IMG/VR virus record: IMGVR_UViG_3300022188_000008
Span: 1 to 64,000 of that record
DNA: 64,000 bases
Direction: 5' to 3' (one strand)
Source of the DNA: a virus
Shown: positions 1-64,000 of the stretch, in pieces
Numbering within the stretch: position 1 is the first letter of the stretch
Layout: the number at the start of each line of letters is the position of its first letter
Made by a program: the position numbers and the translations under genes
Notes under the pieces: generated by a model
What the model saw: the letters and a program-made list of their open reading frames with translations, nothing else
The model's database searches: none
What the model was told of the DNA's origin: nothing

Positions 1-79
1 CATAAATCTACTACAATAATTCAAATCACTGAGAAGTTTAGAGTGCTTTGTAGTACAATTAAGTGGAAGCCTGTACAAC

Positions 80-436
80 TCAACCATTTTCTCTTCCCTC
101 CAGAATTTGATTAAAGATTATATCAATTAGCTCATAATTTCCTTTTTCTATAGCTTCTACTATTTCCTCATTTAAATCATAGCCATGAGAATCGTAAACT
201 ATGAATATTAGCTTTGTCTGTGCATCGTGATCTAAATCTTCCCACCATTTATATTTAGCTCTTAGATGCCTCCATATTTTTGTAATTTCTCTACTCAGTA
301 ATTCTTCAGCTATATCTCTATCTATTCCTGTTTTTGTTAGATTTAATCCATATCCAATATGTACTTCATATAGTTCTGTTAAATATGGATTTTTATGAAA
401 ATTATAATGTTTCTTTATGATTTCCCTAACATTCAC
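80..436 (-). CDS. GH24 (T4-type) lysozyme-like protein, probably inactive
   Basis: A 118-residue protein starting at a GTG that overlaps the stop of the dCMP deaminase gene (TAGTG), with AAAGGAGG 8 nt upstream. Residues 17-30 (PY...IGYG) and the later W...LD..Q..LI stretch match the N-terminal part of phage GH24 muramidases. Aligned without gaps on P17, Y18 and I27-G30, the catalytic Glu falls on Tyr11, the Asp/Cys partner on Thr20 and the Thr of TIGYG on His26. The usual C-terminal half (total about 160 residues) is missing. It is therefore probably a non-catalytic relic or a repurposed fold. The lysozyme-fold assignment is by eye and moderately sure; the function is unknown. Confidence 0.6.
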   Translation of the reverse strand: MNVREIIKKHYNFHKNPYLTELYEVHIGYGLNLTKTGIDRDIAEELLSREITKIWRHLRAKYKWWEDLDHDAQTKLIFIVYDSHGYDLNEEIVEAIEKGNYELIDIIFNQILEGRENG

Positions 437-981
437 TAGTTCAGCCTCCTTTCAGATGTTATCCCTGAAATCATATCTAACATATATTTAAGTGATCTAT
501 CTGTTATTGTTACTTGGTTAATATGTATTCCTGATTTCTTTATTTGTTCTCTCCAAAATTTATCCCTCTTTTTATCTTTAGATGAGTAGTCCAATTCATA
601 ATAGATTTCTTTAATGCCTGCTGATGCTAGTAATTTGAAACACGAATAACAAGGAGAAACTGTGCAATAAATAGAAGCACCCTCTATACTTATTCCCATT
701 TTTGCAGCTTGGGCTACGGCATTAGCCTCTGCATGAACAGCTACGCAATAATCCATTTTGCTGTGTTCTTCAGCTTTCATATATCTTCTCATGCAGAAAG
801 GCTCTTTACCCATTAGTAGGCTTGTACAATGAGTTGCTTTAGGAATAGCTCCATTATAACCAGTAGCTAAGATTCTATTGTTTTTTACTATAACAGCCCC
901 AATTGGACGGGAATTGCATGTTGAACGAGTAGCAACTACTTTTGCTATTAGCATAAAATATTCATGCCAACTTGGTCTCAT
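436..981 (-). CDS. dCMP deaminase (ComEB/cytidine deaminase fold)
   Basis: A zinc-dependent deaminase that would convert dCMP to dUMP for thymidylate (or modified pyrimidine) synthesis. The zinc site is plain: HAEAN (His83, Glu85) and PCYSC (Cys111, Cys114), with the substrate-side SRPIGAVIV stretch near residues 24-32. At 181 residues it has normal family length. It starts at ATG with GGAGA upstream and overlaps the stop of the preceding membrane-protein gene by ATGA, so the two are translationally coupled. It pairs functionally with the thymidylate synthase-like gene at 23376-24188. Confidence 0.93.
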   Translation of the reverse strand: MRPSWHEYFMLIAKVVATRSTCNSRPIGAVIVKNNRILATGYNGAIPKATHCTSLLMGKEPFCMRRYMKAEEHSKMDYCVAVHAEANAVAQAAKMGISIEGASIYCTVSPCYSCFKLLASAGIKEIYYELDYSSKDKKRDKFWREQIKKSGIHINQVTITDRSLKYMLDMISGITSERRLN

Positions 982-1280
982 TGTAATCTCCTGAATTTTA
1001 CAACTTTAGATATCTTCTTTTCCTCTATTACGTGCCTTAAGTTTTTCATGTACAATTTGTCTAAGATGTACTCTATTATTATCCATACCACACACAGTGA
1101 GACGGTTAATATGAAAGATACCGTGAACAATTTTGAGAGGCTGACAGAAAGTATCTCACATACCACGGTAATAGCTTTAGTAATAAAGCAACATCCTGTA
1201 AATGTCATGAAGAAAACAACTATAATTGTGAAAAATGCCATAGTTATCCCTTGAAATCTTTCTATGGTTTTTAAAGACAT
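978..1280 (-). CDS. small two-helix membrane protein
   Basis: A 100-residue protein with two hydrophobic segments (about residues 10-38 and 50-72) followed by a basic C-terminal tail (KKISKVVKFRR). The start has AGGAGG upstream. The size and two-helix topology fit a holin, and a lysozyme-like gene lies two genes downstream, but there is no sequence motif to prove it. It could equally be an unrelated membrane protein. Confidence 0.75.
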   Translation of the reverse strand: MSLKTIERFQGITMAFFTIIVVFFMTFTGCCFITKAITVVCEILSVSLSKLFTVSFILTVSLCVVWIIIEYILDKLYMKNLRHVIEEKKISKVVKFRRLQ

Positions 1281-1306
1281 TTAACACACCTCCTACTTAT
1301 TACTAG

Positions 1307-1330
1307 AAAGGCGGGGTTAACCCCGCCTTT
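1307..1330 (-). terminator. strong intercistronic hairpin
   Basis: A perfect 10-bp GC-rich stem (AAAGGCGGGG / CCCCGCCTTT) with a TTAA loop directly after the stop of the Ro60-like gene. The stem ends in three T on either strand, so it could terminate or attenuate in both directions. Confidence 0.6.
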
Positions 1331-1332
1331 TG

Positions 1333-2787
1333 TTAAGGTCTGTTTATCTCATATTTTTTGATGGCTTCTAACATGATCGTATAAGGCGTGAATTCCGAGG
1401 CACTAAATATAGCCTTCAGAATGGAAGTGCTGAAACCAGATACTAATGCTGTATTTTCAACCCTAACTGTTTCAGGAGACCCTGCATAACCAGCAGTGTT
1501 CCAGTAGATTATCTTAGGTCTTTTATACCCAGCTTTATCCCATCTCTTCAATGCTTTGTTTACTTCTGTCTGTACTTCTTTAGGGTTGAAGCATTCCTCG
1601 TCCCAGAAACCCCCTTGTGACAAACCTTCATGAAATTGCATATCTGAAATAATCAATAAACAAGTAGGCATTTGCTCACTAGTGAGATTGAAGAATTTTG
1701 CTGTTTTGAGTATCAAGTCAAGAGCTTTATCAATCCTAGTTCCACCTACTGCACCATCAAATATCTCTCTATTTCTTACTGCTTCTGAAAATTTCATTCC
1801 ATTCCAATCCTTAAAACTACCTTCAGAACAGAATGCAATGAATTTCTTATGGAAAGGATTATCTTCAGGAATCTTGGCAGAACAATATAATGCCATTCCT
1901 ATAGATACATCTACAGCTCTAATAGAGCCAGACACTTGAACACTCATAGAGTATGAAGTATCAGAAATTACGATAATACGCTCTTTGTTACCCTCAAGAT
2001 AATTAGGAAGAGCATCAAATTGGGCATCTGCTATCTCCGTATCTCCACTTCTTACAGTTCTTACACAATCATGGGGGAAAAGCGCAGATGCTTTGATTTC
2101 TACCTTTCCTTTTCTCAAGTCCTCTTTGAATTTCCTGAAGCCTTCCTCATCGTGTTTAGCAAAAGCATTTGTATATCTTGCCATTGCTACAGAAGGCACT
2201 TTAGGATATTCAATCTCTCTCCAGAGGTTAGAACACATTTTATACTCTACAATGTGTTGCTTTCTAATTCTAGAAAGCAATCTTCTCAATCCAGCTTCGT
2301 TAGTATTCAATGCTTTTTGAAGGGGTTTATAATGTCTTTTAGCCCATTTAGCCGCAAGAATATCTTTTTTCTTTATAGCATCTACCCAGAATCTTGCAGC
2401 CTCTTCCTCCAAGTCAGTACCAAATAAAGCCTTCAAATCATCCCATCTTCCATATTCAGGGATTAAATGTAAATTGGCTTCCACCCACTTGTAGTTTGGA
2501 AAATCAAAAGGTAGGCTAGGGTCATAAGTGGCTAACCAATTAATACATTCTCTGAATCCAGATCTATTTCCAGCCCCTCCCCTACAATCTCTCAGCCAGA
2601 AGAGTAGTTTCATGGACAGTTCTTCATCTACTACCCACATTTTCTGAAAGAGAGAAAGAGCTGATTCCTCTGATCCATAAAAAGACTCTCTTTTCTTAAA
2701 AAGAGAACCTGCTTTGGAGAAGAATTCTAAATGATGATTTAAAGAGAAAGGATACTGAGTTCCACCTTCGTGGGTTTTGGAAAACAC
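1333..2787 (-). CDS. Ro60-like protein: DUF2828 helical repeats plus vWA domain
   Basis: A 484-residue protein starting at GTG with CAGGAGG upstream. Residues 1-240 match the DUF2828/TROVE-type helical region (GGTQYPFSLNHHLEFF, FWLRDCRGGAGNR, LIPEYGRWDDL). Residues 270-480 form a von Willebrand A domain with an intact MIDAS: D276-T-S-Y-S280, T350 and D382. Related Ro60/Rsr proteins bind misfolded RNAs and Y RNAs as a ring. The gene lies directly downstream, in the same direction, of a cluster of tRNA-like RNA elements, the arrangement known for bacterial Ro/Y RNA loci. RNA binding here is inferred from family and context. Confidence 0.82.
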   Translation of the reverse strand: MFSKTHEGGTQYPFSLNHHLEFFSKAGSLFKKRESFYGSEESALSLFQKMWVVDEELSMKLLFWLRDCRGGAGNRSGFRECINWLATYDPSLPFDFPNYKWVEANLHLIPEYGRWDDLKALFGTDLEEEAARFWVDAIKKKDILAAKWAKRHYKPLQKALNTNEAGLRRLLSRIRKQHIVEYKMCSNLWREIEYPKVPSVAMARYTNAFAKHDEEGFRKFKEDLRKGKVEIKASALFPHDCVRTVRSGDTEIADAQFDALPNYLEGNKERIIVISDTSYSMSVQVSGSIRAVDVSIGMALYCSAKIPEDNPFHKKFIAFCSEGSFKDWNGMKFSEAVRNREIFDGAVGGTRIDKALDLILKTAKFFNLTSEQMPTCLLIISDMQFHEGLSQGGFWDEECFNPKEVQTEVNKALKRWDKAGYKRPKIIYWNTAGYAGSPETVRVENTALVSGFSTSILKAIFSASEFTPYTIMLEAIKKYEINRP

Positions 2788-2824
2788 GGCGAGACCTCCT
2801 GTTTGTTAAAAAAGGTTGATAAAC

Positions 2825-2891
2825 AGGCTGGGTTGTAAGTCAGATCCAAAGTCTGATGCTATATAAGCGAGAAATTTGCTGTACCCAGCCT
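2825..2891 (-). ncRNA. tRNA-like element A (TTG anticodon-like loop, no T-arm)
   Basis: A 67-nt element bounded by a perfect 9-bp stem (AGGCTGGGT/ACCCAGCCT). After the 5' strand comes the motif CAGCAAA shared with elements B, D and E. It carries a textbook anticodon arm: TCAGA, loop CTTTGGA, TCTGA. Only 7 nt separate this arm from the acceptor-like 3' strand, so no T-arm can form. The element is followed by TGTT, as in B and E. It may be a degenerate tRNA or a tRNA-mimicking small RNA. Confidence 0.5.
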
Positions 2892-2906
2892 TGGCCTTCA
2901 TTTTCA

Positions 2907-2977
2907 TACAAAAACAGGGAGGCATTTTCTGGTTAGCTTATGAGGCTAAGTTGCATATGTTTTGCTGTAGCCTCCCT
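2907..2977 (-). ncRNA. tRNA-like element B (CAT anticodon-like loop, no T-arm)
   Basis: An 8-bp closing stem (AGGGAGGC/GCCTCCCT) with the same CAGCAAA motif after its 5' strand. The anticodon arm is perfect: TTAGC, loop CTCATAA, GCTAA, with T33 and A37 and the Met-type anticodon CAT. A 3-bp GCA/TGC D-arm-like hairpin is possible. About nine nucleotides replace the variable loop and T-arm. No CCA is encoded; the flank is TGTT. Confidence 0.5.
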
Positions 2978-2987
2978 TATTGTTAAG

Positions 2988-3053
2988 AGCGGGAAGATGG
3001 AATCGAACCATCCTGTTTTTCGGGTAGAAAAACATCTGCCACCCAGTTCCCGC
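2988..3053 (-). tRNA. tRNA-Gly-like gene with shortened D-arm
   Basis: A 66-nt gene with acceptor GCGGGAA/TTCCCGC (the same acceptor strands as I recall for Escherichia coli tRNA-Gly) and U73. It has a canonical T-arm (GATGG, loop TTCGATT, CCATC) and an anticodon arm TTTTT-CTACCCG-AAAAA. The anticodon read from the loop is ACC, unusual for glycine. The D-arm is only 14 nt (CTGGGTGGCAGATG), as if the 5' strand of the D-stem were deleted. No CCA is encoded. It is the most tRNA-like member of the cluster. Confidence 0.6.
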
Positions 3054-3059
3054 TAATAC

Positions 3060-3130
3060 AGACTGGCAAATAAATACAGAAGTCGGACCTGCTAAAATCC
3101 AATTATATATGTTTTTGCTGAAGCCAGTCT
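3060..3130 (-). ncRNA. tRNA-like element D
   Basis: A 71-nt element with an 8-bp closing stem (AGACTGGC/GCCAGTCT) and the shared CAGCAAA motif. An internal stem TTGGA/TCCGA carries the loop TTTTAGCAGG, which can be read as a TAG or AGC anticodon depending on how the G-U pairs close. The 3' linker of about 17 nt forms no T-stem that I can see. Confidence 0.42.
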
Positions 3131-3155
3131 TCTTTGTTAATAACTTTTAAATAAC

Positions 3156-3205
3156 AGGTTGGTATCAGAACCCTCGCATGGTATTTTGTTTGCTGCAACC
3201 AACCT
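3156..3205 (-). ncRNA. tRNA-like element E (minimal, 50 nt)
   Basis: The shortest member: an 8-bp closing stem (AGGTTGGT/ACCAACCT), the CAGCAAA motif, and a weak 3-bp arm ACC-ATGCGAG-GGT whose loop would present GCG with T33 and A37. There is no D- or T-arm. The 3' flank TGTT matches elements A and B. Too short to be a conventional tRNA. Confidence 0.42.
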
Positions 3206-3213
3206 TGATATTT

Positions 3214-3307
3214 GAGTAGGCAAGCGGCTCTGCCAGGAGGTTTAGGATTGGTTAAATAAATATAATAAATAAATTTTCTACCAAGGCAGTTAAGAACTTA
3301 CCTACTC
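3214..3307 (-). ncRNA. structured element F at head of the tRNA-like cluster
   Basis: A 94-nt element closed by GAGTAGG/CCTACTC, with internal pairings CTGCC/GGCAG and TTGGT/ACCAA around an AT-rich hairpin. It lacks the CAGCAAA motif of A, B, D and E, so it may be a separate RNA or the leader of the cluster transcript. Confidence 0.35.
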
Positions 3308-3328
3308 ATTAACTTGAACTATAATATA

Positions 3329-3643
3329 CTATGAATTTAAACTCATGTCAACATAAAAATCAAAATAACCTGCTTTTTCCACACTAAACTTGATTTTATT
3401 GGTTGTTTCTGTAACTTTTAAACCATATACAGGTACTTGATCTCCTTCTTCGATAGGCTTAAATCTTGGTGAGTAACCTAGGTATATAATGCTATTTTTC
3501 ATGAAATCATGCCTAACGAGAATTGGTATGAACTGCAACCAAATAAATGCCCTTACTAAAGTTTTAAGGGTTTTTTCTGTTTTAAATATTTCTGAAGAAA
3601 AAACCAAGATTCCTCTTCTTCTGCAAAATTCTTCAGGATTCAT
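3329..3643 (-). CDS. hypothetical protein
   Basis: The reading frame is open to 3754, but the start is placed at the internal ATG at 3643, which has AAAAGG upstream and lies just after the stop of the preceding gene. This gives a 104-residue protein beginning MNPEEFCRRRG. It has no recognised domain; the C-terminal half (GDQVPVYGLKVTETTNKIKF) looks like a beta-rich small domain. It is the first gene upstream of the tRNA-like cluster. Confidence 0.65.
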   Translation of the reverse strand: MNPEEFCRRRGILVFSSEIFKTEKTLKTLVRAFIWLQFIPILVRHDFMKNSIIYLGYSPRFKPIEEGDQVPVYGLKVTETTNKIKFSVEKAGYFDFYVDMSLNS

Positions 3644-3654
3644 ATTATTACCTT

Positions 3655-4044
3655 TTATGCAGGAGGTATTCTTTCTTTTGGGATATAATTGAAAAATCTT
3701 GATTTGAAAAAAGAATTCACTTTTAATACATTTCTTGCTTGTTCTAATGTCCAAGTCTTAGGGAATGCATCATAGCTTTTTCTTATCTTATCGCTATGAT
3801 GCTTAGTTATATAAGCTCTAATAGTCCTCCCTACAGCTTTATTGATACCTATTCTTTTATCAAAAACATCCAAAGTACTACATATAGCCAAACCTATTGC
3901 TACACATCCATCTTTATATATCTCACATTGGGTTATATTACCAATAATTCTAATGTTTATATGATCTGGGTTGATTTCCTCTAGCTTCTTCTTTAGCTTC
4001 TTATTTATGTATTTGAAATTTTTATCCCTGATTTTAACAAACAT
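3655..4044 (-). CDS. hypothetical protein, paralog of the next gene
   Basis: A 129-residue protein clearly duplicated with its neighbour at 4048-4434. Shared features are an N-terminal basic KKL.EEI..D.I..R stretch, the core C-[ST]-x-LDVFD, the NKA.GR..[RK]AY helix, and a W-T-x-[RE]-Q-[AV] segment near residue 98. Only 3 nt separate the two genes. The ribosome-binding site is weaker than usual, suggesting coupling. Function unknown. Confidence 0.75.
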   Translation of the reverse strand: MFVKIRDKNFKYINKKLKKKLEEINPDHINIRIIGNITQCEIYKDGCVAIGLAICSTLDVFDKRIGINKAVGRTIRAYITKHHSDKIRKSYDAFPKTWTLEQARNVLKVNSFFKSRFFNYIPKERIPPA

Positions 4045-4047
4045 GAT

Positions 4048-4434
4048 TTAATATCCCATGTACACTTCTTCTTTATCTAATATCAAAGATTTATGACTGA
4101 AAGGATGGTTGATGACATTTATAACCTGTCTAACAGTCCATCCACTGGGGAAATCATAGAAATCCCTTCTAACCTTTTCAGAACATTCGCCCTTTTTATA
4201 TGCTTTTACTGCTCTTCCAGCAGCTTTGTTTTTACCCTCATATTCATCAAAAACATCTAATACGCTGCAAATTGCAGTTCCAACATAAGATTTATTATCT
4301 TTGTAAATAACAAATACTACATATCTTCCATCATAATTTATTCTACAGCGAATTTCATCAGGCTGGATCTTTTTGATTTCTTCTCTCAGATTCTTTCCTA
4401 ATCCTCGGAAACATGCTTTTCCTTTCAATAACAT
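4048..4434 (-). CDS. hypothetical protein, paralog of the downstream gene
   Basis: A 128-residue tandem paralog of the 3655-4044 product, sharing the AICS.LDVFD and NKAAGRAVKAY cores and the FP.GWT segment. Its start is set by AAGGAGG seven nucleotides upstream, which lies inside the end of the preceding small membrane-protein gene. Function unknown. Confidence 0.8.
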   Translation of the reverse strand: MLLKGKACFRGLGKNLREEIKKIQPDEIRCRINYDGRYVVFVIYKDNKSYVGTAICSVLDVFDEYEGKNKAAGRAVKAYKKGECSEKVRRDFYDFPSGWTVRQVINVINHPFSHKSLILDKEEVYMGY

Positions 4435-4597
4435 TTTTATCCTCCTTGGTTTTCAATAATTGAATATATGTTGCCCAATCTATTTGTGGTTCAGTATTTA
4501 AGTTTATTAGTGGGAATTTCTCTTTTTTGTGAAAAAAAGAAAGGCATAAGAACAAAATAATCAAAATAATAGCAGGCAAAAACTGTTGAAAAATCAT
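4358..4597 (-). CDS. small single-span membrane protein
   Basis: A 79-residue protein with one N-terminal hydrophobic helix (residues 3-22, ILIILFLCLSFF) followed by a polar, basic tail. A strong AAAGGAGG and a consensus promoter (4636-4664) precede it. The last 77 nt overlap the next gene in another frame. Unknown role. Confidence 0.7.
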   Translation of the reverse strand: MIFQQFLPAIILIILFLCLSFFHKKEKFPLINLNTEPQIDWATYIQLLKTKEDKNVIERKSMFPRIRKESERRNQKDPA

Positions 4598-4635
4598 TAT
4601 AACCTCCTTTGTTTTAAATCTCTATCTTGATTTTG

Positions 4636-4664
4636 ATAATACTACAAATTTGATATTTTGTCAA
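4636..4664 (-). promoter_or_regulatory. sigma-70/sigma-A promoter
   Basis: TTGACA, a 17-bp spacer ending in TAG, and TATTAT, reading toward the membrane-protein gene at 4597. It belongs to a set of near-identical minus-strand promoters in this window. Confidence 0.8.
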
Positions 4665-4671
4665 CATGTTT

Positions 4672-6579
4672 TTAACTGAGGTAACTCCAACCATTCTCTT
4701 TTTTAACAATAAGTTTATTTTCAAATAATAAATCTTGCGAATGAGAGATTAATTCTATGGAATAATCGTTATTTTTAACTATTTCATTTAGCATATTCCT
4801 GATCTTTTCAGAACCTGCTGAATCAAGGGAAATATCTAATATCTCATCCATCCATAAGATATTATATGATACATCTAATAACTCTTCTACTATATGTTTT
4901 ATTGCGAGGATCTCTGCAAGTATTAGTCTTTGCTGCTCCCCTCCCGATAATTCTTCAAATTTTTTAGCTATACCATCATGTCTCATAACATAAATGGGTA
5001 TTTTTGTTATTTCTCCATCTTGGTTCTTTTCAGGTTGCATAACTACATTGAATGCCTGAAACTCCATTTCATTCAAAAATTTATTAATATGATATTCAAA
5101 TGTATCCATAAATGTTGTAATCAATTCATTAGGCAGTGCTATTCTAAACATTTGTTTGAGGATAGATAAATATTCCAACTTATCCTGTATTTTTTCTATG
5201 CTATTTTGCATTTCTTTTTCTTTATCTTCAGTAATCTTAATTTTGTTATTAAGCTCTTTTATTTCATGAAATAGCTTTTTGATCTCTGTTTTCTTCTCTT
5301 CTAATAGTTCTTTTCTGTCTTTAATCAAATCTAATTCTGTTTTTATTTTGACTTTTAAATAATTATAATCATCAAATTTAACTTTAAGATTAACAATCTC
5401 TGTCTCAGCAGCTTTTAGTTCATTTTCTTTTTGTTGAATAGCATCTTTATCTGAACTTATTATTTTGCATAATTTTTCATATTTTTCATTCATTTCAGCA
5501 GCATTAAGGATGATTTCAGACATTTTATTCTTGAGGTCTTTTAGCATTGTTTTCAGTTTATCTATGTGTTTTATTAATTTTTTAGATTTATGCTCTTTTA
5601 GATTAGTGAAGCATACAGGACATACTCCTTTAGAATATCTGCTGAGGTCTTTTGTTATATTATCTATTTCTTCACGAATATGTTCTAATTTATCTTCCTG
5701 CCTGTTTATCTCAAATTCCAATTTCATTTTATCATGTGTTTGTTCTTTAATATTTTTTTCTAGTTCTGCCATCTCTGCATATAATGCTTTAATTTTATCG
5801 TTATTTATGGCTTGTTTTAGTTTCTTCATTTCTATCTTAACAGCTTCTAATTTGTTATGAAGTTTCTTCTCTTCAGAAGCTAGCTTATCGAAATCAGCTT
5901 TCAATTCATTCTTAAGGATACTTAGCCTATCCTTCTTTCCATTAAGCGATTCTTGAAGCATAAATAGCGTATTAGCTACCACTTTCTTGTCTGTTTTTAA
6001 GGCTTCTGCCTGCTCTTCAAGGTCTTTTATCTCTTCTTTTACCTTGTCATAGCAAAATACCCTGAAGAACTTTATATCCTTGATAAACTCCTCGAAGAAC
6101 ATCTTTCGTTTAGATTCAGTCATTCTGAAGAGAGAAGCTCTTTCTAATTGAAAGATATTACAAAAGTGAAATAGCTTGAAATTTAAACCTAGTAAACTAT
6201 TAAGAAAATCTTGATTGACTTTATGAAAGCTAATATCTACTCCATTTTCAAATATCCTTAATTTGTTATGATATTCATCATGATTTCTATATCTAATGAT
6301 TTTATATGTTTTATTATCTCGTTGAAATTCTACTGATACTTCACAATTTTTCTTTAACTTATCATTCAGAACAGCATCCGCTTGTAGCTTCGGAAAGGTT
6401 TCTCCGTACAGACACCAACAAAAAGCAAGAAGGAGGTTGCTTTTACCACTTCCATTAGAACCCCCCTCATCTAAATTCATTCCAACTATTTGTTTGACAG
6501 TATTATGATTTAGATTAACATCTATGTTTTGCAAGCTCCTGAAATTCTTCGCTGTCAGCTTTGTGAAATTTATTCGCAT
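4672..6579 (-). CDS. SbcC/Rad50-type recombination nuclease ATPase subunit (T4 gp46-like)
   Basis: An SMC-type ATPase that with the SbcD-like partner (7278-8315) processes DNA ends for recombination-dependent replication. Walker A is at residues 39-47 (GGSNGSGKS). Two long coiled coils flank a zinc hook CPVC at residues 320-323. The signature LSGGEQQR and Walker B ILWMDEI are near the C-terminus. The start is ATG at 6579, which has TTGGAGG upstream (635 residues); an earlier in-frame ATG at 6618 lacks a ribosome site. It overlaps the preceding gene by about 65 nt. Confidence 0.92.
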   Translation of the reverse strand: MRINFTKLTAKNFRSLQNIDVNLNHNTVKQIVGMNLDEGGSNGSGKSNLLLAFCWCLYGETFPKLQADAVLNDKLKKNCEVSVEFQRDNKTYKIIRYRNHDEYHNKLRIFENGVDISFHKVNQDFLNSLLGLNFKLFHFCNIFQLERASLFRMTESKRKMFFEEFIKDIKFFRVFCYDKVKEEIKDLEEQAEALKTDKKVVANTLFMLQESLNGKKDRLSILKNELKADFDKLASEEKKLHNKLEAVKIEMKKLKQAINNDKIKALYAEMAELEKNIKEQTHDKMKLEFEINRQEDKLEHIREEIDNITKDLSRYSKGVCPVCFTNLKEHKSKKLIKHIDKLKTMLKDLKNKMSEIILNAAEMNEKYEKLCKIISSDKDAIQQKENELKAAETEIVNLKVKFDDYNYLKVKIKTELDLIKDRKELLEEKKTEIKKLFHEIKELNNKIKITEDKEKEMQNSIEKIQDKLEYLSILKQMFRIALPNELITTFMDTFEYHINKFLNEMEFQAFNVVMQPEKNQDGEITKIPIYVMRHDGIAKKFEELSGGEQQRLILAEILAIKHIVEELLDVSYNILWMDEILDISLDSAGSEKIRNMLNEIVKNNDYSIELISHSQDLLFENKLIVKKENGWSYLS

Positions 6580-7303
6580 TTTTCCTCCAAGATTTAGTTT
6601 GATGAGGTCTGAATTCATCTAATAATGCCACTACAAATGGCAAATCAACTTTATATCTTATTAATTCAAATGGGTGTTCCCTAATAAATTTAGCAATTGC
6701 TATGGGTTTTATAATGTATCTTTGTTTACGTTTATAGCTGTAAAGTAATAATCCATCTTCTAACCATTTTTTTATTCTTTTCCTAGGTGGAAACCCTAAT
6801 ATTTCACGGGTTTCTTCTAAGGAATAATAATCTAATTTATAGCTATAACCATGCTTATTACAATAGTATTGTATTGTTCTCCAAGTTCTATCATAACCTT
6901 TATTTCTAAGCATTTTAGCTATAGTTTTTGCCGATTTAGAACCTGCATATCTCTCAATGATCTCTATCTCTTCAGGGCTTAGTTTCTTATTAGTACGGGT
7001 TGTTCTTTTGGTTACTCCTAATTTAGAAGCCCGCCGAGAAAGAGCAGACCGTCTAAAACCACGTAATAGTGGCTGTTTTTGCAGGTAATCTAGGGCTTGT
7101 GTAGGGTATTTGAAGTTGCAATATGCAAATCTTATGAGGTTATCTTGTTCTTCAGTCCAATTTATTTTAGGAGGGGCTGGCTTGTTTTTTCGATATTCGC
7201 TGGCACATTTTTTACTACAGAATATAGGGTATGCATCTCTTGCTGTTATAGGTACTTCTTTTTTTTCTCCACACTGCTTACAGACTATCCACATCCGACC
7301 CAT
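6515..7303 (-). CDS. zinc-finger/HTH DNA-binding protein
   Basis: A 262-residue protein. The N-terminus has a CxxC...CxxxC pair (CKQCGEK near residues 8-14, FCSKKCASEY near 28-37) typical of a treble-clef or zinc ribbon. A Myb/SANT-like basic segment follows (WTEEQDNLIRFAY), then two helix-turn-helix-like stretches around residues 105-185. It sits between the gp46- and gp47-like genes and overlaps both. A sequence-specific DNA-binding role is inferred; the target is unknown. Confidence 0.75.
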   Translation of the reverse strand: MGRMWIVCKQCGEKKEVPITARDAYPIFCSKKCASEYRKNKPAPPKINWTEEQDNLIRFAYCNFKYPTQALDYLQKQPLLRGFRRSALSRRASKLGVTKRTTRTNKKLSPEEIEIIERYAGSKSAKTIAKMLRNKGYDRTWRTIQYYCNKHGYSYKLDYYSLEETREILGFPPRKRIKKWLEDGLLLYSYKRKQRYIIKPIAIAKFIREHPFELIRYKVDLPFVVALLDEFRPHQTKSWRKNANKFHKADSEEFQELAKHRC

Positions 7304-8315
7304 ACTCTTGCTCTACCTCTTTTATTATATTCATTCCATACTTATATAACAGCTTTTTATTGAGATAATCAGAATGAAATCCTTTCAATAGCCTGCGGAA
7401 TAGATTAGTCTTAGAGACCTTACTCTTCATAATTTTTTCATGATTTTTTATTACAGCTGTTTTCTCTCTAAATATATAAGTGGAATCAAAACCCTTTAAT
7501 TCAGCTTTTATCTCCTCATTTGAAGCCTTTGTAGATGCAGGAATTGTTAAATATAAGGTATTTATTTCATAATTTTTATGCGGTTTTATAGTATTTATTT
7601 TAGAGATATCCTCTATTTTTTCATATTGAACTTTATGTATATGAAGTGGATATGATTTTATTTTGCCTTCTTTTATTTGTATTATTCTATTTTCCCACTT
7701 TTCTTCCCCTTTCCTTGTAGGATATGGAACTCCAATATTTATGAATGTTTTATCCCCCTTTAATTTAAATTGCTCGGTTTTATGTATATGTCCATTTATT
7801 ATGATATTTGCTGGGAGAATAGCAGGGTTTATAGCTTCTTTATCAAAAGGAGAAGATAATTTGTTAGCTAAATGTGTTATCATAATTTCATAATGTTCGT
7901 TTTCATCAAAATTATGAATATCATAACCATAAGGTAAAAAACGCACATTTTTCATATATACTGAAGGATGAGTGATAACGTGGATATGAATATATCTAAA
8001 AATATCAAGAGGTGTGAAATCATAATTTTTTACCTTAACTCTATCATGGTTTCCACAGAGGATAAAGATATTCTTTATAGTATTCTTTAAAGTTTCAAAA
8101 TTTGTTGTAACTGTATCAAGAACAACAGCATCTATCGTTTCAGAAGTATCAATAATATCCCCTGTAAAAATAACAGTATCTTCATCTAGCTTTATAGCTA
8201 ATTTTGTTAATTTTTCAAAAAGCAATGTAAAGCATCTTAAGAACCTATCCTTAGAGATATGTTCTTCATCATAAATATAATTTCTTTTAGCGTGAAGATC
8301 TCCAACTATTAACAT
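7278..8315 (-). CDS. SbcD/Mre11-type metallophosphoesterase (T4 gp47-like)
   Basis: A calcineurin-like nuclease subunit partnering the SbcC-like ATPase. Metal-binding motifs appear in order: GDLHAK (D6, H8), FTGDIIDTSE, CGNHDR, and the closing NGHIHKTEQ. At 345 residues it has normal length. It overlaps the gene downstream by 26 nt, and the ATG is preceded by the stop of a 93-residue gene. Confidence 0.93.
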   Translation of the reverse strand: MLIVGDLHAKRNYIYDEEHISKDRFLRCFTLLFEKLTKLAIKLDEDTVIFTGDIIDTSETIDAVVLDTVTTNFETLKNTIKNIFILCGNHDRVKVKNYDFTPLDIFRYIHIHVITHPSVYMKNVRFLPYGYDIHNFDENEHYEIMITHLANKLSSPFDKEAINPAILPANIIINGHIHKTEQFKLKGDKTFINIGVPYPTRKGEEKWENRIIQIKEGKIKSYPLHIHKVQYEKIEDISKINTIKPHKNYEINTLYLTIPASTKASNEEIKAELKGFDSTYIFREKTAVIKNHEKIMKSKVSKTNLFRRLLKGFHSDYLNKKLLYKYGMNIIKEVEQEYGSDVDSL

Positions 8316-8597
8316 CTATTTCTTACCTTCTTTTATCAGACTTACAGCTTCTTTTAGTTCTTGTTCTAAATTTGTAATTTCACTTTCCATGTTTATTCTG
8401 GATATATCTAACTTAGAAGCAGCCTGAGCAAGAGTAGTTATGATTGTTATGAATTCTATAAGTTTGAATTCTATTGTTAATCCTCTATAACCCAGTATAA
8501 CAAGAACTTTATTATATTCTTTATTTATTAAAACAGTTACGTTGAAATCTTTAAATTCTTCTAGTATTTCATAATCTTTTAATTCTAATTCAGTCAT
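8316..8597 (-). CDS. hypothetical protein
   Basis: A 93-residue acidic protein, beta-rich at the N-terminus and predicted coiled coil at the C-terminus (ESEITNLEQELKEAVSLIKEGKK). It abuts the SbcD-like gene and has AAAGGAG upstream. Function unknown; its place between recA and sbcD suggests a recombination accessory role. Confidence 0.75.
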   Translation of the reverse strand: MTELELKDYEILEEFKDFNVTVLINKEYNKVLVILGYRGLTIEFKLIEFITIITTLAQAASKLDISRINMESEITNLEQELKEAVSLIKEGKK

Positions 8598-8608
8598 TTT
8601 ATACTCCT

Positions 8609-10861
8609 TTAAAGATTGAATTTTTTACATAATGCTATTAATTGTTTCTCATCTCCAGCTTTTATTTTGAACTTCTCACCTGTTTTCTTATCTTCATAAA
8701 CATATTCGAAGCTATTATCTACTATTTTATTGAATTTTTGTTTATTGGTAGGAATTAATATCCCTTCAAATGCTAAATATCTATCATAACCACCCCATTC
8801 TGGAACTCCTGTAGTAAAGAAAAAGGGGATAATTGTACGTGAGAAACTAGGACCTCGGCGTGTTTTATCTACAATAACTTCTAAATATACTCCTACTTGT
8901 TTATTACCTATTTTTATAGGTTTCTTGGCATCTAATGCTATTCCGCATGTTCTGAGATAATCAGGTGCAGTTCCACATGCTTTTGTTTTAGGATTGGTAA
9001 ACATTGCATTGGGATTAAATGTTACGTGGTTAGAAAATAATATCATTGTTTTTGAATCTATAACTAATAATTCCCTGAAAGCAGCATGGATGGCTTTTGC
9101 TTTTTTACCCATATCTTCGCCTTTTAAACCTTTTGGCATGAAAGCAGCCAGGGAATCAATAAGAACAACAATATGATAGTGCATATCAGGGTCTTTATCT
9201 CTTATTTTAGTTACTGTCTCCAGGATAAAATCCTTTGCTGCTTCGGGAGTAGGGATAGAAGCTGGTTTAGCTAATATGACTTTGTCAGTCTCTATGCCTA
9301 AGAATTCGGCTCTCTTTGTAGTATATGCTTTTTCCCTATCAAGAATAATCCCTATTGTTGGAGGATATTGTTTTTGGGCATTTGCAAGTGCTTTCTGCAA
9401 GAAAAAGGAATTATGAGATACAAAGCCATTGGCAAGATACTTGTGCTGTATTGGCATTTCTATATCAAGAACATCACTTTTATATTTCTGAATCTTATAC
9501 ACTTTATCGTGTGTTGTTTTAACATAACTTAAATCCTTATCCATATAAGGTAAGGCATATTGTACCATTAGTGCAAATTTAGAGGGATAATTTTTCTCAA
9601 CGAAATTTATATCTGTTAGATTTAGTAATTTTGCCATGTTTATTTTATCGAATTTAAGGCTTAATCTAGTCATCTGAAAAGGGGTAATGACATTTATATA
9701 TCTAAAATGTTTTTCTTCATCAGATGAAGTATAAAAACCCCTGCTTTGTATTCCTAAAGATTCTAAGTATAGTTTTATAAAATAAAGTATATAGAATGAA
9801 AAAGAAAACACAGAATATTTCTTCTTCTCCATTCTTCCATTTAAAGCCATAAATTCTATTATGAATCTTAAAATTTTCTTCTTAGGTGCTCTTAATATAG
9901 AAAAAGGTACAAAACGTGCCCCTGTTGGAAAATTCAATGTTAACCCTATATTCATAAGATAAGGAATTAATTGTTGTGTTAGATCTTCTATATCATATCT
10001 TTCCTCTTCAATATTTAGTATCCTAGCTATAAGAGTCTTACACACTCTACTTATATCAGCTTTATTCATTTGATTCAGGGTAAACTGCTGAGTAGGTAAT
10101 TGCTTTAAATACCCATCTTTATACTCATAAAAAGTCAAAATAAGAGCCATAAGGCTTATAAGATCGTTAGTTAACCTGGTAGGAAGAGCAGCAAGAACTG
10201 AATAATCCACAATAGCTTCATCGTCAACTATCTCATATTTTGGTAACTTTAGTGTTCCTTTACGTTCTGTCACATTAGGAAGAGAAATCTTAACATCGTC
10301 ATCTTTTGTTATATCTTTCAGTTCTTTATCTATAACTTTTCCATTTTTATCTATTACTTCTATTTTATGCTCAGGAGTGCCTGCTATTGTAAATCCATTA
10401 TAAGTTATGATTCTTATAACCTTTTCATTTTTCGCAAAGTATATCTTATCTACTTTCTCCGATTCCTGCTTTCCTTCTATAGGTATTTTCTTATCCAATT
10501 CCCACCAATAATTAGGAGGAAGAAAGTCTTTCATTTTTGTGAAATATCTGCCTGTAAGGAGATTATAGCCAGAAGGAGGGAAAATAATATCATCAATCAT
10601 TATGAAGCCATAATCAGGACTGAAGAGGTAAGTATCCGGTGTTACGCATTTCCCTGTTTGTGATAATCCAAAAAATTCATGAAGATGCCCAAAAGGCAAC
10701 CCCCCATAGAGCATCTTATCAATTGCCTTATTGCCTAATGTTAGTAAATCCCCTTCTGTTGATTCAGAAAATAATTCAATATCAGCTCCAAAATCTTTTC
10801 TAAGACTGGTAATTAATGTTTTTAGATTTATATCTTTCTTCTTTTTATCTTCTCCCATCAT
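8609..10861 (-). CDS. RecA/UvsX-type recombinase precursor containing an intein
   Basis: A 750-residue precursor: 337 residues of RecA-fold extein interrupted by a 413-residue intein. The extein has the start of Walker A (GLSQTGK) just before the intein and Ser (of GK-S) just after it. Beyond that are IGIILDREKAY, the Walker B strand HIVVLIDSLAAF and an N.V..N segment, as in UvsX/RecA. Its product would form filaments on ssDNA for strand exchange with the gp32-, gp46- and gp47-like proteins here. Start is the ATG at 10861, with GGAG upstream, one nucleotide after the previous stop; an upstream in-frame ATG is less likely. Confidence 0.92.
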   Translation of the reverse strand: MMGEDKKKKDINLKTLITSLRKDFGADIELFSESTEGDLLTLGNKAIDKMLYGGLPFGHLHEFFGLSQTGKCVTPDTYLFSPDYGFIMIDDIIFPPSGYNLLTGRYFTKMKDFLPPNYWWELDKKIPIEGKQESEKVDKIYFAKNEKVIRIITYNGFTIAGTPEHKIEVIDKNGKVIDKELKDITKDDDVKISLPNVTERKGTLKLPKYEIVDDEAIVDYSVLAALPTRLTNDLISLMALILTFYEYKDGYLKQLPTQQFTLNQMNKADISRVCKTLIARILNIEEERYDIEDLTQQLIPYLMNIGLTLNFPTGARFVPFSILRAPKKKILRFIIEFMALNGRMEKKKYSVFSFSFYILYFIKLYLESLGIQSRGFYTSSDEEKHFRYINVITPFQMTRLSLKFDKINMAKLLNLTDINFVEKNYPSKFALMVQYALPYMDKDLSYVKTTHDKVYKIQKYKSDVLDIEMPIQHKYLANGFVSHNSFFLQKALANAQKQYPPTIGIILDREKAYTTKRAEFLGIETDKVILAKPASIPTPEAAKDFILETVTKIRDKDPDMHYHIVVLIDSLAAFMPKGLKGEDMGKKAKAIHAAFRELLVIDSKTMILFSNHVTFNPNAMFTNPKTKACGTAPDYLRTCGIALDAKKPIKIGNKQVGVYLEVIVDKTRRGPSFSRTIIPFFFTTGVPEWGGYDRYLAFEGILIPTNKQKFNKIVDNSFEYVYEDKKTGEKFKIKAGDEKQLIALCKKFNL
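9410..10648 (-). other. intein in the RecA-like protein
   Basis: Precise boundaries are readable. It begins at Cys (TGC at 10648), block A CVTPDTYLF, and has block B AGTPEH with the TxxH motif. It ends NGFVSHN with the last Asn codon at 9410, followed by extein Ser. The middle (about residues 150-330 of the intein) has two weak LAGLIDADG-like helices (LISLMALILTFYEYKDG and FIIEFMALNGR), so a degenerate DOD homing endonuclease is likely. The insertion splits the Walker A P-loop, so the recombinase is inactive until splicing. Confidence 0.92.
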
Positions 10862-10862
10862 C

Positions 10863-11759
10863 TTACTCCAGATTAGGAATACCAAGAATATTCAGTATCT
10901 TCTCTAATTCATCACTAGAAATACCTTCAAACGTTATCTCTTTCTTTTTATTTCTCGCTATTCCTATCATATTCTCAAGTATTTTTACACCAACCCTGAA
11001 AGGAATGGTAAACCCAGCAGCATTCCTATACCCATCTCCAGTATATAGCCTGGCAATCTCTGATACATCAATAGACCCCAAAGATCTTAATTGGAAAACA
11101 ATAGAATCTTTTCTATCTACATACCATATCATTACTGCATCACATTTTTTTACCTTTAAAAGATAATCTGCAATATCAGCAATATGTGTACGAGTATTGA
11201 GTATAGCAATCTTTAATCCATTCTCTAAAGTCGTTATATATGCTCTTTCAGCGTTAAGCCTTATCATGTCCATATATTGGTCATAATTAGCTTCTCCAAT
11301 AAGAGTTAAATACTGAAAAGCAATACCTTCTGGATCAGAATAAAGTTCATCAAGTACGTGGTGCTCAGGAGTTTTACAATTCCTGAGTATGTGTTCTAGT
11401 TGAACACAAAATGCCTCACTTTCTCTGAATTTGCCTAATTTAAGCTCTTTATTAGCTATGTAAAGTACATACTTTGGTACATTAGTAGGATCTTTTAGTG
11501 CGTAAACAAGCCCAAGTGTAGATATAGAATTAGAAGTCGTAAATTTATGGCTTATTTGATCAGCATCAAGATCAGTTTCTATGTATTCCTGAGCACCTAA
11601 AATCACAATTTTATCGTGATTTTTTAAATCATAATCATTCAATGCAGGAGTTCTGAAGAAAGGAATGAATCTGACTTCCTCTTGATTGCATCTTATTTTG
11701 TAATAATGGTGTGCAGCAACTTTGCCATCTAATGTATTATTATAAAAAATGACATACAT
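10863..11759 (-). CDS. degenerate DHH/DHHA1-family protein
   Basis: A 298-residue homolog of the DHH phosphoesterase encoded at 48387-49220. The N-terminus FYNNTLDGK matches FYHNIDLDGK there, and the C-terminal YTGDGYRNAAGF matches the DHHA1 motif YGGGGHKGAAGF. The catalytic signatures are lost: the DFS position reads GAQ, the D-HH position reads SHK, and the DHHA1 GGGGH reads TGDGY. It is probably a non-catalytic replication accessory; it sits between the clamp loader and the recombinase. Confidence 0.75.
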   Translation of the reverse strand: MYVIFYNNTLDGKVAAHHYYKIRCNQEEVRFIPFFRTPALNDYDLKNHDKIVILGAQEYIETDLDADQISHKFTTSNSISTLGLVYALKDPTNVPKYVLYIANKELKLGKFRESEAFCVQLEHILRNCKTPEHHVLDELYSDPEGIAFQYLTLIGEANYDQYMDMIRLNAERAYITTLENGLKIAILNTRTHIADIADYLLKVKKCDAVMIWYVDRKDSIVFQLRSLGSIDVSEIARLYTGDGYRNAAGFTIPFRVGVKILENMIGIARNKKKEITFEGISSDELEKILNILGIPNLE

Positions 11760-11762
11760 ATT

Positions 11763-12725
11763 CTAACTCCATTTCTCTTCTATGAGTATTTTATGAAGTT
11801 TTAATAGGATTCCAATGAGTTTAATATCTGCACCTGTATGATAGAATGGTTCTCCTAATTCTATCAGAAGCTCTCCTATATCTCCTGCTACTTGCCAATT
11901 GGAAGGATTCATTGCTACTTTTGACATATATCTTCCAATTATCATTCTTGCAAGTTCGGGGTCTTTCTTTAATTTTTCATGACATTTAGAAAGAGCTTCT
12001 TGGAATAATATGATTTTGGTAGAAACACCATTAATAGGTTTTTTCAGTAATACCCTAAGAAGCTCTATGAGTTCAATATCATCTTGAGCTAACTCATCAA
12101 TTACTTTTTTGACTTTTGAGAAATTGGAAATAAATGATTTGGCTTTATCAAGAGCAACAAGCATATCTCTTGGGTTACCCTCAAATCTTGATGCAAGATA
12201 TGTCAATGCTTTCTTTGCAGGTTTTATTTTCTCTCTTTTGCAAATAAATGTAAGGAAATCAATAGCATCATCTTTGGAAAGGTTTTTTACTTCAAAAGGC
12301 ATCAGCCTGCTTCTAAGAGTTTCAGGAAGTTTGAGATGCTCATTTGTACATAAAACAAAGAAGATACCCTCTTTGGGTTCTTCTATTTCTGTAAGTAACT
12401 CATCTACAGCTTTTGATGATAACCTGTGTGCTTCGTCTATAACAAAGACTTTATTATCTTTTGTCATAGATTTGTATTTAACGTGCAATAATAATTCTCT
12501 TATATCATCTACTCCTGACCCTGTAACATATTCTGTTTCAGCATCAAGATGATGTATTAAGATATTGGCTAGGGTAGTTTTTCCTGCTCCTCTTTTTCCA
12601 TAGAAAAGATATGCTCGGGGTATCTCATTAATAGGTCTTTTCAATAGTTCGGAAAGGCTTTCTTTTAAAGCCTGGTTTCCAAAAAATTCGTCAAGAGTTT
12701 TAGGTCTGTGTTTAACATGTAGCAT
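11763..12725 (-). CDS. clamp loader AAA+ ATPase (T4 gp44/RFC small-subunit type)
   Basis: A 320-residue sliding-clamp loader subunit. Walker A GKRGAGKTT is at residues 43-51, Walker B VFVIDEAHRL lies near residue 95, and the SRC-like motif TLRSRLMPFEV near residue 135. The start has AAAGGGG upstream and lies beside a hairpin (12745-12767). No separate gp62-like gene is obvious. Confidence 0.93.
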   Translation of the reverse strand: MLHVKHRPKTLDEFFGNQALKESLSELLKRPINEIPRAYLFYGKRGAGKTTLANILIHHLDAETEYVTGSGVDDIRELLLHVKYKSMTKDNKVFVIDEAHRLSSKAVDELLTEIEEPKEGIFFVLCTNEHLKLPETLRSRLMPFEVKNLSKDDAIDFLTFICKREKIKPAKKALTYLASRFEGNPRDMLVALDKAKSFISNFSKVKKVIDELAQDDIELIELLRVLLKKPINGVSTKIILFQEALSKCHEKLKKDPELARMIIGRYMSKVAMNPSNWQVAGDIGELLIELGEPFYHTGADIKLIGILLKLHKILIEEKWS

Positions 12726-12744
12726 TTTTATCCCCTTTTTAAAT

Positions 12745-12767
12745 AGAGGGGGTAGATAACCCCCTCT
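12745..12767. promoter_or_regulatory. intercistronic hairpin before the clamp-loader gene
   Basis: A perfect 8-bp stem (AGAGGGGG/CCCCCTCT) with a 7-nt loop, just upstream of the clamp-loader ribosome site. It has no T-run, so it is more likely a processing, stability or partial attenuation element that sets gp32-like versus clamp-loader levels. Confidence 0.5.
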
Positions 12768-12902
12768 ACATTACACTTGGTTAAACCTTTTTCCTGTATT
12801 ACTGGTCACGCTGTTAGTAAAATAAACCATAACCTACAAGAGCCAGCAAATAATGTGAAATCTACCCGATAACTATCACCTCCCTTCTATCAAAGAGGAA
12901 GG

Positions 12903-13727
12903 CTAAGCAAAGATATCTTCTTCCTCTTCGTTGCTCTCCTCATCAAAATCGGGGATCTCATCAAGCTCAGCCTGATCGAACGGTGCGCTATCATCTAATA
13001 AATCACCTGTATCAGAACTGGTATCCTCAAGAGATGCAAGAGTAACATCGTCCACATAATGAGTCCACACGATTCTAAGAGGAGGCTTAGAAGGAGCTTT
13101 AGGATTAGGTAAGAACCTGATCTTTAAGCTCTCATTTGGTTCAAGCATATCCTTTAATGATTTGATACCATCCAATTCTTCATTTTTCAGTTTATCAAAA
13201 ACACTATCAATATCAGGTACGTAATTGAGGATCTTCATATTAGGAAGTTTATGTGTTCCTTCAAGATCGGGAGTAGTTCTGTAAGATACCCAATCATCTT
13301 TGGTTTTTGGGGGAATCTTAGTAACATAGATTATTCTACCCTTCGCAGGATGAAATATATTCCCCCATAAACCTGTATTATACACCCCATCAAGAACCTC
13401 TTCAGCTACAGATACAGGAACATGAAGAATAAAAGGCTTTTTCTGAACACTAGGAATCCACACAGGGAAAAAACATTGTTTCTTAGCATAGATTCTTCGT
13501 GCTAATACCTCATCTTCCTTACTCCCAGAATTAAAAAGTTCTGCTGCTTTTTCACATATTTTACATTTTTGCTTGAAGTTTTTAAGAGGGCATACTTTTC
13601 CAAACTTCATACCCCCACCACTGAGACCCGAAAATGCTTGCTTACCAGCATTTAAATCAAGATCCCAAGGGTCTTTTTTACATAATACCATAGCCTGTTT
13701 AACATCGGATATTGTGATTCTATCCAT
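12903..13727 (-). CDS. ssDNA-binding protein (T4 gp32-like)
   Basis: A 274-residue protein with a zinc-binding segment at about residues 46-59 (CPLKNFKQKCKICEKA), as in gp32. It has aromatic/basic OB-fold strands and a very acidic C-terminal tail (residues 245-274 rich in D/E, ending EEEEDIFA). Such tails recruit partner proteins. It has a strong ribosome site and stands first in the run leading to the clamp loader and recombinase. Confidence 0.88.
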   Translation of the reverse strand: MDRITISDVKQAMVLCKKDPWDLDLNAGKQAFSGLSGGGMKFGKVCPLKNFKQKCKICEKAAELFNSGSKEDEVLARRIYAKKQCFFPVWIPSVQKKPFILHVPVSVAEEVLDGVYNTGLWGNIFHPAKGRIIYVTKIPPKTKDDWVSYRTTPDLEGTHKLPNMKILNYVPDIDSVFDKLKNEELDGIKSLKDMLEPNESLKIRFLPNPKAPSKPPLRIVWTHYVDDVTLASLEDTSSDTGDLLDDSAPFDQAELDEIPDFDEESNEEEEDIFA

Positions 13728-13738
13728 TCTCTCCTCCT

Positions 13739-13966
13739 TTAATCCAATTCCTTAACTTTCATTTTATCTACTTTTAAAGCCATCTGCCTTGCCTTATGTA
13801 GCTCTTTTTTAACTTCTACAAACTTACTTCTCAGTTCCTTTGCATTCTTTAGTGTCCATTTGTTTCTAGCACGTACTGCTGCCAGAGATTTCAAATCATC
13901 AAGCATTTTAGGTAGCTTGTTTAACAAGTATCCTCTATACATTCTTTCCATTTTTTCCTCATTCAT
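13739..13966 (-). CDS. hypothetical small helical protein
   Basis: About 75 residues, basic and probably all-helical. The second in-frame ATG (13966) has GGAGG at ideal spacing; the first (13972) overlaps the preceding stop by ATGA and is too close to the ribosome site. Unknown; the context between UvsY-like and gp32-like genes suggests a recombination accessory. Confidence 0.7.
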   Translation of the reverse strand: MNEEKMERMYRGYLLNKLPKMLDDLKSLAAVRARNKWTLKNAKELRSKFVEVKKELHKARQMALKVDKMKVKELD

Positions 13967-13968
13967 TT

Positions 13969-14505
13969 TCATCCTCCATATTTTTTGAAAAGTTTAACTA
14001 ATTTGCTCTTCATAAGTTTATGCCTATTTTGCATTACTTCCGAATCAGAAAAAGCTATTTTTTCCTGTAAACTCAATTTTTCTTCAATCTTTAATAGATA
14101 ATCAATTGCTCTTCCTCTTGAATCCATTATTGAATACATCCTACTTGCAAATCTTGCATCTGCTTCTGCTTCTCTTACTAGCTTATCCAAATTTGTATAT
14201 TCTTTATAGAGCGGAATCTTGGTTTTTTGTAGATCTTTTACTGCTGATGAAGCTATTGGTTTACCTATCTTCTCTGCATTTTTTACTATTTCATCTGTTA
14301 ATTTAGCAACTAGTTCATCTCTTTTTACAGCTAATTCTTTCGCCTTCTTTGTTAGCTCTCTTTCAATCATTGCCCATTGGGCTTTCTTGATAGGATTTAA
14401 TTTGGCTTCCTTAACCAAAGTTGCCATAGAAGAAGTATCTATGGAAACTTCAGTTATAAGGAATTTATTTTCATGTAGCAATTTTTTTATTTCAATATCT
14501 TTCAT
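13969..14505 (-). CDS. UvsY-like recombination mediator (tentative)
   Basis: A 178-residue helical protein. From memory its pattern resembles T4 UvsY: a W in a helical basic segment (KKAQWAMIERELTKKAKEL), and a later MYSIMDSRGRAIDYLL stretch resembling the UvsY AIKSRGFAIKHI region. UvsY loads UvsX onto gp32-coated ssDNA, and both partners are encoded nearby. Length exceeds T4 UvsY (about 137) by some 40 residues. The identity rests on pattern and context only. Confidence 0.5.
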   Translation of the reverse strand: MKDIEIKKLLHENKFLITEVSIDTSSMATLVKEAKLNPIKKAQWAMIERELTKKAKELAVKRDELVAKLTDEIVKNAEKIGKPIASSAVKDLQKTKIPLYKEYTNLDKLVREAEADARFASRMYSIMDSRGRAIDYLLKIEEKLSLQEKIAFSDSEVMQNRHKLMKSKLVKLFKKYGG

Positions 14506-14514
14506 AACAATAAC

Positions 14515-14844
14515 CTATTTTTTAAACTGGTCAGGATGTTTAATATTTGCAATTTTATTAATTTCATTAATGTCAGGTATCTTTAAGCCTGAGACAGATT
14601 GTCGCCATGCTTTTTCCATTTCAGAAGGTGCTTCTGTAATGAAATAACCTCCTTCGGGTAGGACAAATTTACTACCAGAAGGTTTAACCATTCCCATAAA
14701 TGGAGATACCATATCAATTCTTATTTCTTTTGGATTCTGCGGATTAGGTGTGAACCTTATTAACAGCGGTTTCCATATGAAATTAGCCTTTTTCTCACCT
14801 ATAATATAGGTACTTCCAATTCTAACTAAGACAACTTTTTTCAT
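14515..14844 (-). CDS. hypothetical protein
   Basis: A 109-residue protein, beta-rich (VVLVRIGSTYIIGEKK, RFTPNPQNPKEIRIDMVSPFMG) with a helical C-terminus. A good ribosome site and a consensus promoter (14872-14900) make it the first gene of the UvsY/gp32/clamp-loader transcript. Function unknown. Confidence 0.78.
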   Translation of the reverse strand: MKKVVLVRIGSTYIIGEKKANFIWKPLLIRFTPNPQNPKEIRIDMVSPFMGMVKPSGSKFVLPEGGYFITEAPSEMEKAWRQSVSGLKIPDINEINKIANIKHPDQFKK

Positions 14845-14871
14845 AAATTTTCTCCTTTTTAAACGTTAATG

Positions 14872-14900
14872 ATAATACTATATTTTTTAATTATTGTCAA
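14872..14900 (-). promoter_or_regulatory. sigma-70/sigma-A promoter
   Basis: TTGACA, a 17-bp spacer ending in TAG, and TATTAT. It starts a transcript at the 109-residue gene and overlaps the end of the DNA polymerase gene. Confidence 0.8.
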
Positions 14901-17371
14901 CAATATTTTTCCATAAATTGCTTATAATCTATCATATCGCCCCATTTATACCCTATTTTTATATCTATTGAAGGTCTGACATTCCATAATGCTTTCCTTA
15001 CTACTTTATTTTCTTGTGGGTACTTTACCATAGAATATGTTAGCATTTCGATTGCTTCCTCTATTGTAGCAAGGTGGTCATAGGTTTCTAATATAATACT
15101 ATCGTGAACATCAATTAATGGATAGATTGGTTCTGTCTCAGGATCATCTCTTTCGCACAAAGAATCTAATTTTATAAGCGCAAATAGTAATAAATCAGAT
15201 GAAAAAGATTGGATAACGGCATTAAATGCCTCTCTTTCAACCTCAGCATTAACATACTCAAATCTACGTCTTCTACCAAAAGGATTAGCTACAAATCCAT
15301 ATTTTCTTACATGGTCGATAGCATTATCTATTGCTTCCTTCACTTCAGGCATTCGTTCAAAATAGTCATTTATATACCTTTCTGCCTCTTCTACAGATAT
15401 ACCAAGTCTTATTGCCAATCCTTCCTTGGTCATACCATACAATACCCCAAAAGATATGCTTTTTGCTACTGTTCTTAGCTCTTTTGATACTTCGTTATAG
15501 GGTACTTTAAAAACTTCTGAAGCAACAAGAGTGTGAAAATCTTTCCTTTTATCATTACAGAATTCTCTCATTGCGGGGCATTTTGAATAAGCAGCAGCGC
15601 ATTTTATTTCAGAAGTATCATAATCCGCAGCAATTAATACCTTACCTTCCCTGGCAATGACTATGTTTTTTAATGTTTTATCCCTGCTAGGGATGTTCTG
15701 GATATTGAAATCTGATATTGAAATATCATCCTGAAAGAGCTTGGTTTTGGCCTTTTTTATATCTATTCCCTTGGTTCTACCTCCAGAACTCAATCTACCA
15801 GTAGCTGTACGGGTTAGATTATATGTTGGATAACCAATATCTCCTATTAATTTTGGAATTAATCCTGAGAGATAAGTAGATCTAGCTTTTTGTATCTTCC
15901 TTAATCGCAATAACAATTTAGCTATATCACATTCAAGATTATCAGCATAATATTCTAAAGTTCTAACATCCATTGCAGGAAGTTTTGTTTTCTTACTTTC
16001 AGAAATAACTGGGTATTTTTTGAATTCAATGAAAAATTCCCTTATATCTTTTGAAGAAGTTAATTTTATTGAACCATAATGTTTTCTGAATTCAATGAAA
16101 TCGGGTTTGCTTCTAATGTTTCTTTCTATTACTCGCTGTCTTTTAGCTAAAAAAGCATCTAATTTCTTCATATAAGGAACATCAAATCTGACCCCTCGTT
16201 GTTCTTTTCGATAAATAACCTTTAAAGCAGGAATCATAATGTTATTATGAAGCCATAATAATTTTTCTTTCCTCAATTTTTTATATAGTTTTTCAGCTAA
16301 TCTTAATTCTCCTACACAATCAGCAGCATTATATTCATATAGCTGCTTATCGTTCATGTGAAGGACATTACCTTCTGCATCTTTTTTATATTTTGCAAAT
16401 TCTGGAAGATAACGTCTGTATAGTTCGAGGAGATTATATCTTCTTTGATTTTCATTAAGAAGATACCCTGCTAGCATGGTATCGGTGAAAATCTTAGGCC
16501 ATTTGCAGTTATTTTTATAGCATAGAAATCCTGCATCGAAGCCTATATTTTGTCCTAATATCTTTGTTTCGGATTTGAAAAGTTTAACTATATACTCTTT
16601 AACCATTTCTGAGTATGGGAAAACATAGGCTTTTCTTTTATCTACAGCTATTCCAATGCATCTAACATCAATATGAGGTAATTTATAAGCAAGTCCATTT
16701 GTTTCGATATCGAGACATACATATTTCCTTGCCAGTATCTCTTCATTAAAGACCTTTTCAACCTCATCAGGCTTATCTACTACTACATATTCATAATTCA
16801 GTTTAATTTCAGTGCTCTTTCCTGTTATTTGTTTTTTCCCAGTAAGAACATGTTCGATATGATCTACTAATTTCTTAAACAAAATGGATGCAGTGCCTCC
16901 ATTTCTTTTTATATAGGAAGGATGATAGAAAGGATATACCTTTATTCCATGAAAATCATAAACAGTCCCTACACATCTTTTCATGGATTTTATGTTTTCT
17001 TTCAGCATTACAGATGCTGCTAATTTACCCAAGGTTATGATACCTTTTGACGGGGGATATTTGGCAATATCTGAATAGAGATGAATCCTAGAGCAATTCA
17101 TGCTTTCAGCGAATGTAGGAGTTCTTATCTTGCCATCCTTATCAAAAGGAGGGCATAAACAAGAATTGTTTATCCTGAACCTGAATTTTCTACCTATTGC
17201 TTTGCTGACAATACGTATAGCTGTACGGAGAAGTTGCCCTGATTCCCCTATAAAAGGTATACCCTCCTCAAACTCCTGAGTTCCAGGGGCCTCTCCAATG
17301 AAATAAATCTCAGGGTTTTTATCCCCGTTAGGATGAATCATTCTGCTATAAATTTTACAAGGACAGCCCAT
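14897..17371 (-). CDS. DNA polymerase I (family A) fused to a family 4-type uracil-DNA glycosylase domain
   Basis: An 824-residue replicative polymerase. Residues 1-180 form a UDG-superfamily domain with GEAPG (26-30), GIPFIGESGQLL, HPS (150-152) and cysteines at 3, 5, 71, 73 and 93 that could hold an Fe-S cluster. A 3'-5' exonuclease follows (Exo I LDIETNG with D221/E223; YNAADC later). The PolA palm and fingers have motif A AADYDTSEIK, motif B RTVAKSISFGVLYG and motif C VHDS. Motif C has Ser where cellular PolI has Glu. UDG-Pol fusions are known in some phages; here it may check template uracil or modified bases. Confidence 0.93.
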   Translation of the reverse strand: MGCPCKIYSRMIHPNGDKNPEIYFIGEAPGTQEFEEGIPFIGESGQLLRTAIRIVSKAIGRKFRFRINNSCLCPPFDKDGKIRTPTFAESMNCSRIHLYSDIAKYPPSKGIITLGKLAASVMLKENIKSMKRCVGTVYDFHGIKVYPFYHPSYIKRNGGTASILFKKLVDHIEHVLTGKKQITGKSTEIKLNYEYVVVDKPDEVEKVFNEEILARKYVCLDIETNGLAYKLPHIDVRCIGIAVDKRKAYVFPYSEMVKEYIVKLFKSETKILGQNIGFDAGFLCYKNNCKWPKIFTDTMLAGYLLNENQRRYNLLELYRRYLPEFAKYKKDAEGNVLHMNDKQLYEYNAADCVGELRLAEKLYKKLRKEKLLWLHNNIMIPALKVIYRKEQRGVRFDVPYMKKLDAFLAKRQRVIERNIRSKPDFIEFRKHYGSIKLTSSKDIREFFIEFKKYPVISESKKTKLPAMDVRTLEYYADNLECDIAKLLLRLRKIQKARSTYLSGLIPKLIGDIGYPTYNLTRTATGRLSSGGRTKGIDIKKAKTKLFQDDISISDFNIQNIPSRDKTLKNIVIAREGKVLIAADYDTSEIKCAAAYSKCPAMREFCNDKRKDFHTLVASEVFKVPYNEVSKELRTVAKSISFGVLYGMTKEGLAIRLGISVEEAERYINDYFERMPEVKEAIDNAIDHVRKYGFVANPFGRRRRFEYVNAEVEREAFNAVIQSFSSDLLLFALIKLDSLCERDDPETEPIYPLIDVHDSIILETYDHLATIEEAIEMLTYSMVKYPQENKVVRKALWNVRPSIDIKIGYKWGDMIDYKQFMEKYC

Positions 17372-17379
17372 TTTATAAC

Positions 17380-18438
17380 CTATTTTATTATATCTTCAGT
17401 ATTATTAACATCTGCTTCTTTTGAGACTATAAATACTATATTTTTTTCTGAGGTCATAAAAGCATAAACTTTATCAGATTCTGAGACACAGTTAAGCTCT
17501 AATTTATAGATTAACTTAAATATCTTTGGGCTTATGCTTATATTTAGCTGCCCAGAAGTGACTTTTATTTTACGTTTAATATTCGCTGTAGGTGATTTCA
17601 GCATTATCACCCCATTAGGATATTTGCCTTTTATGTGTAGATTCTTCACCCAATATGAAGATTCGATATACTGCGATATCTGCCAGAATTTATCTATGCT
17701 TTCAAAATCAATACTTGCCTGTTTCTCTAACCCTTCTAAGAAATGCTTATAATCTATCTTATCATAAGTTAATTTCTTGCATACTATCTCACCTATTGGA
17801 TACTGAAGAAAGATAAACTCATCTGCAAACCCAATAAAATCAGGTTCTGTAGCAACAATAATATCTACAAGTACTCCAGGAATATCTTCTTTTATCTGAA
17901 CAGGTAGTCCAGCATTTACTGCCATCAAGGATATTGGAGAGAATGAGATAGCTTTACCTGTACTCAATTTCACAAAGTTTAAATCCTTGAACATACTGAG
18001 AGACCTTGCTACTTTCATGTTTTCTTTAAGGATATAAAGGACTTGCCTAAGATCACTACCTGTAATAGTTTGCTCTACTTCTTTAGTAATACTGTTTGCT
18101 ATATCCCTTCTTTCGTTCAGGGCTTCTTTGTAGTCATCGAAAGGCATAGATAAGTTAATTTTGAGATTAGATGATTTGCTTTTGATATGAAGTATATTGT
18201 TCTTTAATATAAAAGAAGGATTCTCTGATAGAAGAGGATATATAATGGAATTAAAAGTTTTATAATTCATATATACATCATCAGTTAATTGATATGATTT
18301 ATTGTCAGCAAATAAATCAAATTTCCCATATAAGACTCCTGAAGTACATTCTACACTTCCTTCAGAAGTAATTCTGATAGGATTAAGTTCAGGGTCTTTC
18401 TCATTCCTCATCACTGCTGTTATTAATTTCTTTAACAT
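17380..18438 (-). CDS. probable DNA sliding clamp
   Basis: A 352-residue protein of beta-clamp size and pattern. The segment LRQVLYILKENMKVARSLSMFKDLNFVKLSTGKAISFSPISLMAVN resembles the start of a clamp domain, and the rest is beta-rich with similar spacing. It lies directly before the polymerase gene, and a clamp loader is present while no other clamp is seen. The start is set at the ATG with AAGGAG upstream (a GTG two codons earlier is possible). Confidence 0.5.
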   Translation of the reverse strand: MLKKLITAVMRNEKDPELNPIRITSEGSVECTSGVLYGKFDLFADNKSYQLTDDVYMNYKTFNSIIYPLLSENPSFILKNNILHIKSKSSNLKINLSMPFDDYKEALNERRDIANSITKEVEQTITGSDLRQVLYILKENMKVARSLSMFKDLNFVKLSTGKAISFSPISLMAVNAGLPVQIKEDIPGVLVDIIVATEPDFIGFADEFIFLQYPIGEIVCKKLTYDKIDYKHFLEGLEKQASIDFESIDKFWQISQYIESSYWVKNLHIKGKYPNGVIMLKSPTANIKRKIKVTSGQLNISISPKIFKLIYKLELNCVSESDKVYAFMTSEKNIVFIVSKEADVNNTEDIIK

Positions 18439-18763
18439 CTCCACTCCTTCTTAACTTTTTATATATGTTCTCACATATTGCTTTTGTTTCATCATACAGC
18501 CTCATACTGTTATGCAGTCTATTATACATCTGCCTGTTTATCTCTCTCAGAATTTCTTCAGGTGTCAGTTTATCAACATCGACAAATATCTGAATGACAT
18601 AAGGAAGGTTCAGTATTCTGAAGTTGACATATGTAGTATCATTTTCTCTGACTAGAGATATTACATACAAATCTAATCCAGCATTCTTTAATCTTCCAAC
18701 TATATCCCCTAGTTCAAGTTTAGCTTCCTCTCCAAGCAAGTCAAATGGAATTACTCTAGACAT
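18401..18763 (-). CDS. hypothetical protein
   Basis: A 120-residue protein with a mixed alpha/beta N-terminus and a C-terminal helical part ending in an acidic tail. A strong AAGGAGG and a perfect promoter (18786-18814) place it first in the clamp-polymerase transcript. It overlaps the clamp gene by 38-44 nt. Function unknown. Confidence 0.75.
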   Translation of the reverse strand: MSRVIPFDLLGEEAKLELGDIVGRLKNAGLDLYVISLVRENDTTYVNFRILNLPYVIQIFVDVDKLTPEEILREINRQMYNRLHNSMRLYDETKAICENIYKKLRRSGDVKEINNSSDEE

Positions 18764-18785
18764 TTCTACCTCCTTCTAGCTTCAG

Positions 18786-18814
18786 ATAATACTAGATTTT
18801 AGAAAAAATGTCAA
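18786..18814 (-). promoter_or_regulatory. sigma-70/sigma-A promoter
   Basis: TTGACA, 17-bp spacer ending in TAG, TATTAT; drives the clamp-polymerase operon. Confidence 0.85.
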
Positions 18815-19329
18815 CACAAAAATATATCAAAACTAGTAATAATTGCATGTTTAGTAATATTAAACACATATAAATATATCTTCTCAAAAAAAATCATAAC
18901 AATTTCATAACACCACATAATACCCTATTTTTGCACTTTTTAAAATTTCATAACAAAAATTATGAAATTCGCCGCCAAAGGGGGATAATACATAAAAACA
19001 CACTAAAATGGGCTATTATTAGGCTATTTTGAGGTATTATTGTATCACTAGAAATCTCCTATCATACTGGCTGTTATGTATCACTGTAAGGCTGTTATGT
19101 ATCACTGTGAGGCTGTTATTAGGTGGCTAGTGGATATCATATCGGCTATCAGGTATCACTAGTGGCTATCACTCCCCCTACAGTGGTGGGGTTCTACTAT
19201 AAAGTATTATAGTCAAAATAGATTCCCTAAAAATAGAGGTATTTATTGTAATGATTACAGCCACTTAATATGTAGATTTTCTGCCATTTTTATAACCACC
19301 TTAGAGCCTCTTATTTAGAGCTTGATTTT
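18815..19329. repeat. AT-rich intergenic region with iterons: putative replication origin
   Basis: A 515-bp gene-free region. The polymerase-operon side is AT-rich with TTCATAAC/TTATGAA motifs. The centre holds two adjacent 21-bp direct repeats (GGCTGTTATGTATCACTGT-R-A at 19069-19089 and 19090-19110), a partial third copy at 19111, and scattered GGCTATC/TATCACT half-units to about 19185. It lies between the clamp-polymerase operon and the primase gene, a classic origin position. Confidence 0.55.
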
Positions 19330-20454
19330 CTACTTTTTTAGATATTTCTTAATCGTTTTGTGATCTATTCCAGTCTTATTCTCTAACTCTGTTATTGATG
19401 GATTTTCTAGCTTTTTAAGCCAATATCTTAATTTTTCTTTATTTCTTTTTGTTTTTTTATCCCTGAAGTTTTTTAGATATTCTTTCTGATTACCCTTCTT
19501 TTTTGGCTTCATCTCGAAGTTAACAAGTGTATTCAAATACTCTCTTCTTGCGCTTACAGATATTGGTTTATATGCTTTTAGTGCTTTTTTGATTTCACTT
19601 TCTTTGATTGGGTCATTATAGAATTTCTTATTCCATACAGAAACTATGTATTTTAAGTCTTTTTCTAGCCGTTTTTTAGATATTCTACATTTCCAAGCAA
19701 CTATACAAAGTGCATATAATGACGTATATCTGCACCCTTTTACAGCTGTTTTTAATACTTTTGCCTTGAACCACTGATAGAACATTGGATGTGCATTAGG
19801 TGTAGTATGGATTCTCTTTTTCACAATTTTTTCATAATTTTTAACCTTTAGCACATCTTTGAGTTCTATCTCATCTCCAACTCGAAAAACTGTAGTCTTA
19901 GTCCCAAATTTTGTATAAGAACCTGGAACTCGATAATAATGCGTGAGTGGAAGAATATCTGTAGTAGGTAATTTCTCTTTTACACTCTTCAGAAATTTTC
20001 TATTCAGATTTTCTATACTGTCTGAGTATGCTTTTTCTTTTCTGAGTTTGAAGACTAAATGAATCCCATTACCGGAATTTACCAGATAAGTTGGGAAGAG
20101 ATTGCCTGAATTGATTAGCTGGATGATTTCATGGATGTCTCTTGAATCTATATTGTCTATGTCTGCTATCAAGCATCTGATTGCTCTCAGATTTTCTTTC
20201 TTGAATTCTCTGCCATCAAAGTCTTGATAGGAAACATAGACACCATCCTCATACCAAGCATAGTCTAAGACATCATAGATATCTCCTCTTTCAGGTCTTG
20301 ATAATTTAGGGATGAAGTAGTTGATTTCGGATTTGCCAAAGATTTCGGATAGATAATTGATGGGATCTAATTCGTGGAAGTGTCTTCCAAGAATTTTATT
20401 TTTTTCTAAAAATTTCTCTTGATTTTTTGTTTTGTCTTTGTTATAACAACCCAT
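19330..20454 (-). CDS. AEP-type (RepB/PrimPol-like) replication primase
   Basis: A 374-residue protein with the archaeo-eukaryotic primase core. The metal-binding D98-I-D100 lies in the strand AIRCLIADID. The SGNGIH motif is at 127-132 and the YRVPGSYT segment near residue 178. The C-terminus is helical and basic, ending in an HTH-like segment (SITELENKTGIDHKTIKKYL) suited to origin binding. It lies immediately beside the iteron region. A second, DnaG/T7-type primase is fused to the helicase at 21560-23353. Confidence 0.83.
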   Translation of the reverse strand: MGCYNKDKTKNQEKFLEKNKILGRHFHELDPINYLSEIFGKSEINYFIPKLSRPERGDIYDVLDYAWYEDGVYVSYQDFDGREFKKENLRAIRCLIADIDNIDSRDIHEIIQLINSGNLFPTYLVNSGNGIHLVFKLRKEKAYSDSIENLNRKFLKSVKEKLPTTDILPLTHYYRVPGSYTKFGTKTTVFRVGDEIELKDVLKVKNYEKIVKKRIHTTPNAHPMFYQWFKAKVLKTAVKGCRYTSLYALCIVAWKCRISKKRLEKDLKYIVSVWNKKFYNDPIKESEIKKALKAYKPISVSARREYLNTLVNFEMKPKKKGNQKEYLKNFRDKKTKRNKEKLRYWLKKLENPSITELENKTGIDHKTIKKYLKK

Positions 20455-20469
20455 AGTTGGGTTACCTCC

Positions 20470-20649
20470 TTATCGAGGTTTTTTGCCCTCAACTTCCAGG
20501 TCTGTTGAGGGCATCTTTTTTACTTGACTTATTATAGAATTCTTGATATATTTAATAGCGAAATCAGCAACCATACAGTTCACTTCCTTTCTAGCCCTCA
20601 ATTCCCAGTTGAGGGCTTTCTTTTTTTGTTGGCAAAGCAATGTTTCCAT
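20470..20649 (-). CDS. hypothetical small ORF (METLLCQQ...)
   Basis: About 59 residues from the ATG at 20649, which has AGAGGA upstream. The reading frame runs through two strong hairpins (GCCCTCAAC/GTTGAGGGC and AGCCCTCAA/TTGAGGGCT) and contains a second possible start at about 20574, so it may be two leader-like peptides or not translated at all. Confidence 0.35.
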   Translation of the reverse strand: METLLCQQKKKALNWELRARKEVNCMVADFAIKYIKNSIISQVKKMPSTDLEVEGKKPR

Positions 20650-20669
20650 AACACATCCTCTCTTGTTTT

Positions 20670-20753
20670 TCAAGTTTTTTGGTTTTTAGGGTTGACATAC
20701 ATTGATTTCCTTGGTATAAGATAATCATTCCATGCTTTCACCTCCTTTTCCAT
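20670..20753 (-). CDS. 27-residue mini-ORF with strong ribosome site
   Basis: Starts ATG at 20753 with AAAGGAGG upstream and encodes MEKEVKAWNDYLIPRKS followed by ten more residues. It could be a leader peptide for the genes downstream. A consensus plus-strand promoter (20692-20720) lies antisense within it. Confidence 0.35.
   Translation of the reverse strand: MEKEVKAWNDYLIPRKSMYVNPKNQKT
20692..20720 (+). promoter_or_regulatory. consensus promoter pointing against the operon
   Basis: TTGACA, 17-bp spacer, TATAAG on the plus strand, inside an otherwise minus-strand region. With the hairpin at 20777-20810 it could make a roughly 85-nt antisense RNA. Confidence 0.5.
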
Positions 20754-20776
20754 TTCAACGCCTCCTTTCTTGCCAT

Positions 20777-20820
20777 ATTCCCCCTGTGAGGCAGCGGACA
20801 CAGGGGGAATTCTTTAATTT
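20777..20820 (+). terminator. 12-bp hairpin with T-rich plus-strand tail
   Basis: ATTCCCCCTGTG pairs perfectly with CACAGGGGGAAT around a 10-nt loop, followed on the plus strand by TCTTTAATTT. It also lies just past the end of the minus-strand 62-residue gene, where it could act as a barrier. Confidence 0.55.
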
Positions 20821-21002
20821 AAACCTAACAAGTCAGCCCCCTTAGTTGCTATTAGAGCCAACAGGTATGTGTATCCTTGTTTCGTTGGTATCTTTACTTG
20901 TAACCTACACTGCTTGCAGAAAATAAACACAACGTCCTCTTTCTCCATCCAGATTTTTCCGTTCAGGCATACATTGTTTCCACAGTTCTGACAGATTGCC
21001 AT
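20814..21002 (-). CDS. zinc-ribbon small protein
   Basis: A 62-residue protein with CQNCG near the N-terminus and CKQCR at residues 29-33, a four-Cys zinc-binding arrangement. It has AGGAGG upstream. The C-terminal half is hydrophobic (YTYLLALIATKGADLLGL). Unknown function. Confidence 0.75.
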   Translation of the reverse strand: MAICQNCGNNVCLNGKIWMEKEDVVFIFCKQCRLQVKIPTKQGYTYLLALIATKGADLLGLN

Positions 21003-21039
21003 TAAATTCCCTCCTAATTGCTGTTTAAAGGCTCAATTT

Positions 21040-21345
21040 TGACCTAAAATGGACTGACCTATATCTAACTATAGGTCGAATCGTTTTAACGCAAAATAGA
21101 GGGCTAATTAGCTTATTAGCCCCCTATTTCTTCGAAATCTGTAATCGACTCTGAGGAAGAATTTTTATTTCCTTATCCCTACCCGTGAAAATTTTATGCT
21201 CTAAATCCCCTTATTTTGGCTCACAAGCGCCTAAAATGGACTGACCTATACCCTAATATGGGTTGGGTCATTTTAAAGCGAAATAAAGCGATAAATAGGC
21301 TGTTAGCCCCCCTGTTTTTTGATAATTAGGATCCTTCCCAAGTCT
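21040..21345. repeat. two diverged structured direct repeats of about 95 nt
   Basis: Copies begin with CCTAAAATGGACTGACCTATA at about 21050 and 21230. Copy 1 contains the hairpin GACCTATA/TATAGGTC, copy 2 a similar imperfect one; both end in a GGGCTAA/TTAGCCC-type hairpin or its remnant. They lie between the 58-residue gene and the zinc-ribbon gene and hold no ORF. Could be a duplicated regulatory element or small RNAs. Confidence 0.5.
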
Positions 21346-21368
21346 CTACCTGAGACTTATTATCAATC

Positions 21369-21545
21369 TCAAGAGCTGCATGTTTGGTCTAAAATACAGT
21401 AACTACCTTGTGGCACAGTGGTTTTTGGCTGCTTAGGTTGGTCGTACCATTCCTCGTAAAGTTCTTTCAGAATGCCTTTCATTTCAGGATAATCTTTGTA
21501 CTTAATTAACATTCCTCTCACATATTCTTTCAATGAAATTCTCAT
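21369..21545 (-). CDS. 58-residue hypothetical protein
   Basis: A short gene starting ATG at 21545 with GCAGGAGG upstream, directly after the primase-helicase gene. The product begins MRISLKEYVRGMLIKYKDYP and has an acidic/aromatic middle (ELYEEWYDQP). No recognised domain. Confidence 0.65.
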   Translation of the reverse strand: MRISLKEYVRGMLIKYKDYPEMKGILKELYEEWYDQPKQPKTTVPQGSYCILDQTCSS

Positions 21546-21559
21546 GATAAAACCTCCTG

Positions 21560-23353
21560 CTATTTCTTTTTGTCATCATCTGTTGCCAACATGTTGGTAA
21601 GTATGATGGATATGTCTTTTTGTTTGTATTCATCTAAATCCAAATAATTATTATCGAGCTTCAATACGGTCATTCCACCTGCTGTATATCTACCAGCGTC
21701 TACTCCGAATACTAGGTTCTTAGAGAAAGAGCTATCTTCAAAGTTTTCAAAATCCTTTGTTTGATTTGTTCTTTCTCTAAATAAGCATATAATTGTATCA
21801 GAATCTGAAGCAAAAGCACCGCTCCATCCTATATCAAAGTAATCCATTATCTTAGTTGTTGATATCTTCTTAGGCTGTGCTATTTGAATTGTTATTAAAT
21901 CTAATTCATTTGTAAGGAGTTTCATATCTTTAACTACATCTTCTATAGCAGTGACCTTATCTTTAACATGACGTACCATATAATGTACATTATCAAAGAC
22001 AAAGAAGCCTATACCAAGCCTCTTCCATGCGTCTATCAATACTTCCTTTAATATCTTCATGTCTATCTTCTCATTAGCATAAGCAAGATATAAAGGATAA
22101 TCTTCCATTAATACATCGCATATCAAACACATTGCGTCACTTTTCACAAGCGCTTTGTGATGAATTTTGTACCTAGAAGTTAACAACCTTTGGATTAATT
22201 CAGAATCTTTCATTTCCAGGCAGAAAAATAGACTTGGTATTTTGTGCACTCTAGCAAAGTGATCTGCTATGTAGAGGGATGTAGTTGTCTTACCTACTTT
22301 TGGTGTTCCAGAAAGTGTAATTAATTGGCCTCTTTTGAAACCCCCATTTAATATCTTATTTACGGATTTCCAAGGTAAATCATAAATTTTATCATTATCC
22401 TCTTTATCTAACATGAAGTTGAATAACGATGTTTGGATATCTGTTACAAATTTAACGGGGATTTCTTGTGGTTTTTTTAATAATTTCTTAAATTGTTTTG
22501 CAGAATAATTATGAATATAATCTGCCACGTCCATTCCATCAGGAAGTTTTATATATTTACATCTTTCAACGCCTAATCTTTTTGATATTTTTAATAATCC
22601 TCTTTTCCCTGCTCTATCTTCGTCCATGCAGAGCAATATTCTTTCAAAAGGCTCAAAGAAATCAAACCAAGTATCTAGAAATGTATCAGCACCCCCTGTA
22701 AGCCCTATTACGTTTTTTAAACCTGCATCTGTGGCTATTATTGCGTCTTTTTCTCCTTCGGTTAAAATAACAAATTTAAGGTTTTTATTAACATTATCTA
22801 AATTAAAGAGGTCTGATTTGCCTCCATACTCTCTTTTGAATTCTTTCGCTTCTCCCCTCCAGCTCCTATATTTAACGTTAACGATTTCATTATATGTAAA
22901 AGTGGGAATTGTTACCCAATTTATTACTTTTTTATGCTTGTTTTTGTTTTTAGCTACACCTAGCTTGAATTTCTTTATTGTCTCTATGCTTATTTTCCAC
23001 CAATCCATTAATTCTTTTAACAATTTCTCATTTTTCATGAGATTTTTATGATATTGCATGATTTCTAACTGTCTTTTGAAAGGTATCTCGCTTTCAGGTT
23101 TCTTCTCTTTCTTTTTCAAACCTAATATTTTTACATCTTTTGTTACTCCTAGCTCTTTTTTTAATTTATATAAGTTTCCACTTTCTCCGCATTTCTTGCA
23201 ATCCCATAATCCTGTAGTGCTATTGATATAGAAATGCTTTTTATTATCGAAACACAATGGGCAGGTTTGGTAGATATACTGGGTCCCGCAACTACTAGTA
23301 GGAGCACCTAGTAATTCTATTATCTGATCCTGAATAGAGAACATGTATCCCAA
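21560..23353 (-). CDS. primase-helicase (T7 gp4/Twinkle type)
   Basis: A 597-residue bifunctional replication enzyme. The zinc ribbon is C31-x2-C34 and C52-x2-C55. A TOPRIM domain follows (VILTEGEKDAI; LLCMDEDRAGKRG) near residues 195-245. The DnaB-like helicase has Walker A GTPKVGKTT near residue 345 and Walker B FFVFDNVHY. It would unwind and prime at the fork with the fused polymerase. Start codon is ambiguous between TTG (23353) and ATG (23344). Confidence 0.93.
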   Translation of the reverse strand: MGYMFSIQDQIIELLGAPTSSCGTQYIYQTCPLCFDNKKHFYINSTTGLWDCKKCGESGNLYKLKKELGVTKDVKILGLKKKEKKPESEIPFKRQLEIMQYHKNLMKNEKLLKELMDWWKISIETIKKFKLGVAKNKNKHKKVINWVTIPTFTYNEIVNVKYRSWRGEAKEFKREYGGKSDLFNLDNVNKNLKFVILTEGEKDAIIATDAGLKNVIGLTGGADTFLDTWFDFFEPFERILLCMDEDRAGKRGLLKISKRLGVERCKYIKLPDGMDVADYIHNYSAKQFKKLLKKPQEIPVKFVTDIQTSLFNFMLDKEDNDKIYDLPWKSVNKILNGGFKRGQLITLSGTPKVGKTTTSLYIADHFARVHKIPSLFFCLEMKDSELIQRLLTSRYKIHHKALVKSDAMCLICDVLMEDYPLYLAYANEKIDMKILKEVLIDAWKRLGIGFFVFDNVHYMVRHVKDKVTAIEDVVKDMKLLTNELDLITIQIAQPKKISTTKIMDYFDIGWSGAFASDSDTIICLFRERTNQTKDFENFEDSSFSKNLVFGVDAGRYTAGGMTVLKLDNNYLDLDEYKQKDISIILTNMLATDDDKKK

Positions 23354-23375
23354 TCCCCTCTTCCTTTCTTATAAT

Positions 23376-24188
23376 CTATTTATTTAGTCTTGCTTTCAGG
23401 TAATCAATATGAAAAGAATAGGCGTGGAGAGACTTAGAAGAATAAGCTATTGAACCAGGCTGCACGTCATCAAGAAATGAAGCAATATATTGGTTCAATA
23501 AAGCTATACCGCCTATATTAGTAGGCCATCCTCCTACAGCATCCCAAGATCTGAAAGTTACGTCTGTTTGCAGATAATAATGGTTATCTTCTGCTTTAAT
23601 TATTTTAAAACCAATTCCTCTCAGGCATGGAGAAGTTAATCTTGAGGTTTCATCATCATAAGGTACTTCATAGCCTAGATTCAATTCTGAATAACCAATA
23701 TTGATATAGCAATGTTCATTACCATATCCATGTTTCTTGAAATGGTCTATAACCCATTCTACCATGTTTGGTATGGAAATAGCTTTGTTTAACAAAGTAT
23801 TTTCTATATCTCCATTAGGATAGTAAGACCTTGTTTCTTTTGTTTCGGGAGGCATTTGGATATTTCCACCTACTAGAAAAGTCCCATATTTATAATGTTC
23901 ATTCTTTTCTAATTCCCCTTTCATTAGGTAATTGAGGAAATATTCCTGTATTTCCTGCTCAGTGGTGGGTGCAGGTATTCCTAGATGAGGAGACACATAA
24001 GGGCATACAGGATTATGGGGATTCTGAATATACCCTGCTACATAGTCTAATGAATATCTCTCAGCTCCTTTATATGATCCAGCAGTTATTGTGTATTTTC
24101 TGCCCTTGGTATAGATTGCATAAAGTAAATCAAACCACGCATCATCTACAGAATAATTGGATAGGAATACAGGTTTAAATTTTCTCAT
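23376..24188 (-). CDS. thymidylate synthase-family pyrimidine methylase/hydroxymethylase
   Basis: A 270-residue ThyA-family enzyme: catalytic C188 in TSPCLRG, R213-S-x-D216 with the following GGWPTNIGG, and a C-terminal SLHAYSFHI where the nucleotide-binding His/Tyr lie. N224 corresponds to the Asn that favours dUMP over dCMP in this family. It may make dTMP or 5-hydroxymethyl-dUMP; sequence alone does not decide. With the dCMP deaminase (436-981) it completes a phage route to thymidylate-type nucleotides. Confidence 0.85.
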   Translation of the reverse strand: MRKFKPVFLSNYSVDDAWFDLLYAIYTKGRKYTITAGSYKGAERYSLDYVAGYIQNPHNPVCPYVSPHLGIPAPTTEQEIQEYFLNYLMKGELEKNEHYKYGTFLVGGNIQMPPETKETRSYYPNGDIENTLLNKAISIPNMVEWVIDHFKKHGYGNEHCYINIGYSELNLGYEVPYDDETSRLTSPCLRGIGFKIIKAEDNHYYLQTDVTFRSWDAVGGWPTNIGGIALLNQYIASFLDDVQPGSIAYSSKSLHAYSFHIDYLKARLNK

Positions 24189-24201
24189 CTTTTTCCTCCT
24201 G

Positions 24202-25479
24202 TTAAATATTAGTAGGGTTTATGTGAGGTATTTTATATTGTTTCATTAATGTTGTTACTACTTTATAATTAGTGTTTCTCAAGCCTTTAAGTTTTATATG
24301 TGGGATTAGATTCTTTTCTATCTCTTTTCTAGCTTTTCTATTAATGGCATGTATTTTGGTTTTAGATGTAGTTCTTTCTAAAAGGAAGAATACTTTTTCT
24401 TTTATATAATGATTGTATTTCTTTAATATGTTTCCTGTTTTTTGTTGGGATACTTTATCATAGATATAAGAGTTTACGCTTAATACTTCTTTGATAGAGT
24501 TGCAATCATATATATAAGCTATCTTGGATAAGAAGGGTTCTAATGAGGTTTTTCCTTTGAAGAGGATTTGATTCATGGCTAGGGTAAAGGCTTTCATAAG
24601 AAGTATGCAATATGAATAACTATATTTAACATCTATTGCTGTTCCAAACTTTCTAAGAGGAACAGTGACAGGTTTAAAGCCTAAGAAATAGACTATATCA
24701 TCAATTACGCTTTGTCTTCTGACGTATTTGTTAACATCTTTTTTATTTATCTTATCTCTGCATTCTTCCCATAAATCTAATAATACCTTTAAGGTATTAT
24801 CATTAGCATATTCAGGAGTATATTCATAATCTTGTATATAAATCTTCTTTAACTCTTCTTTATGGTTATGCAATAGAATACTGAATAATACTGCTTCTAC
24901 TATTGTGATGATTCTTCTTGTTACAGGTATTTCATTATGGGCTTTTTTTATGTGCATTAATAATGTTACTGTTTCCCATTCAAAATTCCCTTTTATAGGC
25001 TTAGTAGGTATATTGGTGAGGGTAGTTATTTTATTGCCTAAGAATGTTTCCTCGAATGCTGTATGTGCTAGGATTCTTATATTAGAATTATTCTTGATGA
25101 ATTTATTTCTTGCTATTAAATTGATTGTGCTTTCTTTTAGAAGTACTAGAGGCTTGATGTTTTTATCTAAAATTAGTCTCTCTGTTTTTGTTATTCCAAG
25201 ATTTCTCCTGGTTATTTGATTTCTTATCATGTCCAGATATTTATTTCCCAGGAGAACATTTATAGATGGTACAAAATTCCTCGATTTTTTGTGTACTTTA
25301 ATGATGTTATCTAGTGCCTTTTCAGCTAGGATAGTGGCTTCAATCTTGTGGTTCTCAGCTATTGTTTCTATTTTTGAACACCAGTTAGAGATAACTCCAT
25401 TAATATTCTTTCCAAAAGGTTTTCTATTGTATTCTGAGAGAAACTTCTCCATTAGTAAGCTATTGACGTAATTTTCCAT
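24202..25479 (-). CDS. hypothetical protein, helical
   Basis: A 425-residue basic, largely helical protein with a good ribosome site (TAGGGGG). Residues 55-95 (IIKVHKKSRNFVPSINVLLGNKYLDMIRNQ) faintly recall a sigma-factor region 2 helix, but no -10-recognition motif is convincing. Function unknown; it lies between nucleotide metabolism and small acidic genes. Confidence 0.75.
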   Translation of the reverse strand: MENYVNSLLMEKFLSEYNRKPFGKNINGVISNWCSKIETIAENHKIEATILAEKALDNIIKVHKKSRNFVPSINVLLGNKYLDMIRNQITRRNLGITKTERLILDKNIKPLVLLKESTINLIARNKFIKNNSNIRILAHTAFEETFLGNKITTLTNIPTKPIKGNFEWETVTLLMHIKKAHNEIPVTRRIITIVEAVLFSILLHNHKEELKKIYIQDYEYTPEYANDNTLKVLLDLWEECRDKINKKDVNKYVRRQSVIDDIVYFLGFKPVTVPLRKFGTAIDVKYSYSYCILLMKAFTLAMNQILFKGKTSLEPFLSKIAYIYDCNSIKEVLSVNSYIYDKVSQQKTGNILKKYNHYIKEKVFFLLERTTSKTKIHAINRKARKEIEKNLIPHIKLKGLRNTNYKVVTTLMKQYKIPHINPTNI

Positions 25480-25500
25480 GTTAACCCCCTAGAATGGTGA

Positions 25501-25926
25501 TTATGCTTTGCTAATTAACTTAGCTACTTTTTTATCCATTTCTTTTTTCTTGATGCCCTTTCCTCCAAGGTAGGCTTTTTTTGCAAGGAAAATCTTAGTT
25601 TCCTCGAGGGCATCAATTATTTGGAGAGTCTCTTTATCTATCCCGCCTAGTTTTAGAATCTTATTTTTAACAGCTAATGTTGAAAGTATTCTTCTTAAAA
25701 AGAATGAAATCAATGTCTCTATGGTACAAAGGAATGATTTAGAGAGGGTTTGAAGGATTTCTAAATGTTCTTCTTCAATAATTAGTGTTGCATAAAGTTT
25801 TACAAAAGATTCATGTTTATCAGGCGGGATTAAATAAGAGCATGTTTTAAATGCTTTAGACCTATTTTCTAACTCATTTAAAACATGCTCTGTTATTTGT
25901 TCAATTAGTATCTTTTTAGCATCCAT
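25501..25926 (-). CDS. hypothetical protein
   Basis: A 141-residue helical protein with a Lys-rich C-terminus (GGKGIKKKEMDKKVAKLISKA). Its ribosome site is weak and a terminator-like hairpin lies just upstream, so expression may depend on readthrough. Unknown. Confidence 0.7.
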   Translation of the reverse strand: MDAKKILIEQITEHVLNELENRSKAFKTCSYLIPPDKHESFVKLYATLIIEEEHLEILQTLSKSFLCTIETLISFFLRRILSTLAVKNKILKLGGIDKETLQIIDALEETKIFLAKKAYLGGKGIKKKEMDKKVAKLISKA

Positions 25927-25945
25927 TGACCCATAACAAACTTAA

Positions 25946-25972
25946 AGACCCCCAGCATATAGCTGAGGGTCT
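25946..25972 (-). terminator. intrinsic terminator-like hairpin
   Basis: An 11-bp stem (AGACCCTCAGC/GCTGGGGGTCT, one G-U) with TATAT loop and a TTTAAGTTT tail on the minus strand, after the acidic Cys-motif gene. Confidence 0.65.
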
Positions 25973-25984
25973 GGAAAGAGGGGG

Positions 25985-26542
25985 TTAGACCATAGAGACA
26001 ATTTTAGTTGCTTCTGCTGTGGTTACTAAATCTACCAGCTTATCCAAGAAATTATCCATAATCATATCTTTCTTGAGATTAGGGTTAGTATTTGCAAGTT
26101 CAACAAGGAATTTCACCTTGATTACCATGATGTCTTCCCGTTCCTTAATTAAGGAACGAATCTTATCCTCAAGATTACCATATTCAGGTTCTTTTTTCAA
26201 TTCTTCTTTTGGTTCTTCTTTTACAGGAATTGTCTTTGGTTTTGGTTCTGTTTTTGGCTTTGGCTTGGATTTAACCTTAGCCTTCTCTTTTGGTTTGGTT
26301 TTTGGCTTTGGTTTCGGTTTTGGTTCAGGTTCAGGTTCTGCCTCAGTTCCACTTTCATCGAAGTCTTCAAATTCTTCCTCCATGAGAGTTTCCTCACCCC
26401 AAAGCTCTTCTGCTTCTTCTGTTACCTGTTCTTGCTCTGCCCCCTCTTTTGGGGTGAAATCTGTGCAATCAAAGTTCTCTGGTACATCGTTCTCATCTGC
26501 CATACAATCATCAAATAATGCACAGTCTTTACAATAAGGCAT
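25985..26542 (-). CDS. Cys-motif protein with a charged proline-rich linker
   Basis: A 185-residue protein. The N-terminus (residues 3-29) has the pattern CxxCxxxxxCxADENDxPxxxxCxDF, also found at the C-terminus of the neighbouring phosphatase. The middle (about 70-125) is an extended run of alternating EP/KP pairs, likely disordered. The C-terminus is a helical domain. Possibly a metal-binding scaffold or adaptor; function unknown. Confidence 0.78.
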   Translation of the reverse strand: MPYCKDCALFDDCMADENDVPENFDCTDFTPKEGAEQEQVTEEAEELWGEETLMEEEFEDFDESGTEAEPEPEPKPKPKPKTKPKEKAKVKSKPKPKTEPKPKTIPVKEEPKEELKKEPEYGNLEDKIRSLIKEREDIMVIKVKFLVELANTNPNLKKDMIMDNFLDKLVDLVTTAEATKIVSMV

Positions 26543-26572
26543 AATTAATCCTCCTTTAAAGTATTTTGTTAA

Positions 26573-27067
26573 TTATTGAAGTGTGATAGCTGTTTCTTTG
26601 TTTTTCTCTTGGGCTTCTATATATGTTCCCTCATAAAGGGATAGAATCCTCATGAGAATAATTGCAAGTTCATCTACCTTGGCATCAAATTTAGTATAGT
26701 GTACATCTTCTTCTTTATCTTTTATCTGAAAATGTACTATCCCCCCCATTCTTGCATTGGCTTGGGCAATTTTGTCATTATCAATATAGATGCCCTTTAG
26801 GATAAACTTGGCTTCCTGAGAATCATTGAAATCAAATATTACGTTGTTTGTTAATACTGTTATTATTGCGCCATCAAATTCTATTAGGCTCTCTTTAATT
26901 TCTTGTACTTCTTTGATGATTTCTGTAAATTTTGTTCTTTCCTCACCATTAAGTTGTTTTGTGTCTACAATAAATGCAACTGTTTTATCGTCAATTTTTT
27001 CCAATCTTCCTTTAACATATGGAGTACCACTCCCGTAGAAACTTGTTGAAATGATTGATTCAAACAT
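26573..27067 (-). CDS. hypothetical protein
   Basis: A 164-residue alpha/beta protein with strong AAAGGAGG and a consensus promoter upstream. Beta-strand stretches (KTVAFIVDTKQL, GAIITVLTNNVIF) alternate with acidic helices. No recognised family. Confidence 0.78.
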   Translation of the reverse strand: MFESIISTSFYGSGTPYVKGRLEKIDDKTVAFIVDTKQLNGEERTKFTEIIKEVQEIKESLIEFDGAIITVLTNNVIFDFNDSQEAKFILKGIYIDNDKIAQANARMGGIVHFQIKDKEEDVHYTKFDAKVDELAIILMRILSLYEGTYIEAQEKNKETAITLQ

Positions 27068-27097
27068 ATTTTCCTCCTTTAGAATTTAGTGATTAAT

Positions 27098-27126
27098 ACT
27101 ATACTATAAATTTATTTATTTGTCAA
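27098..27126 (-). promoter_or_regulatory. sigma-70/sigma-A promoter
   Basis: TTGACA, 17-bp spacer ending in TAG, TATAGT; drives the 164-residue gene and overlaps the 3' end of the phosphatase gene. Confidence 0.75.
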
Positions 27127-27931
27127 TATCCTGTTGTTCTTCCACCTCCCTTCCATCTGCCCATTCAAAATCTATGCATCCCCATCTTTGAGGGGTATCA
27201 TCCTCATCTGCTTGGCATTGAGGAAACCATTTACACATGCTACACGTTGCCCCTGAAGGTATCTCTACAAACTCTTCTTCATCTTCTTCAGGCTCAAAAA
27301 TATCTTCATATGTTTCAGTTTTCTGAGTATAATAATCGGTATAGTTTCTAAATGTTTTTGAGTTTAAAGTGAGAAATTTCTTTATAGTCTTTTTATCTAA
27401 TTCTTTCCAGTATTTTAATTCTTGTCCTATGGTAAGGATATATTCAAGCTGACTTCGTGTTTCTACAGCTTTTTTACAATATATTTCTCTTAAATGTTTA
27501 ATTGCTTCTATTGGGTTTCTTGGTAATTCTTCTAATAAGATACCAATAATAGCTAGAACTGTTCCTGTTCGACCATGTCCTCCTGCGCAGTGTATTGCTA
27601 CTTTAAATTCTCTTTTCTGTTTATTAACTGTTGTCAACAGTAGTTCTACTAAGCTAATCCATAATCCAGTATCATAATCAGGGGCAGACATATCTCTAAT
27701 TGGTAAATGAAGGATGCTTGTTTTTGTAGATACTAATTTTTCTAACTCTTTAAAGATGCCTGTTCCTTTTATACTGTTAAAAGAAGGCTCTGATTCTAAG
27801 AGTCTGATTACAGCATCATATTTTTCATATCTTATTTCTTCATATGCCCCTGCAAATATTGTTAAATTACCTTTTTTAAAAACAGGCTTTCTATAATCAT
27901 GACATTTTCTCTTTGATACATAATCATACAT
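27116..27931 (-). CDS. dual-specificity protein phosphatase with C-terminal Cys module
   Basis: A 271-residue cysteine phosphatase. The P-loop HCAGGHGRTG has nucleophile C115 and R121 (CX5R), and the preceding LHLPIRDMSAPDY region may supply the general acid. Residues about 225-255 carry a CxxCxxxxxCxADEDDxPxxxxCxDF module shared with the gene at 25985-26542. It lies directly downstream of a PPDK-like phosphotransferase, suggesting a reversible phosphorylation pair. The substrate is unknown. Confidence 0.88.
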   Translation of the reverse strand: MYDYVSKRKCHDYRKPVFKKGNLTIFAGAYEEIRYEKYDAVIRLLESEPSFNSIKGTGIFKELEKLVSTKTSILHLPIRDMSAPDYDTGLWISLVELLLTTVNKQKREFKVAIHCAGGHGRTGTVLAIIGILLEELPRNPIEAIKHLREIYCKKAVETRSQLEYILTIGQELKYWKELDKKTIKKFLTLNSKTFRNYTDYYTQKTETYEDIFEPEEDEEEFVEIPSGATCSMCKWFPQCQADEDDTPQRWGCIDFEWADGREVEEQQDIDK

Positions 27932-27947
27932 TTTAATCTCCTTTTTG

Positions 27948-30026
27948 TTAAAAAACTGAGCTTATTGGTAATTTATCTGGATCTATATTTATTAGAGTAT
28001 TGAGGTTTTCCCCTATGTAATATGCTACCCCAGGTACTTCTTCTTTTATATATTCTAAGAATATTGTCTCCCCTTTATTAAATTCATTATACATTTTTAA
28101 TACTTTTCCAATAGGAATAAATTTGTTAAAAAAGACTGCATTATTATGATGTAATGCTTCTATTGTGTTTAATAGTGCTAGTATTGTGTTTATGTCTGTA
28201 GGGACACCTAGTACCTTTATTAGATTCTTAGTAGCTTCGGCTATCCTGCCCCATGCTTTACCACCATAACCTGGGGAAAAGCAAGCCAAGTTTTGTTTTA
28301 GTACTTTTTCAAAAGGAGTATCCTTGGCAAAATAATATTTTTCATAGTTATCAGATAACTTTGCAGTTCCTAATATTTTGATAATAGCTTTTGAAGGCTG
28401 TTTAAAAATAAACTCGATTGTATCCATTGTATCATATAGTACTTTCTTTCTAACTCCAGAATGTAGTATTTCAATGAGGGGATCATATATATTTTGCTGT
28501 TTATTTCCTGTTTTGTTTGTTACTCCATCATACATGATATTTATATATGGATTAGAGGTGGTCTTTAGATGCTTTAAAAACCCAAACATTTCTTTTCTCT
28601 TTATTTCTAGTGCGTGTCCCTCTGCTGCTAAAGACCAATGCCTTACTTCTCCTATACACGCTAAAACACCCCATACTACAAATCTAGTTATTGCCTCATT
28701 TAATACATTTTCTAGTTCGTTTTGTGGTATTCTATTCAATATAGCTAATTTGTACTTTGTTAATTCGGTAAGTGCATCAGTGCTTGAATATACATAAAGA
28801 GCTGATATTTTATCTCTTACTAATTTAGGGGTTATTTCTGTGCTCTTAGTTGTATTTGTATCAATACTTTCTTCTTCTATGTCTAATTTACCTTTATAGA
28901 TTTTACCGTCAATTAAAGTTATTTCTTTGTTTAATATTTTAGCTATGTCTTTTTTGGGTATTTTTATATATGCTTTTCCATACCCTTTTGCCAACACTAC
29001 TCCATGACAATGTAAAGAACCTGTAGAAAATGCAATTCCTACGCAGTTATCCCTCTTAACTGCGTTTATCCATTCTAAGGAAACCCCACTTTCTATGTAT
29101 TTTATATATTTTTTCTTCTTATAATCTGATTTTGTTATTTTTCCGTAACATACTCCTTCCCCCTCGGCTTCTAATATGGGCTGTTTATCTACTATTATTG
29201 TCTTATTCTTAGAAGCTAATTCCATGATGTTAGTAGAGGGAGTCAGTTTCATATCTTTTAATAATTCTAACCAGAATTTAGCTTCTGCTGGGGTTAATTT
29301 ATAATCTCTAGCCTGAAGAAAGAATAAACTCTTTTTTGTGAAATCTATTATGATTTCAAATTCTGGTGGATGATGAAATGTACTTAAATATTCTTGGAAT
29401 ATTTTTACTATAGGGACTTGGTAGAAGGCGCTGTCCTTATGAACAATACTTTCCATAAGGTCAATTATTATCATTACTCCATCTTCTTCGGATTTGCCTG
29501 AAACGATGTCATCCCCTACTCTCTTCTTGTATCTGAAAGTTAATTCAACTCTATTGTTTTTTATTTTTGGAAACACTACTCCTACAGCAACATCATTTTT
29601 TGGCAATACTGTTGCCATACATTGAATGATTGCTGCTGTTCCTTTCAAATCCTTTCTTACATCTTCAGGAACTCCTAGGAAAGATTCAAATACTTTTTTT
29701 ACTTCAGAATGTACATTATTACGCTTTACAAATAGAATAGTATCCATTAATCCAGGAAGGGATTTTGCAGCTCCTGACCTTACAGAGTATTTCCTACGTG
29801 GAAGAGTATTAAGATAGGATTCTATAGATTCTCTATGTAATTCCTTTTTTATAAGGTATTTTTCACATTCATGAATTGGAATGATTCTAAAGGGAGGTAC
29901 AGCTACTGGGTATTGTGTGTCAAGTTTGGATATTTTATTAGCCAACCATAAAAGGTAGAATCCTTTTCCGCCATAGAGTTCTTTAATATCTTTTACGGTA
30001 AAAGGTACTTGTTTAATATCAATCAT
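27948..30026 (-). CDS. PPDK/PEP synthase-like phosphotransferase with an unrecognised C-terminal half
   Basis: A 692-residue protein. The N-terminal ATP-grasp part matches pyruvate phosphate dikinase: YGGKGFYLLWLAN (18-30), SVRSGAAKSLPGLMDT (81-96, R83), and FFLQARD (235-241). The swivelling phosphohistidine domain follows (GEGVCYGKITKSD; GSLHCHGVVLAKGYGKAY), with H341 aligned to the catalytic His of TSHA. Residues about 390-692 do not resemble the PEP-binding TIM barrel. The enzyme would form a phosphohistidine from ATP but transfer it to an unknown acceptor, as rifampicin phosphotransferase does. Confidence 0.82.
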   Translation of the reverse strand: MIDIKQVPFTVKDIKELYGGKGFYLLWLANKISKLDTQYPVAVPPFRIIPIHECEKYLIKKELHRESIESYLNTLPRRKYSVRSGAAKSLPGLMDTILFVKRNNVHSEVKKVFESFLGVPEDVRKDLKGTAAIIQCMATVLPKNDVAVGVVFPKIKNNRVELTFRYKKRVGDDIVSGKSEEDGVMIIIDLMESIVHKDSAFYQVPIVKIFQEYLSTFHHPPEFEIIIDFTKKSLFFLQARDYKLTPAEAKFWLELLKDMKLTPSTNIMELASKNKTIIVDKQPILEAEGEGVCYGKITKSDYKKKKYIKYIESGVSLEWINAVKRDNCVGIAFSTGSLHCHGVVLAKGYGKAYIKIPKKDIAKILNKEITLIDGKIYKGKLDIEEESIDTNTTKSTEITPKLVRDKISALYVYSSTDALTELTKYKLAILNRIPQNELENVLNEAITRFVVWGVLACIGEVRHWSLAAEGHALEIKRKEMFGFLKHLKTTSNPYINIMYDGVTNKTGNKQQNIYDPLIEILHSGVRKKVLYDTMDTIEFIFKQPSKAIIKILGTAKLSDNYEKYYFAKDTPFEKVLKQNLACFSPGYGGKAWGRIAEATKNLIKVLGVPTDINTILALLNTIEALHHNNAVFFNKFIPIGKVLKMYNEFNKGETIFLEYIKEEVPGVAYYIGENLNTLINIDPDKLPISSVF

Positions 30027-30054
30027 TGTCTAACCCCCTAGTTAATTTTTCTAC

Positions 30055-30083
30055 ATAATACTACAAAATGTATATTTTGTCAA
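30055..30083 (-). promoter_or_regulatory. sigma-70/sigma-A promoter
   Basis: TTGACA, 17-bp spacer ending in TAG, TATTAT; drives the PPDK-like and phosphatase genes. Confidence 0.8.
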
Positions 30084-31765
30084 CGTTTAATAGTTTCAAC
30101 GATAGAATCTATTAATTGCTCTTTATTTTTTAGAGTCCCGAACAATATTTTTTCATCTATTGTGTCTTTTGTGTATACGTAGAAAATAAAGCATTTTTTC
30201 TCCTGAACTAATCTTATTACTCTATAAGCTGCTTGTTCATTAACTTTAGGTGAATAATCAGCTTCTGCAAATATCACAATATTGGCATTTTTGAAATCTA
30301 ATCCTAATCCCCCTGTTCTTAATTGTGCTATAATAGCATTTAATTCTCCTTTTTTAAATGCTGTTTCGTTTTCCTTTTTGACTTGGGAACTCTGCTCACC
30401 ATAAATTATACCTGTTTTTATGCCCATTTTTTCTAATTCTTCTTTTAATAGAAATCCCGTCTGAACAAAGTTGACTGCAACAACTACGTTATTTCCCTCA
30501 GCTACTGCTCTTTTTGTCAATGTACAAACATATTCTATTTTATTTGATTTCTCAGGCAATCTTACTACTTTTGATAATACTTTACCTTTTTCATCTTTTT
30601 TATTCAAGATTATGAAACCTGATGTAACTTGTCTTAATTTTCCAAGAATAGGAAGCCCTTTTGTTATATTATAACCTTTTAGCTTCTGTAGTTCATCAAC
30701 TATCCCCATTGCTGTGTCGTTATAGATTTCTCTATGTTTTGGATTCAACGATACAGGACAGTATTTTATAACCTTATTTCCCTTATATTCAGGGACTTCT
30801 TCGTGCTTAAACCTTATAGCCTGAGAATAGATTATTTTTTTGAAATAGCTTGATTTCTCAGGCATAAACCTCCAATTTATTGAATGTCTTGGCTTATAGA
30901 AGAAGTTCTTTCTGAACATGTAATAGGATAAATTAAAAGCATAAGGATTTATTATATAGTATTGACTCCATACTTCGTCAGGGTTGTTCATTAGTGGTGT
31001 CCCTGTAAGAACTAATTTAAATCGAACTTTATCAGCTAAGTATAACATTGCTTTTGTACGTTTAGCTCTGTAATTTTTTACTAATGTAGATTCATCCAGA
31101 ATTAGCATATCCACTGAATTCAATCTATCTAGTATCTTCAATATTTTTTCATAATTAACTATTACTACATTAGCAGTAATTGTGTTTAAATCCTTTTTTC
31201 TTATCTGAGATAGGTCATAAATAGGCAGTATTTTATTCTTTAATTCAGGGAAAAATTTCTCTATTTCTTTCTTCCACTGAGGGATTAATGTCTTAGGGGT
31301 TATTATCCATGTTCTTCTAACTCCTGAATGAAACATTCTGAATTTCATAACATTTATAGCGCAATATGTTTTTCCTAATCCCATTTTTATGAATAACCCT
31401 GCTGATGGGAAGATAGTTCCGAAATAAATTGTCAATATTTGATGCCTGTAATAATCTCCTAGTAATTCTATTTTAGATTCGAGCTTTTCTTTTAATTCTA
31501 ATACTTTATCTTCATCATGTATTAAGTTCTTTATAGCAGTTCCCCACATTTTTTGCTTTATAGAAGCAAGGTATTTCTCTTCTTTTGCTTGTAGTTCTTT
31601 AAATCTTGGTTCTCTGGGGAACTGCTCTCCGAGGTCAAAAAGATTTTGAGGTGTAAGGGGGATCTTATAGACCCCCTTTTCTATCACCTTAAAATTGATA
31701 TTCTTTATTCTTCTATCAGTTTTTACCCAAATCCAGTGTTTATTTCTTTTCAATATTTTTATCAT
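30080..31765 (-). CDS. SNF2/SF2 DNA helicase-translocase
   Basis: A 561-residue superfamily 2 ATPase: motif I KMGLGKTY (127-134), motif II LILDEST, motif III LTGTPLMN, and C-terminal motifs V-VI (RTGGLGLDFKNA; YRVIRLVQEK). The Q-type ends and overall pattern fit SNF2-like remodelers such as T4 UvsW-type branch migration enzymes. It probably helps recombination or dissociates protein-DNA and R-loop structures. Confidence 0.9.
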   Translation of the reverse strand: MIKILKRNKHWIWVKTDRRIKNINFKVIEKGVYKIPLTPQNLFDLGEQFPREPRFKELQAKEEKYLASIKQKMWGTAIKNLIHDEDKVLELKEKLESKIELLGDYYRHQILTIYFGTIFPSAGLFIKMGLGKTYCAINVMKFRMFHSGVRRTWIITPKTLIPQWKKEIEKFFPELKNKILPIYDLSQIRKKDLNTITANVVIVNYEKILKILDRLNSVDMLILDESTLVKNYRAKRTKAMLYLADKVRFKLVLTGTPLMNNPDEVWSQYYIINPYAFNLSYYMFRKNFFYKPRHSINWRFMPEKSSYFKKIIYSQAIRFKHEEVPEYKGNKVIKYCPVSLNPKHREIYNDTAMGIVDELQKLKGYNITKGLPILGKLRQVTSGFIILNKKDEKGKVLSKVVRLPEKSNKIEYVCTLTKRAVAEGNNVVVAVNFVQTGFLLKEELEKMGIKTGIIYGEQSSQVKKENETAFKKGELNAIIAQLRTGGLGLDFKNANIVIFAEADYSPKVNEQAAYRVIRLVQEKKCFIFYVYTKDTIDEKILFGTLKNKEQLIDSIVETIKR

Positions 31766-31768
31766 GAT

Positions 31769-32125
31769 TTATTTCTTATTTTTCTTCCTCATGGTGATTC
31801 TTTTGCTCTCTTTTATATCACATTGAGCTTCGATGCCCGCCATAGTTTTCTTATCTAATAGCTTGGAGAGGGCAGTTTTATTAATGGACACTACTTTTAA
31901 GAATTTAGGCACGCTTTTTATTGCTTTCCAAACAATTGCGGGATTAAAGACTATCGTATGTACAGTTATGATTTCGATAGGATAATCCTTTTTATTGATA
32001 TATTTTTCATATTTGAGTAATTCCTCTTTATACTGCTTTTCATATTTAGCGTATTGCTCTTTTAATTTTTTTACCCTGAGGTATTCCCCTACCAGTTTGT
32101 CTACTTTTTTCTTTGAAATAGCCAT
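31769..32125 (-). CDS. hypothetical coiled-coil protein
   Basis: 118 residues from the ATG at 32125, which overlaps the previous stop (TAATG) and has AAGGAGG upstream. The N-terminal half is a basic coiled coil rich in K, E and Y; the C-terminal half is alpha/beta. Function unknown. Confidence 0.75.
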   Translation of the reverse strand: MAISKKKVDKLVGEYLRVKKLKEQYAKYEKQYKEELLKYEKYINKKDYPIEIITVHTIVFNPAIVWKAIKSVPKFLKVVSINKTALSKLLDKKTMAGIEAQCDIKESKRITMRKKNKK

Positions 32126-32463
32126 TATGTCCTCCTTATAATTCTGAGACAATTAGTAGCAAAAGGATAAAAAGCTAAGTTCCCTGAGATTAATATGGTA
32201 ATTTTTCCTTCTGGATCTTTTTCTATATAGATGCTACCTCCCCCATCCATTCTAACCTCGACTTTATTTTCCTTATTGAAGTGAAAGCTTTTCATTTTTG
32301 AATATACAACAATATCGGATTTCAGACTTTCATCTTGTTCAATTAATATATCAATCATCTTTCCTTGGGTTTTTACTAATTCTTCTAAATCTTTGATATA
32401 GCATTGTATCCATTTAGGTTGTTTCTTTAACTCTTGTTTCTGCTGTTCACTTTTTATCAGCAT
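32125..32463 (-). CDS. hypothetical protein, paralog of the next upstream gene
   Basis: About 112 residues from ATG 32463 (GGAG at good spacing). It begins MLIKSEQQKQELKKQPKWIQ, nearly matching its neighbour's MLTNSQREKLKKQPKWVQ, then a helix and a beta-rich domain. A tandem duplication of unknown function. Confidence 0.75.
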   Translation of the reverse strand: MLIKSEQQKQELKKQPKWIQCYIKDLEELVKTQGKMIDILIEQDESLKSDIVVYSKMKSFHFNKENKVEVRMDGGGSIYIEKDPEGKITILISGNLAFYPFATNCLRIIRRT

Positions 32464-32476
32464 TTTCATCTCTCCT

Positions 32477-32806
32477 TTAATATTCTTCGCTTTTTACTCT
32501 TATAGAATTCCACGCTCTGGGCAATACCTTTATACAAGTACGGCCTTGTACCACTAGCCTTCGTTCCTTCTCAAAATAAACTTCTATTATTGATATTCCA
32601 TCTTTGAATTTTATTCTTACATTATTATTAAGATAAAACCCATTATTACCATCTGTTTGAACCCAAATATCAGATTCACGCTCTTTTTTATTTAAAATTC
32701 TTATTGTCTCTTTTGCTTTCTCCAATTCCTTTTCCAAATCCTCTACCAATTCTTGTACCCATTTTGGTTGTTTTTTTAATTTCTCTCTTTGTGAATTCGT
32801 TAGCAT
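32477..32806 (-). CDS. hypothetical protein, paralog of the downstream gene
   Basis: 109 residues from ATG 32806 (AAGGGAG upstream); a longer frame exists, but the paralog aligns from this start. A helical N-terminus (KQPKWVQELVEDLEKELE) is followed by a beta-rich domain (FYLNNNVRIKFKDGISIIEVYF). Unknown. Confidence 0.75.
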   Translation of the reverse strand: MLTNSQREKLKKQPKWVQELVEDLEKELEKAKETIRILNKKERESDIWVQTDGNNGFYLNNNVRIKFKDGISIIEVYFEKERRLVVQGRTCIKVLPRAWNSIRVKSEEY

Positions 32807-32819
32807 TTTATTCTCCCTT

Positions 32820-33062
32820 CTAAGCAATTTTAGCTTCTCTTTCAAAGGAACAAATCAGGTTTTTTAACCCATTTTTTGTTCCCCCTAGTGTTTCATATAC
32901 TTCAACTACATCAACTCTTCTCTCAGAATCGTGAGTTATCGCCACTTCTACGCCTATATTTGGGCTAAAAAGACGACACCTAATACCTGAGTCCTTTTTC
33001 CCTCTGAAATGCCCTTCTGTAGCACCAAACCCCTTATAAAACCCATGAAAGTATAATTTCAT
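32820..33062 (-). CDS. hypothetical protein
   Basis: 80 residues from ATG 33062, set by ATAGGAGG; a longer upstream frame overlaps another gene and lacks a ribosome site. Beta-rich, with IRCRLFSPNIGVEVAITHD. Unknown. Confidence 0.7.
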   Translation of the reverse strand: MKLYFHGFYKGFGATEGHFRGKKDSGIRCRLFSPNIGVEVAITHDSERRVDVVEVYETLGGTKNGLKNLICSFEREAKIA

Positions 33063-33082
33063 TGCATACCTCCTATATTTGT

Positions 33083-33250
33083 TTATCTTCGAAATAGAAA
33101 CATCCGCATCAATGTAAAAACAACAGTATTTATTACGACTGATGCAAGAAATACCCATAGACCTAAGAAGAAATATTTTGGTACTACGGTTGCTAAGAAA
33201 ATAAACCACCCAATAGTTATTAATATCATGATAATAGTAAATATCTTCAT
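33083..33250 (-). CDS. 55-residue two-helix membrane protein
   Basis: A short gene whose ATG (33250) overlaps the previous stop as TAATG, with GAGGAGG upstream. The product begins MKIFTIIMILITIGWFIFLA and has a second hydrophobic segment (FLGLWVFLASVVINTVVF), ending RMFLFRR. Likely inserted in the host membrane; role unknown. Confidence 0.75.
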   Translation of the reverse strand: MKIFTIIMILITIGWFIFLATVVPKYFFLGLWVFLASVVINTVVFTLMRMFLFRR

Positions 33251-33477
33251 TATTCCTCCTCTAAATTACCTGTACCTGTCCAATGCTCACAACCAGGAAT
33301 GTCTGGTAATTCCCAATTCTCTCCAATATAACCCATTAATGACAGTTTCCCGCATTCTGAGCACTCATAGACAGTATACCATTTGTCTTGCTCTGTTGGC
33401 TCTTCAAATTCTTTTCTTGCTTCTTCAGGATGTTCCTCCCAGAAATCCGATAATCTACCTCGATATTTCCAACCCAT
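33250..33477 (-). CDS. small zinc-binding protein
   Basis: 75 residues, with CSECGKLS and a later C-EHW that could complete a Cys/His metal site. Acidic. AAAGGAGG upstream. Unknown function. Confidence 0.72.
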   Translation of the reverse strand: MGWKYRGRLSDFWEEHPEEARKEFEEPTEQDKWYTVYECSECGKLSLMGYIGENWELPDIPGCEHWTGTGNLEEE

Positions 33478-33496
33478 ATTTCATACCTCCTTTTCT

Positions 33497-33817
33497 TTAA
33501 AGTATTTCTTCCCACCACCAAGAATGGGGATTAATTTTACCGTTTCTTACACTAAATCCCATCCTGATTTTATGCTTTCCATCATCAGGGTTTATATGGG
33601 TTACTGTAAAATCATAATACCCATCTGAGGTGGGAATAAAATAGTCCTCGATTATGATATTGGCTATTTCCCATACGTAATCATGGTGATCTATAACTAA
33701 TTCCCCGTGGCCTACAATCCCAAATCCATAATCAAGATATTCTTCTTCTACCCTGCAATTGTTTTTAAACCATTCTTGCCAGAAATTATCATTTATTTTC
33801 TTGGCTGCCTCTCCCAT
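33497..33817 (-). CDS. hypothetical protein
   Basis: 106 residues from ATG 33817 (a GTG three codons earlier overlaps the ribosome site). Acidic, aromatic, beta-rich (GYYDFTVTHINPDDGKHKIR). First gene after a consensus promoter. Confidence 0.72.
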   Translation of the reverse strand: MGEAAKKINDNFWQEWFKNNCRVEEEYLDYGFGIVGHGELVIDHHDYVWEIANIIIEDYFIPTSDGYYDFTVTHINPDDGKHKIRMGFSVRNGKINPHSWWWEEIL

Positions 33818-33841
33818 GCTTTTCACCCCCTTTCAATTTCG

Positions 33842-33870
33842 ATAATACTATAAATTAACATACTTGTCAA
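33842..33870 (-). promoter_or_regulatory. sigma-70/sigma-A promoter
   Basis: TTGACA, 17-bp spacer ending in TAG, TATTAT; starts the transcript at 33817. Confidence 0.8.
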
Positions 33871-33902
33871 TTATAATAAAAATTATGAAAAAGTTATGAT
33901 TT

Positions 33903-34247
33903 TTATTTCACTAGAAACCTTCTAACTGCAAATACGTTTCCGTTACCATCTTTGATACAATCAAGTCCTGTATCAGGGGCTATTATGTCTTTTCTTCCTT
34001 TTATTTTGTTAAATAGAACCACAGAAACGATATATAAAGTGTTCTCTTTTGGTTCAGGTAAATTGATTATTTCTTTCAATCTTGGCCTACTGGTGGGGAT
34101 AAATCCCCCCTCGATTTCTATTGCCCAACCAGGTTCGAATTTTGTTAGTGCTCTGGCTACTTTTCCGCTGGGTGGAAATATAGCAATTATTTTATTATCC
34201 TCATTAATCACTCTTATCGGATGTGCTGTTAAATTCACAATTTTCAC
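33903..34247 (-). CDS. conserved phage/plasmid protein of unknown function (NLTxHPI family)
   Basis: 114 residues from GTG with GGAGG upstream. The pattern NLTAHPI...PPSGKVAR...LPEP...TLYIVS...DIIAPDTG...AVRRF matches a family I recall from many phages and plasmids; no function is established to my knowledge. Confidence 0.8.
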   Translation of the reverse strand: MKIVNLTAHPIRVINEDNKIIAIFPPSGKVARALTKFEPGWAIEIEGGFIPTSRPRLKEIINLPEPKENTLYIVSVVLFNKIKGRKDIIAPDTGLDCIKDGNGNVFAVRRFLVK

Positions 34248-34259
34248 TCTATCCCTCCT

Positions 34260-34466
34260 TCACTGAGATTCTTTTACTTTTTTGATAAATGTCTTCTCAA
34301 TAGGCACATAATAAACATAAGCCTCTTCTTTTTTACCATATGTAAATTCAACTTCCCCGCCTGAAGTTGGTTGAATGCCATAATCAATTATGCAAATCTC
34401 GTCACATTTATCGTCATCTTTTGTTGCAGATGTAATAATTCCACCCTCGATTGTTATATAAATCAT
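34260..34466 (-). CDS. hypothetical protein
   Basis: 68 residues, beta-rich (MIYITIEGGIITSATKDDD), AAGGAGG upstream. Tightly packed with its neighbours. Unknown. Confidence 0.68.
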   Translation of the reverse strand: MIYITIEGGIITSATKDDDKCDEICIIDYGIQPTSGGEVEFTYGKKEEAYVYYVPIEKTFIKKVKESQ

Positions 34467-34469
34467 GAT

Positions 34470-34682
34470 TCAATCCTCCTTGCTATACATAAATGTATAA
34501 ATATATAGATGTTTTTCTGAGATGTTAGTAAGTTCATTTACTAATTCCTCGAAATTATCATTTGGGTGAACATACACATTAAAACTGTCATAGATGTTTG
34601 AAACAATTCTAGATTTAAACCCTTTCTCTTTTAACTCTGTATTGATTTGAAGAATTATTTCAGTAAAATTTGTTGTGCCCAC
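34470..34682 (-). CDS. hypothetical protein
   Basis: 70 residues from GTG with AGGAGG. Alpha/beta with a C-terminal FEELVNELTNISEKHLYIYTF. Unknown. Confidence 0.68.
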   Translation of the reverse strand: MGTTNFTEIILQINTELKEKGFKSRIVSNIYDSFNVYVHPNDNFEELVNELTNISEKHLYIYTFMYSKED

Positions 34683-34685
34683 GTT

Positions 34686-34988
34686 CTAATCCTCCTTTTT
34701 CTTTTTAATGCTGTTGAAATAGAGTTTTGATATACAATACATTGCAAGATCATCTGGTGTTATTTCTCTTCTAGGCTCTTTTAACCACTGTTCGCAATTT
34801 TTTAGTGCTTTTTCTAACCATCTCTCTTTATTATTTAATGTTCTTCTTTCCTTATGTCTTGTTCTATAAATATCCTCGATTCTATAATATTCTGTTTCTA
34901 ACATCTTATAAACACTATCTCTCCAAACATCATATTCCCTAAACACTTTATTAACAAAATCTTTGCATTTAGGATTATACATAATCAT
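34686..34988 (-). CDS. hypothetical basic helical protein
   Basis: 100 residues, Arg/Lys/Glu-rich helices (YRTRHKERRTLNNKERWLEKALK). AGGAGG at proper spacing. Unknown. Confidence 0.72.
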   Translation of the reverse strand: MIMYNPKCKDFVNKVFREYDVWRDSVYKMLETEYYRIEDIYRTRHKERRTLNNKERWLEKALKNCEQWLKEPRREITPDDLAMYCISKLYFNSIKKKKED

Positions 34989-34991
34989 GAT

Positions 34992-35438
34992 TCAATCCTC
35001 CTCGATTTCTGCCAGTATTGAAATTATCCTCGCTTTTCCTATTTCCTTAACCATTTTCTTTAAACCCTCTTTAATCCTATCTTCAGGCTTTGTATCCCTG
35101 AACATGCTAACTGTTTCACCCTCGGAGAATCTCTCATAAAAGATATAATCTCCCTCGATTTTTCTAAATATTAGATATTGTCTATTTTGATTTTTCCAGC
35201 TTCCCCCTGCTATTTCGATAGGAACATCAAGAGGAATGTTTTCTACAGGTAAATAAGGCTCTTTTCTTCTTTTTGAATCCCTTGTAAATCCATCTAAGAA
35301 AGACCTGTTAAACTTAAATTTAGGATGCAGTCCTGTTATTTCTGCAACCCACCAATTAACAGAAGTATTTATATACATGAAATCATGAAAATTAACGCAT
35401 TTATATCCATCTCTTTCTATTAGTTTCATTTTTTCCAT
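34992..35438 (-). CDS. hypothetical protein
   Basis: 148 residues, alpha/beta, strong AAAAGGAGG. Contains the aromatic stretch SVNWWVAEITGLHPKF and a C-terminal helix. No recognised family. Confidence 0.75.
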   Translation of the reverse strand: MEKMKLIERDGYKCVNFHDFMYINTSVNWWVAEITGLHPKFKFNRSFLDGFTRDSKRRKEPYLPVENIPLDVPIEIAGGSWKNQNRQYLIFRKIEGDYIFYERFSEGETVSMFRDTKPEDRIKEGLKKMVKEIGKARIISILAEIEED

Positions 35439-35454
35439 GTTTAATAGCCTCCTT

Positions 35455-35679
35455 TTAATATCCTGGCCTTAGTTCATTAACAGCTTTTTTAGTTCCCGTC
35501 TCTGTTTCGATCCAACAAAGTACGGCGCCCCAGCGGTTAAAAATAGCTGGTTTCCCCTTCTTTTTGGTAGATTCCAAGACATAACCTTTAAATTCATGTT
35601 TTCCTGATCTACCAATAACTAATTCCCCGATTTGTGGCCTCCAACCTTTAGGTGCTTGGTAATTGATAAAACTTGCCAT
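35455..35679 (-). CDS. hypothetical small beta-rich protein
   Basis: 74 residues from ATG 35679 (AAAGGAGG); the longer frame to 35748 lacks a ribosome site and overlaps the previous gene. The pattern PQIGELVIGRSGKHEFKGYV suggests an SH3-like small barrel. Unknown. Confidence 0.7.
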   Translation of the reverse strand: MASFINYQAPKGWRPQIGELVIGRSGKHEFKGYVLESTKKKGKPAIFNRWGAVLCWIETETGTKKAVNELRPGY

Positions 35680-35698
35680 TTTAATAACCTCCTTTCTA

Positions 35699-36115
35699 TT
35701 ATTTCTTAAGGGAATTGATGAAATCAGAAGCAAGTTGACTAAAGGCAATAGGTCTTAAGTTTTTTGCTCTTATCCGCTTTATCTCTCTTATTTTATTATG
35801 TATTTTCTTTTTCTGTTTTTTTACTTTTTCAGCAGCTTGATGAAGTGTTAAATTAGATTCTAAATTGTAATCTAATCCGAAAAGAAATCCCGCTTTTTCC
35901 ATATAACATATAAATTCTGGTAAGCTCATTATTTTATTGCCTAAATATACTTTTGTTTTCCCCTCTCCTGATATGTATAAATCTATTTCAATCCCTTCTT
36001 TTTCTAGTTTTATATCTGTCACTTTGTGAGATAATAGATAACTGTATTCATCTTTTGATAATTTTAAAGCAAAGCCCCCTCCATTATCCATTTTGAGAAC
36101 CAATTTCCTTTTCAT
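35699..36115 (-). CDS. hypothetical protein
   Basis: 138 residues: a beta-rich first half and a basic helical second half (KVKKQKKKIHNKIREIKRIRAKNLR). GAGGAGG upstream. Could bind nucleic acid; unproven. Confidence 0.72.
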   Translation of the reverse strand: MKRKLVLKMDNGGGFALKLSKDEYSYLLSHKVTDIKLEKEGIEIDLYISGEGKTKVYLGNKIMSLPEFICYMEKAGFLFGLDYNLESNLTLHQAAEKVKKQKKKIHNKIREIKRIRAKNLRPIAFSQLASDFINSLKK

Positions 36116-36118
36116 GAT

Positions 36119-36298
36119 TTAATCCTCCTCTTTTATTTCTACATTAAAAATATAATCCCAATCCAGATTATCAGCGTACCAAACAATTGTCTCAGTAGTT
36201 CCAAATATATTTTTAACTTCCTCGATCTTTTTAACTGGTCTCCATCTCCCAAATTTAAATTTTGTTAACTGACAGGGTTTCTTTCTTGCGTGTAACAT
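36119..36298 (-). CDS. 59-residue basic protein
   Basis: A short gene starting ATG at 36298 behind AAAAGGGGG. Product begins MLHARKKPCQLTKFKFGRWR and ends in an acidic tail (VEIKEED). Its end carries the ribosome site of the next gene. Unknown function. Confidence 0.7.
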   Translation of the reverse strand: MLHARKKPCQLTKFKFGRWRPVKKIEEVKNIFGTTETIVWYADNLDWDYIFNVEIKEED

Positions 36299-36353
36299 TT
36301 AATCCCCCTTTTATTTCGATTATAGAGAGGGCTTTTACCCCCTCAATTTATGA

Positions 36354-37070
36354 TTATCTCATCCAAGGATGCCTTTTATCACTATCAGGCAAGTTCTTTA
36401 TAAACTCCACTACATCTTTAGGGAGTTCAAAGAATACCCATCCAGAACCATATTTATATCCACAAACAGGGCAAGGCTTGTCTAATACCCCTTTTGGATG
36501 CTCTGAAGGGTAAACATGGCCTGAAATTGTTATTTCTTCCTTATCAATCTTATAAAAGTGTCTGTACTTTTCCGGTATTTTATCAAGATTAGGCCAGGTG
36601 AAATACCAGGGAAGATTTAATAATTCTTGTTCTTCCTTGGTTATCTCAGCTTTCCCTGTCTCTTTGAGGCTTTTTAATGCTTTTTCTTTGATTTTTCTAG
36701 TGAGAGTATATAACTCGGTAGTTCTGTTATATTCTCTCTTTACAATCTTTTCCTTGCCCCATCCAAGCTCCTTTTGATGTTCGCAACAAGGGTTCATATC
36801 GTTTAGATGCCAATTTTCCCATATATCTAGGAATTTCTTTAATTTTTCGGAATCCCATCCAGGGGCATACTCGATAATATATCTTCTTATTGTGTCATAA
36901 ATTTGCCCACAACTCCCCTTACAATCTCCGTTGCTAAGTGGGGCTTCTACCCCTGTAATGCTTAGCACAAGTCCTCTTTTTTTCTTCTCATATAACCTTA
37001 TTTCACAAAATACATCTCCTTTAAAGGTCTTGCCTACTCTTACAATCTTCTTGAATACTATTTTTTCCAT
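36354..37070 (-). CDS. hypothetical protein with Cys pairs
   Basis: 238 residues, with NPCCEHQ near residue 94 and CPVCGYKYG near residue 200, so possibly metal-binding. AAGGGGG upstream. No recognised family. Confidence 0.75.
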   Translation of the reverse strand: MEKIVFKKIVRVGKTFKGDVFCEIRLYEKKKRGLVLSITGVEAPLSNGDCKGSCGQIYDTIRRYIIEYAPGWDSEKLKKFLDIWENWHLNDMNPCCEHQKELGWGKEKIVKREYNRTTELYTLTRKIKEKALKSLKETGKAEITKEEQELLNLPWYFTWPNLDKIPEKYRHFYKIDKEEITISGHVYPSEHPKGVLDKPCPVCGYKYGSGWVFFELPKDVVEFIKNLPDSDKRHPWMR

Positions 37071-37122
37071 AAAAACCCCCTTATAATTTGATTAGAGAGG
37101 AGGCAGAAGCCCCCTCGATTTA

Positions 37123-37362
37123 TTATCTTTTTGTGACTACCAACATTGAGTTAGGCTCTTGGCCTGATTCAATGGTAAGCACAATTTTTCCCTCTTTAGT
37201 GACGTAACCCCGAATATAAGCGCCTATAGCAACCTTTCCCTCTTTTCGTTGCTTTATTACCATTTCAAAGCCCCCGTCTTTTTCCCTAGGGCCAAATGCT
37301 ATAGGATTCTTATATCCATCAATTTTAGCCTCGATCCAAAAATTTCTAACATTTCTTGGCAT
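37123..37362 (-). CDS. hypothetical protein
   Basis: 79 residues, basic, beta-rich (FWIEAKIDGYKNPIAFGPREKDGG). Strong AAAAGGAGG. Resembles small phage proteins of unknown function. Confidence 0.72.
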   Translation of the reverse strand: MPRNVRNFWIEAKIDGYKNPIAFGPREKDGGFEMVIKQRKEGKVAIGAYIRGYVTKEGKIVLTIESGQEPNSMLVVTKR

Positions 37363-37417
37363 ACTTTATCCTCCTTTTAATTTGATTAAAGAGAGGGCAA
37401 AAGCCCCTCGATTTATA

Positions 37418-37846
37418 TTAATTATGCCTATAAACTACTATTTCATCCTTACTATTAAATCCCAATTCTTCCATTAAATGATTATTGATCTTTGCCGTCT
37501 TTTCATATCCGTCATAGTTTGCAAAGGTTTCTTCAGGGCAATCTTTATGCAAGTCTAACCATTCATTAAGGCTTTTAACTTGTGCTTGTCCAGGGCCTGC
37601 ATATTGTCCTAGACCCCACTTAATCAGGGTTTCTTCTCCTACAATACAAGCAAATTCTTGAGGGTCATCGTTTGCTAAATCTTCCCAGTATTCCCTTGCT
37701 TTTTCTCCAGCCTCTTTATAGCTTTCTGCGATATACCATTCAGTTCCGTCTTCGAGTTCTATTAAGGGTAAATACCCATAATTTTTAACATCTGTTACTT
37801 CTAAAACCTCTGTTTCACCTTCGATAAGTATTAACAGCTTTTCCAT
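37418..37846 (-). CDS. hypothetical acidic protein
   Basis: 142 residues, strongly acidic, alpha/beta (TEWYIAESYKEAGEKAREYWEDLANDDPQEF). Strong ribosome site. Acidic mimics occur among anti-restriction proteins, but no motif supports that here. Confidence 0.75.
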   Translation of the reverse strand: MEKLLILIEGETEVLEVTDVKNYGYLPLIELEDGTEWYIAESYKEAGEKAREYWEDLANDDPQEFACIVGEETLIKWGLGQYAGPGQAQVKSLNEWLDLHKDCPEETFANYDGYEKTAKINNHLMEELGFNSKDEIVVYRHN

Positions 37847-37860
37847 GATTTACCTCCTTT

Positions 37861-37989
37861 TCAGTTAATAAGTTCTAATTCTTTAAAATCTTTCCAGGGT
37901 CTTCTAATATCGAAGATTGGAAGATCATTTAAACCGTAATTGATAAGTGCTTTTCCCTCTTTTATCTCGTATACCACCCCCTTTTCCAT
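37861..37989 (-). CDS. 42-residue ORF, possible second half of a frameshifted gene
   Basis: Starts ATG at 37989 inside the end of the 26-residue ORF upstream, with AAAGGT just before. Product: MEKGVVYEIKEGKALINYG followed by 23 residues. Read together with the upstream ORF it looks like one small SH3-like domain split by a frame change. Confidence 0.5.
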   Translation of the reverse strand: MEKGVVYEIKEGKALINYGLNDLPIFDIRRPWKDFKELELIN

Positions 37990-38042
37990 AATGTACCTTT
38001 TGGGTTAGTAATGACCTTCACTTTATCACCTATTTTGAACAT
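37962..38042 (-). CDS. 26-residue ORF, possible first half of a frameshifted gene
   Basis: Starts ATG at 38042 with AAAAAGGGG upstream; product MFKIGDKVKVITNPKGTLWK plus six residues. The FKIGDKVKVI opening is typical of KOW/SH3-like small domains, which usually run about 60 residues. Confidence 0.5.
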   Translation of the reverse strand: MFKIGDKVKVITNPKGTLWKRGWYTR

Positions 38043-38054
38043 TTTATCCCCTTT

Positions 38055-38357
38055 TTAATTGATTATAGGCTTTTTAATATCGCTATCTAATACCCTGCAA
38101 AAAGGCGAATTAATCCAATTATCGCCTTTATTATATATTAACCACTGTCTCGGCCTGTACCCCATTAAAGGTATAAATTTTGAAGGCACTAGATATGCTA
38201 TAAATTCATAATTCCCCGCTTTAAATTCAATTGCAGTTTTAAAAGGTGAATATTCAGGTACATATCTATAGTTATTTATATCTCTGATAGCTTTTTCTAG
38301 TGGTTTTACTATTTTTGGACTATTTACAAAATCAGTATTCTTATAACCAAATGTCAT
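38055..38357 (-). CDS. hypothetical protein
   Basis: 100 residues, basic, beta-rich, with KTAIEFKAGNYEFIAYLVPSK. Ribosome site GAGGGGG. Unknown. Confidence 0.7.
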   Translation of the reverse strand: MTFGYKNTDFVNSPKIVKPLEKAIRDINNYRYVPEYSPFKTAIEFKAGNYEFIAYLVPSKFIPLMGYRPRQWLIYNKGDNWINSPFCRVLDSDIKKPIIN

Positions 38358-38369
38358 TTTATCCCCCTC

Positions 38370-38621
38370 TTAAATGATATTAAATTCTTTAAGAATATGT
38401 TTCATTGCTGTTTCGATATTACTATCATTTAAGTATGTATATAATTCCCTAGTATCATAACGGCTTAAGATTAGCATATCCCAACATAACTTTTTTGGAC
38501 TTGGAGAAAACTTGTTTATAGCCTCTTTAAGTCTTTCTTTGGTTATTTTCTCAATTGTTTTTTGCATAGTTTGTTTTAATTCTTTGTAGTCTTTTTCTTT
38601 TATCTTTAATCTACCGTCCAT
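38370..38621 (-). CDS. hypothetical helical protein
   Basis: 83 residues, basic and helical (KDYKELKQTMQKTIEKITKERLK). AAGGGGG upstream. Unknown. Confidence 0.7.
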   Translation of the reverse strand: MDGRLKIKEKDYKELKQTMQKTIEKITKERLKEAINKFSPSPKKLCWDMLILSRYDTRELYTYLNDSNIETAMKHILKEFNII

Positions 38622-38631
38622 ATTAACCCCC

Positions 38632-38757
38632 TTATTTTTTGATATAATCTTTACATTTTGTTACAGGAAAATCACATGGTATATGTGCCTTGCATGGTAC
38701 AGGGCAATTGTAGTTTTTGCATGTACTGCAGAGGCATTTTTTGCATGTATTTTTCAT
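38632..38757 (-). CDS. 41-residue eight-cysteine miniprotein
   Basis: ATG at 38757 behind GAAAGGGGG. Cysteines at 5, 8, 10, 13, 18, 22, 28 and 35 of 41 residues, with many lysines. The spacing suits a small metal-thiolate or disulfide fold. Codon use and ribosome site match the neighbours. Confidence 0.65.
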   Translation of the reverse strand: MKNTCKKCLCSTCKNYNCPVPCKAHIPCDFPVTKCKDYIKK

Positions 38758-38770
38758 AATATCCCCCTTT

Positions 38771-39073
38771 CTATCCATATATTGATATCTCAATTAATCT
38801 AGCTAGTTGAAACAGGTGAAAAAATACTTTGTTTATCTGCTCCCCAAATTCGTCTGATAGTAGATAAGTGAAGTTAAATAAGACCCCCGCTTTGTTCCGT
38901 ATCTCAAATATGAGGGCTTTATTTTCGATATTTCTGCTATGATAACAGGCTTTAATTGTTTCCCATATATCTATAATTTCGCTATAAAACCTTTTCTCTA
39001 ACTCATTACTTGAATCTATTTCTAGTTTTTCTATTTCTTTTTTGGTTTTTACAATCAAGCCGTAAATAGTCAT
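38771..39073 (-). CDS. hypothetical helical protein
   Basis: 100 residues, largely helical. CAGGGGG upstream. Unknown. Confidence 0.7.
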   Translation of the reverse strand: MTIYGLIVKTKKEIEKLEIDSSNELEKRFYSEIIDIWETIKACYHSRNIENKALIFEIRNKAGVLFNFTYLLSDEFGEQINKVFFHLFQLARLIEISIYG

Positions 39074-39096
39074 TTTAAAGCCCCCTGTAATTTCGA

Positions 39097-39660
39097 TTAT
39101 TCATCTTTATCTTTTTCTCTTACCCACAGGCTAAACTTAACCTGGAAACAATCAGCGTTGTTTATAAGCCATACATAATCAAATTTTTCCCCTGAATCGA
39201 TACACGAAAAACCTGCTTTTTTGATAAGGCTATAACCCCATGAAGGTACGGCTTTGTCTGTTCGGTTTTTACAAATATCTATCAATAAATTAGGGTTCTC
39301 CTCGATGCATTCACGGCAAATTAATTCTCCGCACTCGTCATCTATAATAAAATTTGCCTCCCAAAAAGCAGAATCTGGAACGGTAGAAACGATTTTTCCA
39401 CAGTGGGAACAAGTGGCAATTTCGTCAAGATAGGTAGGATAGATAAATTCTAACTCGTTATCTATATAATCATAGAGCTTATCAGGAAGGTTATTCCAAT
39501 TGGCGGCAATAACAATTTCTTTTCCAGGGAAATCATAATAATGTGCTTTCCCGAATTCATAGTAACCGGATTTTTCATAAATGTATTTTTGTATTCTTCC
39601 GGCAATTTTAAGCTCCTTTTCCAGTCTCTCATTAATTTCTTTTTCGACTCTCTCTTCCAT
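39097..39660 (-). CDS. hypothetical protein with two CxxC pairs
   Basis: 187 residues with CSHCGK near residue 83 and CGELICRECIEENP near 110-123, a likely zinc site. Strong AAAAGGAGG. First gene after a near-perfect promoter (39696-39724) with direct repeats upstream of it. Confidence 0.77.
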   Translation of the reverse strand: MEERVEKEINERLEKELKIAGRIQKYIYEKSGYYEFGKAHYYDFPGKEIVIAANWNNLPDKLYDYIDNELEFIYPTYLDEIATCSHCGKIVSTVPDSAFWEANFIIDDECGELICRECIEENPNLLIDICKNRTDKAVPSWGYSLIKKAGFSCIDSGEKFDYVWLINNADCFQVKFSLWVREKDKDE

Positions 39661-39695
39661 GTTTAATACCTCCTTTTCTCTGTTGTTTGATTGCT

Positions 39696-39724
39696 ATTAT
39701 ACTATAAATTTAATTTTTTGTCAA
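39696..39724 (-). promoter_or_regulatory. near-perfect sigma-70/sigma-A promoter
   Basis: TTGACA, 17-bp spacer ending in TAG, TATAAT. Confidence 0.87.
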
Positions 39725-39775
39725 TTATTTTTTCATAATAAAAATTATGAAATTCTGAAGCCCCGCATAAATTCG

Positions 39776-39835
39776 ATATCAGACAACAATGGCCTCGATC
39801 TGAAAATGTTCATATCAGACAAGAATGGCCTCGAT
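39776..39835. promoter_or_regulatory. two 24-bp direct repeats upstream of a promoter
   Basis: ATATCAGACAA-S-AATGGCCTCGAT occurs at 39776-39799 and 39812-39835, differing at one base, 36 bp apart start to start. They lie 50-110 bp upstream of the minus-strand promoter at 39696-39724, where an activator could bind. Confidence 0.6.
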
Positions 39836-39861
39836 ATATATTTCATAATTTTTATTATGAA

Positions 39862-39896
39862 AAAGAGGGCTAAAATGCCCTCGATTTTTTTCATAA
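39862..39896 (-). terminator. bidirectional intrinsic terminator
   Basis: GAGGGC/GCCCTC stem with a 6-nt loop and T-runs on both strands (TTTTTC on the minus side, TTTTTTT on the plus side). It ends the 40.3 kb gene transcript. Confidence 0.75.
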
Positions 39897-40286
39897 TAAT
39901 TCATAATAGCTAGCTTTAATCCTTTTTAACTCGATTCCGTAGGATTTAAGCCTTGTTATCATATAATCAAATCTAATGTTAGTTTTAAGCAATTCATGGC
40001 CACTTTCGTCTAATAATATAGCTTTTTTGGCGATTCCCTTGCCGGAATCACCAATAATAAAACCAACCTCAATCCATATATCCGGATCAATTCCTTTGAA
40101 TCCAGGAAATTTTTTATATTGATTATTAAGATATTTTTTCTCTTTTTCATAACTTTTATTATGAACCTCGATTTTTTCTATCTGCAGATCATTAAGAATA
40201 TTCTGACAGACAGAAATGACAAAATTGTCCTCAATTTTATGGCCATATACTTCCAGTAATTCGATTTTAGCCTTGATTTCTTGCAT
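39891..40286 (-). CDS. hypothetical protein
   Basis: 131 residues from ATG 40286 (AAGGAGGG upstream). Alpha/beta, with DIWIEVGFIIGDSGKGIAKK. Unknown. Confidence 0.72.
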   Translation of the reverse strand: MQEIKAKIELLEVYGHKIEDNFVISVCQNILNDLQIEKIEVHNKSYEKEKKYLNNQYKKFPGFKGIDPDIWIEVGFIIGDSGKGIAKKAILLDESGHELLKTNIRFDYMITRLKSYGIELKRIKASYYELL

Positions 40287-40347
40287 AATTTTATCCCTCC
40301 TTAAAATCAATATACGATTATATATCTTGGTATCGGATTGATACCTT

Positions 40348-40563
40348 TTACTTTTCCCATTGGTGAAATACTATAGCTTTTTGTTTTGGACTATAATAAG
40401 CTATTTTATTATTACTTCTATCAATCCACATTGCAGATCTGCAGGTATTATCATTATTATACTCTGTGAACTCACTGTAAACTTGTTTTCCTGTAGCTTT
40501 GCAATACTTTTCTACCATGTTTTTGGCTTGATTGTAGTCTTTTATACCAGTAAATGCTTGCAT
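40348..40563 (-). CDS. hypothetical protein
   Basis: 71 residues from ATG 40563, set by AAGGAGGG; the longer frame to 40605 has no ribosome site. Product begins MQAFTGIKDYNQAKNMVEKY. The leader preceding it resembles that of the next gene downstream. Unknown. Confidence 0.7.
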   Translation of the reverse strand: MQAFTGIKDYNQAKNMVEKYCKATGKQVYSEFTEYNNDNTCRSAMWIDRSNNKIAYYSPKQKAIVFHQWEK

Positions 40564-40648
40564 GATTTTATCCCTCCTTAAATTCGATATATGATTAATA
40601 ATCAAAAATATATCCAGGCATCTTAATGATACCTGGATATGATATATT

Positions 40649-40993
40649 TTATTTCTCTTTTTTTAGTCTTCTATAATATGCTAATTCAAAATTTGCTGTA
40701 TGAAAGATATCGTTCATTAGATACCTGGTTTTAAAGTCTAATAGTTCTAGCCTACTTCGATTCTTTCTTACAGGAAAAGTTAATGGATCAAGGCAATATC
40801 TTCTGATTTGTTTTCGGAATATACGCTTGCTATGCCTTATATATAGCTCATTTTCCAGTTCCTTAGCTAGATTATAGTATTCTGGCACTTTGTCGTTATC
40901 AGGCATAGCTTTTATAGCTTCATAACAATCATTGATAATATATTCCAGGCTATTATCATCTAATACTTTCTTGTAATATTCTACTTTTTCCAT
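40649..40993 (-). CDS. hypothetical protein
   Basis: 114 residues, helical, basic C-terminal half (RHSKRIFRKQIRRYCLD). ATAGGAGG upstream. Unknown. Confidence 0.73.
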   Translation of the reverse strand: MEKVEYYKKVLDDNSLEYIINDCYEAIKAMPDNDKVPEYYNLAKELENELYIRHSKRIFRKQIRRYCLDPLTFPVRKNRSRLELLDFKTRYLMNDIFHTANFELAYYRRLKKEK

Positions 40994-41017
40994 AACTTCA
41001 CCTCCTATTATTAATGT

Positions 41018-41299
41018 TTAATCAATTAATCTTAACTCACAAACCGGTATTAATCCGGTTCTTTGGCTATAATATTCCACATATAAGTTATCTATATCTC
41101 CATATATCTTAAAAGACTTATATCTTAAGTTTTTCTTAAGAAATCCCTCTTTTTTTAATGTTTTAATTATCTCTTTGTCGCTTGTATAATCATTAATAGT
41201 TATTGCCATATCTGTCTCAGAAACATTATTAACGTAGTATCCATGTTCGTCACGCCACAAATCATAAGTATAAATTTTATATGTTCTCCTCTTTAACAT
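41018..41299 (-). CDS. hypothetical protein
   Basis: 93 residues, alpha/beta, rich in Tyr and Lys. AAGGAGGG upstream. Unknown. Confidence 0.72.
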   Translation of the reverse strand: MLKRRTYKIYTYDLWRDEHGYYVNNVSETDMAITINDYTSDKEIIKTLKKEGFLKKNLRYKSFKIYGDIDNLYVEYYSQRTGLIPVCELRLID

Positions 41300-41333
41300 G
41301 ATTTACCCTCCTTAAATTCATAATAGTTAATAA

Positions 41334-41789
41334 TTAAGCAATTCCTAATATTTCTTTGTTTCTCAATTCGGATTGCCTCATTAAATACCAAACTTGCTCC
41401 TTGGTGACTCCTAGTGTATTGTAATAACGATTGCTAGGAGAATACTCTGGACAAGATATATGCAATATATCCTTTTCCTTATCATAATGTATATTTTCCA
41501 AGCTAAAACTATTGTTTTTCCAGGCATTGAATAATCTCAAGGCAAGTTTACGATGTATTCTATTGGCAGGTACGTCAAAGATTAAACAAATCAATCTATG
41601 ATCTAGTTTAATGTGGTTTGGTCTTACTCTGTAACCGAAGCTGTTATAAATCCGTGTCCAGTATTTTCTGGACTGTATTTTTTGCAGATCTAACACGATA
41701 CGTTTACCTTGTCGAAAATTTGTGATTGTTAGAACTGGAATAGTGGAAAATTTATCTTTTATAGGTTTAATGTATACTATCTTTTTCAT
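41334..41789 (-). CDS. hypothetical basic protein
   Basis: 151 residues, very basic (RKYWTRIYNSFGYRVRPNHIK), with a C-terminal helical part containing LGVTKEQVWYLMRQ that could be an HTH. ATAGGAGG upstream. Nucleic-acid binding is plausible but unproven. Confidence 0.72.
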   Translation of the reverse strand: MKKIVYIKPIKDKFSTIPVLTITNFRQGKRIVLDLQKIQSRKYWTRIYNSFGYRVRPNHIKLDHRLICLIFDVPANRIHRKLALRLFNAWKNNSFSLENIHYDKEKDILHISCPEYSPSNRYYNTLGVTKEQVWYLMRQSELRNKEILGIA

Positions 41790-41871
41790 GCTTTATATCC
41801 TCCTATGTTTCGTAAATGGTTTGAATCATTAACAGTGTATAGTGTTTTTGTAATATTTACAGTAAATTAAA

Positions 41872-41898
41872 TGCCAGGTTGAAAAACCCAACCTGGCA
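41872..41898 (-). terminator. intrinsic terminator
   Basis: TGCCAGGTTG pairs with CAACCTGGCA around a short T-rich loop, followed on the minus strand by TTTAATTT. It follows the stop of the 137-residue gene. Confidence 0.65.
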
Positions 41899-41906
41899 AA
41901 AAATGT

Positions 41907-42320
41907 TTATTCTTGTTCGGTAAACTCTTTAAGATTCAAGAGCTTACCAAGAAATACTAACTCGGTATCAGTTACCGAGTTAGCAAGATAGTTAATTCTA
42001 TGTTCTGTTAAATACTTTAATTTGTAAAGCGATGATCTTAATATTCTTTCCTTACTAATACCCTTCCTACGCTTCGGAAACATCCATATAGGTAAAAATA
42101 CTTCGATACGGTCATAGTATCCAATAAGTCTACTCTCTCCTCCTGTAGAGTACAATTTAATGTTTATTTCTTTTGGCATCCACTCTGTTAATTCTAGGAG
42201 TTTATCAGCTAAACATAGCTGATCTTGCAGATCTTTAATCTGCCACATTTTATTAGGATATGTTACATTCAGATGTATTACAGTGGCTTCTAGTTCTTTA
42301 TAGAATTCCTCTCTTGTCAT
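41907..42320 (-). CDS. hypothetical protein
   Basis: 137 residues, helical, with a basic centre (MFPKRRKGISKERILRSSLYKLKYL). AAGGAGG upstream. Unknown. Confidence 0.73.
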   Translation of the reverse strand: MTREEFYKELEATVIHLNVTYPNKMWQIKDLQDQLCLADKLLELTEWMPKEINIKLYSTGGESRLIGYYDRIEVFLPIWMFPKRRKGISKERILRSSLYKLKYLTEHRINYLANSVTDTELVFLGKLLNLKEFTEQE

Positions 42321-42337
42321 GCTGCACCTCCTTATGG

Positions 42338-42532
42338 TTAATTAATAACTTCTACCACAAGCCGGTTAGGCTTATGGTATTGGCTTGTAAATTCATGGTA
42401 GATATTATTAAAGTCATCTACCACACTTTCCAGAGGCTTGCTATGTTCCTTAGCAAGCCTTTCAAGCTGGATTTCGATTGCCTCCAGCTTATCCCGTAAA
42501 TTTCTCAATTTTGCAAAGTATTCCACTGTCAC
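42338..42532 (-). CDS. hypothetical coiled-coil protein
   Basis: 64 residues from GTG 42532 with GAGGAGG upstream. A leading heptad pattern (LRDKLEAIEIQLERLAKEH) suggests a coiled coil. Its ribosome site is part of an 8-bp stem in the RNA element at 42534-42624, so translation is probably regulated. Confidence 0.72.
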   Translation of the reverse strand: MTVEYFAKLRNLRDKLEAIEIQLERLAKEHSKPLESVVDDFNNIYHEFTSQYHKPNRLVVEVIN

Positions 42533-42533
42533 C

Positions 42534-42624
42534 TCCTCTTTGCCGCTGTTATTAATCTGCCTGTACTAGTGCGGCTTAACTGGTACAGACAAAAAGAGGA
42601 CCACATTATACAGCGTGATCCTCT
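42534..42624 (-). promoter_or_regulatory. candidate RNA switch: terminator versus SD-sequestering pseudoknot
   Basis: The segment TCCTCTTT (42593-42600, minus strand) can pair with upstream AAAGAGGATCAC, making a 12-bp terminator hairpin ending TTTTTG. It can instead pair with downstream AAAGAGGA (42534-42541), which includes the ribosome site of the 64-residue gene. The enclosed 50 nt contains CTGTAC/GTACAG crossing GCCGC/GCGGC, an H-type pseudoknot. Confidence 0.55.
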
Positions 42625-42770
42625 TTGATTATAGCTATTATTTCGTTTCCCATAGTATCCAGTTCCAAGATACTATTGGGAAACAAATAATCCAATACAT
42701 CCAAGTCATCAGAACAAGTTATAGTTGCTCTGATAATTTCATTATTTTCTGTTTGTAACAGATTAATCAT
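42606..42770 (-). CDS. 54-residue hypothetical protein
   Basis: Starts ATG 42770 behind ATAGGAGG; a longer frame begins at 42815 without a ribosome site. Acidic (ITCSDDLDVLDYLFP). Promoter-proximal gene of the small-gene array; its 3' end forms one arm of the terminator hairpin in the element downstream. Confidence 0.68.
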   Translation of the reverse strand: MINLLQTENNEIIRATITCSDDLDVLDYLFPNSILELDTMGNEIIAIIKEDHAV

Positions 42771-42798
42771 TTCGTCACCTCCTATGTCAAATTTTACC

Positions 42799-42825
42799 AT
42801 TATATATATGCACACACAATGCCAA
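42799..42825 (-). promoter_or_regulatory. possible promoter of the small-gene array
   Basis: TTGGCA and TATAAT with a 15-bp spacer, upstream of the 54-residue gene; overlapping TATATA options would lengthen the spacer. Weaker than the other promoters here. Confidence 0.45.
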
Positions 42826-42829
42826 TTTC

Positions 42830-43500
42830 ATAATTTTTTCATAATTTTTTATTTCTTTAATGATATCGATAACTTAAATTCATATCATGAAAAGTGAAAT
42901 AATTTTATTGCACTTAATTGCTGTAGCATTTATGCAACACTACTAATCATGATTTTTTGTGTTTATTTAATGATAACAATACTTTAGCTTCATAGTATCA
43001 AAAAAACAACAATTGTTGTGTTTTTGCTACTATGTAATTTGTTTCCTATTATTTTCTTCGTTTTTCTCGTGTTTTCTCGTTTTTTGGTTATAAGTTATCA
43101 ATATCATTACATTAATCATTACTAGATTTCTGAAAGTGTACTAGGGAATTTTTTTGAGCATTTCTTGTTTTATTAATGATTACAGCAATTTACAAATACT
43201 TAAATATCGCCAATTATAGCTGATTACAGGCAAATAAATTTTTTATGTTTCATATTTACCACATATGCAAATATTTTATTGCACTCAGAACCAGGTGCAA
43301 TTAATTTATTGCATATATCACGATGATGCTACTATCATAACTGCTATAAAATTATTGCAGTTATATTACATTCTGCAACAATATCATAATTATGATTATG
43401 ATATTATGCTTTTGTGCGTGATTTGACGCAGAATGCTGCAATAAAAGTATTGCAGTTAGTGCAATAAATTTATGGCAGTTCTGAGTGTGGGAAAAAAGTA
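42830..43500. repeat. gene-free AT-rich region with TTTATTGCA motifs and a long inverted repeat
   Basis: No ORF is credible. Motifs TTTATTGCA / TGCAATAAA recur at least six times between 42900 and 43475. CACTCAGAAC (43282-43291) is repeated inverted as GTTCTGAGTG (43478-43487), with GGTGCAATTAAT... inside it similarly mirrored, so a large cruciform or RNA stem is possible. Confidence 0.5.
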
Positions 43501-43554
43501 TGCCAAAATGCCAGGTTTTTTGATAAAAGTGGTGGGGGATGTGCGAGCTAGCTA

Positions 43555-43910
43555 TACATAAAATTCATAACAAAAATTATGATAATTTTTTAATAGTTGT
43601 TATACATAAAATCCATAATTTTTGTTATGATAATTTTTTAACAGTTGTTATACATAAAATTCACAACAATAGTTATAAGTAAAATCCATAACAGAAATTA
43701 TGATGTTTTTCTAATAATTACTATGATAATTTTTTAATAATTACTATAATGTTTTTCTAATAATAGTTATAAAAATCATAATAGTTGTTATGATAATTTT
43801 TTAATAATAGCTATACATAAAATCCATAATAAAAGTTATGATAATTTTTAATAATAACTATAAGTAAAACTCATAACAAAAATCATAATAAAAATTATGA
43901 TACTTTCTTT
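43555..43910. repeat. degenerate tandem array of ATTATGATAATTTTTTAAT / ATACATAAAATCCATAAC units
   Basis: About six imperfect units of roughly 50-60 bp, each combining CATAAAATYCATAAC with (A)TTATGATAATTTTTTAATA and rich in TTATGA/TCATAA palindromes. No genes. It could be an origin, partition or protein-binding array. Confidence 0.55.
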
Positions 43911-44038
43911 CTTCAGATATTAATTATATGTTAATTATAACATTATAGGGACGGGGGATTATTTTCCTTCTTCAGGAAAATTATAAAATGACATTAGGGG
44001 ACTTTTTATGAATTCCTCATTGTTTGTATATTTGAGGT

Positions 44039-45613
44039 TTAAGCATAAATATCCAAATGAATAGTTTTCGGGTATAAAGTACTTTGGTTAGATATTCCAT
44101 ATTCTTGCCTTACTGTATTTACAAGATCTATTACTGCATCTCTTAGATCTATATTTTCTGGATATTCTTTTGGATCTATTTCAGATATACTTCCATTGGG
44201 ATTCTTTCCTACTAATGCAAATGCACGTGGTTCATAATCTTTATAAGTTATTTGACAATCTGGGTCGCCAAACCTGCAAATTGCTCTACAGATATCATCA
44301 TCAACACTGCAATCGGGATCATATTCGGACAGCCAATCTATAAACCCAGTTCCATGAATGGTTTTTATTATGTATGCAGATACAGCTATTACAACAGCAT
44401 AATTGTCACTATAGATTGCTGCTATTGGAGACAATTCACCTGTTCCGGCTTCCTCTTTACTTCTATAAGCGCCATTAAATTGCCATCCTGATGCGGTAAT
44501 ATCTCCAACTATACACTGGCAAATATCAGATTTTTGAAAAATATCATAATCTTGTGGGTATCCTTCAGGATACCAAGATGAGATCTCCTCAAATACTCCC
44601 TCACCAATTACTTTATAATAACCAAGAGTTGCATTAGATTGGAAATTTTGGTCATAGGAATCCTCAGCTTGGCAATCGTGTTGTTGTTCAGTGTAGTTGT
44701 ATATTAAATATAAATTCAAATAAGTTCCGAAGAAATTAAAGGCTGTTTTTTCACGGTATGCATAGACATGAGCATTTATGTCTGCACAACAGTTATTAAA
44801 TTCCCCTCCTTCTTCAAAGTTACAACTTTCTCCAGAAGGCATCCATGTAGTTATATCTTGAGTACAATATTCTACAAAACGTGTAGACCCTGTTTGCAAC
44901 ATCTCACAAGGCATGAACCCAGCTTCATAAGGATACCACATACAAAAACTAATTCCACTCCAATAAGTACATTCGACACCTCCATAAGTACCTCTTTCAA
45001 ATATTAAATATTCTGGAGGACAAGTTTCAGGATGAGATCGAGATAAATATCTAATGGCATTGTCTGTAGTCTCTCGGTATCCTTCAGGGCACAACCCTAT
45101 CCTAGAAAGTCGTGATAAATAGTCGATTAAGATCGGGTCTTGGCTAGAGCAAGGAAAGGTTAGTTTTGGGATATCTACGTAATCATTCAATTCTAAATCC
45201 CATAATATAACATAACCATCTATATCTATCTTTAAGATTTCACCACATCTCTTTATTTTATCAGGAAATCCTACACAATAATACTCCCCATTTACAGCAT
45301 ATATCAATACTTTATCATTAACATGAAATGCTGATGCTGGATCTAAGTTCTCAGATTGGCAATTATATATAATCTTAGCACCTGATATCTCAGTTATAGG
45401 CTCTATATCTAAGTGTTCATATTTCTTGTGCTTCTCCAGCTTTCCATAATCAGTTTCATAGTTCCTAGGATAATAAGGTTCATCTAATACAACATCTACA
45501 GTCTTATTATCTCTATCTACTGATGTTATTGTTCCTTCTATAACATCATGCATCAGGACTGCTTCTGCAGGATCTAATTGTATTGTATAAGGATTTTCAG
45601 TGCTTTTTGGCAT
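44039..45613 (-). CDS. isolated Cys-rich protein, possibly virion-associated
   Basis: 524 residues, with more than 25 cysteines, many aromatic residues and few lysines in the middle. Residues 20-130 look like small beta barrels (EGTITSVDRDNKTVDVVLDEPYY; HVNDKVLIYAVNGEYYCVGFP), as in phage baseplate or spike OB domains. The middle has tail-fibre-like composition. It stands alone between two non-coding regions and has its own promoter, so its expression is separate from both arms. Function unknown. Confidence 0.72.
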   Translation of the reverse strand: MPKSTENPYTIQLDPAEAVLMHDVIEGTITSVDRDNKTVDVVLDEPYYPRNYETDYGKLEKHKKYEHLDIEPITEISGAKIIYNCQSENLDPASAFHVNDKVLIYAVNGEYYCVGFPDKIKRCGEILKIDIDGYVILWDLELNDYVDIPKLTFPCSSQDPILIDYLSRLSRIGLCPEGYRETTDNAIRYLSRSHPETCPPEYLIFERGTYGGVECTYWSGISFCMWYPYEAGFMPCEMLQTGSTRFVEYCTQDITTWMPSGESCNFEEGGEFNNCCADINAHVYAYREKTAFNFFGTYLNLYLIYNYTEQQHDCQAEDSYDQNFQSNATLGYYKVIGEGVFEEISSWYPEGYPQDYDIFQKSDICQCIVGDITASGWQFNGAYRSKEEAGTGELSPIAAIYSDNYAVVIAVSAYIIKTIHGTGFIDWLSEYDPDCSVDDDICRAICRFGDPDCQITYKDYEPRAFALVGKNPNGSISEIDPKEYPENIDLRDAVIDLVNTVRQEYGISNQSTLYPKTIHLDIYA

Positions 45614-45638
45614 ATTTCAGATACCTCTTTTTTAGGGA

Positions 45639-45668
45639 ATAGTATTTTACTCTTAATGCTAAAGTCAA
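45639..45668 (-). promoter_or_regulatory. promoter of the Cys-rich gene
   Basis: TTGACT, 18-bp spacer, TACTAT on the minus strand, about 26 bp upstream of the GTG/ATG region of the gene. Its -35 lies 9 bp from the -35 of the plus-strand promoter, forming a compact divergent pair. Confidence 0.65.
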
Positions 45669-45676
45669 GTTAGGAG

Positions 45677-45705
45677 TTGAAAATGAGAATCTGATGAGGT
45701 ATAAT
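45677..45705 (+). promoter_or_regulatory. promoter of the structured non-coding RNA
   Basis: TTGAAA, 17-bp spacer, TATAAT; transcription would begin near 45712, 9 nt before the first long helix. Confidence 0.75.
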
Positions 45706-45711
45706 AGAGAA

Positions 45712-46495
45712 CATGAGTACGTTAGTAGTAAAAACAATTGCAGATGGGGTTGATACCTTTAATAAAAAAAGAGCTGCTACAGGTATCTGCAACAGCTCCT
45801 TGACAAAAAAAGGTAGAAAAACCCTGGGAGAAAGACTGGTGAGGTCAGTACCGGACCCAGTTCGCCCTTCCCAGGTCGTCTGCAATCATACTAACATCTC
45901 TTATATTAATTGTCAAGGAGTTTTTGCACAGGGTGGATGCGGTACTGTTGCCAAATCAGGGGTTGACCGGAGTTGGAGGATTTCCTCTAAAAGGGCGCTC
46001 CTGGGTTGGAATAAACCCGATAAACAGCCTATACGACGGATAATGCAATCCTTCAATTATAATTATAAGAGTAGTACGGTTACTGCTGAGACCGAAACAG
46101 CAGGACAGAGCGCTTGGCCTTGCGATAATAGGCGGCTGATAAAGCGATACTCCTGTTTACCTGAAGTTTTCCTGCCTTTCTCTTCAGGGTTTGTCTTTTT
46201 GCTTCTGGAATCATCTCTTAGAGGTTGCATAAATGCAGCTTTTAAACAACTAAGAGATGTATACAATAAGAGTATAAATATAGATCATAATAAAATTATG
46301 ATTTATAAATTATGGGCATTGTCAATCGCTCTACTACTAACTACACAAAATGCCCATAAATGGATATACATCTACATTCTGTAGATGTATATGCTGACGC
46401 ATTCTATCTTATTGTATTATCCAGAGGTATAACGCCCGAAGTATACTCTTAGAATGAGGATACCTAATAATAGCCTATTATTAGGTATTTTATTA
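45712..46495 (+). ncRNA. large ornate structured RNA (about 0.78 kb)
   Basis: A transcription unit with its own promoter and terminator, markedly richer in G+C than its AT-rich flanks. Perfect helices include 45721-45727/45889-45895, 45737-45744/45879-45886, 45752-45758/45781-45787, 45771-45776/45793-45798, 45796-45805/45911-45920, 45823-45829/45869-45875, 45846-45853/45940-45947, 46083-46088/46098-46103, 46160-46166/46182-46188, 46212-46221/46250-46259, 46312-46320/46349-46357 and 46364-46375/46381-46392. Several cross, giving pseudoknots. Size, phage context and complexity resemble the ROOL and GOLLD classes; membership was not tested. Confidence 0.75.
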
Positions 46496-46500
46496 TATTT
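46462..46500 (+). terminator. intrinsic terminator of the structured RNA
   Basis: ACCTAATAA/TTATTAGGT stem (extendable to 12 bp) followed by ATTTTATTATATTT. Confidence 0.75.
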
Positions 46501-46506
46501 GAGGGG

Positions 46507-46534
46507 TTGACAAAGTTCGAATTTATAGTATTAG
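46507..46534 (+). promoter_or_regulatory. late-arm promoter 1
   Basis: TTGACA, 16-bp spacer, TATTAG, upstream of the HTH/terminase arm. Confidence 0.65.
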
Positions 46535-46543
46535 GGATAATGA

Positions 46544-46572
46544 TTGACAAGCATATAGAAATATAGTACTAT
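46544..46572 (+). promoter_or_regulatory. late-arm promoter 2
   Basis: TTGACA, 17-bp spacer ending in TAG, TACTAT; about 30 bp upstream of the first gene of the right arm. Confidence 0.72.
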
Positions 46573-46601
46573 TATTTCATAATAAGAAATGAGGTAAAAT
46601 T

Positions 46602-47105
46602 ATGAATTTTGATGTTGATATATATAAAGAAGAGAAAAAAGATAAATCCCTTCCTCAAGTAGTAAGGTTGGGAAAAGTTAAATTAATGCTAGATAAAGGA
46701 CATTCTGTTGCAGAAATTGCTGAGAAATTAGGTATCAGCAAAACTACTGTATATAAAGATGTGCAGTTTTTAAAAAATATAGAAATAGGGGGTATTGATG
46801 AAGAAACGAAAAATTTAAGAAGAATAGAGATAGACGAAGAAATACTAAATCAAATAAAAATAGGTAAAGAGATTATTGAGCTTCATATGTATAAAAAACC
46901 CCATGTTGTAGGGGATATTATGAAAGTTATTTGCAATCTGTTAGAGCTAAGAATGAAATTATGGAAAATGGATGCTCAAACAGTATTATCTGCTTCAGAA
47001 ACAGTACTTGATGGTGAAGAATTATTGCCTGAAGATGTTAAAGATCAGATAGGGGATATGCTAGTAAAACACCTAAGCAAAAAAGAGGTGAAAATAAGTG
47101 TCTAA
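46602..47105 (+). CDS. HTH protein, possible small terminase subunit
   Basis: 167 residues with a clear helix-turn-helix at about 38-60 (GHSVAEIAEKLGISKTTVYKDVQFLK), then a helical oligomerisation-like region and acidic C-terminus. Its position as first gene of the packaging/structural arm and its size fit TerS; a transcription factor is the alternative. Overlaps the next gene by 8 nt. Confidence 0.65.
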   Translation: MNFDVDIYKEEKKDKSLPQVVRLGKVKLMLDKGHSVAEIAEKLGISKTTVYKDVQFLKNIEIGGIDEETKNLRRIEIDEEILNQIKIGKEIIELHMYKKPHVVGDIMKVICNLLELRMKLWKMDAQTVLSASETVLDGEELLPEDVKDQIGDMLVKHLSKKEVKISV

Positions 47106-47634
47106 AAAATACAATATTATCTATGTAGATCCTCCTTGGCCTATAAAACTAATATCAAGAAAGGTGAGACCAAAGCAACTTGATATGCCTTATAGTGTTA
47201 TGACATATGAAGACATATGCAACTTACCTGTGCAGAATATTTGTGACAAAAACGAATGCCATTTATTTCTATGGACAACTCATAAGTGGCTGCCTAAAGC
47301 ATTTTATGTGATGGAATGTTGGGGTTTTAAGTATAATTGCATAATAACTTGGGACAAAACATATGGTTTTACACCATTTAGTTTTATGTGGAGTACAGAG
47401 TTTTTGTTATATGGACAATTGAAAGGGAAATGGAAAAGGCCAAGAGGGGTAGGCAAATTCAAAACATGTTATCAGCATAAGCCAATAGGACACAGCATAA
47501 AACCTCATCTTTTCAGGCAGGTTATTGTAGGATTTTGTGGTGATTTGCCACGTATCGAGCTTTTTGCTCGACAGAAAACACTAGGATGGGATGTGTGGGG
47601 GAACGAGGTAGAATCAGATATAGAGCTAATATGA
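47098..47634 (+). CDS. MT-A70 family adenine methyltransferase
   Basis: 178 residues from GTG with AAAGAGG upstream. The catalytic DPPW is at residues 11-14, with the family's HLFLWTTHKWLP, CIITWDKT and the C-terminal PRIELFAR segment. It would make N6-methyladenine in DNA, probably to evade host restriction; no restriction partner is visible. Confidence 0.9.
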   Translation: MSKKYNIIYVDPPWPIKLISRKVRPKQLDMPYSVMTYEDICNLPVQNICDKNECHLFLWTTHKWLPKAFYVMECWGFKYNCIITWDKTYGFTPFSFMWSTEFLLYGQLKGKWKRPRGVGKFKTCYQHKPIGHSIKPHLFRQVIVGFCGDLPRIELFARQKTLGWDVWGNEVESDIELI

Positions 47635-47652
47635 GGAAGGAGGTGAAAGTAA

Positions 47653-47928
47653 GTGTCTGATATATTCAAGGATATACAGGATAAATGCAGATATTTTAAT
47701 AACCTCGCAATTATTGATGCTTATATTCCTGAAGGAGAAGAGAAAAAGGAATATATTGTTATTTTATTGCATTTATTAAGCGAGAAATTACCTTCTTCAG
47801 AGCTTATGGCAATATGTGAGGATGCTAAAATAGGAGCTGGGTGTTTGTATAATAGTATATTTTTTGAACATTTTGAAGTATTAAAAGAGGAGATATTTGG
47901 CGATGGGAGTATACAAGATACCTTATGA
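47653..47928 (+). CDS. hypothetical protein
   Basis: 91 residues from GTG, preceded by AAGGAGGTGA. Acidic and helical. Its last codons overlap the next start. Unknown. Confidence 0.7.
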   Translation: MSDIFKDIQDKCRYFNNLAIIDAYIPEGEEKKEYIVILLHLLSEKLPSSELMAICEDAKIGAGCLYNSIFFEHFEVLKEEIFGDGSIQDTL

Positions 47929-48115
47929 AACATTAATAAAAGTTATAAACCCCGATATAAAACTAATAATAGATGCTATTCTTGAAAATAATGATAGTTT
48001 TGAGTTCAGTAGAGATCCAGTCACAAAGGATATTATTATAAGATGTAAAAATAAACCTAGGGATTCATCAATTTATGGCATTTGTTTTAAGGAGTTAAAG
48101 AGATATTCAGTATAA
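47903..48115 (+). CDS. hypothetical protein
   Basis: About 70 residues from ATG 47903 (GAGGAG upstream); a TTG two codons earlier is possible. Alpha/beta, basic. Unknown. Confidence 0.68.
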   Translation: MGVYKIPYETLIKVINPDIKLIIDAILENNDSFEFSRDPVTKDIIIRCKNKPRDSSIYGICFKELKRYSV

Positions 48116-48132
48116 AGAAAAAAGATAAAATT

Positions 48133-48387
48133 ATGAAAAATTATGAAAACAAACCTGAAGAGCTAAAAGACCTTGTTTTTTGTGAAGATTGTATGCATTT
48201 TCGTGTTAAACAAGATTATGTAGGTGCAGGGTTAGCCTATGAAACTGAAATATGTGAGGCAATTATAAAACTAAAACATAATCATAGAACATATTGGGAA
48301 GAATATGGAGACCCAAAGGAAATAAATAAGGATAATAAATGCCCATATTTTGAACCTAAAAAACATAAAAAATGGAGGTTTAAATAA
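48133..48387 (+). CDS. small Cys-rich protein
   Basis: 84 residues with CEDCMHF near residue 17, C near 40 and CPYFEP near the C-terminus, a pattern related to the CxxC...C modules at 25985 and 27116. Its start region (AAATTATGAAAAATTATG) has only a weak ribosome site. Overlaps the next gene by one base (TAATG). Confidence 0.68.
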   Translation: MKNYENKPEELKDLVFCEDCMHFRVKQDYVGAGLAYETEICEAIIKLKHNHRTYWEEYGDPKEINKDNKCPYFEPKKHKKWRFK

Positions 48388-49220
48388 TGTTAACTTTTTA
48401 CCATAATATTGATTTAGATGGAAAATGTTCAGGATATGTTGTTAAAAGAGCACATCCTGATTGTAATTTATATGGAATAGACTACGGAGATGACTTTCCT
48501 TGGGATATCGTTGAAAAACATAATACTATTGTTATGGTTGATTTCTCTCTTCAGCCATTTTCAGAAATGGAGAAATTAGCCAATAAATGCGAAAAACTTA
48601 TATGGATAGATCATCATAAATCAGCTATTGATGAATATTTGAAAACTACAATCACTACTGAGGGAATATTGAGGGATGGTATTGGTGCCTGTCAGCTCTG
48701 TTGGGAGTATTTCTTTCCTACAGAATCAGTTCCTTATTTTATTAAGCTATTAGCAGAATATGATGTCTGGTGGTTCAGGAATCCAGACACCCTTCCTTTT
48801 CAGTATGGTCTTAGGTTAGAAAATACCAACCCTTATAATTTACCTCTTTGGGAGTCTCTTTTTGAACGGCCTATAGTGAGAGAAGTTATAAAGAGAGGTG
48901 AAACAGTATTGAGGTATGAAGAAATAATAAATGAAAGATATGTAAAATCCAGAGGATTTGAATTGGAATGGGAAGGATTGAAGTTTATTTGTTGTAATAA
49001 AGGACTTACAAATTCAAAATTATTCGATTCTATCTGGGATACAACTAAATATGATGCGATGATGACTTTTTGCATGTTAGATCCAGAAAGAGGATGGACT
49101 GTATCTCTTTACTCAGATAAGTCTGATGTTGATGTTTCAAAGATAGCTAAAAAATATGGTGGTGGAGGACATAAAGGAGCAGCAGGTTTTCAATGCAAAA
49201 CTCTACCATTTGTACAATAA
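48387..49220 (+). CDS. DHH/DHHA1 phosphoesterase (RecJ/NrnA-like)
   Basis: 277 residues with an intact active site: HNIDLDGK (D9, D11), MVDFS (D52), IDHH (D75-H76-H77), and the DHHA1 GGGGHKGAAGF near 258-268. Such enzymes degrade nanoRNA, cyclic dinucleotides or 5'-ends of ssDNA. A degenerate paralog is encoded at 10863-11759. Degradation of host signalling nucleotides is an attractive but untested idea. Confidence 0.87.
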   Translation: MLTFYHNIDLDGKCSGYVVKRAHPDCNLYGIDYGDDFPWDIVEKHNTIVMVDFSLQPFSEMEKLANKCEKLIWIDHHKSAIDEYLKTTITTEGILRDGIGACQLCWEYFFPTESVPYFIKLLAEYDVWWFRNPDTLPFQYGLRLENTNPYNLPLWESLFERPIVREVIKRGETVLRYEEIINERYVKSRGFELEWEGLKFICCNKGLTNSKLFDSIWDTTKYDAMMTFCMLDPERGWTVSLYSDKSDVDVSKIAKKYGGGGHKGAAGFQCKTLPFVQ

Positions 49221-49230
49221 GAGGAAGTAT

Positions 49231-49788
49231 ATGGATATAGAACAAAAATATAAACTCCTAAAAAAACGATTCGGGGAGAAATATACAAACAGACTAATTA
49301 GAGCATATGAAGGCAAGGAAACTATAACTTCTATAGCTAAGGACTATAATAAATCCAGACAGGCTGTTTCAGCAGTTATAATACGTTATTTAGGATATAA
49401 AAAAAGAGCTAATTCTCTTACTAGAGAAGAAAGAATAAACAGATTCATAGATCAAAAATTAAAAGTTTACCCCTCTCTTTGGGAGCAACTGCTTCTGTTA
49501 AAAGATGTATTATTATCTATAGAAGAGGGAAAATTAAAAAAAGTAAAACAGGGAACAGCTTTTGTAGTTAAAGATAAGGAATTTCGTTTTAAATTTAGAT
49601 CCAGTTTGAAAAACTTCAATTGGTTATCTTTATGGGTTACAAAGCCTGAATTAGCAGATTATTACATTATTACTACTTTTAAAGGAATCGCAATTAAATT
49701 CCTTTCCTTTAGAAATACATCCATGAATGCCAAAGAATTTAGTATGAATAAAGAAAGAATAATTAGATTATTGTATGAGGTTAAATGA
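49231..49788 (+). CDS. HTH DNA-binding protein
   Basis: 185 residues from ATG 49231, set by GAGGAAG; a longer frame back to 49156 overlaps the DHH gene. The N-terminal part has a helix-turn-helix (ETITSIAKDYNKSRQAVSAVIIRYLG). The C-terminal domain is unknown. Possible regulator of the right arm. Confidence 0.72.
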   Translation: MDIEQKYKLLKKRFGEKYTNRLIRAYEGKETITSIAKDYNKSRQAVSAVIIRYLGYKKRANSLTREERINRFIDQKLKVYPSLWEQLLLLKDVLLSIEEGKLKKVKQGTAFVVKDKEFRFKFRSSLKNFNWLSLWVTKPELADYYIITTFKGIAIKFLSFRNTSMNAKEFSMNKERIIRLLYEVK

Positions 49789-50267
49789 CAGTAAAAAGAC
49801 GTAAAGACAAAACTAATTTACTTGATTGTTTTAAGTTAAAAACTTGGGATAAGAAGTATTATTATCATGTTTTTGTATGGAAAGATTTAAATAGCCTTAG
49901 AGCTAATTCTCTTGACTCAGAGGATGCTATTGCAGTTGTTAATCATGAACCTGAAATTTTTAGGATATACAAAGATAAGCCTGATGAGAAAATTATAAGA
50001 CCTAAGCTAGGAGAAGTACATATAACTATCGAATACTTTGATGAAGGTGTTGTTGCTCATGAATTACTTCATGCAATGTTTAATAGGATTAGAACTATAA
50101 ATAATCCTACATATAAGCAATTAGAGGAACAAGAATATATAAAAGTTGGTGATACAGATTATATGTGTGAAGAAATAATATGTTATGAATTCAGTGATTG
50201 GTTTATCAAGACTTATAGAAGGATTTTTGATTTGTGGAAAGAACATAAGGAGTATATAAATGATTAA
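49785..50267 (+). CDS. zincin-type metallopeptidase-like protein
   Basis: 160 residues with HELLH in VVAHELLHAMF (about residues 90-100) and a downstream Glu-rich helix EEIICYEFSDWF that could give the third zinc ligand. Resembles small phage metalloproteases. Overlaps its neighbours by 4 and 8 nt. Substrate unknown. Confidence 0.75.
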   Translation: MTVKRRKDKTNLLDCFKLKTWDKKYYYHVFVWKDLNSLRANSLDSEDAIAVVNHEPEIFRIYKDKPDEKIIRPKLGEVHITIEYFDEGVVAHELLHAMFNRIRTINNPTYKQLEEQEYIKVGDTDYMCEEIICYEFSDWFIKTYRRIFDLWKEHKEYIND

Positions 50268-50796
50268 ACAACGTATTATTGTTTGTGGCATCGACCCTGG
50301 TTTTGATGGTGGTATTTCTGTAATATCTGAAACGCCAAGAAATAAACATAAAATAATTTATTCTTCTGTTATGCCTATTATCAAAGAGAAGAGCAGAAGG
50401 AAATTGGATTATCATAAATTAATTATGATTTTTAAAACATATTTACCAACTTTAACAGTTATAGAGAAAGCACAAACAATGCCTAAACAAGGTATAGCTT
50501 CTACAGGTAGATCTATGTATAATGCGGGGGTAATTCATGGTATTCTTTTAGGTCTTAGTCTTCCATTTATTAGAGTAAGACCACAAGAATGGAAAAAAGT
50601 TATGTTAAAAGGCACAAAGAAACAAAAAATAGATGCTATTGAAAAAGTTAGTTGCCTTTTTCCTGATTTATCATTAAAAAAATCCAAAAGAGCAAAAAAA
50701 CCACATGATGGGATTGCAGAGTCAGTCCTTATCGGGTTATATGGATTTACATGTTTAAATCAGGAAAGCCTAAATTATCACAACGAAAAATCCTAA
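50260..50796 (+). CDS. RuvC-like Holliday junction resolvase
   Basis: 178 residues with RNase H-fold acids: D12 in CGIDPGFDGG, E69 in VIEKAQ, and the C-terminal HDGIAESVLIGLYG. It would resolve branched replicative DNA before packaging, and lies directly before the large terminase, which it overlaps by 46 nt. Confidence 0.88.
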   Translation: MIKQRIIVCGIDPGFDGGISVISETPRNKHKIIYSSVMPIIKEKSRRKLDYHKLIMIFKTYLPTLTVIEKAQTMPKQGIASTGRSMYNAGVIHGILLGLSLPFIRVRPQEWKKVMLKGTKKQKIDAIEKVSCLFPDLSLKKSKRAKKPHDGIAESVLIGLYGFTCLNQESLNYHNEKS

Positions 50797-52304
50797 GAGA
50801 GGTATTCTCTTCAAGAATAGACTCTTTTGCAGCTACTATTTTACCTCATTATTTCACAATTCCTTTCTCACCTCTTCATTATTATCTTTTTAGTAACTTC
50901 AGAGATAGGATAGGAACAAATGCACGAGAGGCAATAGCTGCCCCTCGTGGATTTGGCAAATCCACTGTTACTACACTTGCATGGCCTTTATGGATTATAT
51001 GTGAGTCTGCACGAAGAAATAAAAATCTCTACCATTATATAGTTATCCTTTCAGACGTATTCTCTCAGGCTAGTGACTTCTTAGCAGATATAAAGAGGGA
51101 GTTGGAAACAAATGAAATGATCCAATACTTCTATCCTGAAGTATTTGGGAAAGGGCCTAAATGGAGGGATGAATTCATAATAACAAGAAATGATATTATG
51201 ATTCGTGCTCTTGGTTCTATGGGTAAAGTTAGAGGTAGAAGATTTAAACAACACCGTGTTGGCTTAGTAATAGCTGATGATCTAGAAAATAGGAATGCTA
51301 TTATATCAGAAACATATAGAGAACATATAACTGATTGGTTTTCTAAAGATGTATTAAAAACTGGCGGCCCTAATCGACCTGTAGATATATTTGTTGTTGG
51401 TACGATTTTACATCCTTTCAGTTTATTAAATAAACTTTTGACTACTCCAGAATTCTCTGCTTTTCATGGTAAGAAGTTCAAAGCTGTACTGTCTTTCGCT
51501 AAAAATCAAGACTTGTGGGATGAATGGAAAACCATCTATCAAAATAGATTTGATAAAAGGAGAGAGAAAAATGCGTATATTTTCTATAAAAAGCATGAGG
51601 CTGAAATGTTGTCGGGTGTTTCTCTCATGTGGCCTGAAGGTTCTTCATATTATGATTTAATGGTAGAGCTTATTGGAGAGGGCACTGCCTCCTTTTATTC
51701 TGAAAAACAGAACGAACCGTTTGACCCATCAACACTTCTCTTCCCTGAAAGTATATTTAGCTTTTATAATGAAGAAGATATTAAAGCTCTTATTGATGAT
51801 AGTGAGATATATATTTATTTAGATCCTACTGTTAATAAGAATAAGAAATCAGACTATTATGCCCTTATAGTATTAATGAGACATATAGATTCTGGGTATA
51901 TTTTTGTGCTTCATGCTGATGTTGAAAAGAAGCCCCCTTCTTATCAAAAAAGCGAATTAAAGAAGTATTCATTAAAATATTTAGATAAAATAAGGTATGT
52001 TGGAATAGAGTCTAATGGCTTTCAAGCATTGATTACTGAAGACTTCAAACGAGAATTAAGAGAAGAAGGCATATATGTTCCTATTACTGCTGTTCAGAAT
52101 AATTTATCTAAAAAAGCACGTATCTCTAAGTTAGAACCATTGATAAAAGATGGTACTATTCGCTTTAATAAGAATCATTTGACTTTATATACACAACTAC
52201 ATCTATATGGAATTGTAGGTAATGATGATGGCCCTGATGCTCTTGCAGGAGCAGTAGAATTGATAAATAAGAAAAGATTTAAGCTACTCACATACGGGGG
52301 ATAA
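50751..52304 (+). CDS. terminase large subunit (TerL)
   Basis: 517 residues. The packaging ATPase has Walker A AAPRGFGKST (63-72), Walker B GLVIADDLE and a coupling VVGTI segment. The C-terminal RNase H-like nuclease begins at IYLDPTVNK (about 346), with later acidic residues at GNDDGPDALAGA. The start lies in the end of the resolvase gene with a weak ribosome site, suggesting coupling. Confidence 0.93.
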   Translation: MFKSGKPKLSQRKILREVFSSRIDSFAATILPHYFTIPFSPLHYYLFSNFRDRIGTNAREAIAAPRGFGKSTVTTLAWPLWIICESARRNKNLYHYIVILSDVFSQASDFLADIKRELETNEMIQYFYPEVFGKGPKWRDEFIITRNDIMIRALGSMGKVRGRRFKQHRVGLVIADDLENRNAIISETYREHITDWFSKDVLKTGGPNRPVDIFVVGTILHPFSLLNKLLTTPEFSAFHGKKFKAVLSFAKNQDLWDEWKTIYQNRFDKRREKNAYIFYKKHEAEMLSGVSLMWPEGSSYYDLMVELIGEGTASFYSEKQNEPFDPSTLLFPESIFSFYNEEDIKALIDDSEIYIYLDPTVNKNKKSDYYALIVLMRHIDSGYIFVLHADVEKKPPSYQKSELKKYSLKYLDKIRYVGIESNGFQALITEDFKRELREEGIYVPITAVQNNLSKKARISKLEPLIKDGTIRFNKNHLTLYTQLHLYGIVGNDDGPDALAGAVELINKKRFKLLTYGG

Positions 52305-52309
52305 GGTCT

Positions 52310-53896
52310 GTGGCTATAACTGATAGGCAGCATCCTTTATATGAAGATCATAGTGAAGAATGGTTATTTTTTTTAGAAGCATATGAGGGAGGAAGTGAAT
52401 ATATAGGTAGTGATAACTTATTTACTCATCGCTTAGAATTAGATGATGATTTTGAGAATAGAAAGAAGAGGGCATATTATCTCAATTATTGTTCTGCAGT
52501 AATAGAAAGTTATACAAATTTCATATTTTCCAAGGAAATTATAAGACCCTCTAATGAGATATTTACACCTTTTTTGAGAAATGTAACAGGCTCTGGTGAT
52601 GATATTGATACTTTTATGCGAAAAGTATCTAATTATTCAGGAGCATGTGGATTTGTTTATGTTTTGTTTAATTTTCGTGATTTATCATTATTTCCTTCTT
52701 CAGAAGATAATAAAGTTCCCCTAAGTGTAGTAAAAGAGTATAATCTCTATCCTTATCTTACCATGCACACTCCTGCTGAAGTTGTAGATTTTTCTGTAGA
52801 TACACATGGTAATTTTGATTGGATACTTCTTGAAGAGGATATTTATGAAGATTCTGACCCTACAGTTGATAGGGAAATAGTTACTGTAAGAAATCTTATT
52901 ACACGTGATTATTGGGTGAAGTATGATAAGGAGACAGGAGAACAAATAGGGGAGAAGATAGATAATCCTTTTGGAATTGTGCCTGTTGTTCTAGTGAAAA
53001 ATATGGGGGAATCTTATGAAGGATTAAGTCTTTCTACTATTAAGGATATAGCCTATGTGAATAGAGCTATATTTAATTGGTGTTCAAATATTGATGAAAT
53101 GATAGAGAGGCAAACTTTCTCACAGTTAACCTGTCCTGATGATGGTTCTTTAGCAGAACAAGCTGAGGCTAAAAAACATACGGGTGAAGATCCATTAGTA
53201 AAAGTTGGGACTGCTGCTATTTTCACTTTTCCTGCAAATGCAGGCCATCCACCTAGATTTATTTCCCCAGATACTTCACAAATAGAAGTAATATGGGAAA
53301 TGGTGCTTTCTCATATAAAACAGATATACATTATGGCAGGTCTTGCAGGTACTGCTGTAGATGTTTCTGCTTCTTCAGGGAGAGCAAAACAACAACAATT
53401 CTATTCTATAGAAGCAAATTTAACAGCAAAAGCTGCTAATCTTGAAAAGGCAGAAACAGAAATTCTGAAGATGTATTATGAAATCATGACAGGTAAACCT
53501 GTTTCTGATGAATCTATTTATCAAGTTACTTATCCTCGTTCTTTTGATGTTCTTAATTTTGTAGATTATCTGAAATATACATTTGATGTTATTTCTAAGA
53601 ATATTTCTGAAAAACTAGTAAAATATTTAGCTAAAGAAGCAGCACTTAAATTACTGAAATCAGCACCTGATAAGATCAAAGAGGAGGTGATAGATGAGAT
53701 AGATAATAAAGATTCTGAAGAAATTGTGAAAAATGTGAGGGCTGGTAATGTAAAAATGACATTTGGACAAAGTGTTATAGGGTCATCAGATTATAAATCC
53801 CCCTCAGATAGAGCTTATAATGAAAAAGAGGAAGATTCTCTGAGTATAAAAAAAGATACTGGAGAGGGTAGACCTATTGTTAACAAACAAGAATGA
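52310..53896 (+). CDS. portal protein
   Basis: 528 residues directly after TerL. Its size and pattern (ENRKKRAYYLNYCSAVIESYTNFIFSKEI; GIVPVVLVKNMGESYEGLSLSTIKD; later helical crown) fit siphophage portals. Starts at GTG behind ATAAGG. It forms the dodecameric DNA channel. Confidence 0.88.
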   Translation: MAITDRQHPLYEDHSEEWLFFLEAYEGGSEYIGSDNLFTHRLELDDDFENRKKRAYYLNYCSAVIESYTNFIFSKEIIRPSNEIFTPFLRNVTGSGDDIDTFMRKVSNYSGACGFVYVLFNFRDLSLFPSSEDNKVPLSVVKEYNLYPYLTMHTPAEVVDFSVDTHGNFDWILLEEDIYEDSDPTVDREIVTVRNLITRDYWVKYDKETGEQIGEKIDNPFGIVPVVLVKNMGESYEGLSLSTIKDIAYVNRAIFNWCSNIDEMIERQTFSQLTCPDDGSLAEQAEAKKHTGEDPLVKVGTAAIFTFPANAGHPPRFISPDTSQIEVIWEMVLSHIKQIYIMAGLAGTAVDVSASSGRAKQQQFYSIEANLTAKAANLEKAETEILKMYYEIMTGKPVSDESIYQVTYPRSFDVLNFVDYLKYTFDVISKNISEKLVKYLAKEAALKLLKSAPDKIKEEVIDEIDNKDSEEIVKNVRAGNVKMTFGQSVIGSSDYKSPSDRAYNEKEEDSLSIKKDTGEGRPIVNKQE

Positions 53897-53912
53897 TATG
53901 GAGGAATAAGAT

Positions 53913-54797
53913 ATGCCGCCTGAATTAGATAAAGATGTAAACAAAGACCAAAACCTTGATGATGATAAGGACAAGGATAAAAATAAAGATAAGGACAAAA
54001 ATGGTGATGTTAAATTCTCTAAATCTTATATTGAGAGTATCATAAGAGATAGAGATAGAACTAAGAAACGTCTTAAAGAGCTTGAAGAGAAATTATCAAA
54101 ATATGAAGAAGTAGTAAAAACAGCTCCTCCTAAAGATAAAGTTGAAAAAATGAAGGAGGAACTGGAAGAGCTTAGAAAGTTTAGGGAAGAAATAAAGAAG
54201 AAACAACAAGAAGCAGAACTTAAAGATAAATCAGAATCCGAGAGACTTAAGATTCAGCTTCAATCTGTTAATGAAGAATATCAAGCTAAACTGAAAGAAT
54301 TAGAAGAAGAACTCAATACTACTAAGCAGACTTTTGAACAAAAACTTCAAGAGAAAGAACAACTTCTCAGTACTTTGTATGAGCAAGTTCTTGAAGGTAG
54401 AATCAGGAAAATAGCCATTGAAGAAAAGGCTTATTCTCCTGAACAGATAGTTCTTATGACTAAACACTTTTTTAAGAGAAATGAAGATGGTGAATATTAC
54501 GCCATTAATAAAAAAGGTAAAGAAGTCACTGTTGAGGAATTTGTATCCGACTTCCTTAAAGACCCAGCTAATTCCAATTTAGTGGCGGTTACCTTGCCTC
54601 CAGGGGATGGAGACAAAAATAAACGGAGACCACCAAAGAAGGAAACAGGGGATGATGACGAGATTGATGTCTCAAAAGCTACTCCTGCTGATTATGCTTC
54701 TGCCAGAATTGCTGGGATGGATATAAAGCAGTGGCTGAAGATCCAAAAGATAAAAAAAGAAGTACTTGAAATGAAAAAACAACAAACTGGAGGATAA
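53913..54797 (+). CDS. capsid scaffold protein
   Basis: 294 residues: a charged Asp/Lys N-terminus, a long coiled coil (about 45-165) and a helical C-terminus, as in DUF4355-like scaffold proteins located between portal and capsid. GGAGG upstream. Confidence 0.82.
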   Translation: MPPELDKDVNKDQNLDDDKDKDKNKDKDKNGDVKFSKSYIESIIRDRDRTKKRLKELEEKLSKYEEVVKTAPPKDKVEKMKEELEELRKFREEIKKKQQEAELKDKSESERLKIQLQSVNEEYQAKLKELEEELNTTKQTFEQKLQEKEQLLSTLYEQVLEGRIRKIAIEEKAYSPEQIVLMTKHFFKRNEDGEYYAINKKGKEVTVEEFVSDFLKDPANSNLVAVTLPPGDGDKNKRRPPKKETGDDDEIDVSKATPADYASARIAGMDIKQWLKIQKIKKEVLEMKKQQTGG

Positions 54798-54800
54798 ACT

Positions 54801-55184
54801 ATGAGTAAATACGTACAGGTTGGAACAAATGAAGCTGTAATTGAAGTTCCTGCTGCTAGTGGTTTGACACCTAGTGACAGGGGCGGGGCTTTTATAACTA
54901 TTATTGATGGTAAAGCTGTCCTAGCTACCGGAGACGTAGATATTTTTGGTTGGGCGGTTAGACCTGCTGGGGATATTTCTGAGGGTGATCCTATTCTTGT
55001 GGAGAGCGTCCTTGGTAAAACTTATAGAATGCCTAAAACTGGAAGTGGAACTCCTGCAATAGGATCTCGTTTTGGTCTTACAGTGTCTGCTGGTGTTCAG
55101 TATGTGGATACAGATGATACTACTTATGTCAAAGTAGAAGTAGTAGGAATTGATGGCGATGATCTTATTGTTAGAGTAATATAA
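54801..55184 (+). CDS. capsid decoration-like protein (DUF2190-like)
   Basis: 127 residues, all-beta and Gly-rich (GVQYVDTDDTTYVKVEVVGI), between scaffold and capsid genes. The pattern fits DUF2190-type decoration or head-fibre base proteins. Confidence 0.7.
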   Translation: MSKYVQVGTNEAVIEVPAASGLTPSDRGGAFITIIDGKAVLATGDVDIFGWAVRPAGDISEGDPILVESVLGKTYRMPKTGSGTPAIGSRFGLTVSAGVQYVDTDDTTYVKVEVVGIDGDDLIVRVI

Positions 55185-55218
55185 CAGGTTTATGAGCTAA
55201 TAATTGGAGGTATAAGAT

Positions 55219-56190
55219 ATGAGTGTAACTAGAACTGATTTTACGGAAAAACTAAAGGTTAATGCCTATAGATGGTTTTGGGAGGCAGCTACCAGTAATT
55301 ATGACACTTGGACGGAGTTATTCGCAGAGGATACGGATTTTCCAGAAGATGCTTCATATACCATGACTACATCAGCCCTGGGATTGGGAGATCTTACGGA
55401 GAAGAAAGAAGGCGATAAGCTGGAATTTGATTCTCCTATGGAAGGGTATACAGTACTTGGTGCTCCTAAGACCTTTGGTAGGCAGATTTCGTTCTCCTTG
55501 GAACTCTATTCTGATACCCAGGTAGAAGGTCTTTTCAGAAAGACTGTAGCAAGCTGGAGAGATGCCTATGAGAGAACCAGGGATAAAACTTTTGCTAAAG
55601 TGTTTAATTATGGTGCTTTTACAGCAGGGCACACTATTTTCAATAACTCTATCCCTGGTGTAATTACTGATCCTTCAGGGGATTTTATTTATGATGGTAA
55701 GCCTCTGTTTGCTGCATCAGGTAATGAGCATGTATCCAAAAATGGTGGTACATATTTTAATTATCAGGCTCTTCCTCTTACAGCAGAGAACTTGAAAACT
55801 GTCTATACAGCTATGACTACTACAAATGCGAAAGATGAGAGGGATGAGGATATTGATATTATTCCTGATATTTTGCTTGTTCCGCCTGGATTGAAATTTA
55901 CTGCCGAGGAAATTCTTAAATCTACTTCTCTTGACTCTGCAAATCCTGGCGTAACTAATGTTCTCAGAGATATTGTGAGACCTGTTGTCTGGAGAAGGTT
56001 GACTGATTCTGATGGCTGGATTCTTATGCAGTCTAAGAAGGGAATTTATGTAATTAATAAACTTGATCCTGTGATTGATTTCTGGGTAGATCCTGAAACT
56101 AAAGATTACAGAGCTTCTATTATTTGTAGATTTGGTATCTACGTCCAGAATTGGAGATTTGTATACGGATGTAATCTTGCCCAGTCTTAA
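55219..56190 (+). CDS. major capsid protein (HK97 fold, Mu gpT-like)
   Basis: 323 residues. Features such as LGAPKTFGRQISFSLELYSD, the R-rich spine helix RKTVASWRDAYERTRD, DGKPLFAASGNEH and the closing FWVDPETKDYRASI resemble the Mu gpT-type capsid family. Strong ribosome site; terminator after the gene. Confidence 0.88.
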   Translation: MSVTRTDFTEKLKVNAYRWFWEAATSNYDTWTELFAEDTDFPEDASYTMTTSALGLGDLTEKKEGDKLEFDSPMEGYTVLGAPKTFGRQISFSLELYSDTQVEGLFRKTVASWRDAYERTRDKTFAKVFNYGAFTAGHTIFNNSIPGVITDPSGDFIYDGKPLFAASGNEHVSKNGGTYFNYQALPLTAENLKTVYTAMTTTNAKDERDEDIDIIPDILLVPPGLKFTAEEILKSTSLDSANPGVTNVLRDIVRPVVWRRLTDSDGWILMQSKKGIYVINKLDPVIDFWVDPETKDYRASIICRFGIYVQNWRFVYGCNLAQS

Positions 56191-56200
56191 GATTTGAGTT

Positions 56201-56226
56201 AGGGGGCTAGAAGCCCCCTCTTTTTA
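56201..56226 (+). terminator. terminator after the major capsid gene
   Basis: AGGGGGC/GCCCCCT with a 5-nt loop followed by CTTTTT. The next gene's AAAGGAGG follows at once, so readthrough probably occurs. Confidence 0.75.
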
Positions 56227-56238
56227 AAAGGAGGAATT

Positions 56239-56469
56239 ATGCCGAGACCTAAGAAAACTGTTAAGAAAATAGAAGATGTGAAAAATGTTGAACTTGATAA
56301 AGAAGCTCCTAAAGTTGCGGTTTCTAAGAAACCAGCTAAAAGGACTAAGTTGATATTGGATAGAACTAAGATAGAAGAAGTGGAAAAATACGTAAGAGAG
56401 GGGAAGAAAGTACACGTCAAAGGCAGAGGGGCTGAAAAGAAGTACATTGTGTTTCTTGAAGGAGATTAG
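56239..56469 (+). CDS. small Lys-rich protein
   Basis: 76 residues, Lys/Val/Glu-rich (KKTVKKIEDVKNVELDKEAPKVAVSKK). AAAAGGAGG upstream. Possibly a minor head protein. Confidence 0.7.
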   Translation: MPRPKKTVKKIEDVKNVELDKEAPKVAVSKKPAKRTKLILDRTKIEEVEKYVREGKKVHVKGRGAEKKYIVFLEGD

Positions 56470-56471
56470 CA

Positions 56472-56741
56472 ATGGCGATAAAAAGACGAAAGAAAAGAAC
56501 CACCAAGAAGAAGAAATGGATTCCTAAAAACATTAAAAAAGGCGCTCTCAAGAAACAACTTGGTTACAAAGAAAATCAGACTATTCCTACGTCTATCTTG
56601 AATAAAATCCTGAAAGCTAAGGTAGGAAGTAAGATTACTGTTAAGGGTAAGATTATAACAGTAACTGCCACTTTGAAAAGAAGAGCTAATCTTGCTCGTA
56701 ACTTCAGAAAAATGCGAAAACGAGGACGTAAAAGAAAATAA
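56472..56741 (+). CDS. very basic small protein
   Basis: 89 residues with a strongly basic N-terminus (KRRKKRTTKKKKW) and C-terminus (RKMRKRGRKRK) around a small domain. Likely DNA-binding in the head or a connector accessory. Confidence 0.7.
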   Translation: MAIKRRKKRTTKKKKWIPKNIKKGALKKQLGYKENQTIPTSILNKILKAKVGSKITVKGKIITVTATLKRRANLARNFRKMRKRGRKRK

Positions 56742-56758
56742 TTTTCGAGGATTGGTAG

Positions 56759-57757
56759 ATGAGCTTAAATACTTTACAAGGCACTATAGATGCAGAATCT
56801 TATATTTCTGTTTCAGAAGCTGATGCTCTTTTAGCAGCAGATACAACCTGGTTGGCCTATGATTCTTATATCAAAGAGAATGCTTTGCGATTGGCTACAC
56901 AATTGATTGATAGCGTCAATTTTTATGGCGAAAAGTTAATATCAGCTCAAGCTCTTGAATTCCCTCGTAACTATTTTGATTACATTACAATAACCCCTAC
57001 TTCTATCTTTCAGGGTACAGAAGCAACTATTACGGACACTGCTACTGCTGGAGATATGTCTATTTCTAAGACCCTTAATACCATTGTTAGGCAAGGTAGT
57101 GTTGAAATAACTGTCTACTTGTTGATAGATGGAACTTCAACTCAAGTTATTCTTAGGGATACAAGCTCATCTGCCAATCCTTTTTATAATCCTATTTATG
57201 TGTCCTCTTCTAGTCTCGATTATGATACAGGTGATCTTTTCATAACTTTTAATTATGAAATAGATGATTCTGAAAATTATACTATTTCATATCGTTATCA
57301 TGCTTCTATCCAATATGATAGTTTTACATCTTCTTCTGTATCAGAATCTTCTATAGATGAATACAAACAATATGAAGAGAACGCTGCTTTTATAATAATT
57401 GATGGAGTTAATGCGGGTATAGGTAAGAAAGTTGAGAAATTGGATATTTATAATGGTTTAATTATTACAGAGCCTTTTACAATAGATGTTGGAAGTGATG
57501 ACACTTTATATCTGATTCCTCAACTTCCTTATAATATACGTCTTACTACGGCTAAACAAGCAGTACATTTAGCTGCTAATTCTGTTACTCAGGATTTAAT
57601 AAAAAGACATGCTGGAATAATTCAGTATAAAATAGGTGATGTTTTTGCATCATATTCAAGTGATCCAATAACTCTAAAGAGTCTTTTTTGCCCTGATGCT
57701 TTTTATTACCTGAATGAATACATAGGTAAAAAAGTATTAGGTTTAGGTAGAGCATAA
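56759..57757 (+). CDS. head-tail connector with a large internal insertion
   Basis: 332 residues. The N-terminus (ESYISVSEADALLAADTTWLAYDSYIKENALRLATQLIDS..., to EFPRNYF) and the C-terminus (LPYNIRLTTAKQAVHLAANS...) match the two halves of the roughly 160-residue gp6-like or 'DnaT-like' connector family. Between them, about residues 75-240, lies a Ser/Thr-rich beta segment absent from the usual family members. Confidence 0.75.
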   Translation: MSLNTLQGTIDAESYISVSEADALLAADTTWLAYDSYIKENALRLATQLIDSVNFYGEKLISAQALEFPRNYFDYITITPTSIFQGTEATITDTATAGDMSISKTLNTIVRQGSVEITVYLLIDGTSTQVILRDTSSSANPFYNPIYVSSSSLDYDTGDLFITFNYEIDDSENYTISYRYHASIQYDSFTSSSVSESSIDEYKQYEENAAFIIIDGVNAGIGKKVEKLDIYNGLIITEPFTIDVGSDDTLYLIPQLPYNIRLTTAKQAVHLAANSVTQDLIKRHAGIIQYKIGDVFASYSSDPITLKSLFCPDAFYYLNEYIGKKVLGLGRA

Positions 57758-58089
57758 TGCTAGAAGGTTATACTCCGCATACTGTAGATATTTATTCTTT
57801 TTCTCAAGATGGTTTCGGACAGGAAACCAAAACTGAAATCAAAACTGGTATAAAATGTCGTTTTGTTAGAGGAATCGAAGTTACAAGGGATTATATACCT
57901 GATTACAGATCTCAGGAAAATATAGTTTATAAAGCTGTTTGTTATATTCCATATTCAGAGATTTCTGATATATCTATAGATTATGGATATATTGTGAAGC
58001 ATAATGATACCGAATATAAAGTTATGGATATTTACGAGGGCACTGATTTTGGTGGTAATATAGATTTTCTCAAATTGGGATTAGTCTAA
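57757..58089 (+). CDS. head closure protein
   Basis: 110 residues, beta-barrel pattern (YTPHTVDIYSFSQDGFGQET...) in the position and size of siphophage head-tail stopper proteins. Overlaps the neighbouring genes by one base on each side. Confidence 0.72.
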   Translation: MLEGYTPHTVDIYSFSQDGFGQETKTEIKTGIKCRFVRGIEVTRDYIPDYRSQENIVYKAVCYIPYSEISDISIDYGYIVKHNDTEYKVMDIYEGTDFGGNIDFLKLGLV

Positions 58090-58838
58090 TGCCTGAATTA
58101 ATGGAGTTTGATGATAAATTTGAGAAAGAATTACAAAGAATAGGCTATACTTCTGCCCTTAGATTAGGTTTATATGAAATAAAAGGCAAATATATGGATT
58201 CAAAAAGAGGGCTTTTTGCTAATAAGCCTCTTCCCACATTCATAACAAAAGATTGGCAAATAGCTGGAGGTAAGATAAGAGCAGGTTTTGATATCCTTCT
58301 AAAAAAGATAATATCTGCTGTTACAGCTACCAGTGTTAAGATTGCTCTATCACGTATGTATAAAGTTATGAGGGATGTTTATGAAACTTCTATAAGCTAT
58401 GCTCCTTTTGATACAGGAACTTTAAGAAGTTCTGCTAAATTACGATTTAATAGCAAGGTAGTAGGTACTTGTAATGCTGATGGATTGGGTCATTTTACAA
58501 CTCAGTTTGCAGATATAGGTGGTTTTTTACAAACTGCACAAGCATATAAATTAAAAAGAAGTACATTTGCTATAACTTTTCATAGAGTAAAAGGTGAAAT
58601 TATAGAAGATTTTCCTAAGTCAGGTAGAAGACCTGAACAATTCGATATTGCTATGTTTTTACATGAAAGATTAGACTGGAATCCTAGATATGCTTCTTGG
58701 CCTGTAGGTCCCAAGTGGTTGGAAAGGGCGATGGTACAACATAGTGGTGATTTTAAATATATTCTAAGCAAGATTCTTCCAGAACTAAAGAAAGATAGCA
58801 ATATTATTTTCAGGAGATTTGACCAAAGAGTTAAATAA
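58089..58838 (+). CDS. tail completion/HK97 gp10-like protein
   Basis: 249 residues. The segment YETSISYAPFDTGTLRSSAKLRF matches the APVDTGxLRxS motif of gp10-like neck proteins. Longer than usual at the N-terminus. Confidence 0.75.
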   Translation: MPELMEFDDKFEKELQRIGYTSALRLGLYEIKGKYMDSKRGLFANKPLPTFITKDWQIAGGKIRAGFDILLKKIISAVTATSVKIALSRMYKVMRDVYETSISYAPFDTGTLRSSAKLRFNSKVVGTCNADGLGHFTTQFADIGGFLQTAQAYKLKRSTFAITFHRVKGEIIEDFPKSGRRPEQFDIAMFLHERLDWNPRYASWPVGPKWLERAMVQHSGDFKYILSKILPELKKDSNIIFRRFDQRVK

Positions 58839-59279
58839 ATGGGCTTTGTTGAGGATTTAAGGACATTTTTTGAAGATATTCATAATATATCTGAAAATGA
58901 TATAGGTTCTAAATTCATATCTATTTGGGGAGAAGAATTAGTTTTAGGCACAAATCTGTTCTTTTTCTTCTTTCCAGAAACTCCTGATGATGTAATTATT
59001 ATAATGCCAAGATCGAGACCAAATAGGCTTAGAAATACACCTTGTTATAATCCAGCATTTGACTTTATAGTGCGTTCTATTGATAAATTAAAAGCATTTA
59101 AAACTGCTGAATTATTGACATTTATATTTGATAAAAGAGGTGGTATTTTATCGCCCAATTCTATGTCTTATATAGGTAGTGGTACTCCGACTGCTTACTA
59201 TTTAGATGAGAGAGGCAGGCAAACTTTTACTAATTATGTATGGTTTAATAGTATAATTTATAATGTTGAAGATTTATAA
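58839..59279 (+). CDS. tail terminator protein
   Basis: 146 residues, alpha/beta, in the standard place between gp10-like and small pre-tube genes; the pattern FFPETPDDVIIIMP resembles minor capsid/tail terminator proteins of Firmicutes phages. Confidence 0.68.
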   Translation: MGFVEDLRTFFEDIHNISENDIGSKFISIWGEELVLGTNLFFFFFPETPDDVIIIMPRSRPNRLRNTPCYNPAFDFIVRSIDKLKAFKTAELLTFIFDKRGGILSPNSMSYIGSGTPTAYYLDERGRQTFTNYVWFNSIIYNVEDL

Positions 59280-59322
59280 AATCATAATAATTCATAAATC
59301 TAAGTTTTTGAAAGGATGAATT

Positions 59323-59577
59323 ACGACAAAAATAAAGAGTGAGGCAGATTGGCAGGCTGAGGATGATGCGAGGGTACTAATAAATGCAGAAGCCATCAAG
59401 AGAGATAAAAAAAGGTTAAAAAGAGCTTTAAAAAAAGTAGATGAGCGTATTAAAGAAGAGCAACGAGTTTTACAATCAGCCAAACAAGTAAAAACAAAAA
59501 TTAAAACAACTACTAAGAAGAAACGTCCTAAAAGAAAGACCACTAAAAAGACTACACGAAGAAAGAAAAAATCATAA
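59323..59577 (+). CDS. 84-residue basic protein with no ATG/GTG/TTG start
   Basis: An open frame from TGA (59317) to TAA (59577). The product, from codon ACG at 59323, reads (M)TKIKSEADWQAEDDARVL and continues into a basic tail (KKKRPKRKTTKKTTRRKKKS). The WQAEDDAR...EAIKRDKKR pattern is common in small genes before the tail tube in Firmicutes phages. AAAGGATG lies at good distance for ACG (ATT at 59320 is the alternative), and the frame holds no standard start. Confidence 0.68.
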   Translation, partial: TTKIKSEADWQAEDDARVLINAEAIKRDKKRLKRALKKVDERIKEEQRVLQSAKQVKTKIKTTTKKKRPKRKTTKKTTRRKKKS

Positions 59578-59658
59578 CGAAAAATTATGATTTCAAACTA
59601 TTGAATATATTAAACATATAGTCTCTTGGATTCAACAAACTAAACGGAGGTAATAAAT

Positions 59659-60519
59659 ATGGCTTCAAAAAATACAAATAACTATTCCCTTGGAATGCCT
59701 CTATTGTACTTTTATAGTACTTCAGGGGCTTCGGGATTGACTATTCTTGAGAATGCGTATGCAGGTACTGGTACTTATAATGCTAAGTATTACTACCTTG
59801 GCAATGCAGCGGATATGTCACTAACACTTGGTACAGATTCATTAGACCATTTTACAGTTACTGCTGGTAAAAAACAGAAAGATAAATCAATTATCATTGA
59901 GCAGACAATTAGTCTTTCTATGACTTTTGATGAGTTTGATGCTGATAATATGAGAAGGTTTTTCTATGGTGCTAATCAGACTAAGACTGTAGCAGACGAG
60001 GATTCTGGTATTGTCCCAGATGGTACTGAGACTCATTTTGAGTTTACTTTGGATAATATTCCAGTATCTCCTACTACAGTTACAGTGACTGCTACAATTA
60101 GTTCTTCGGATGTTGATATGACTGATGACGGTGGTGGGACTCTTTCCCCTGCAAGTGGTAGTAGTACTGGGACTATTGATTATGGTTCAGGTACTATAGT
60201 GTTAGATTATGAAAACCCACCTGATAATGGATCTAATATCACTGTGGATTATACCTGTATTGTAGGTATAACGGTATTCGATGAGAACGCAATTACTGCA
60301 GAAGGTGCTATGTTGATGGTATTCCCGACTACAGTTGGTAGGCAGTGGAAATATCATATTCCCAAATGTTCCATTAAGCCTTCAGGTGATCTTGGTTTTG
60401 GTGCTGAAGATTGGATGTCTGGTACTTTTGAGGTTGAAATTCTTAAAGATGAAACCTTTAGCCATACTTTTGATACTTCTGAAGTTGATTGCCCGTATGG
60501 CTACATTGATTTCTTTTAA
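59659..60519 (+). CDS. major tail (tube) protein
   Basis: 286 residues, all-beta, with a central Gly/Ser/Thr-rich insertion (about 110-205) that may be an Ig-like domain exposed on the tube. GGAGG upstream; followed by a terminator and the tail chaperones, the usual order. Confidence 0.8.
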   Translation: MASKNTNNYSLGMPLLYFYSTSGASGLTILENAYAGTGTYNAKYYYLGNAADMSLTLGTDSLDHFTVTAGKKQKDKSIIIEQTISLSMTFDEFDADNMRRFFYGANQTKTVADEDSGIVPDGTETHFEFTLDNIPVSPTTVTVTATISSSDVDMTDDGGGTLSPASGSSTGTIDYGSGTIVLDYENPPDNGSNITVDYTCIVGITVFDENAITAEGAMLMVFPTTVGRQWKYHIPKCSIKPSGDLGFGAEDWMSGTFEVEILKDETFSHTFDTSEVDCPYGYIDFF

Positions 60520-60530
60520 TAGTTAATTTC

Positions 60531-60553
60531 GGGGGCTTTTAGCCCCTTTTTTA
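60531..60553 (+). terminator. terminator after the tail tube gene
   Basis: GGGGCT/AGCCCC stem with a TTTTTT tail. Confidence 0.75.
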
Positions 60554-60576
60554 AATAATATAATGAGGTGTAAAAT

Positions 60577-60978
60577 ATGTCTAAAAAGGAGAAAGTAACT
60601 GAAGCAGATAAAGAATTTTCTGAAGATATTAAAACACAATTAACAAGAGAAGTTGTAGTTGAGGATGTTAAGATAAAGCCTTACACTTTCGGTCAATTCA
60701 TAGAATTGACACCTATACTTGAAAGGATATATAAAGAGATTGAGGAAAAAGAACTTTTTAAAGATGGATTCCCTGAGAAATTAGAATTTAAAGGGGATTT
60801 CATTAAATTATATATGATAGCAGCAAAAGATATGATTAAACTCATATCTCTTGCTTGCCCAGAAGTTACTGATGATGAGATTAAAGAATGGCCTATAGAA
60901 AAAGGGATGCTAATATTAGCTACTATTTTCTACATTAATTTAGGCTTCCTAAAAAATATTTCAGCTCTCTTTACCTAA
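60577..60978 (+). CDS. tail assembly chaperone, short form (G-like)
   Basis: 133 residues between tail tube and tape measure. Acidic N-terminus; helical core. At codons 60949-60957 (CTA AAA AAT) it contains the slippery heptamer A-AAA-AAT, allowing -1 frameshifting into the following frame. Confidence 0.85.
   Translation: MSKKEKVTEADKEFSEDIKTQLTREVVVEDVKIKPYTFGQFIELTPILERIYKEIEEKELFKDGFPEKLEFKGDFIKLYMIAAKDMIKLISLACPEVTDDEIKEWPIEKGMLILATIFYINLGFLKNISALFT
60951..60957 (+). other. -1 frameshift slippery site A-AAA-AAT
   Basis: In frame with the short chaperone as CTA-AAA-AAT; the zero-frame stop follows 19 nt later, and the -1 frame is open on both sides. Confidence 0.75.
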
Positions 60979-61394
60979 AAAAAGCACCTGGAGGTAAGAG
61001 AGAGCAATATACATTATTACTAACAGATATATTCCAGGTGCTGATATCAAACGGGCATTCCTACCATGATATTTTAAATACCTACTCTATTTCGCAAACC
61101 TATGCTTTTTATGATTCTATAATAAGGCACGAATCACGAAAAAAATATGATTTCTTTGCTACTTTAGCAACTACAATAGGTTCAGCGATATCATTACAAT
61201 TAGCATCTACAAGTAAAAAGGCTTTTAAGGAAGCTGCAAAAAGATGGGATAAATTAGTACGATTTTTTAATAAGCAGAGTATAGAGACAATAAAGAAGAA
61301 AGAGAAGAAAGAAGATAAAGCAAGGAAAGTGCTAAATCAATTATTATCTTTAGTTCCTGTAGTACCGGAGAGTAAGAAAAATGACGGTAGCTGA
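60958..61394 (+). CDS. tail assembly chaperone, frameshift extension (T-like)
   Basis: The -1 frame is open from the slippery site through to 61394 and reads YFSSLYLKKAPGGKREQYTL before the GTG at 61038 (LISNGHSYHDI...). The fusion product would be about 270 residues. The C-terminal tail is Lys-rich. Its end overlaps the tape measure start. Confidence 0.82.
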
Positions 61395-64000
61395 ACTCAT
61401 AGCAACATTAGCATTAGATTTTGAAGATCAGGCATCTGCAAAGGCTTCTAAAGCAGCTAGATCATTAGAAGCATCTCTGAGAGGCATAAATATAGAAGGC
61501 GCAATCAAAGGCGATCCTTTCAGTAGAACCTATAAGTATGTCAATGCTTTTAGGGATCAATTTAGAGTGTTATCTAAAGAACTGACGGCAGGTTTAGATC
61601 TTAAGATTAAAGGAAAGCAGCTCCCAGGCGTAAAAACCTTAATAAACAACATAGAAAAAATAGATAATAACTATGTAAGAGCAAAGACATCCTTAGATGT
61701 TTTTAACAATGCTATAAAAGAAGCTACCTCATTATATGCTGATTTTGGACAATCAGGAGTTATGTCTAGCGAGGAGATAGATGAGGCCCTAGGAAGATTG
61801 GCATATGATTTAAGAGAAGTAAAAGCTAACCTCTCTAGCGTCAGAATATCTCCAGAATTAAATAAAGAGATACGAGGATCTATTTTACCTGCTGTGGAAG
61901 AAATGATAAAAGCATTTGATAAAGGAGGGGTTTCTTCTAAAACGGCCTTTGAAAAAGCAGTAGAAGGTATAAAAGATTTTGATTTGATAAATAAAGTAGC
62001 TCTTACTGGTCTTCAGAAATTAATACAAGAGATTGATCTTCTTAATAAGAAAACTGAACAGTTTTATACAAAGAAGAATATAATGGCTACTCCTACTACA
62101 CAATTAGGAGGGGCTTATACTGATATTCTGTCAAAGTTAGGGAAAACCCGTTCTGAATTATCTCAATTATTAGGGCTATTAAGTTCTGAATTTGAATATG
62201 TTCCAAGAATGGCAGAAAGAGTTCGATCTCAAGTAGCTGCTCTTGCGAAATCAGGGTATGACCTGAGTAACATAGAGGTAAGAAATATTAAGAAAGTAGT
62301 ACAATATAGGGATATTGAACTACAATCTCTACAGGTAAAAGCCAATCTTTTAAGAGCAGGCTTAGTATCAGAACAAGAAGCAGTCAATATCATAAAACAG
62401 GCTTCAAATTATGCTCAGAAATATAATCTCGAATTAAAAGATGTATTAACTACCCTTAATATGTCTACAAAAGATTGGGCAACATTCTATATTGCTTCTC
62501 TTAAATCAGATGCTGCTGTTCAGAAGATACGTACTGAGTTGGATACAGTTAACTTGTTGTTGAGAGAGGCTTGGACTCTTGGGAAATCAATTAATAGCGA
62601 GGTATTGATAGCTCTTAGGAGAAGACAAAAAGAGTTGGAATTGGAAGCAAAACTGATTGAATTTGAAGATAAAAGAGTTTTTTCTGTAGCAGAAGTTGTT
62701 AAATATTACGATTTAATAGTAGAAAAAGTCCGTGCTTCTCTAGGTATTGATATAAGTAAGAATCTTAAGCAAGCTATTTTTACTATTGCTGAGATTAATA
62801 CACAATTAGAGAGCCAATATAATATAGAATCTAATATTGCAAAATTAAGAAAAATAATTGCTGATTCATATATTAAAGATTTTGATATTATTAAATTAAT
62901 AGAAACATCAGGACTGACGAGAGAGAAGATAGAAGAATCTATAGCTATTGCAAGAGAACAATCCATAAAATCATTACAACTTCAATATGAACTTGGAATA
63001 CTTAATGAATCTTCTCAAGCTAAGTTACGAGATGAGTTACTACAACAAACTGAACTTACAAGAGAGCAGCAGGTTTTATTGGGAAAATTAAATACTGAAC
63101 TAAGTATAGAGAAATCTGCATATTCCAACTTATTAGCAGAACAGGAAAGATTAAATAATCTCCTAAAAGCGCAGAAACAATATCTCAGTAATCTCAAAGT
63201 AACAAGTGGAAGTAGTGAGGATATAAAAGATGCCGAAAGAATCCTTTCATTAATTAAGGAGAGGAAACGAGTTGTAGATGAGACCCTTTCAGTTACTCAA
63301 CAATTAACTGATTTATCAGATAGGAATGTCAAAGATGTAGAAAGAGAAGTACGTTCACGAGTTGAGGCAGAAAAAGTACTACGCTCTATAACTAAAGAGA
63401 AGATAAACCAGCTCACTACAGATATAGAAAGTTTAAAATCAGTTTCTGAACTTAGAGCAAAAGAACAGCAGATATTAAATATCCTGAAAACAACTACTAA
63501 ATTTGTAACTGCTAATGGTAAACTTACAAAGGAATGGAGGGATAGAACTAAGAAATTAGAAGAAACTCTAGGCATAGTTAGGGAAAAACTAAGAAAGATC
63601 GAAGCAGAAACATCAAGAACTCAGAAAACAATATCTGGTGCAAGAAGTATTCTTTCTGGTTTTTTTAATATTAGATTAGTAGGCGTTTTTATGCTCTATC
63701 GTACTTTATGGGAATTACGTAGAGCTTTCTCAGATTTAGCTAAGTCAGCTATGGAAGTCGAAGACAAAATGAAGAAATTTGAAACAATAACTCTTGCTAC
63801 TACAGAGTCTGTTTCTTTAGCAACAGATACTGTAAAGGATCTATCTACTAAATATGCCTTAGCAGCTACAGATATTGCAGATGCACTTATTAAGATTGGA
63901 CAAGCTGGGTATACTGCTCAAGAATCTATTTCTTTGATAAGTTCTACATCGCAATTAGCTGTAGCTACAGGTTCAGAATTAGGGGATACTGTAAATCTTA
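61381..64000 (+). CDS. tail tape measure protein (N-terminal part; runs off the window)
   Basis: Open from ATG 61381 (GGAG upstream) to the window end, 873 codons without a stop. Long alpha-helical coiled coils fill most of it. Near residue 765 a hydrophobic segment (IRLVGVFMLYRTLWELRRAF) precedes a TP901-1-type tape measure domain (KFETITLATTESVSLATDTVKDLSTKYALAATDIADALIKIGQAGY). It sets tail length. Confidence 0.9.
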   Translation, partial: MTVAELIATLALDFEDQASAKASKAARSLEASLRGINIEGAIKGDPFSRTYKYVNAFRDQFRVLSKELTAGLDLKIKGKQLPGVKTLINNIEKIDNNYVRAKTSLDVFNNAIKEATSLYADFGQSGVMSSEEIDEALGRLAYDLREVKANLSSVRISPELNKEIRGSILPAVEEMIKAFDKGGVSSKTAFEKAVEGIKDFDLINKVALTGLQKLIQEIDLLNKKTEQFYTKKNIMATPTTQLGGAYTDILSKLGKTRSELSQLLGLLSSEFEYVPRMAERVRSQVAALAKSGYDLSNIEVRNIKKVVQYRDIELQSLQVKANLLRAGLVSEQEAVNIIKQASNYAQKYNLELKDVLTTLNMSTKDWATFYIASLKSDAAVQKIRTELDTVNLLLREAWTLGKSINSEVLIALRRRQKELELEAKLIEFEDKRVFSVAEVVKYYDLIVEKVRASLGIDISKNLKQAIFTIAEINTQLESQYNIESNIAKLRKIIADSYIKDFDIIKLIETSGLTREKIEESIAIAREQSIKSLQLQYELGILNESSQAKLRDELLQQTELTREQQVLLGKLNTELSIEKSAYSNLLAEQERLNNLLKAQKQYLSNLKVTSGSSEDIKDAERILSLIKERKRVVDETLSVTQQLTDLSDRNVKDVEREVRSRVEAEKVLRSITKEKINQLTTDIESLKSVSELRAKEQQILNILKTTTKFVTANGKLTKEWRDRTKKLEETLGIVREKLRKIEAETSRTQKTISGARSILSGFFNIRLVGVFMLYRTLWELRRAFSDLAKSAMEVEDKMKKFETITLATTESVSLATDTVKDLSTKYALAATDIADALIKIGQAGYTAQESISLISSTSQLAVATGSELGDTVNL

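What the first reader, a model, noticed from the sequence alone, without database searches (positions are those of the whole stretch)
45706..46500. Large, pseudoknotted phage RNA with its own promoter and terminator
Seen: a plus-strand promoter, about 780 nt without credible coding, a terminator, and at least twelve perfect 6-12 bp helices. Two sets cross: 45752-45758/45781-45787 with 45771-45776/45793-45798, and 45823-45829/45875 with 45846-45853/45947. The 10-bp helix 45796-45805/45911-45920 also crosses the outer 45721-45727/45895 stem. Known: ROOL and GOLLD are phage-linked ornate RNAs of 0.5-0.9 kb, some of which assemble into RNA-only multimers. Inference: this is a member of, or analogous to, those classes.
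Basis: partly seen in the sequence, partly recalled or inferred. Interest (0 to 1): 0.9.

Follow-up and report, generated by a model that had tools for sequence, protein, structure and literature searches.

The report
Orphan large phage RNA with antisense
A little-known bacteriophage carries a self-contained cassette of about 0.8 kb that, by sequence analysis, makes a large folded RNA and, from the opposite strand, a short antisense RNA; it matches no known RNA family and is missing from the phage's nearest relative, so it looks like a new optional RNA gene of unknown function.

Summary
The structure is real but the filing is not. The plus-strand region 45706-46500 has an 11/12 sigma70-type promoter (45677-45705), folds far better than dinucleotide shuffles (z about -9 to -9.7), and holds 10 perfect helices of at least 10 bp where shuffles give 0.4. 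No Rfam family matches even at E<5, so ROOL and GOLLD membership fails and only an analogy remains. No homologue was found, so covariation cannot be tested. A colinear relative (TerL 95% identical) has the same flanking genes but lacks the block: a discrete cassette, 45649-46538. (1) On the minus strand, an extended -10 promoter (45916-45888) and the phage's strongest intrinsic terminator (45801-45768) frame a ~115-nt antisense RNA across the large RNA's 5' domain. (2) One plus frame is stop-free for 223 codons (0 of 7,000 shuffles), though without phage codon usage, clear periodicity, homologues or a confident fold. Best reading: an accessory, antisense-controlled large structured phage ncRNA, comparable to the orphan ~800-nt ncRNA of phage ICP1. 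Coding remains a live rival.

The parts
45649..46538 (.). cassette present here and absent from the colinear relative G001 (about 48 nt there)
   Evidence: blastn homology stops at 45648 and resumes at 46539 (alignments)
45677..45705 (+). promoter of the large RNA, TTGAAA-17-TATAAT; predicted start near 45712
   Evidence: 11 of 12 consensus positions; start position inferred
45712..46500 (+). large structured RNA, about 0.79 kb
   Evidence: fold z -9.0 / -9.66; helix surplus; transcription not tested
45721..45895 (+). 5' domain (closing stem 45721-45727/45889-45895, then 45737-45747/45876-45886)
   Evidence: MFE stems with mean pair probability 0.91 and 0.92
45846..45947 (+). candidate pseudoknot 45846-45853/45940-45947, 8 bp, between a 5'-domain hairpin loop and the central part
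   Evidence: perfect complementarity; helices of this length are partly expected by chance
45721..46341 (+). candidate long-range helix 45721-45730/46332-46341, 10 bp, 5' end to a 3' hairpin loop; competes with 45721-45727/45889-45895
   Evidence: perfect complementarity
45916..46450 (+). central and 3' domain, including hairpins 45958-46002, 46099-46157 and 46160-46188
   Evidence: MFE; plus strand favoured over minus in 45931-46491, z -7.8 against -4.0
46200..46429 (+). 3' subdomain of long AU-rich hairpins closed by 46200-46209/46420-46429
   Evidence: z -9.7 on plus for 46200-46450; stems
46457..46500 (+). terminator-like hairpin and U-rich tail of the large RNA
   Evidence: 16 bp, -15 kcal/mol, only 2 G-C pairs; not called by the consensus scan
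45888..45916 (-). antisense promoter, TTGACA-17-TAGTAT with extended -10 (TG)
   Evidence: 10 of 12
45762..45881 (-). predicted antisense RNA, about 115-120 nt, complementary to most of the 5' domain
   Evidence: lies between the minus-strand promoter and terminator; fold z -4.6; transcription not tested
45768..45801 (-). antisense intrinsic terminator, 15-bp stem followed by a T-tract
   Evidence: -22 kcal/mol on minus against -11.2 on plus; longest terminator stem found in the 95 kb
45713..46384 (+). stop-free 223-codon frame, unexplained; alternative GTG start at 45839 behind GGGAG
   Evidence: 0 of 2,000 dinucleotide and 0 of 5,000 block shuffles as long; no coding signature; no homologue; start sites

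Best explanation
The cassette is an accessory RNA gene of the phage. A sigma70-type promoter makes a ~0.79-kb, highly structured plus-strand RNA that probably works as RNA rather than as a message. An opposing promoter makes a ~115-nt antisense RNA, ended by a strong intrinsic terminator, that can pair with most of the large RNA's 5' domain. Pairing would block folding of that domain or expose the duplex to RNase III, and so limit the amount or timing of the large RNA, much as RNA I acts on RNA II in ColE1 plasmids (analogy from general knowledge). Shown by computation: the structure, both promoters, the antisense terminator, and presence or absence as a unit. Inferred: transcription, non-coding action, antisense control. 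The most likely role is that of an abundant, non-essential structural RNA made during lytic growth, like the ICP1 ncRNA, ROOL and GOLLD; this last step is weakly supported (about 0.2 on its own).
For: Promoter 11/12; fold z -9.0 and -9.66; 10 helices of >=10 bp against 0.4 expected; plus-strand preference of 45931-46491, 15 against 6 G-U pairs; minus-strand promoter and terminator 120 nt apart, one of two such pairs in 95 kb, with the longest terminator stem; minus-strand preference of exactly that hairpin; the whole block is absent from the colinear relative with both flanking genes kept; no protein family match to the open frame; precedent of the ICP1 ncRNA.
Against: No homologue, so no covariation. 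Transcription is not shown for either strand. The stop-free 223-codon frame is not expected of a non-coding RNA; the ICP1 ncRNA has at most 42 codons in sense. The central part has little surplus structure (z -2.2), and the 3' terminator is weak.
Confidence: 0.5

Rival explanations
1. It is a messenger: the 223-codon frame (ATG 45713 at the predicted transcription start, leaderless, or GTG 45839 behind a GGGAG site) encodes an orphan protein, and the antisense RNA represses it.
For: The frame is longer than in any of 2,000 dinucleotide or 5,000 block shuffles; ATG at the predicted start; GTG 45839 with a Shine-Dalgarno-like GGGAG.
Against: Codon log-odds -0.10 per codon against +0.02 to +0.17 for 18 phage genes; periodicity p=0.053; no Pfam, PHROG or NCBIfam match and no tblastn match in phages or plasmids; AlphaFold pLDDT 36 from a single sequence; perfect 11-13 bp hairpins inside the frame.
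Confidence: 0.17
2. There is no functional large RNA: the block is an intergenic patchwork of AT-rich hairpins and promoter or terminator elements, in which only the small antisense unit may be real.
For: Surplus structure is concentrated in 46200-46450 and small in the centre; another AT-rich intergenic stretch (42801-43595, minus) also reaches z -9.2, on 8 shuffles; the 3' terminator is weak; no homologue.
Against: 11/12 promoter, strand-asymmetric G-U pairs favouring plus, helix surplus over the whole, GC content above the genome in 45701-46200.
Confidence: 0.12
3. It is a type I toxin-antitoxin locus: a long structured toxin mRNA with a cis-antisense antitoxin RNA.
For: Antisense RNA over the 5' part; possible 5'-3' long-range pairing; a hydrophobic 28-codon frame at 46298-46384 (from the translation).
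Against: That short frame has no Shine-Dalgarno site among the starts listed, overlaps perfect 11-13 bp hairpins, and has no family match. The RNA is longer than usual type I mRNAs (general knowledge).
Confidence: 0.1
4. It is an RNA-primed replication element of ColE1 type captured from a plasmid: the large RNA is a primer and the small one its RNA I.
For: Geometry: ~115-nt antisense near the 5' end of a long structured RNA; position at the GC-skew minimum.
Against: No Rfam RNAI match; G001 keeps the same gene layout without the cassette, so it is not the phage's necessary origin; the skew switch follows gene orientation; no plasmid match.
Confidence: 0.06
5. It is a strongly diverged member of a known large RNA class (ROOL, GOLLD or another) that Rfam models cannot reach.
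For: Size, phage setting and complex fold are similar; [quoted passage not shown]
Against: No match at E<5 with permissive filters, and no tRNA gene in the 95 kb nearer than 2987-3053 within the window.
Confidence: 0.05

Closest known systems
ICP1 ~800-nt ncRNA between gp139 and gp140 (Vibrio phage ICP1; PMC7567579)
   Same: Phage, ~0.8 kb, in an ORF-less gap, not next to tRNAs, no Rfam gathering-level match
   Different: No meaningful sequence similarity (one 38-nt match on the opposite strand); fold z only -3.0 and longest sense frame 42 codons for the 1.0-kb ICP1 gap; expression is documented for ICP1 only
ROOL RNA (RF03087)
   Same: Phage or prophage origin, size class, complex fold with pseudoknots (PMC12286853)
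   Different: No Rfam match; not near a tRNA island; multimerisation untested
GOLLD RNA (RF01998)
   Same: Phage or prophage origin, ~0.8 kb (PMC12286853)
   Different: No Rfam match; lacks the conserved 3' region as modelled by Rfam; not near tRNAs
ColE1 RNA II / RNA I (from general knowledge)
   Same: Long structured sense RNA with a ~110-nt antisense RNA near its 5' end
   Different: No Rfam RNAI match; no evidence of an origin; cassette absent from a relative with the same gene layout

Membership tests
ROOL (RF03087) | match to the Rfam covariance model | tested here: not met
   none at gathering score nor at E<5
ROOL (RF03087) | often near tRNA islands in phages or prophages | tested here: not met
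   single tRNA-Gly in the window, 2987-3053, more than 40 kb away; not a strict requirement
ROOL (RF03087) | homo-octameric RNA nanocage | not testable with these tools
   needs purified RNA; PMC12286853
GOLLD (RF01998) | match to the Rfam covariance model, conserved 3' region | tested here: not met
   none at gathering score nor at E<5
GOLLD (RF01998) | expression rises during phage lysis | not testable with these tools
   no transcript data; the property is reported in PMC12286853
Large structured phage ncRNA (general kind) | fold more stable than shuffles, long ORF-poor stretch with its own promoter | tested here: inconclusive
   fold and promoter met; but one frame is stop-free for 223 codons
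Large structured phage ncRNA (general kind) | covariation across homologues | not testable with these tools
   no homologue found
ColE1-type RNA I/RNA II | antisense RNA of ~110 nt with own promoter and terminator over the 5' part of the sense RNA | tested here: met
   sequence signals only
ColE1-type RNA I/RNA II | sequence family match (Rfam RNAI) or replication from the cassette | tested here: not met
   no Rfam match; replication itself not testable here
Type I toxin-antitoxin | small hydrophobic toxin frame with a ribosome-binding site | tested here: not met
   the hydrophobic 28-codon frame at 46298-46384 is not among starts with a Shine-Dalgarno site

The most novel reading that the evidence does not exclude
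A new class of large phage RNA whose folding or abundance is controlled by a dedicated cis-antisense RNA nested in its 5' domain, and which also keeps one frame free of stops (a dual RNA/coding molecule).
Probability: 0.15. Interest if true: 0.85.

Novelty: new variant of a known kind. Interest (0 to 1): 0.55.

Why it matters
Large phage RNAs such as ROOL, GOLLD and the ICP1 transcript can be abundant, and their function is unknown. A further orphan class, on a cassette that one of two closely related phages lacks and with its own antisense regulator, would give a natural with/without comparison and a built-in handle for switching the RNA off. The long stop-free frame inside a strongly folded RNA is also worth explaining.

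Tried and rejected
Rfam at gathering score and at E<5: nothing relevant. blastn against phages and plasmids: only short weak matches; the MT836235.1 match is a terminator-type hairpin. Exact-pattern scans: 0, 0 and 1 hit in viral contigs (the one hit, L014, is coding), 0 and 89 in genomes (the best, L163, is coding, 416-codon NusA-like frame), 34 in viral contigs (no extended homology). blastn over about 800 genomes of two phyla gave only ~30-nt matches; the genomes drawn may not include the host. A TerL-alignment scan found no intermediate relatives, best about 35-37% identity. A ROOL control search rang nowhere, so it says nothing. An apparent 64% similarity of 46261-46419 to a RuvC-like gene was set aside as an AT-rich effect: shuffles reach 43-45 bits against 38.6 in this phage and 47.9 in G001. 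Two whole-genome fold scans timed out and were replaced by a 12-window baseline. A fold of the 223-codon product was uninformative.

Full report
Setting. The window is part of a 95,305-bp IMG/VR phage record with terminase, portal, scaffold, head-protein, polymerase and helicase genes. The region lies between a minus-strand 524-codon gene (44039-45613) and a plus-strand HTH-protein gene (46602-47105), at the point where gene strand and GC skew switch.

Observation. The promoter at 45677-45705 matches 11 of 12 consensus positions. Every helix tested from the finding pairs perfectly. The 795-nt plus strand folds at -256.2 kcal/mol, z -9.0 on 20 shuffles and -9.66 on a fresh 20. Eight other plus-strand windows of the phage give +0.6 to -5.4; of four minus-strand windows one AT-rich intergenic stretch (42801-43595) reaches -9.2 on 8 shuffles, so the value is exceptional but not unique. 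Perfect helices of >=10 bp number 10 against 0.4 expected, >=8 bp 20 against 5.2. The surplus is greatest at 46200-46450 (z -9.7) and small in the centre (z -2.2). The crossing helices are real as complementarity, but those of 6-8 bp are individually within what chance supplies. The 10-bp pair 45721-45730/46332-46341 would tie the 5' end to a 3' hairpin loop and competes with 45721-45727/45889-45895.

Strand. G-U pairs tell the strands apart, because a G-U pair on one strand is an A-C mismatch on the other. In 45931-46491 the plus strand wins: z -7.8 against -4.0, 15 against 6 G-U pairs. At 45762-45801 the minus strand wins: 15 pairs and -22.0 kcal/mol against 9 pairs and -11.2. That minus-strand hairpin runs into a T-tract and ends 120 nt downstream of TTGACA-17-TAGTAT with an extended -10. 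A scan of the 95 kb for a >=10/12 promoter followed within 350 nt by a strong terminator finds only two pairs, and this one has the longest terminator stem of all found. The predicted ~115-120-nt antisense RNA folds well itself (z -4.6) and covers most of the large RNA's 5' domain.

Cassette. The relative G001 (IMGVR_UViG_3300021467_000006; TerL 95% identical; HTH protein 86%) is colinear at 67-95% DNA identity in the aligned blocks. Homology stops at 45648 and resumes at 46539, with about 48 nt between in G001, and the RNA is nowhere else in G001: only short matches. With GC of 0.42-0.48 in 45701-46200 against about 0.33 around it, it behaves like an optional cassette. Which phage gained or lost it is not decided by two genomes.

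Coding. One plus frame, 45713-46384, has no stop for 223 codons; its ATG sits at the predicted transcription start. None of 2,000 dinucleotide shuffles (maximum 161) or 5,000 block shuffles (maximum 202) has a frame as long as the observed 225 codons, stop to stop, inside the region. Yet codon log-odds are -0.10 per codon against +0.02 to +0.17 for 18 phage genes, periodicity is p=0.053, there is no family or tblastn match, and a single-sequence AlphaFold model has pLDDT 36 (weak evidence without an alignment). A recently acquired gene with foreign codon usage is not excluded. I leave the open frame as unexplained.

Identity. No Rfam family matches. Homologue searches were all empty, so covariation cannot be tested. 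Exact-pattern scans are insensitive to diverged RNAs, and records very near the window may be left out by the tools. As a yardstick I took the ICP1 ~800-nt ncRNA, described as the most abundant ICP1 transcript and compared by its authors to GOLLD and ROOL in length (PMC7567579). The 1.0-kb gap that holds it gets no Rfam gathering-level hit, folds at z -3.0 on the strand of the flanking genes and has a longest frame of 42 codons there. A large orphan phage ncRNA therefore has a documented precedent, and such an RNA need not match Rfam or lie near tRNAs.

Mechanism. Most likely the plus RNA acts as RNA and the antisense RNA sets its level or folding by pairing with the 5' domain (confidence 0.5 for this whole; shown: sequence signals and predicted structure; inferred: expression and control). 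A scaffold-like or multimeric role, as for ROOL and GOLLD (PMC12286853), is the favoured function but rests on analogy only. Rivals: orphan mRNA (0.17), no functional large RNA (0.12), type I toxin-antitoxin (0.10), RNA-primed origin (0.06), diverged known class (0.05).

Procedure.

Noticed in passing
47104-47636: A second block absent from G001: the MT-A70-family methyltransferase gene (47098-47634) interrupts otherwise colinear sequence 0.6 kb from the RNA cassette.
   Followed up: partly
20524-20617, plus strand: The only other close promoter-terminator pair in the 95 kb (extended -10, 11-bp stem, 65 nt apart), in a ~1.1-kb ORF-poor gap between minus-strand genes: a possible small RNA.
   Followed up: no
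42801-44030: AT-rich intergenic stretch (GC 0.24 in 43001-44000) with many related palindromic repeats (CATAAT...ATTATGAT type), minus-strand fold z -9.2 on 8 shuffles; partly shared with G001 and next to the GC-skew minimum, so a better candidate origin than the cassette.
   Followed up: partly
1333-2787, minus strand: Protein with DUF2828 and DUF7788 domains (PHROG 850, 'RNA-binding protein'), with tRNA-Gly just beyond it at 2987-3053; a conceivable protein partner of a phage RNA, untested.
   Followed up: partly
45615-45626 and 45781-45792: The start region of the minus-strand gene 44039-45613 (AGAGGTATCTGAAATATG) shares AGGTATCTG with the large RNA, and is therefore complementary to 9 nt of the antisense RNA's terminator hairpin; possible regulation in trans, or chance.
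   Followed up: no
45788-45806 and 45910-45928: 19-nt inverted repeat, 89% complementary, 103 nt apart, each arm holding TTGACA in opposite orientation; one of them is the antisense -35 box.
   Followed up: partly
45713-46384: Stop-free plus-strand frame of 223 codons in a strongly folded RNA, without codon signature; unexplained.
   Followed up: yes
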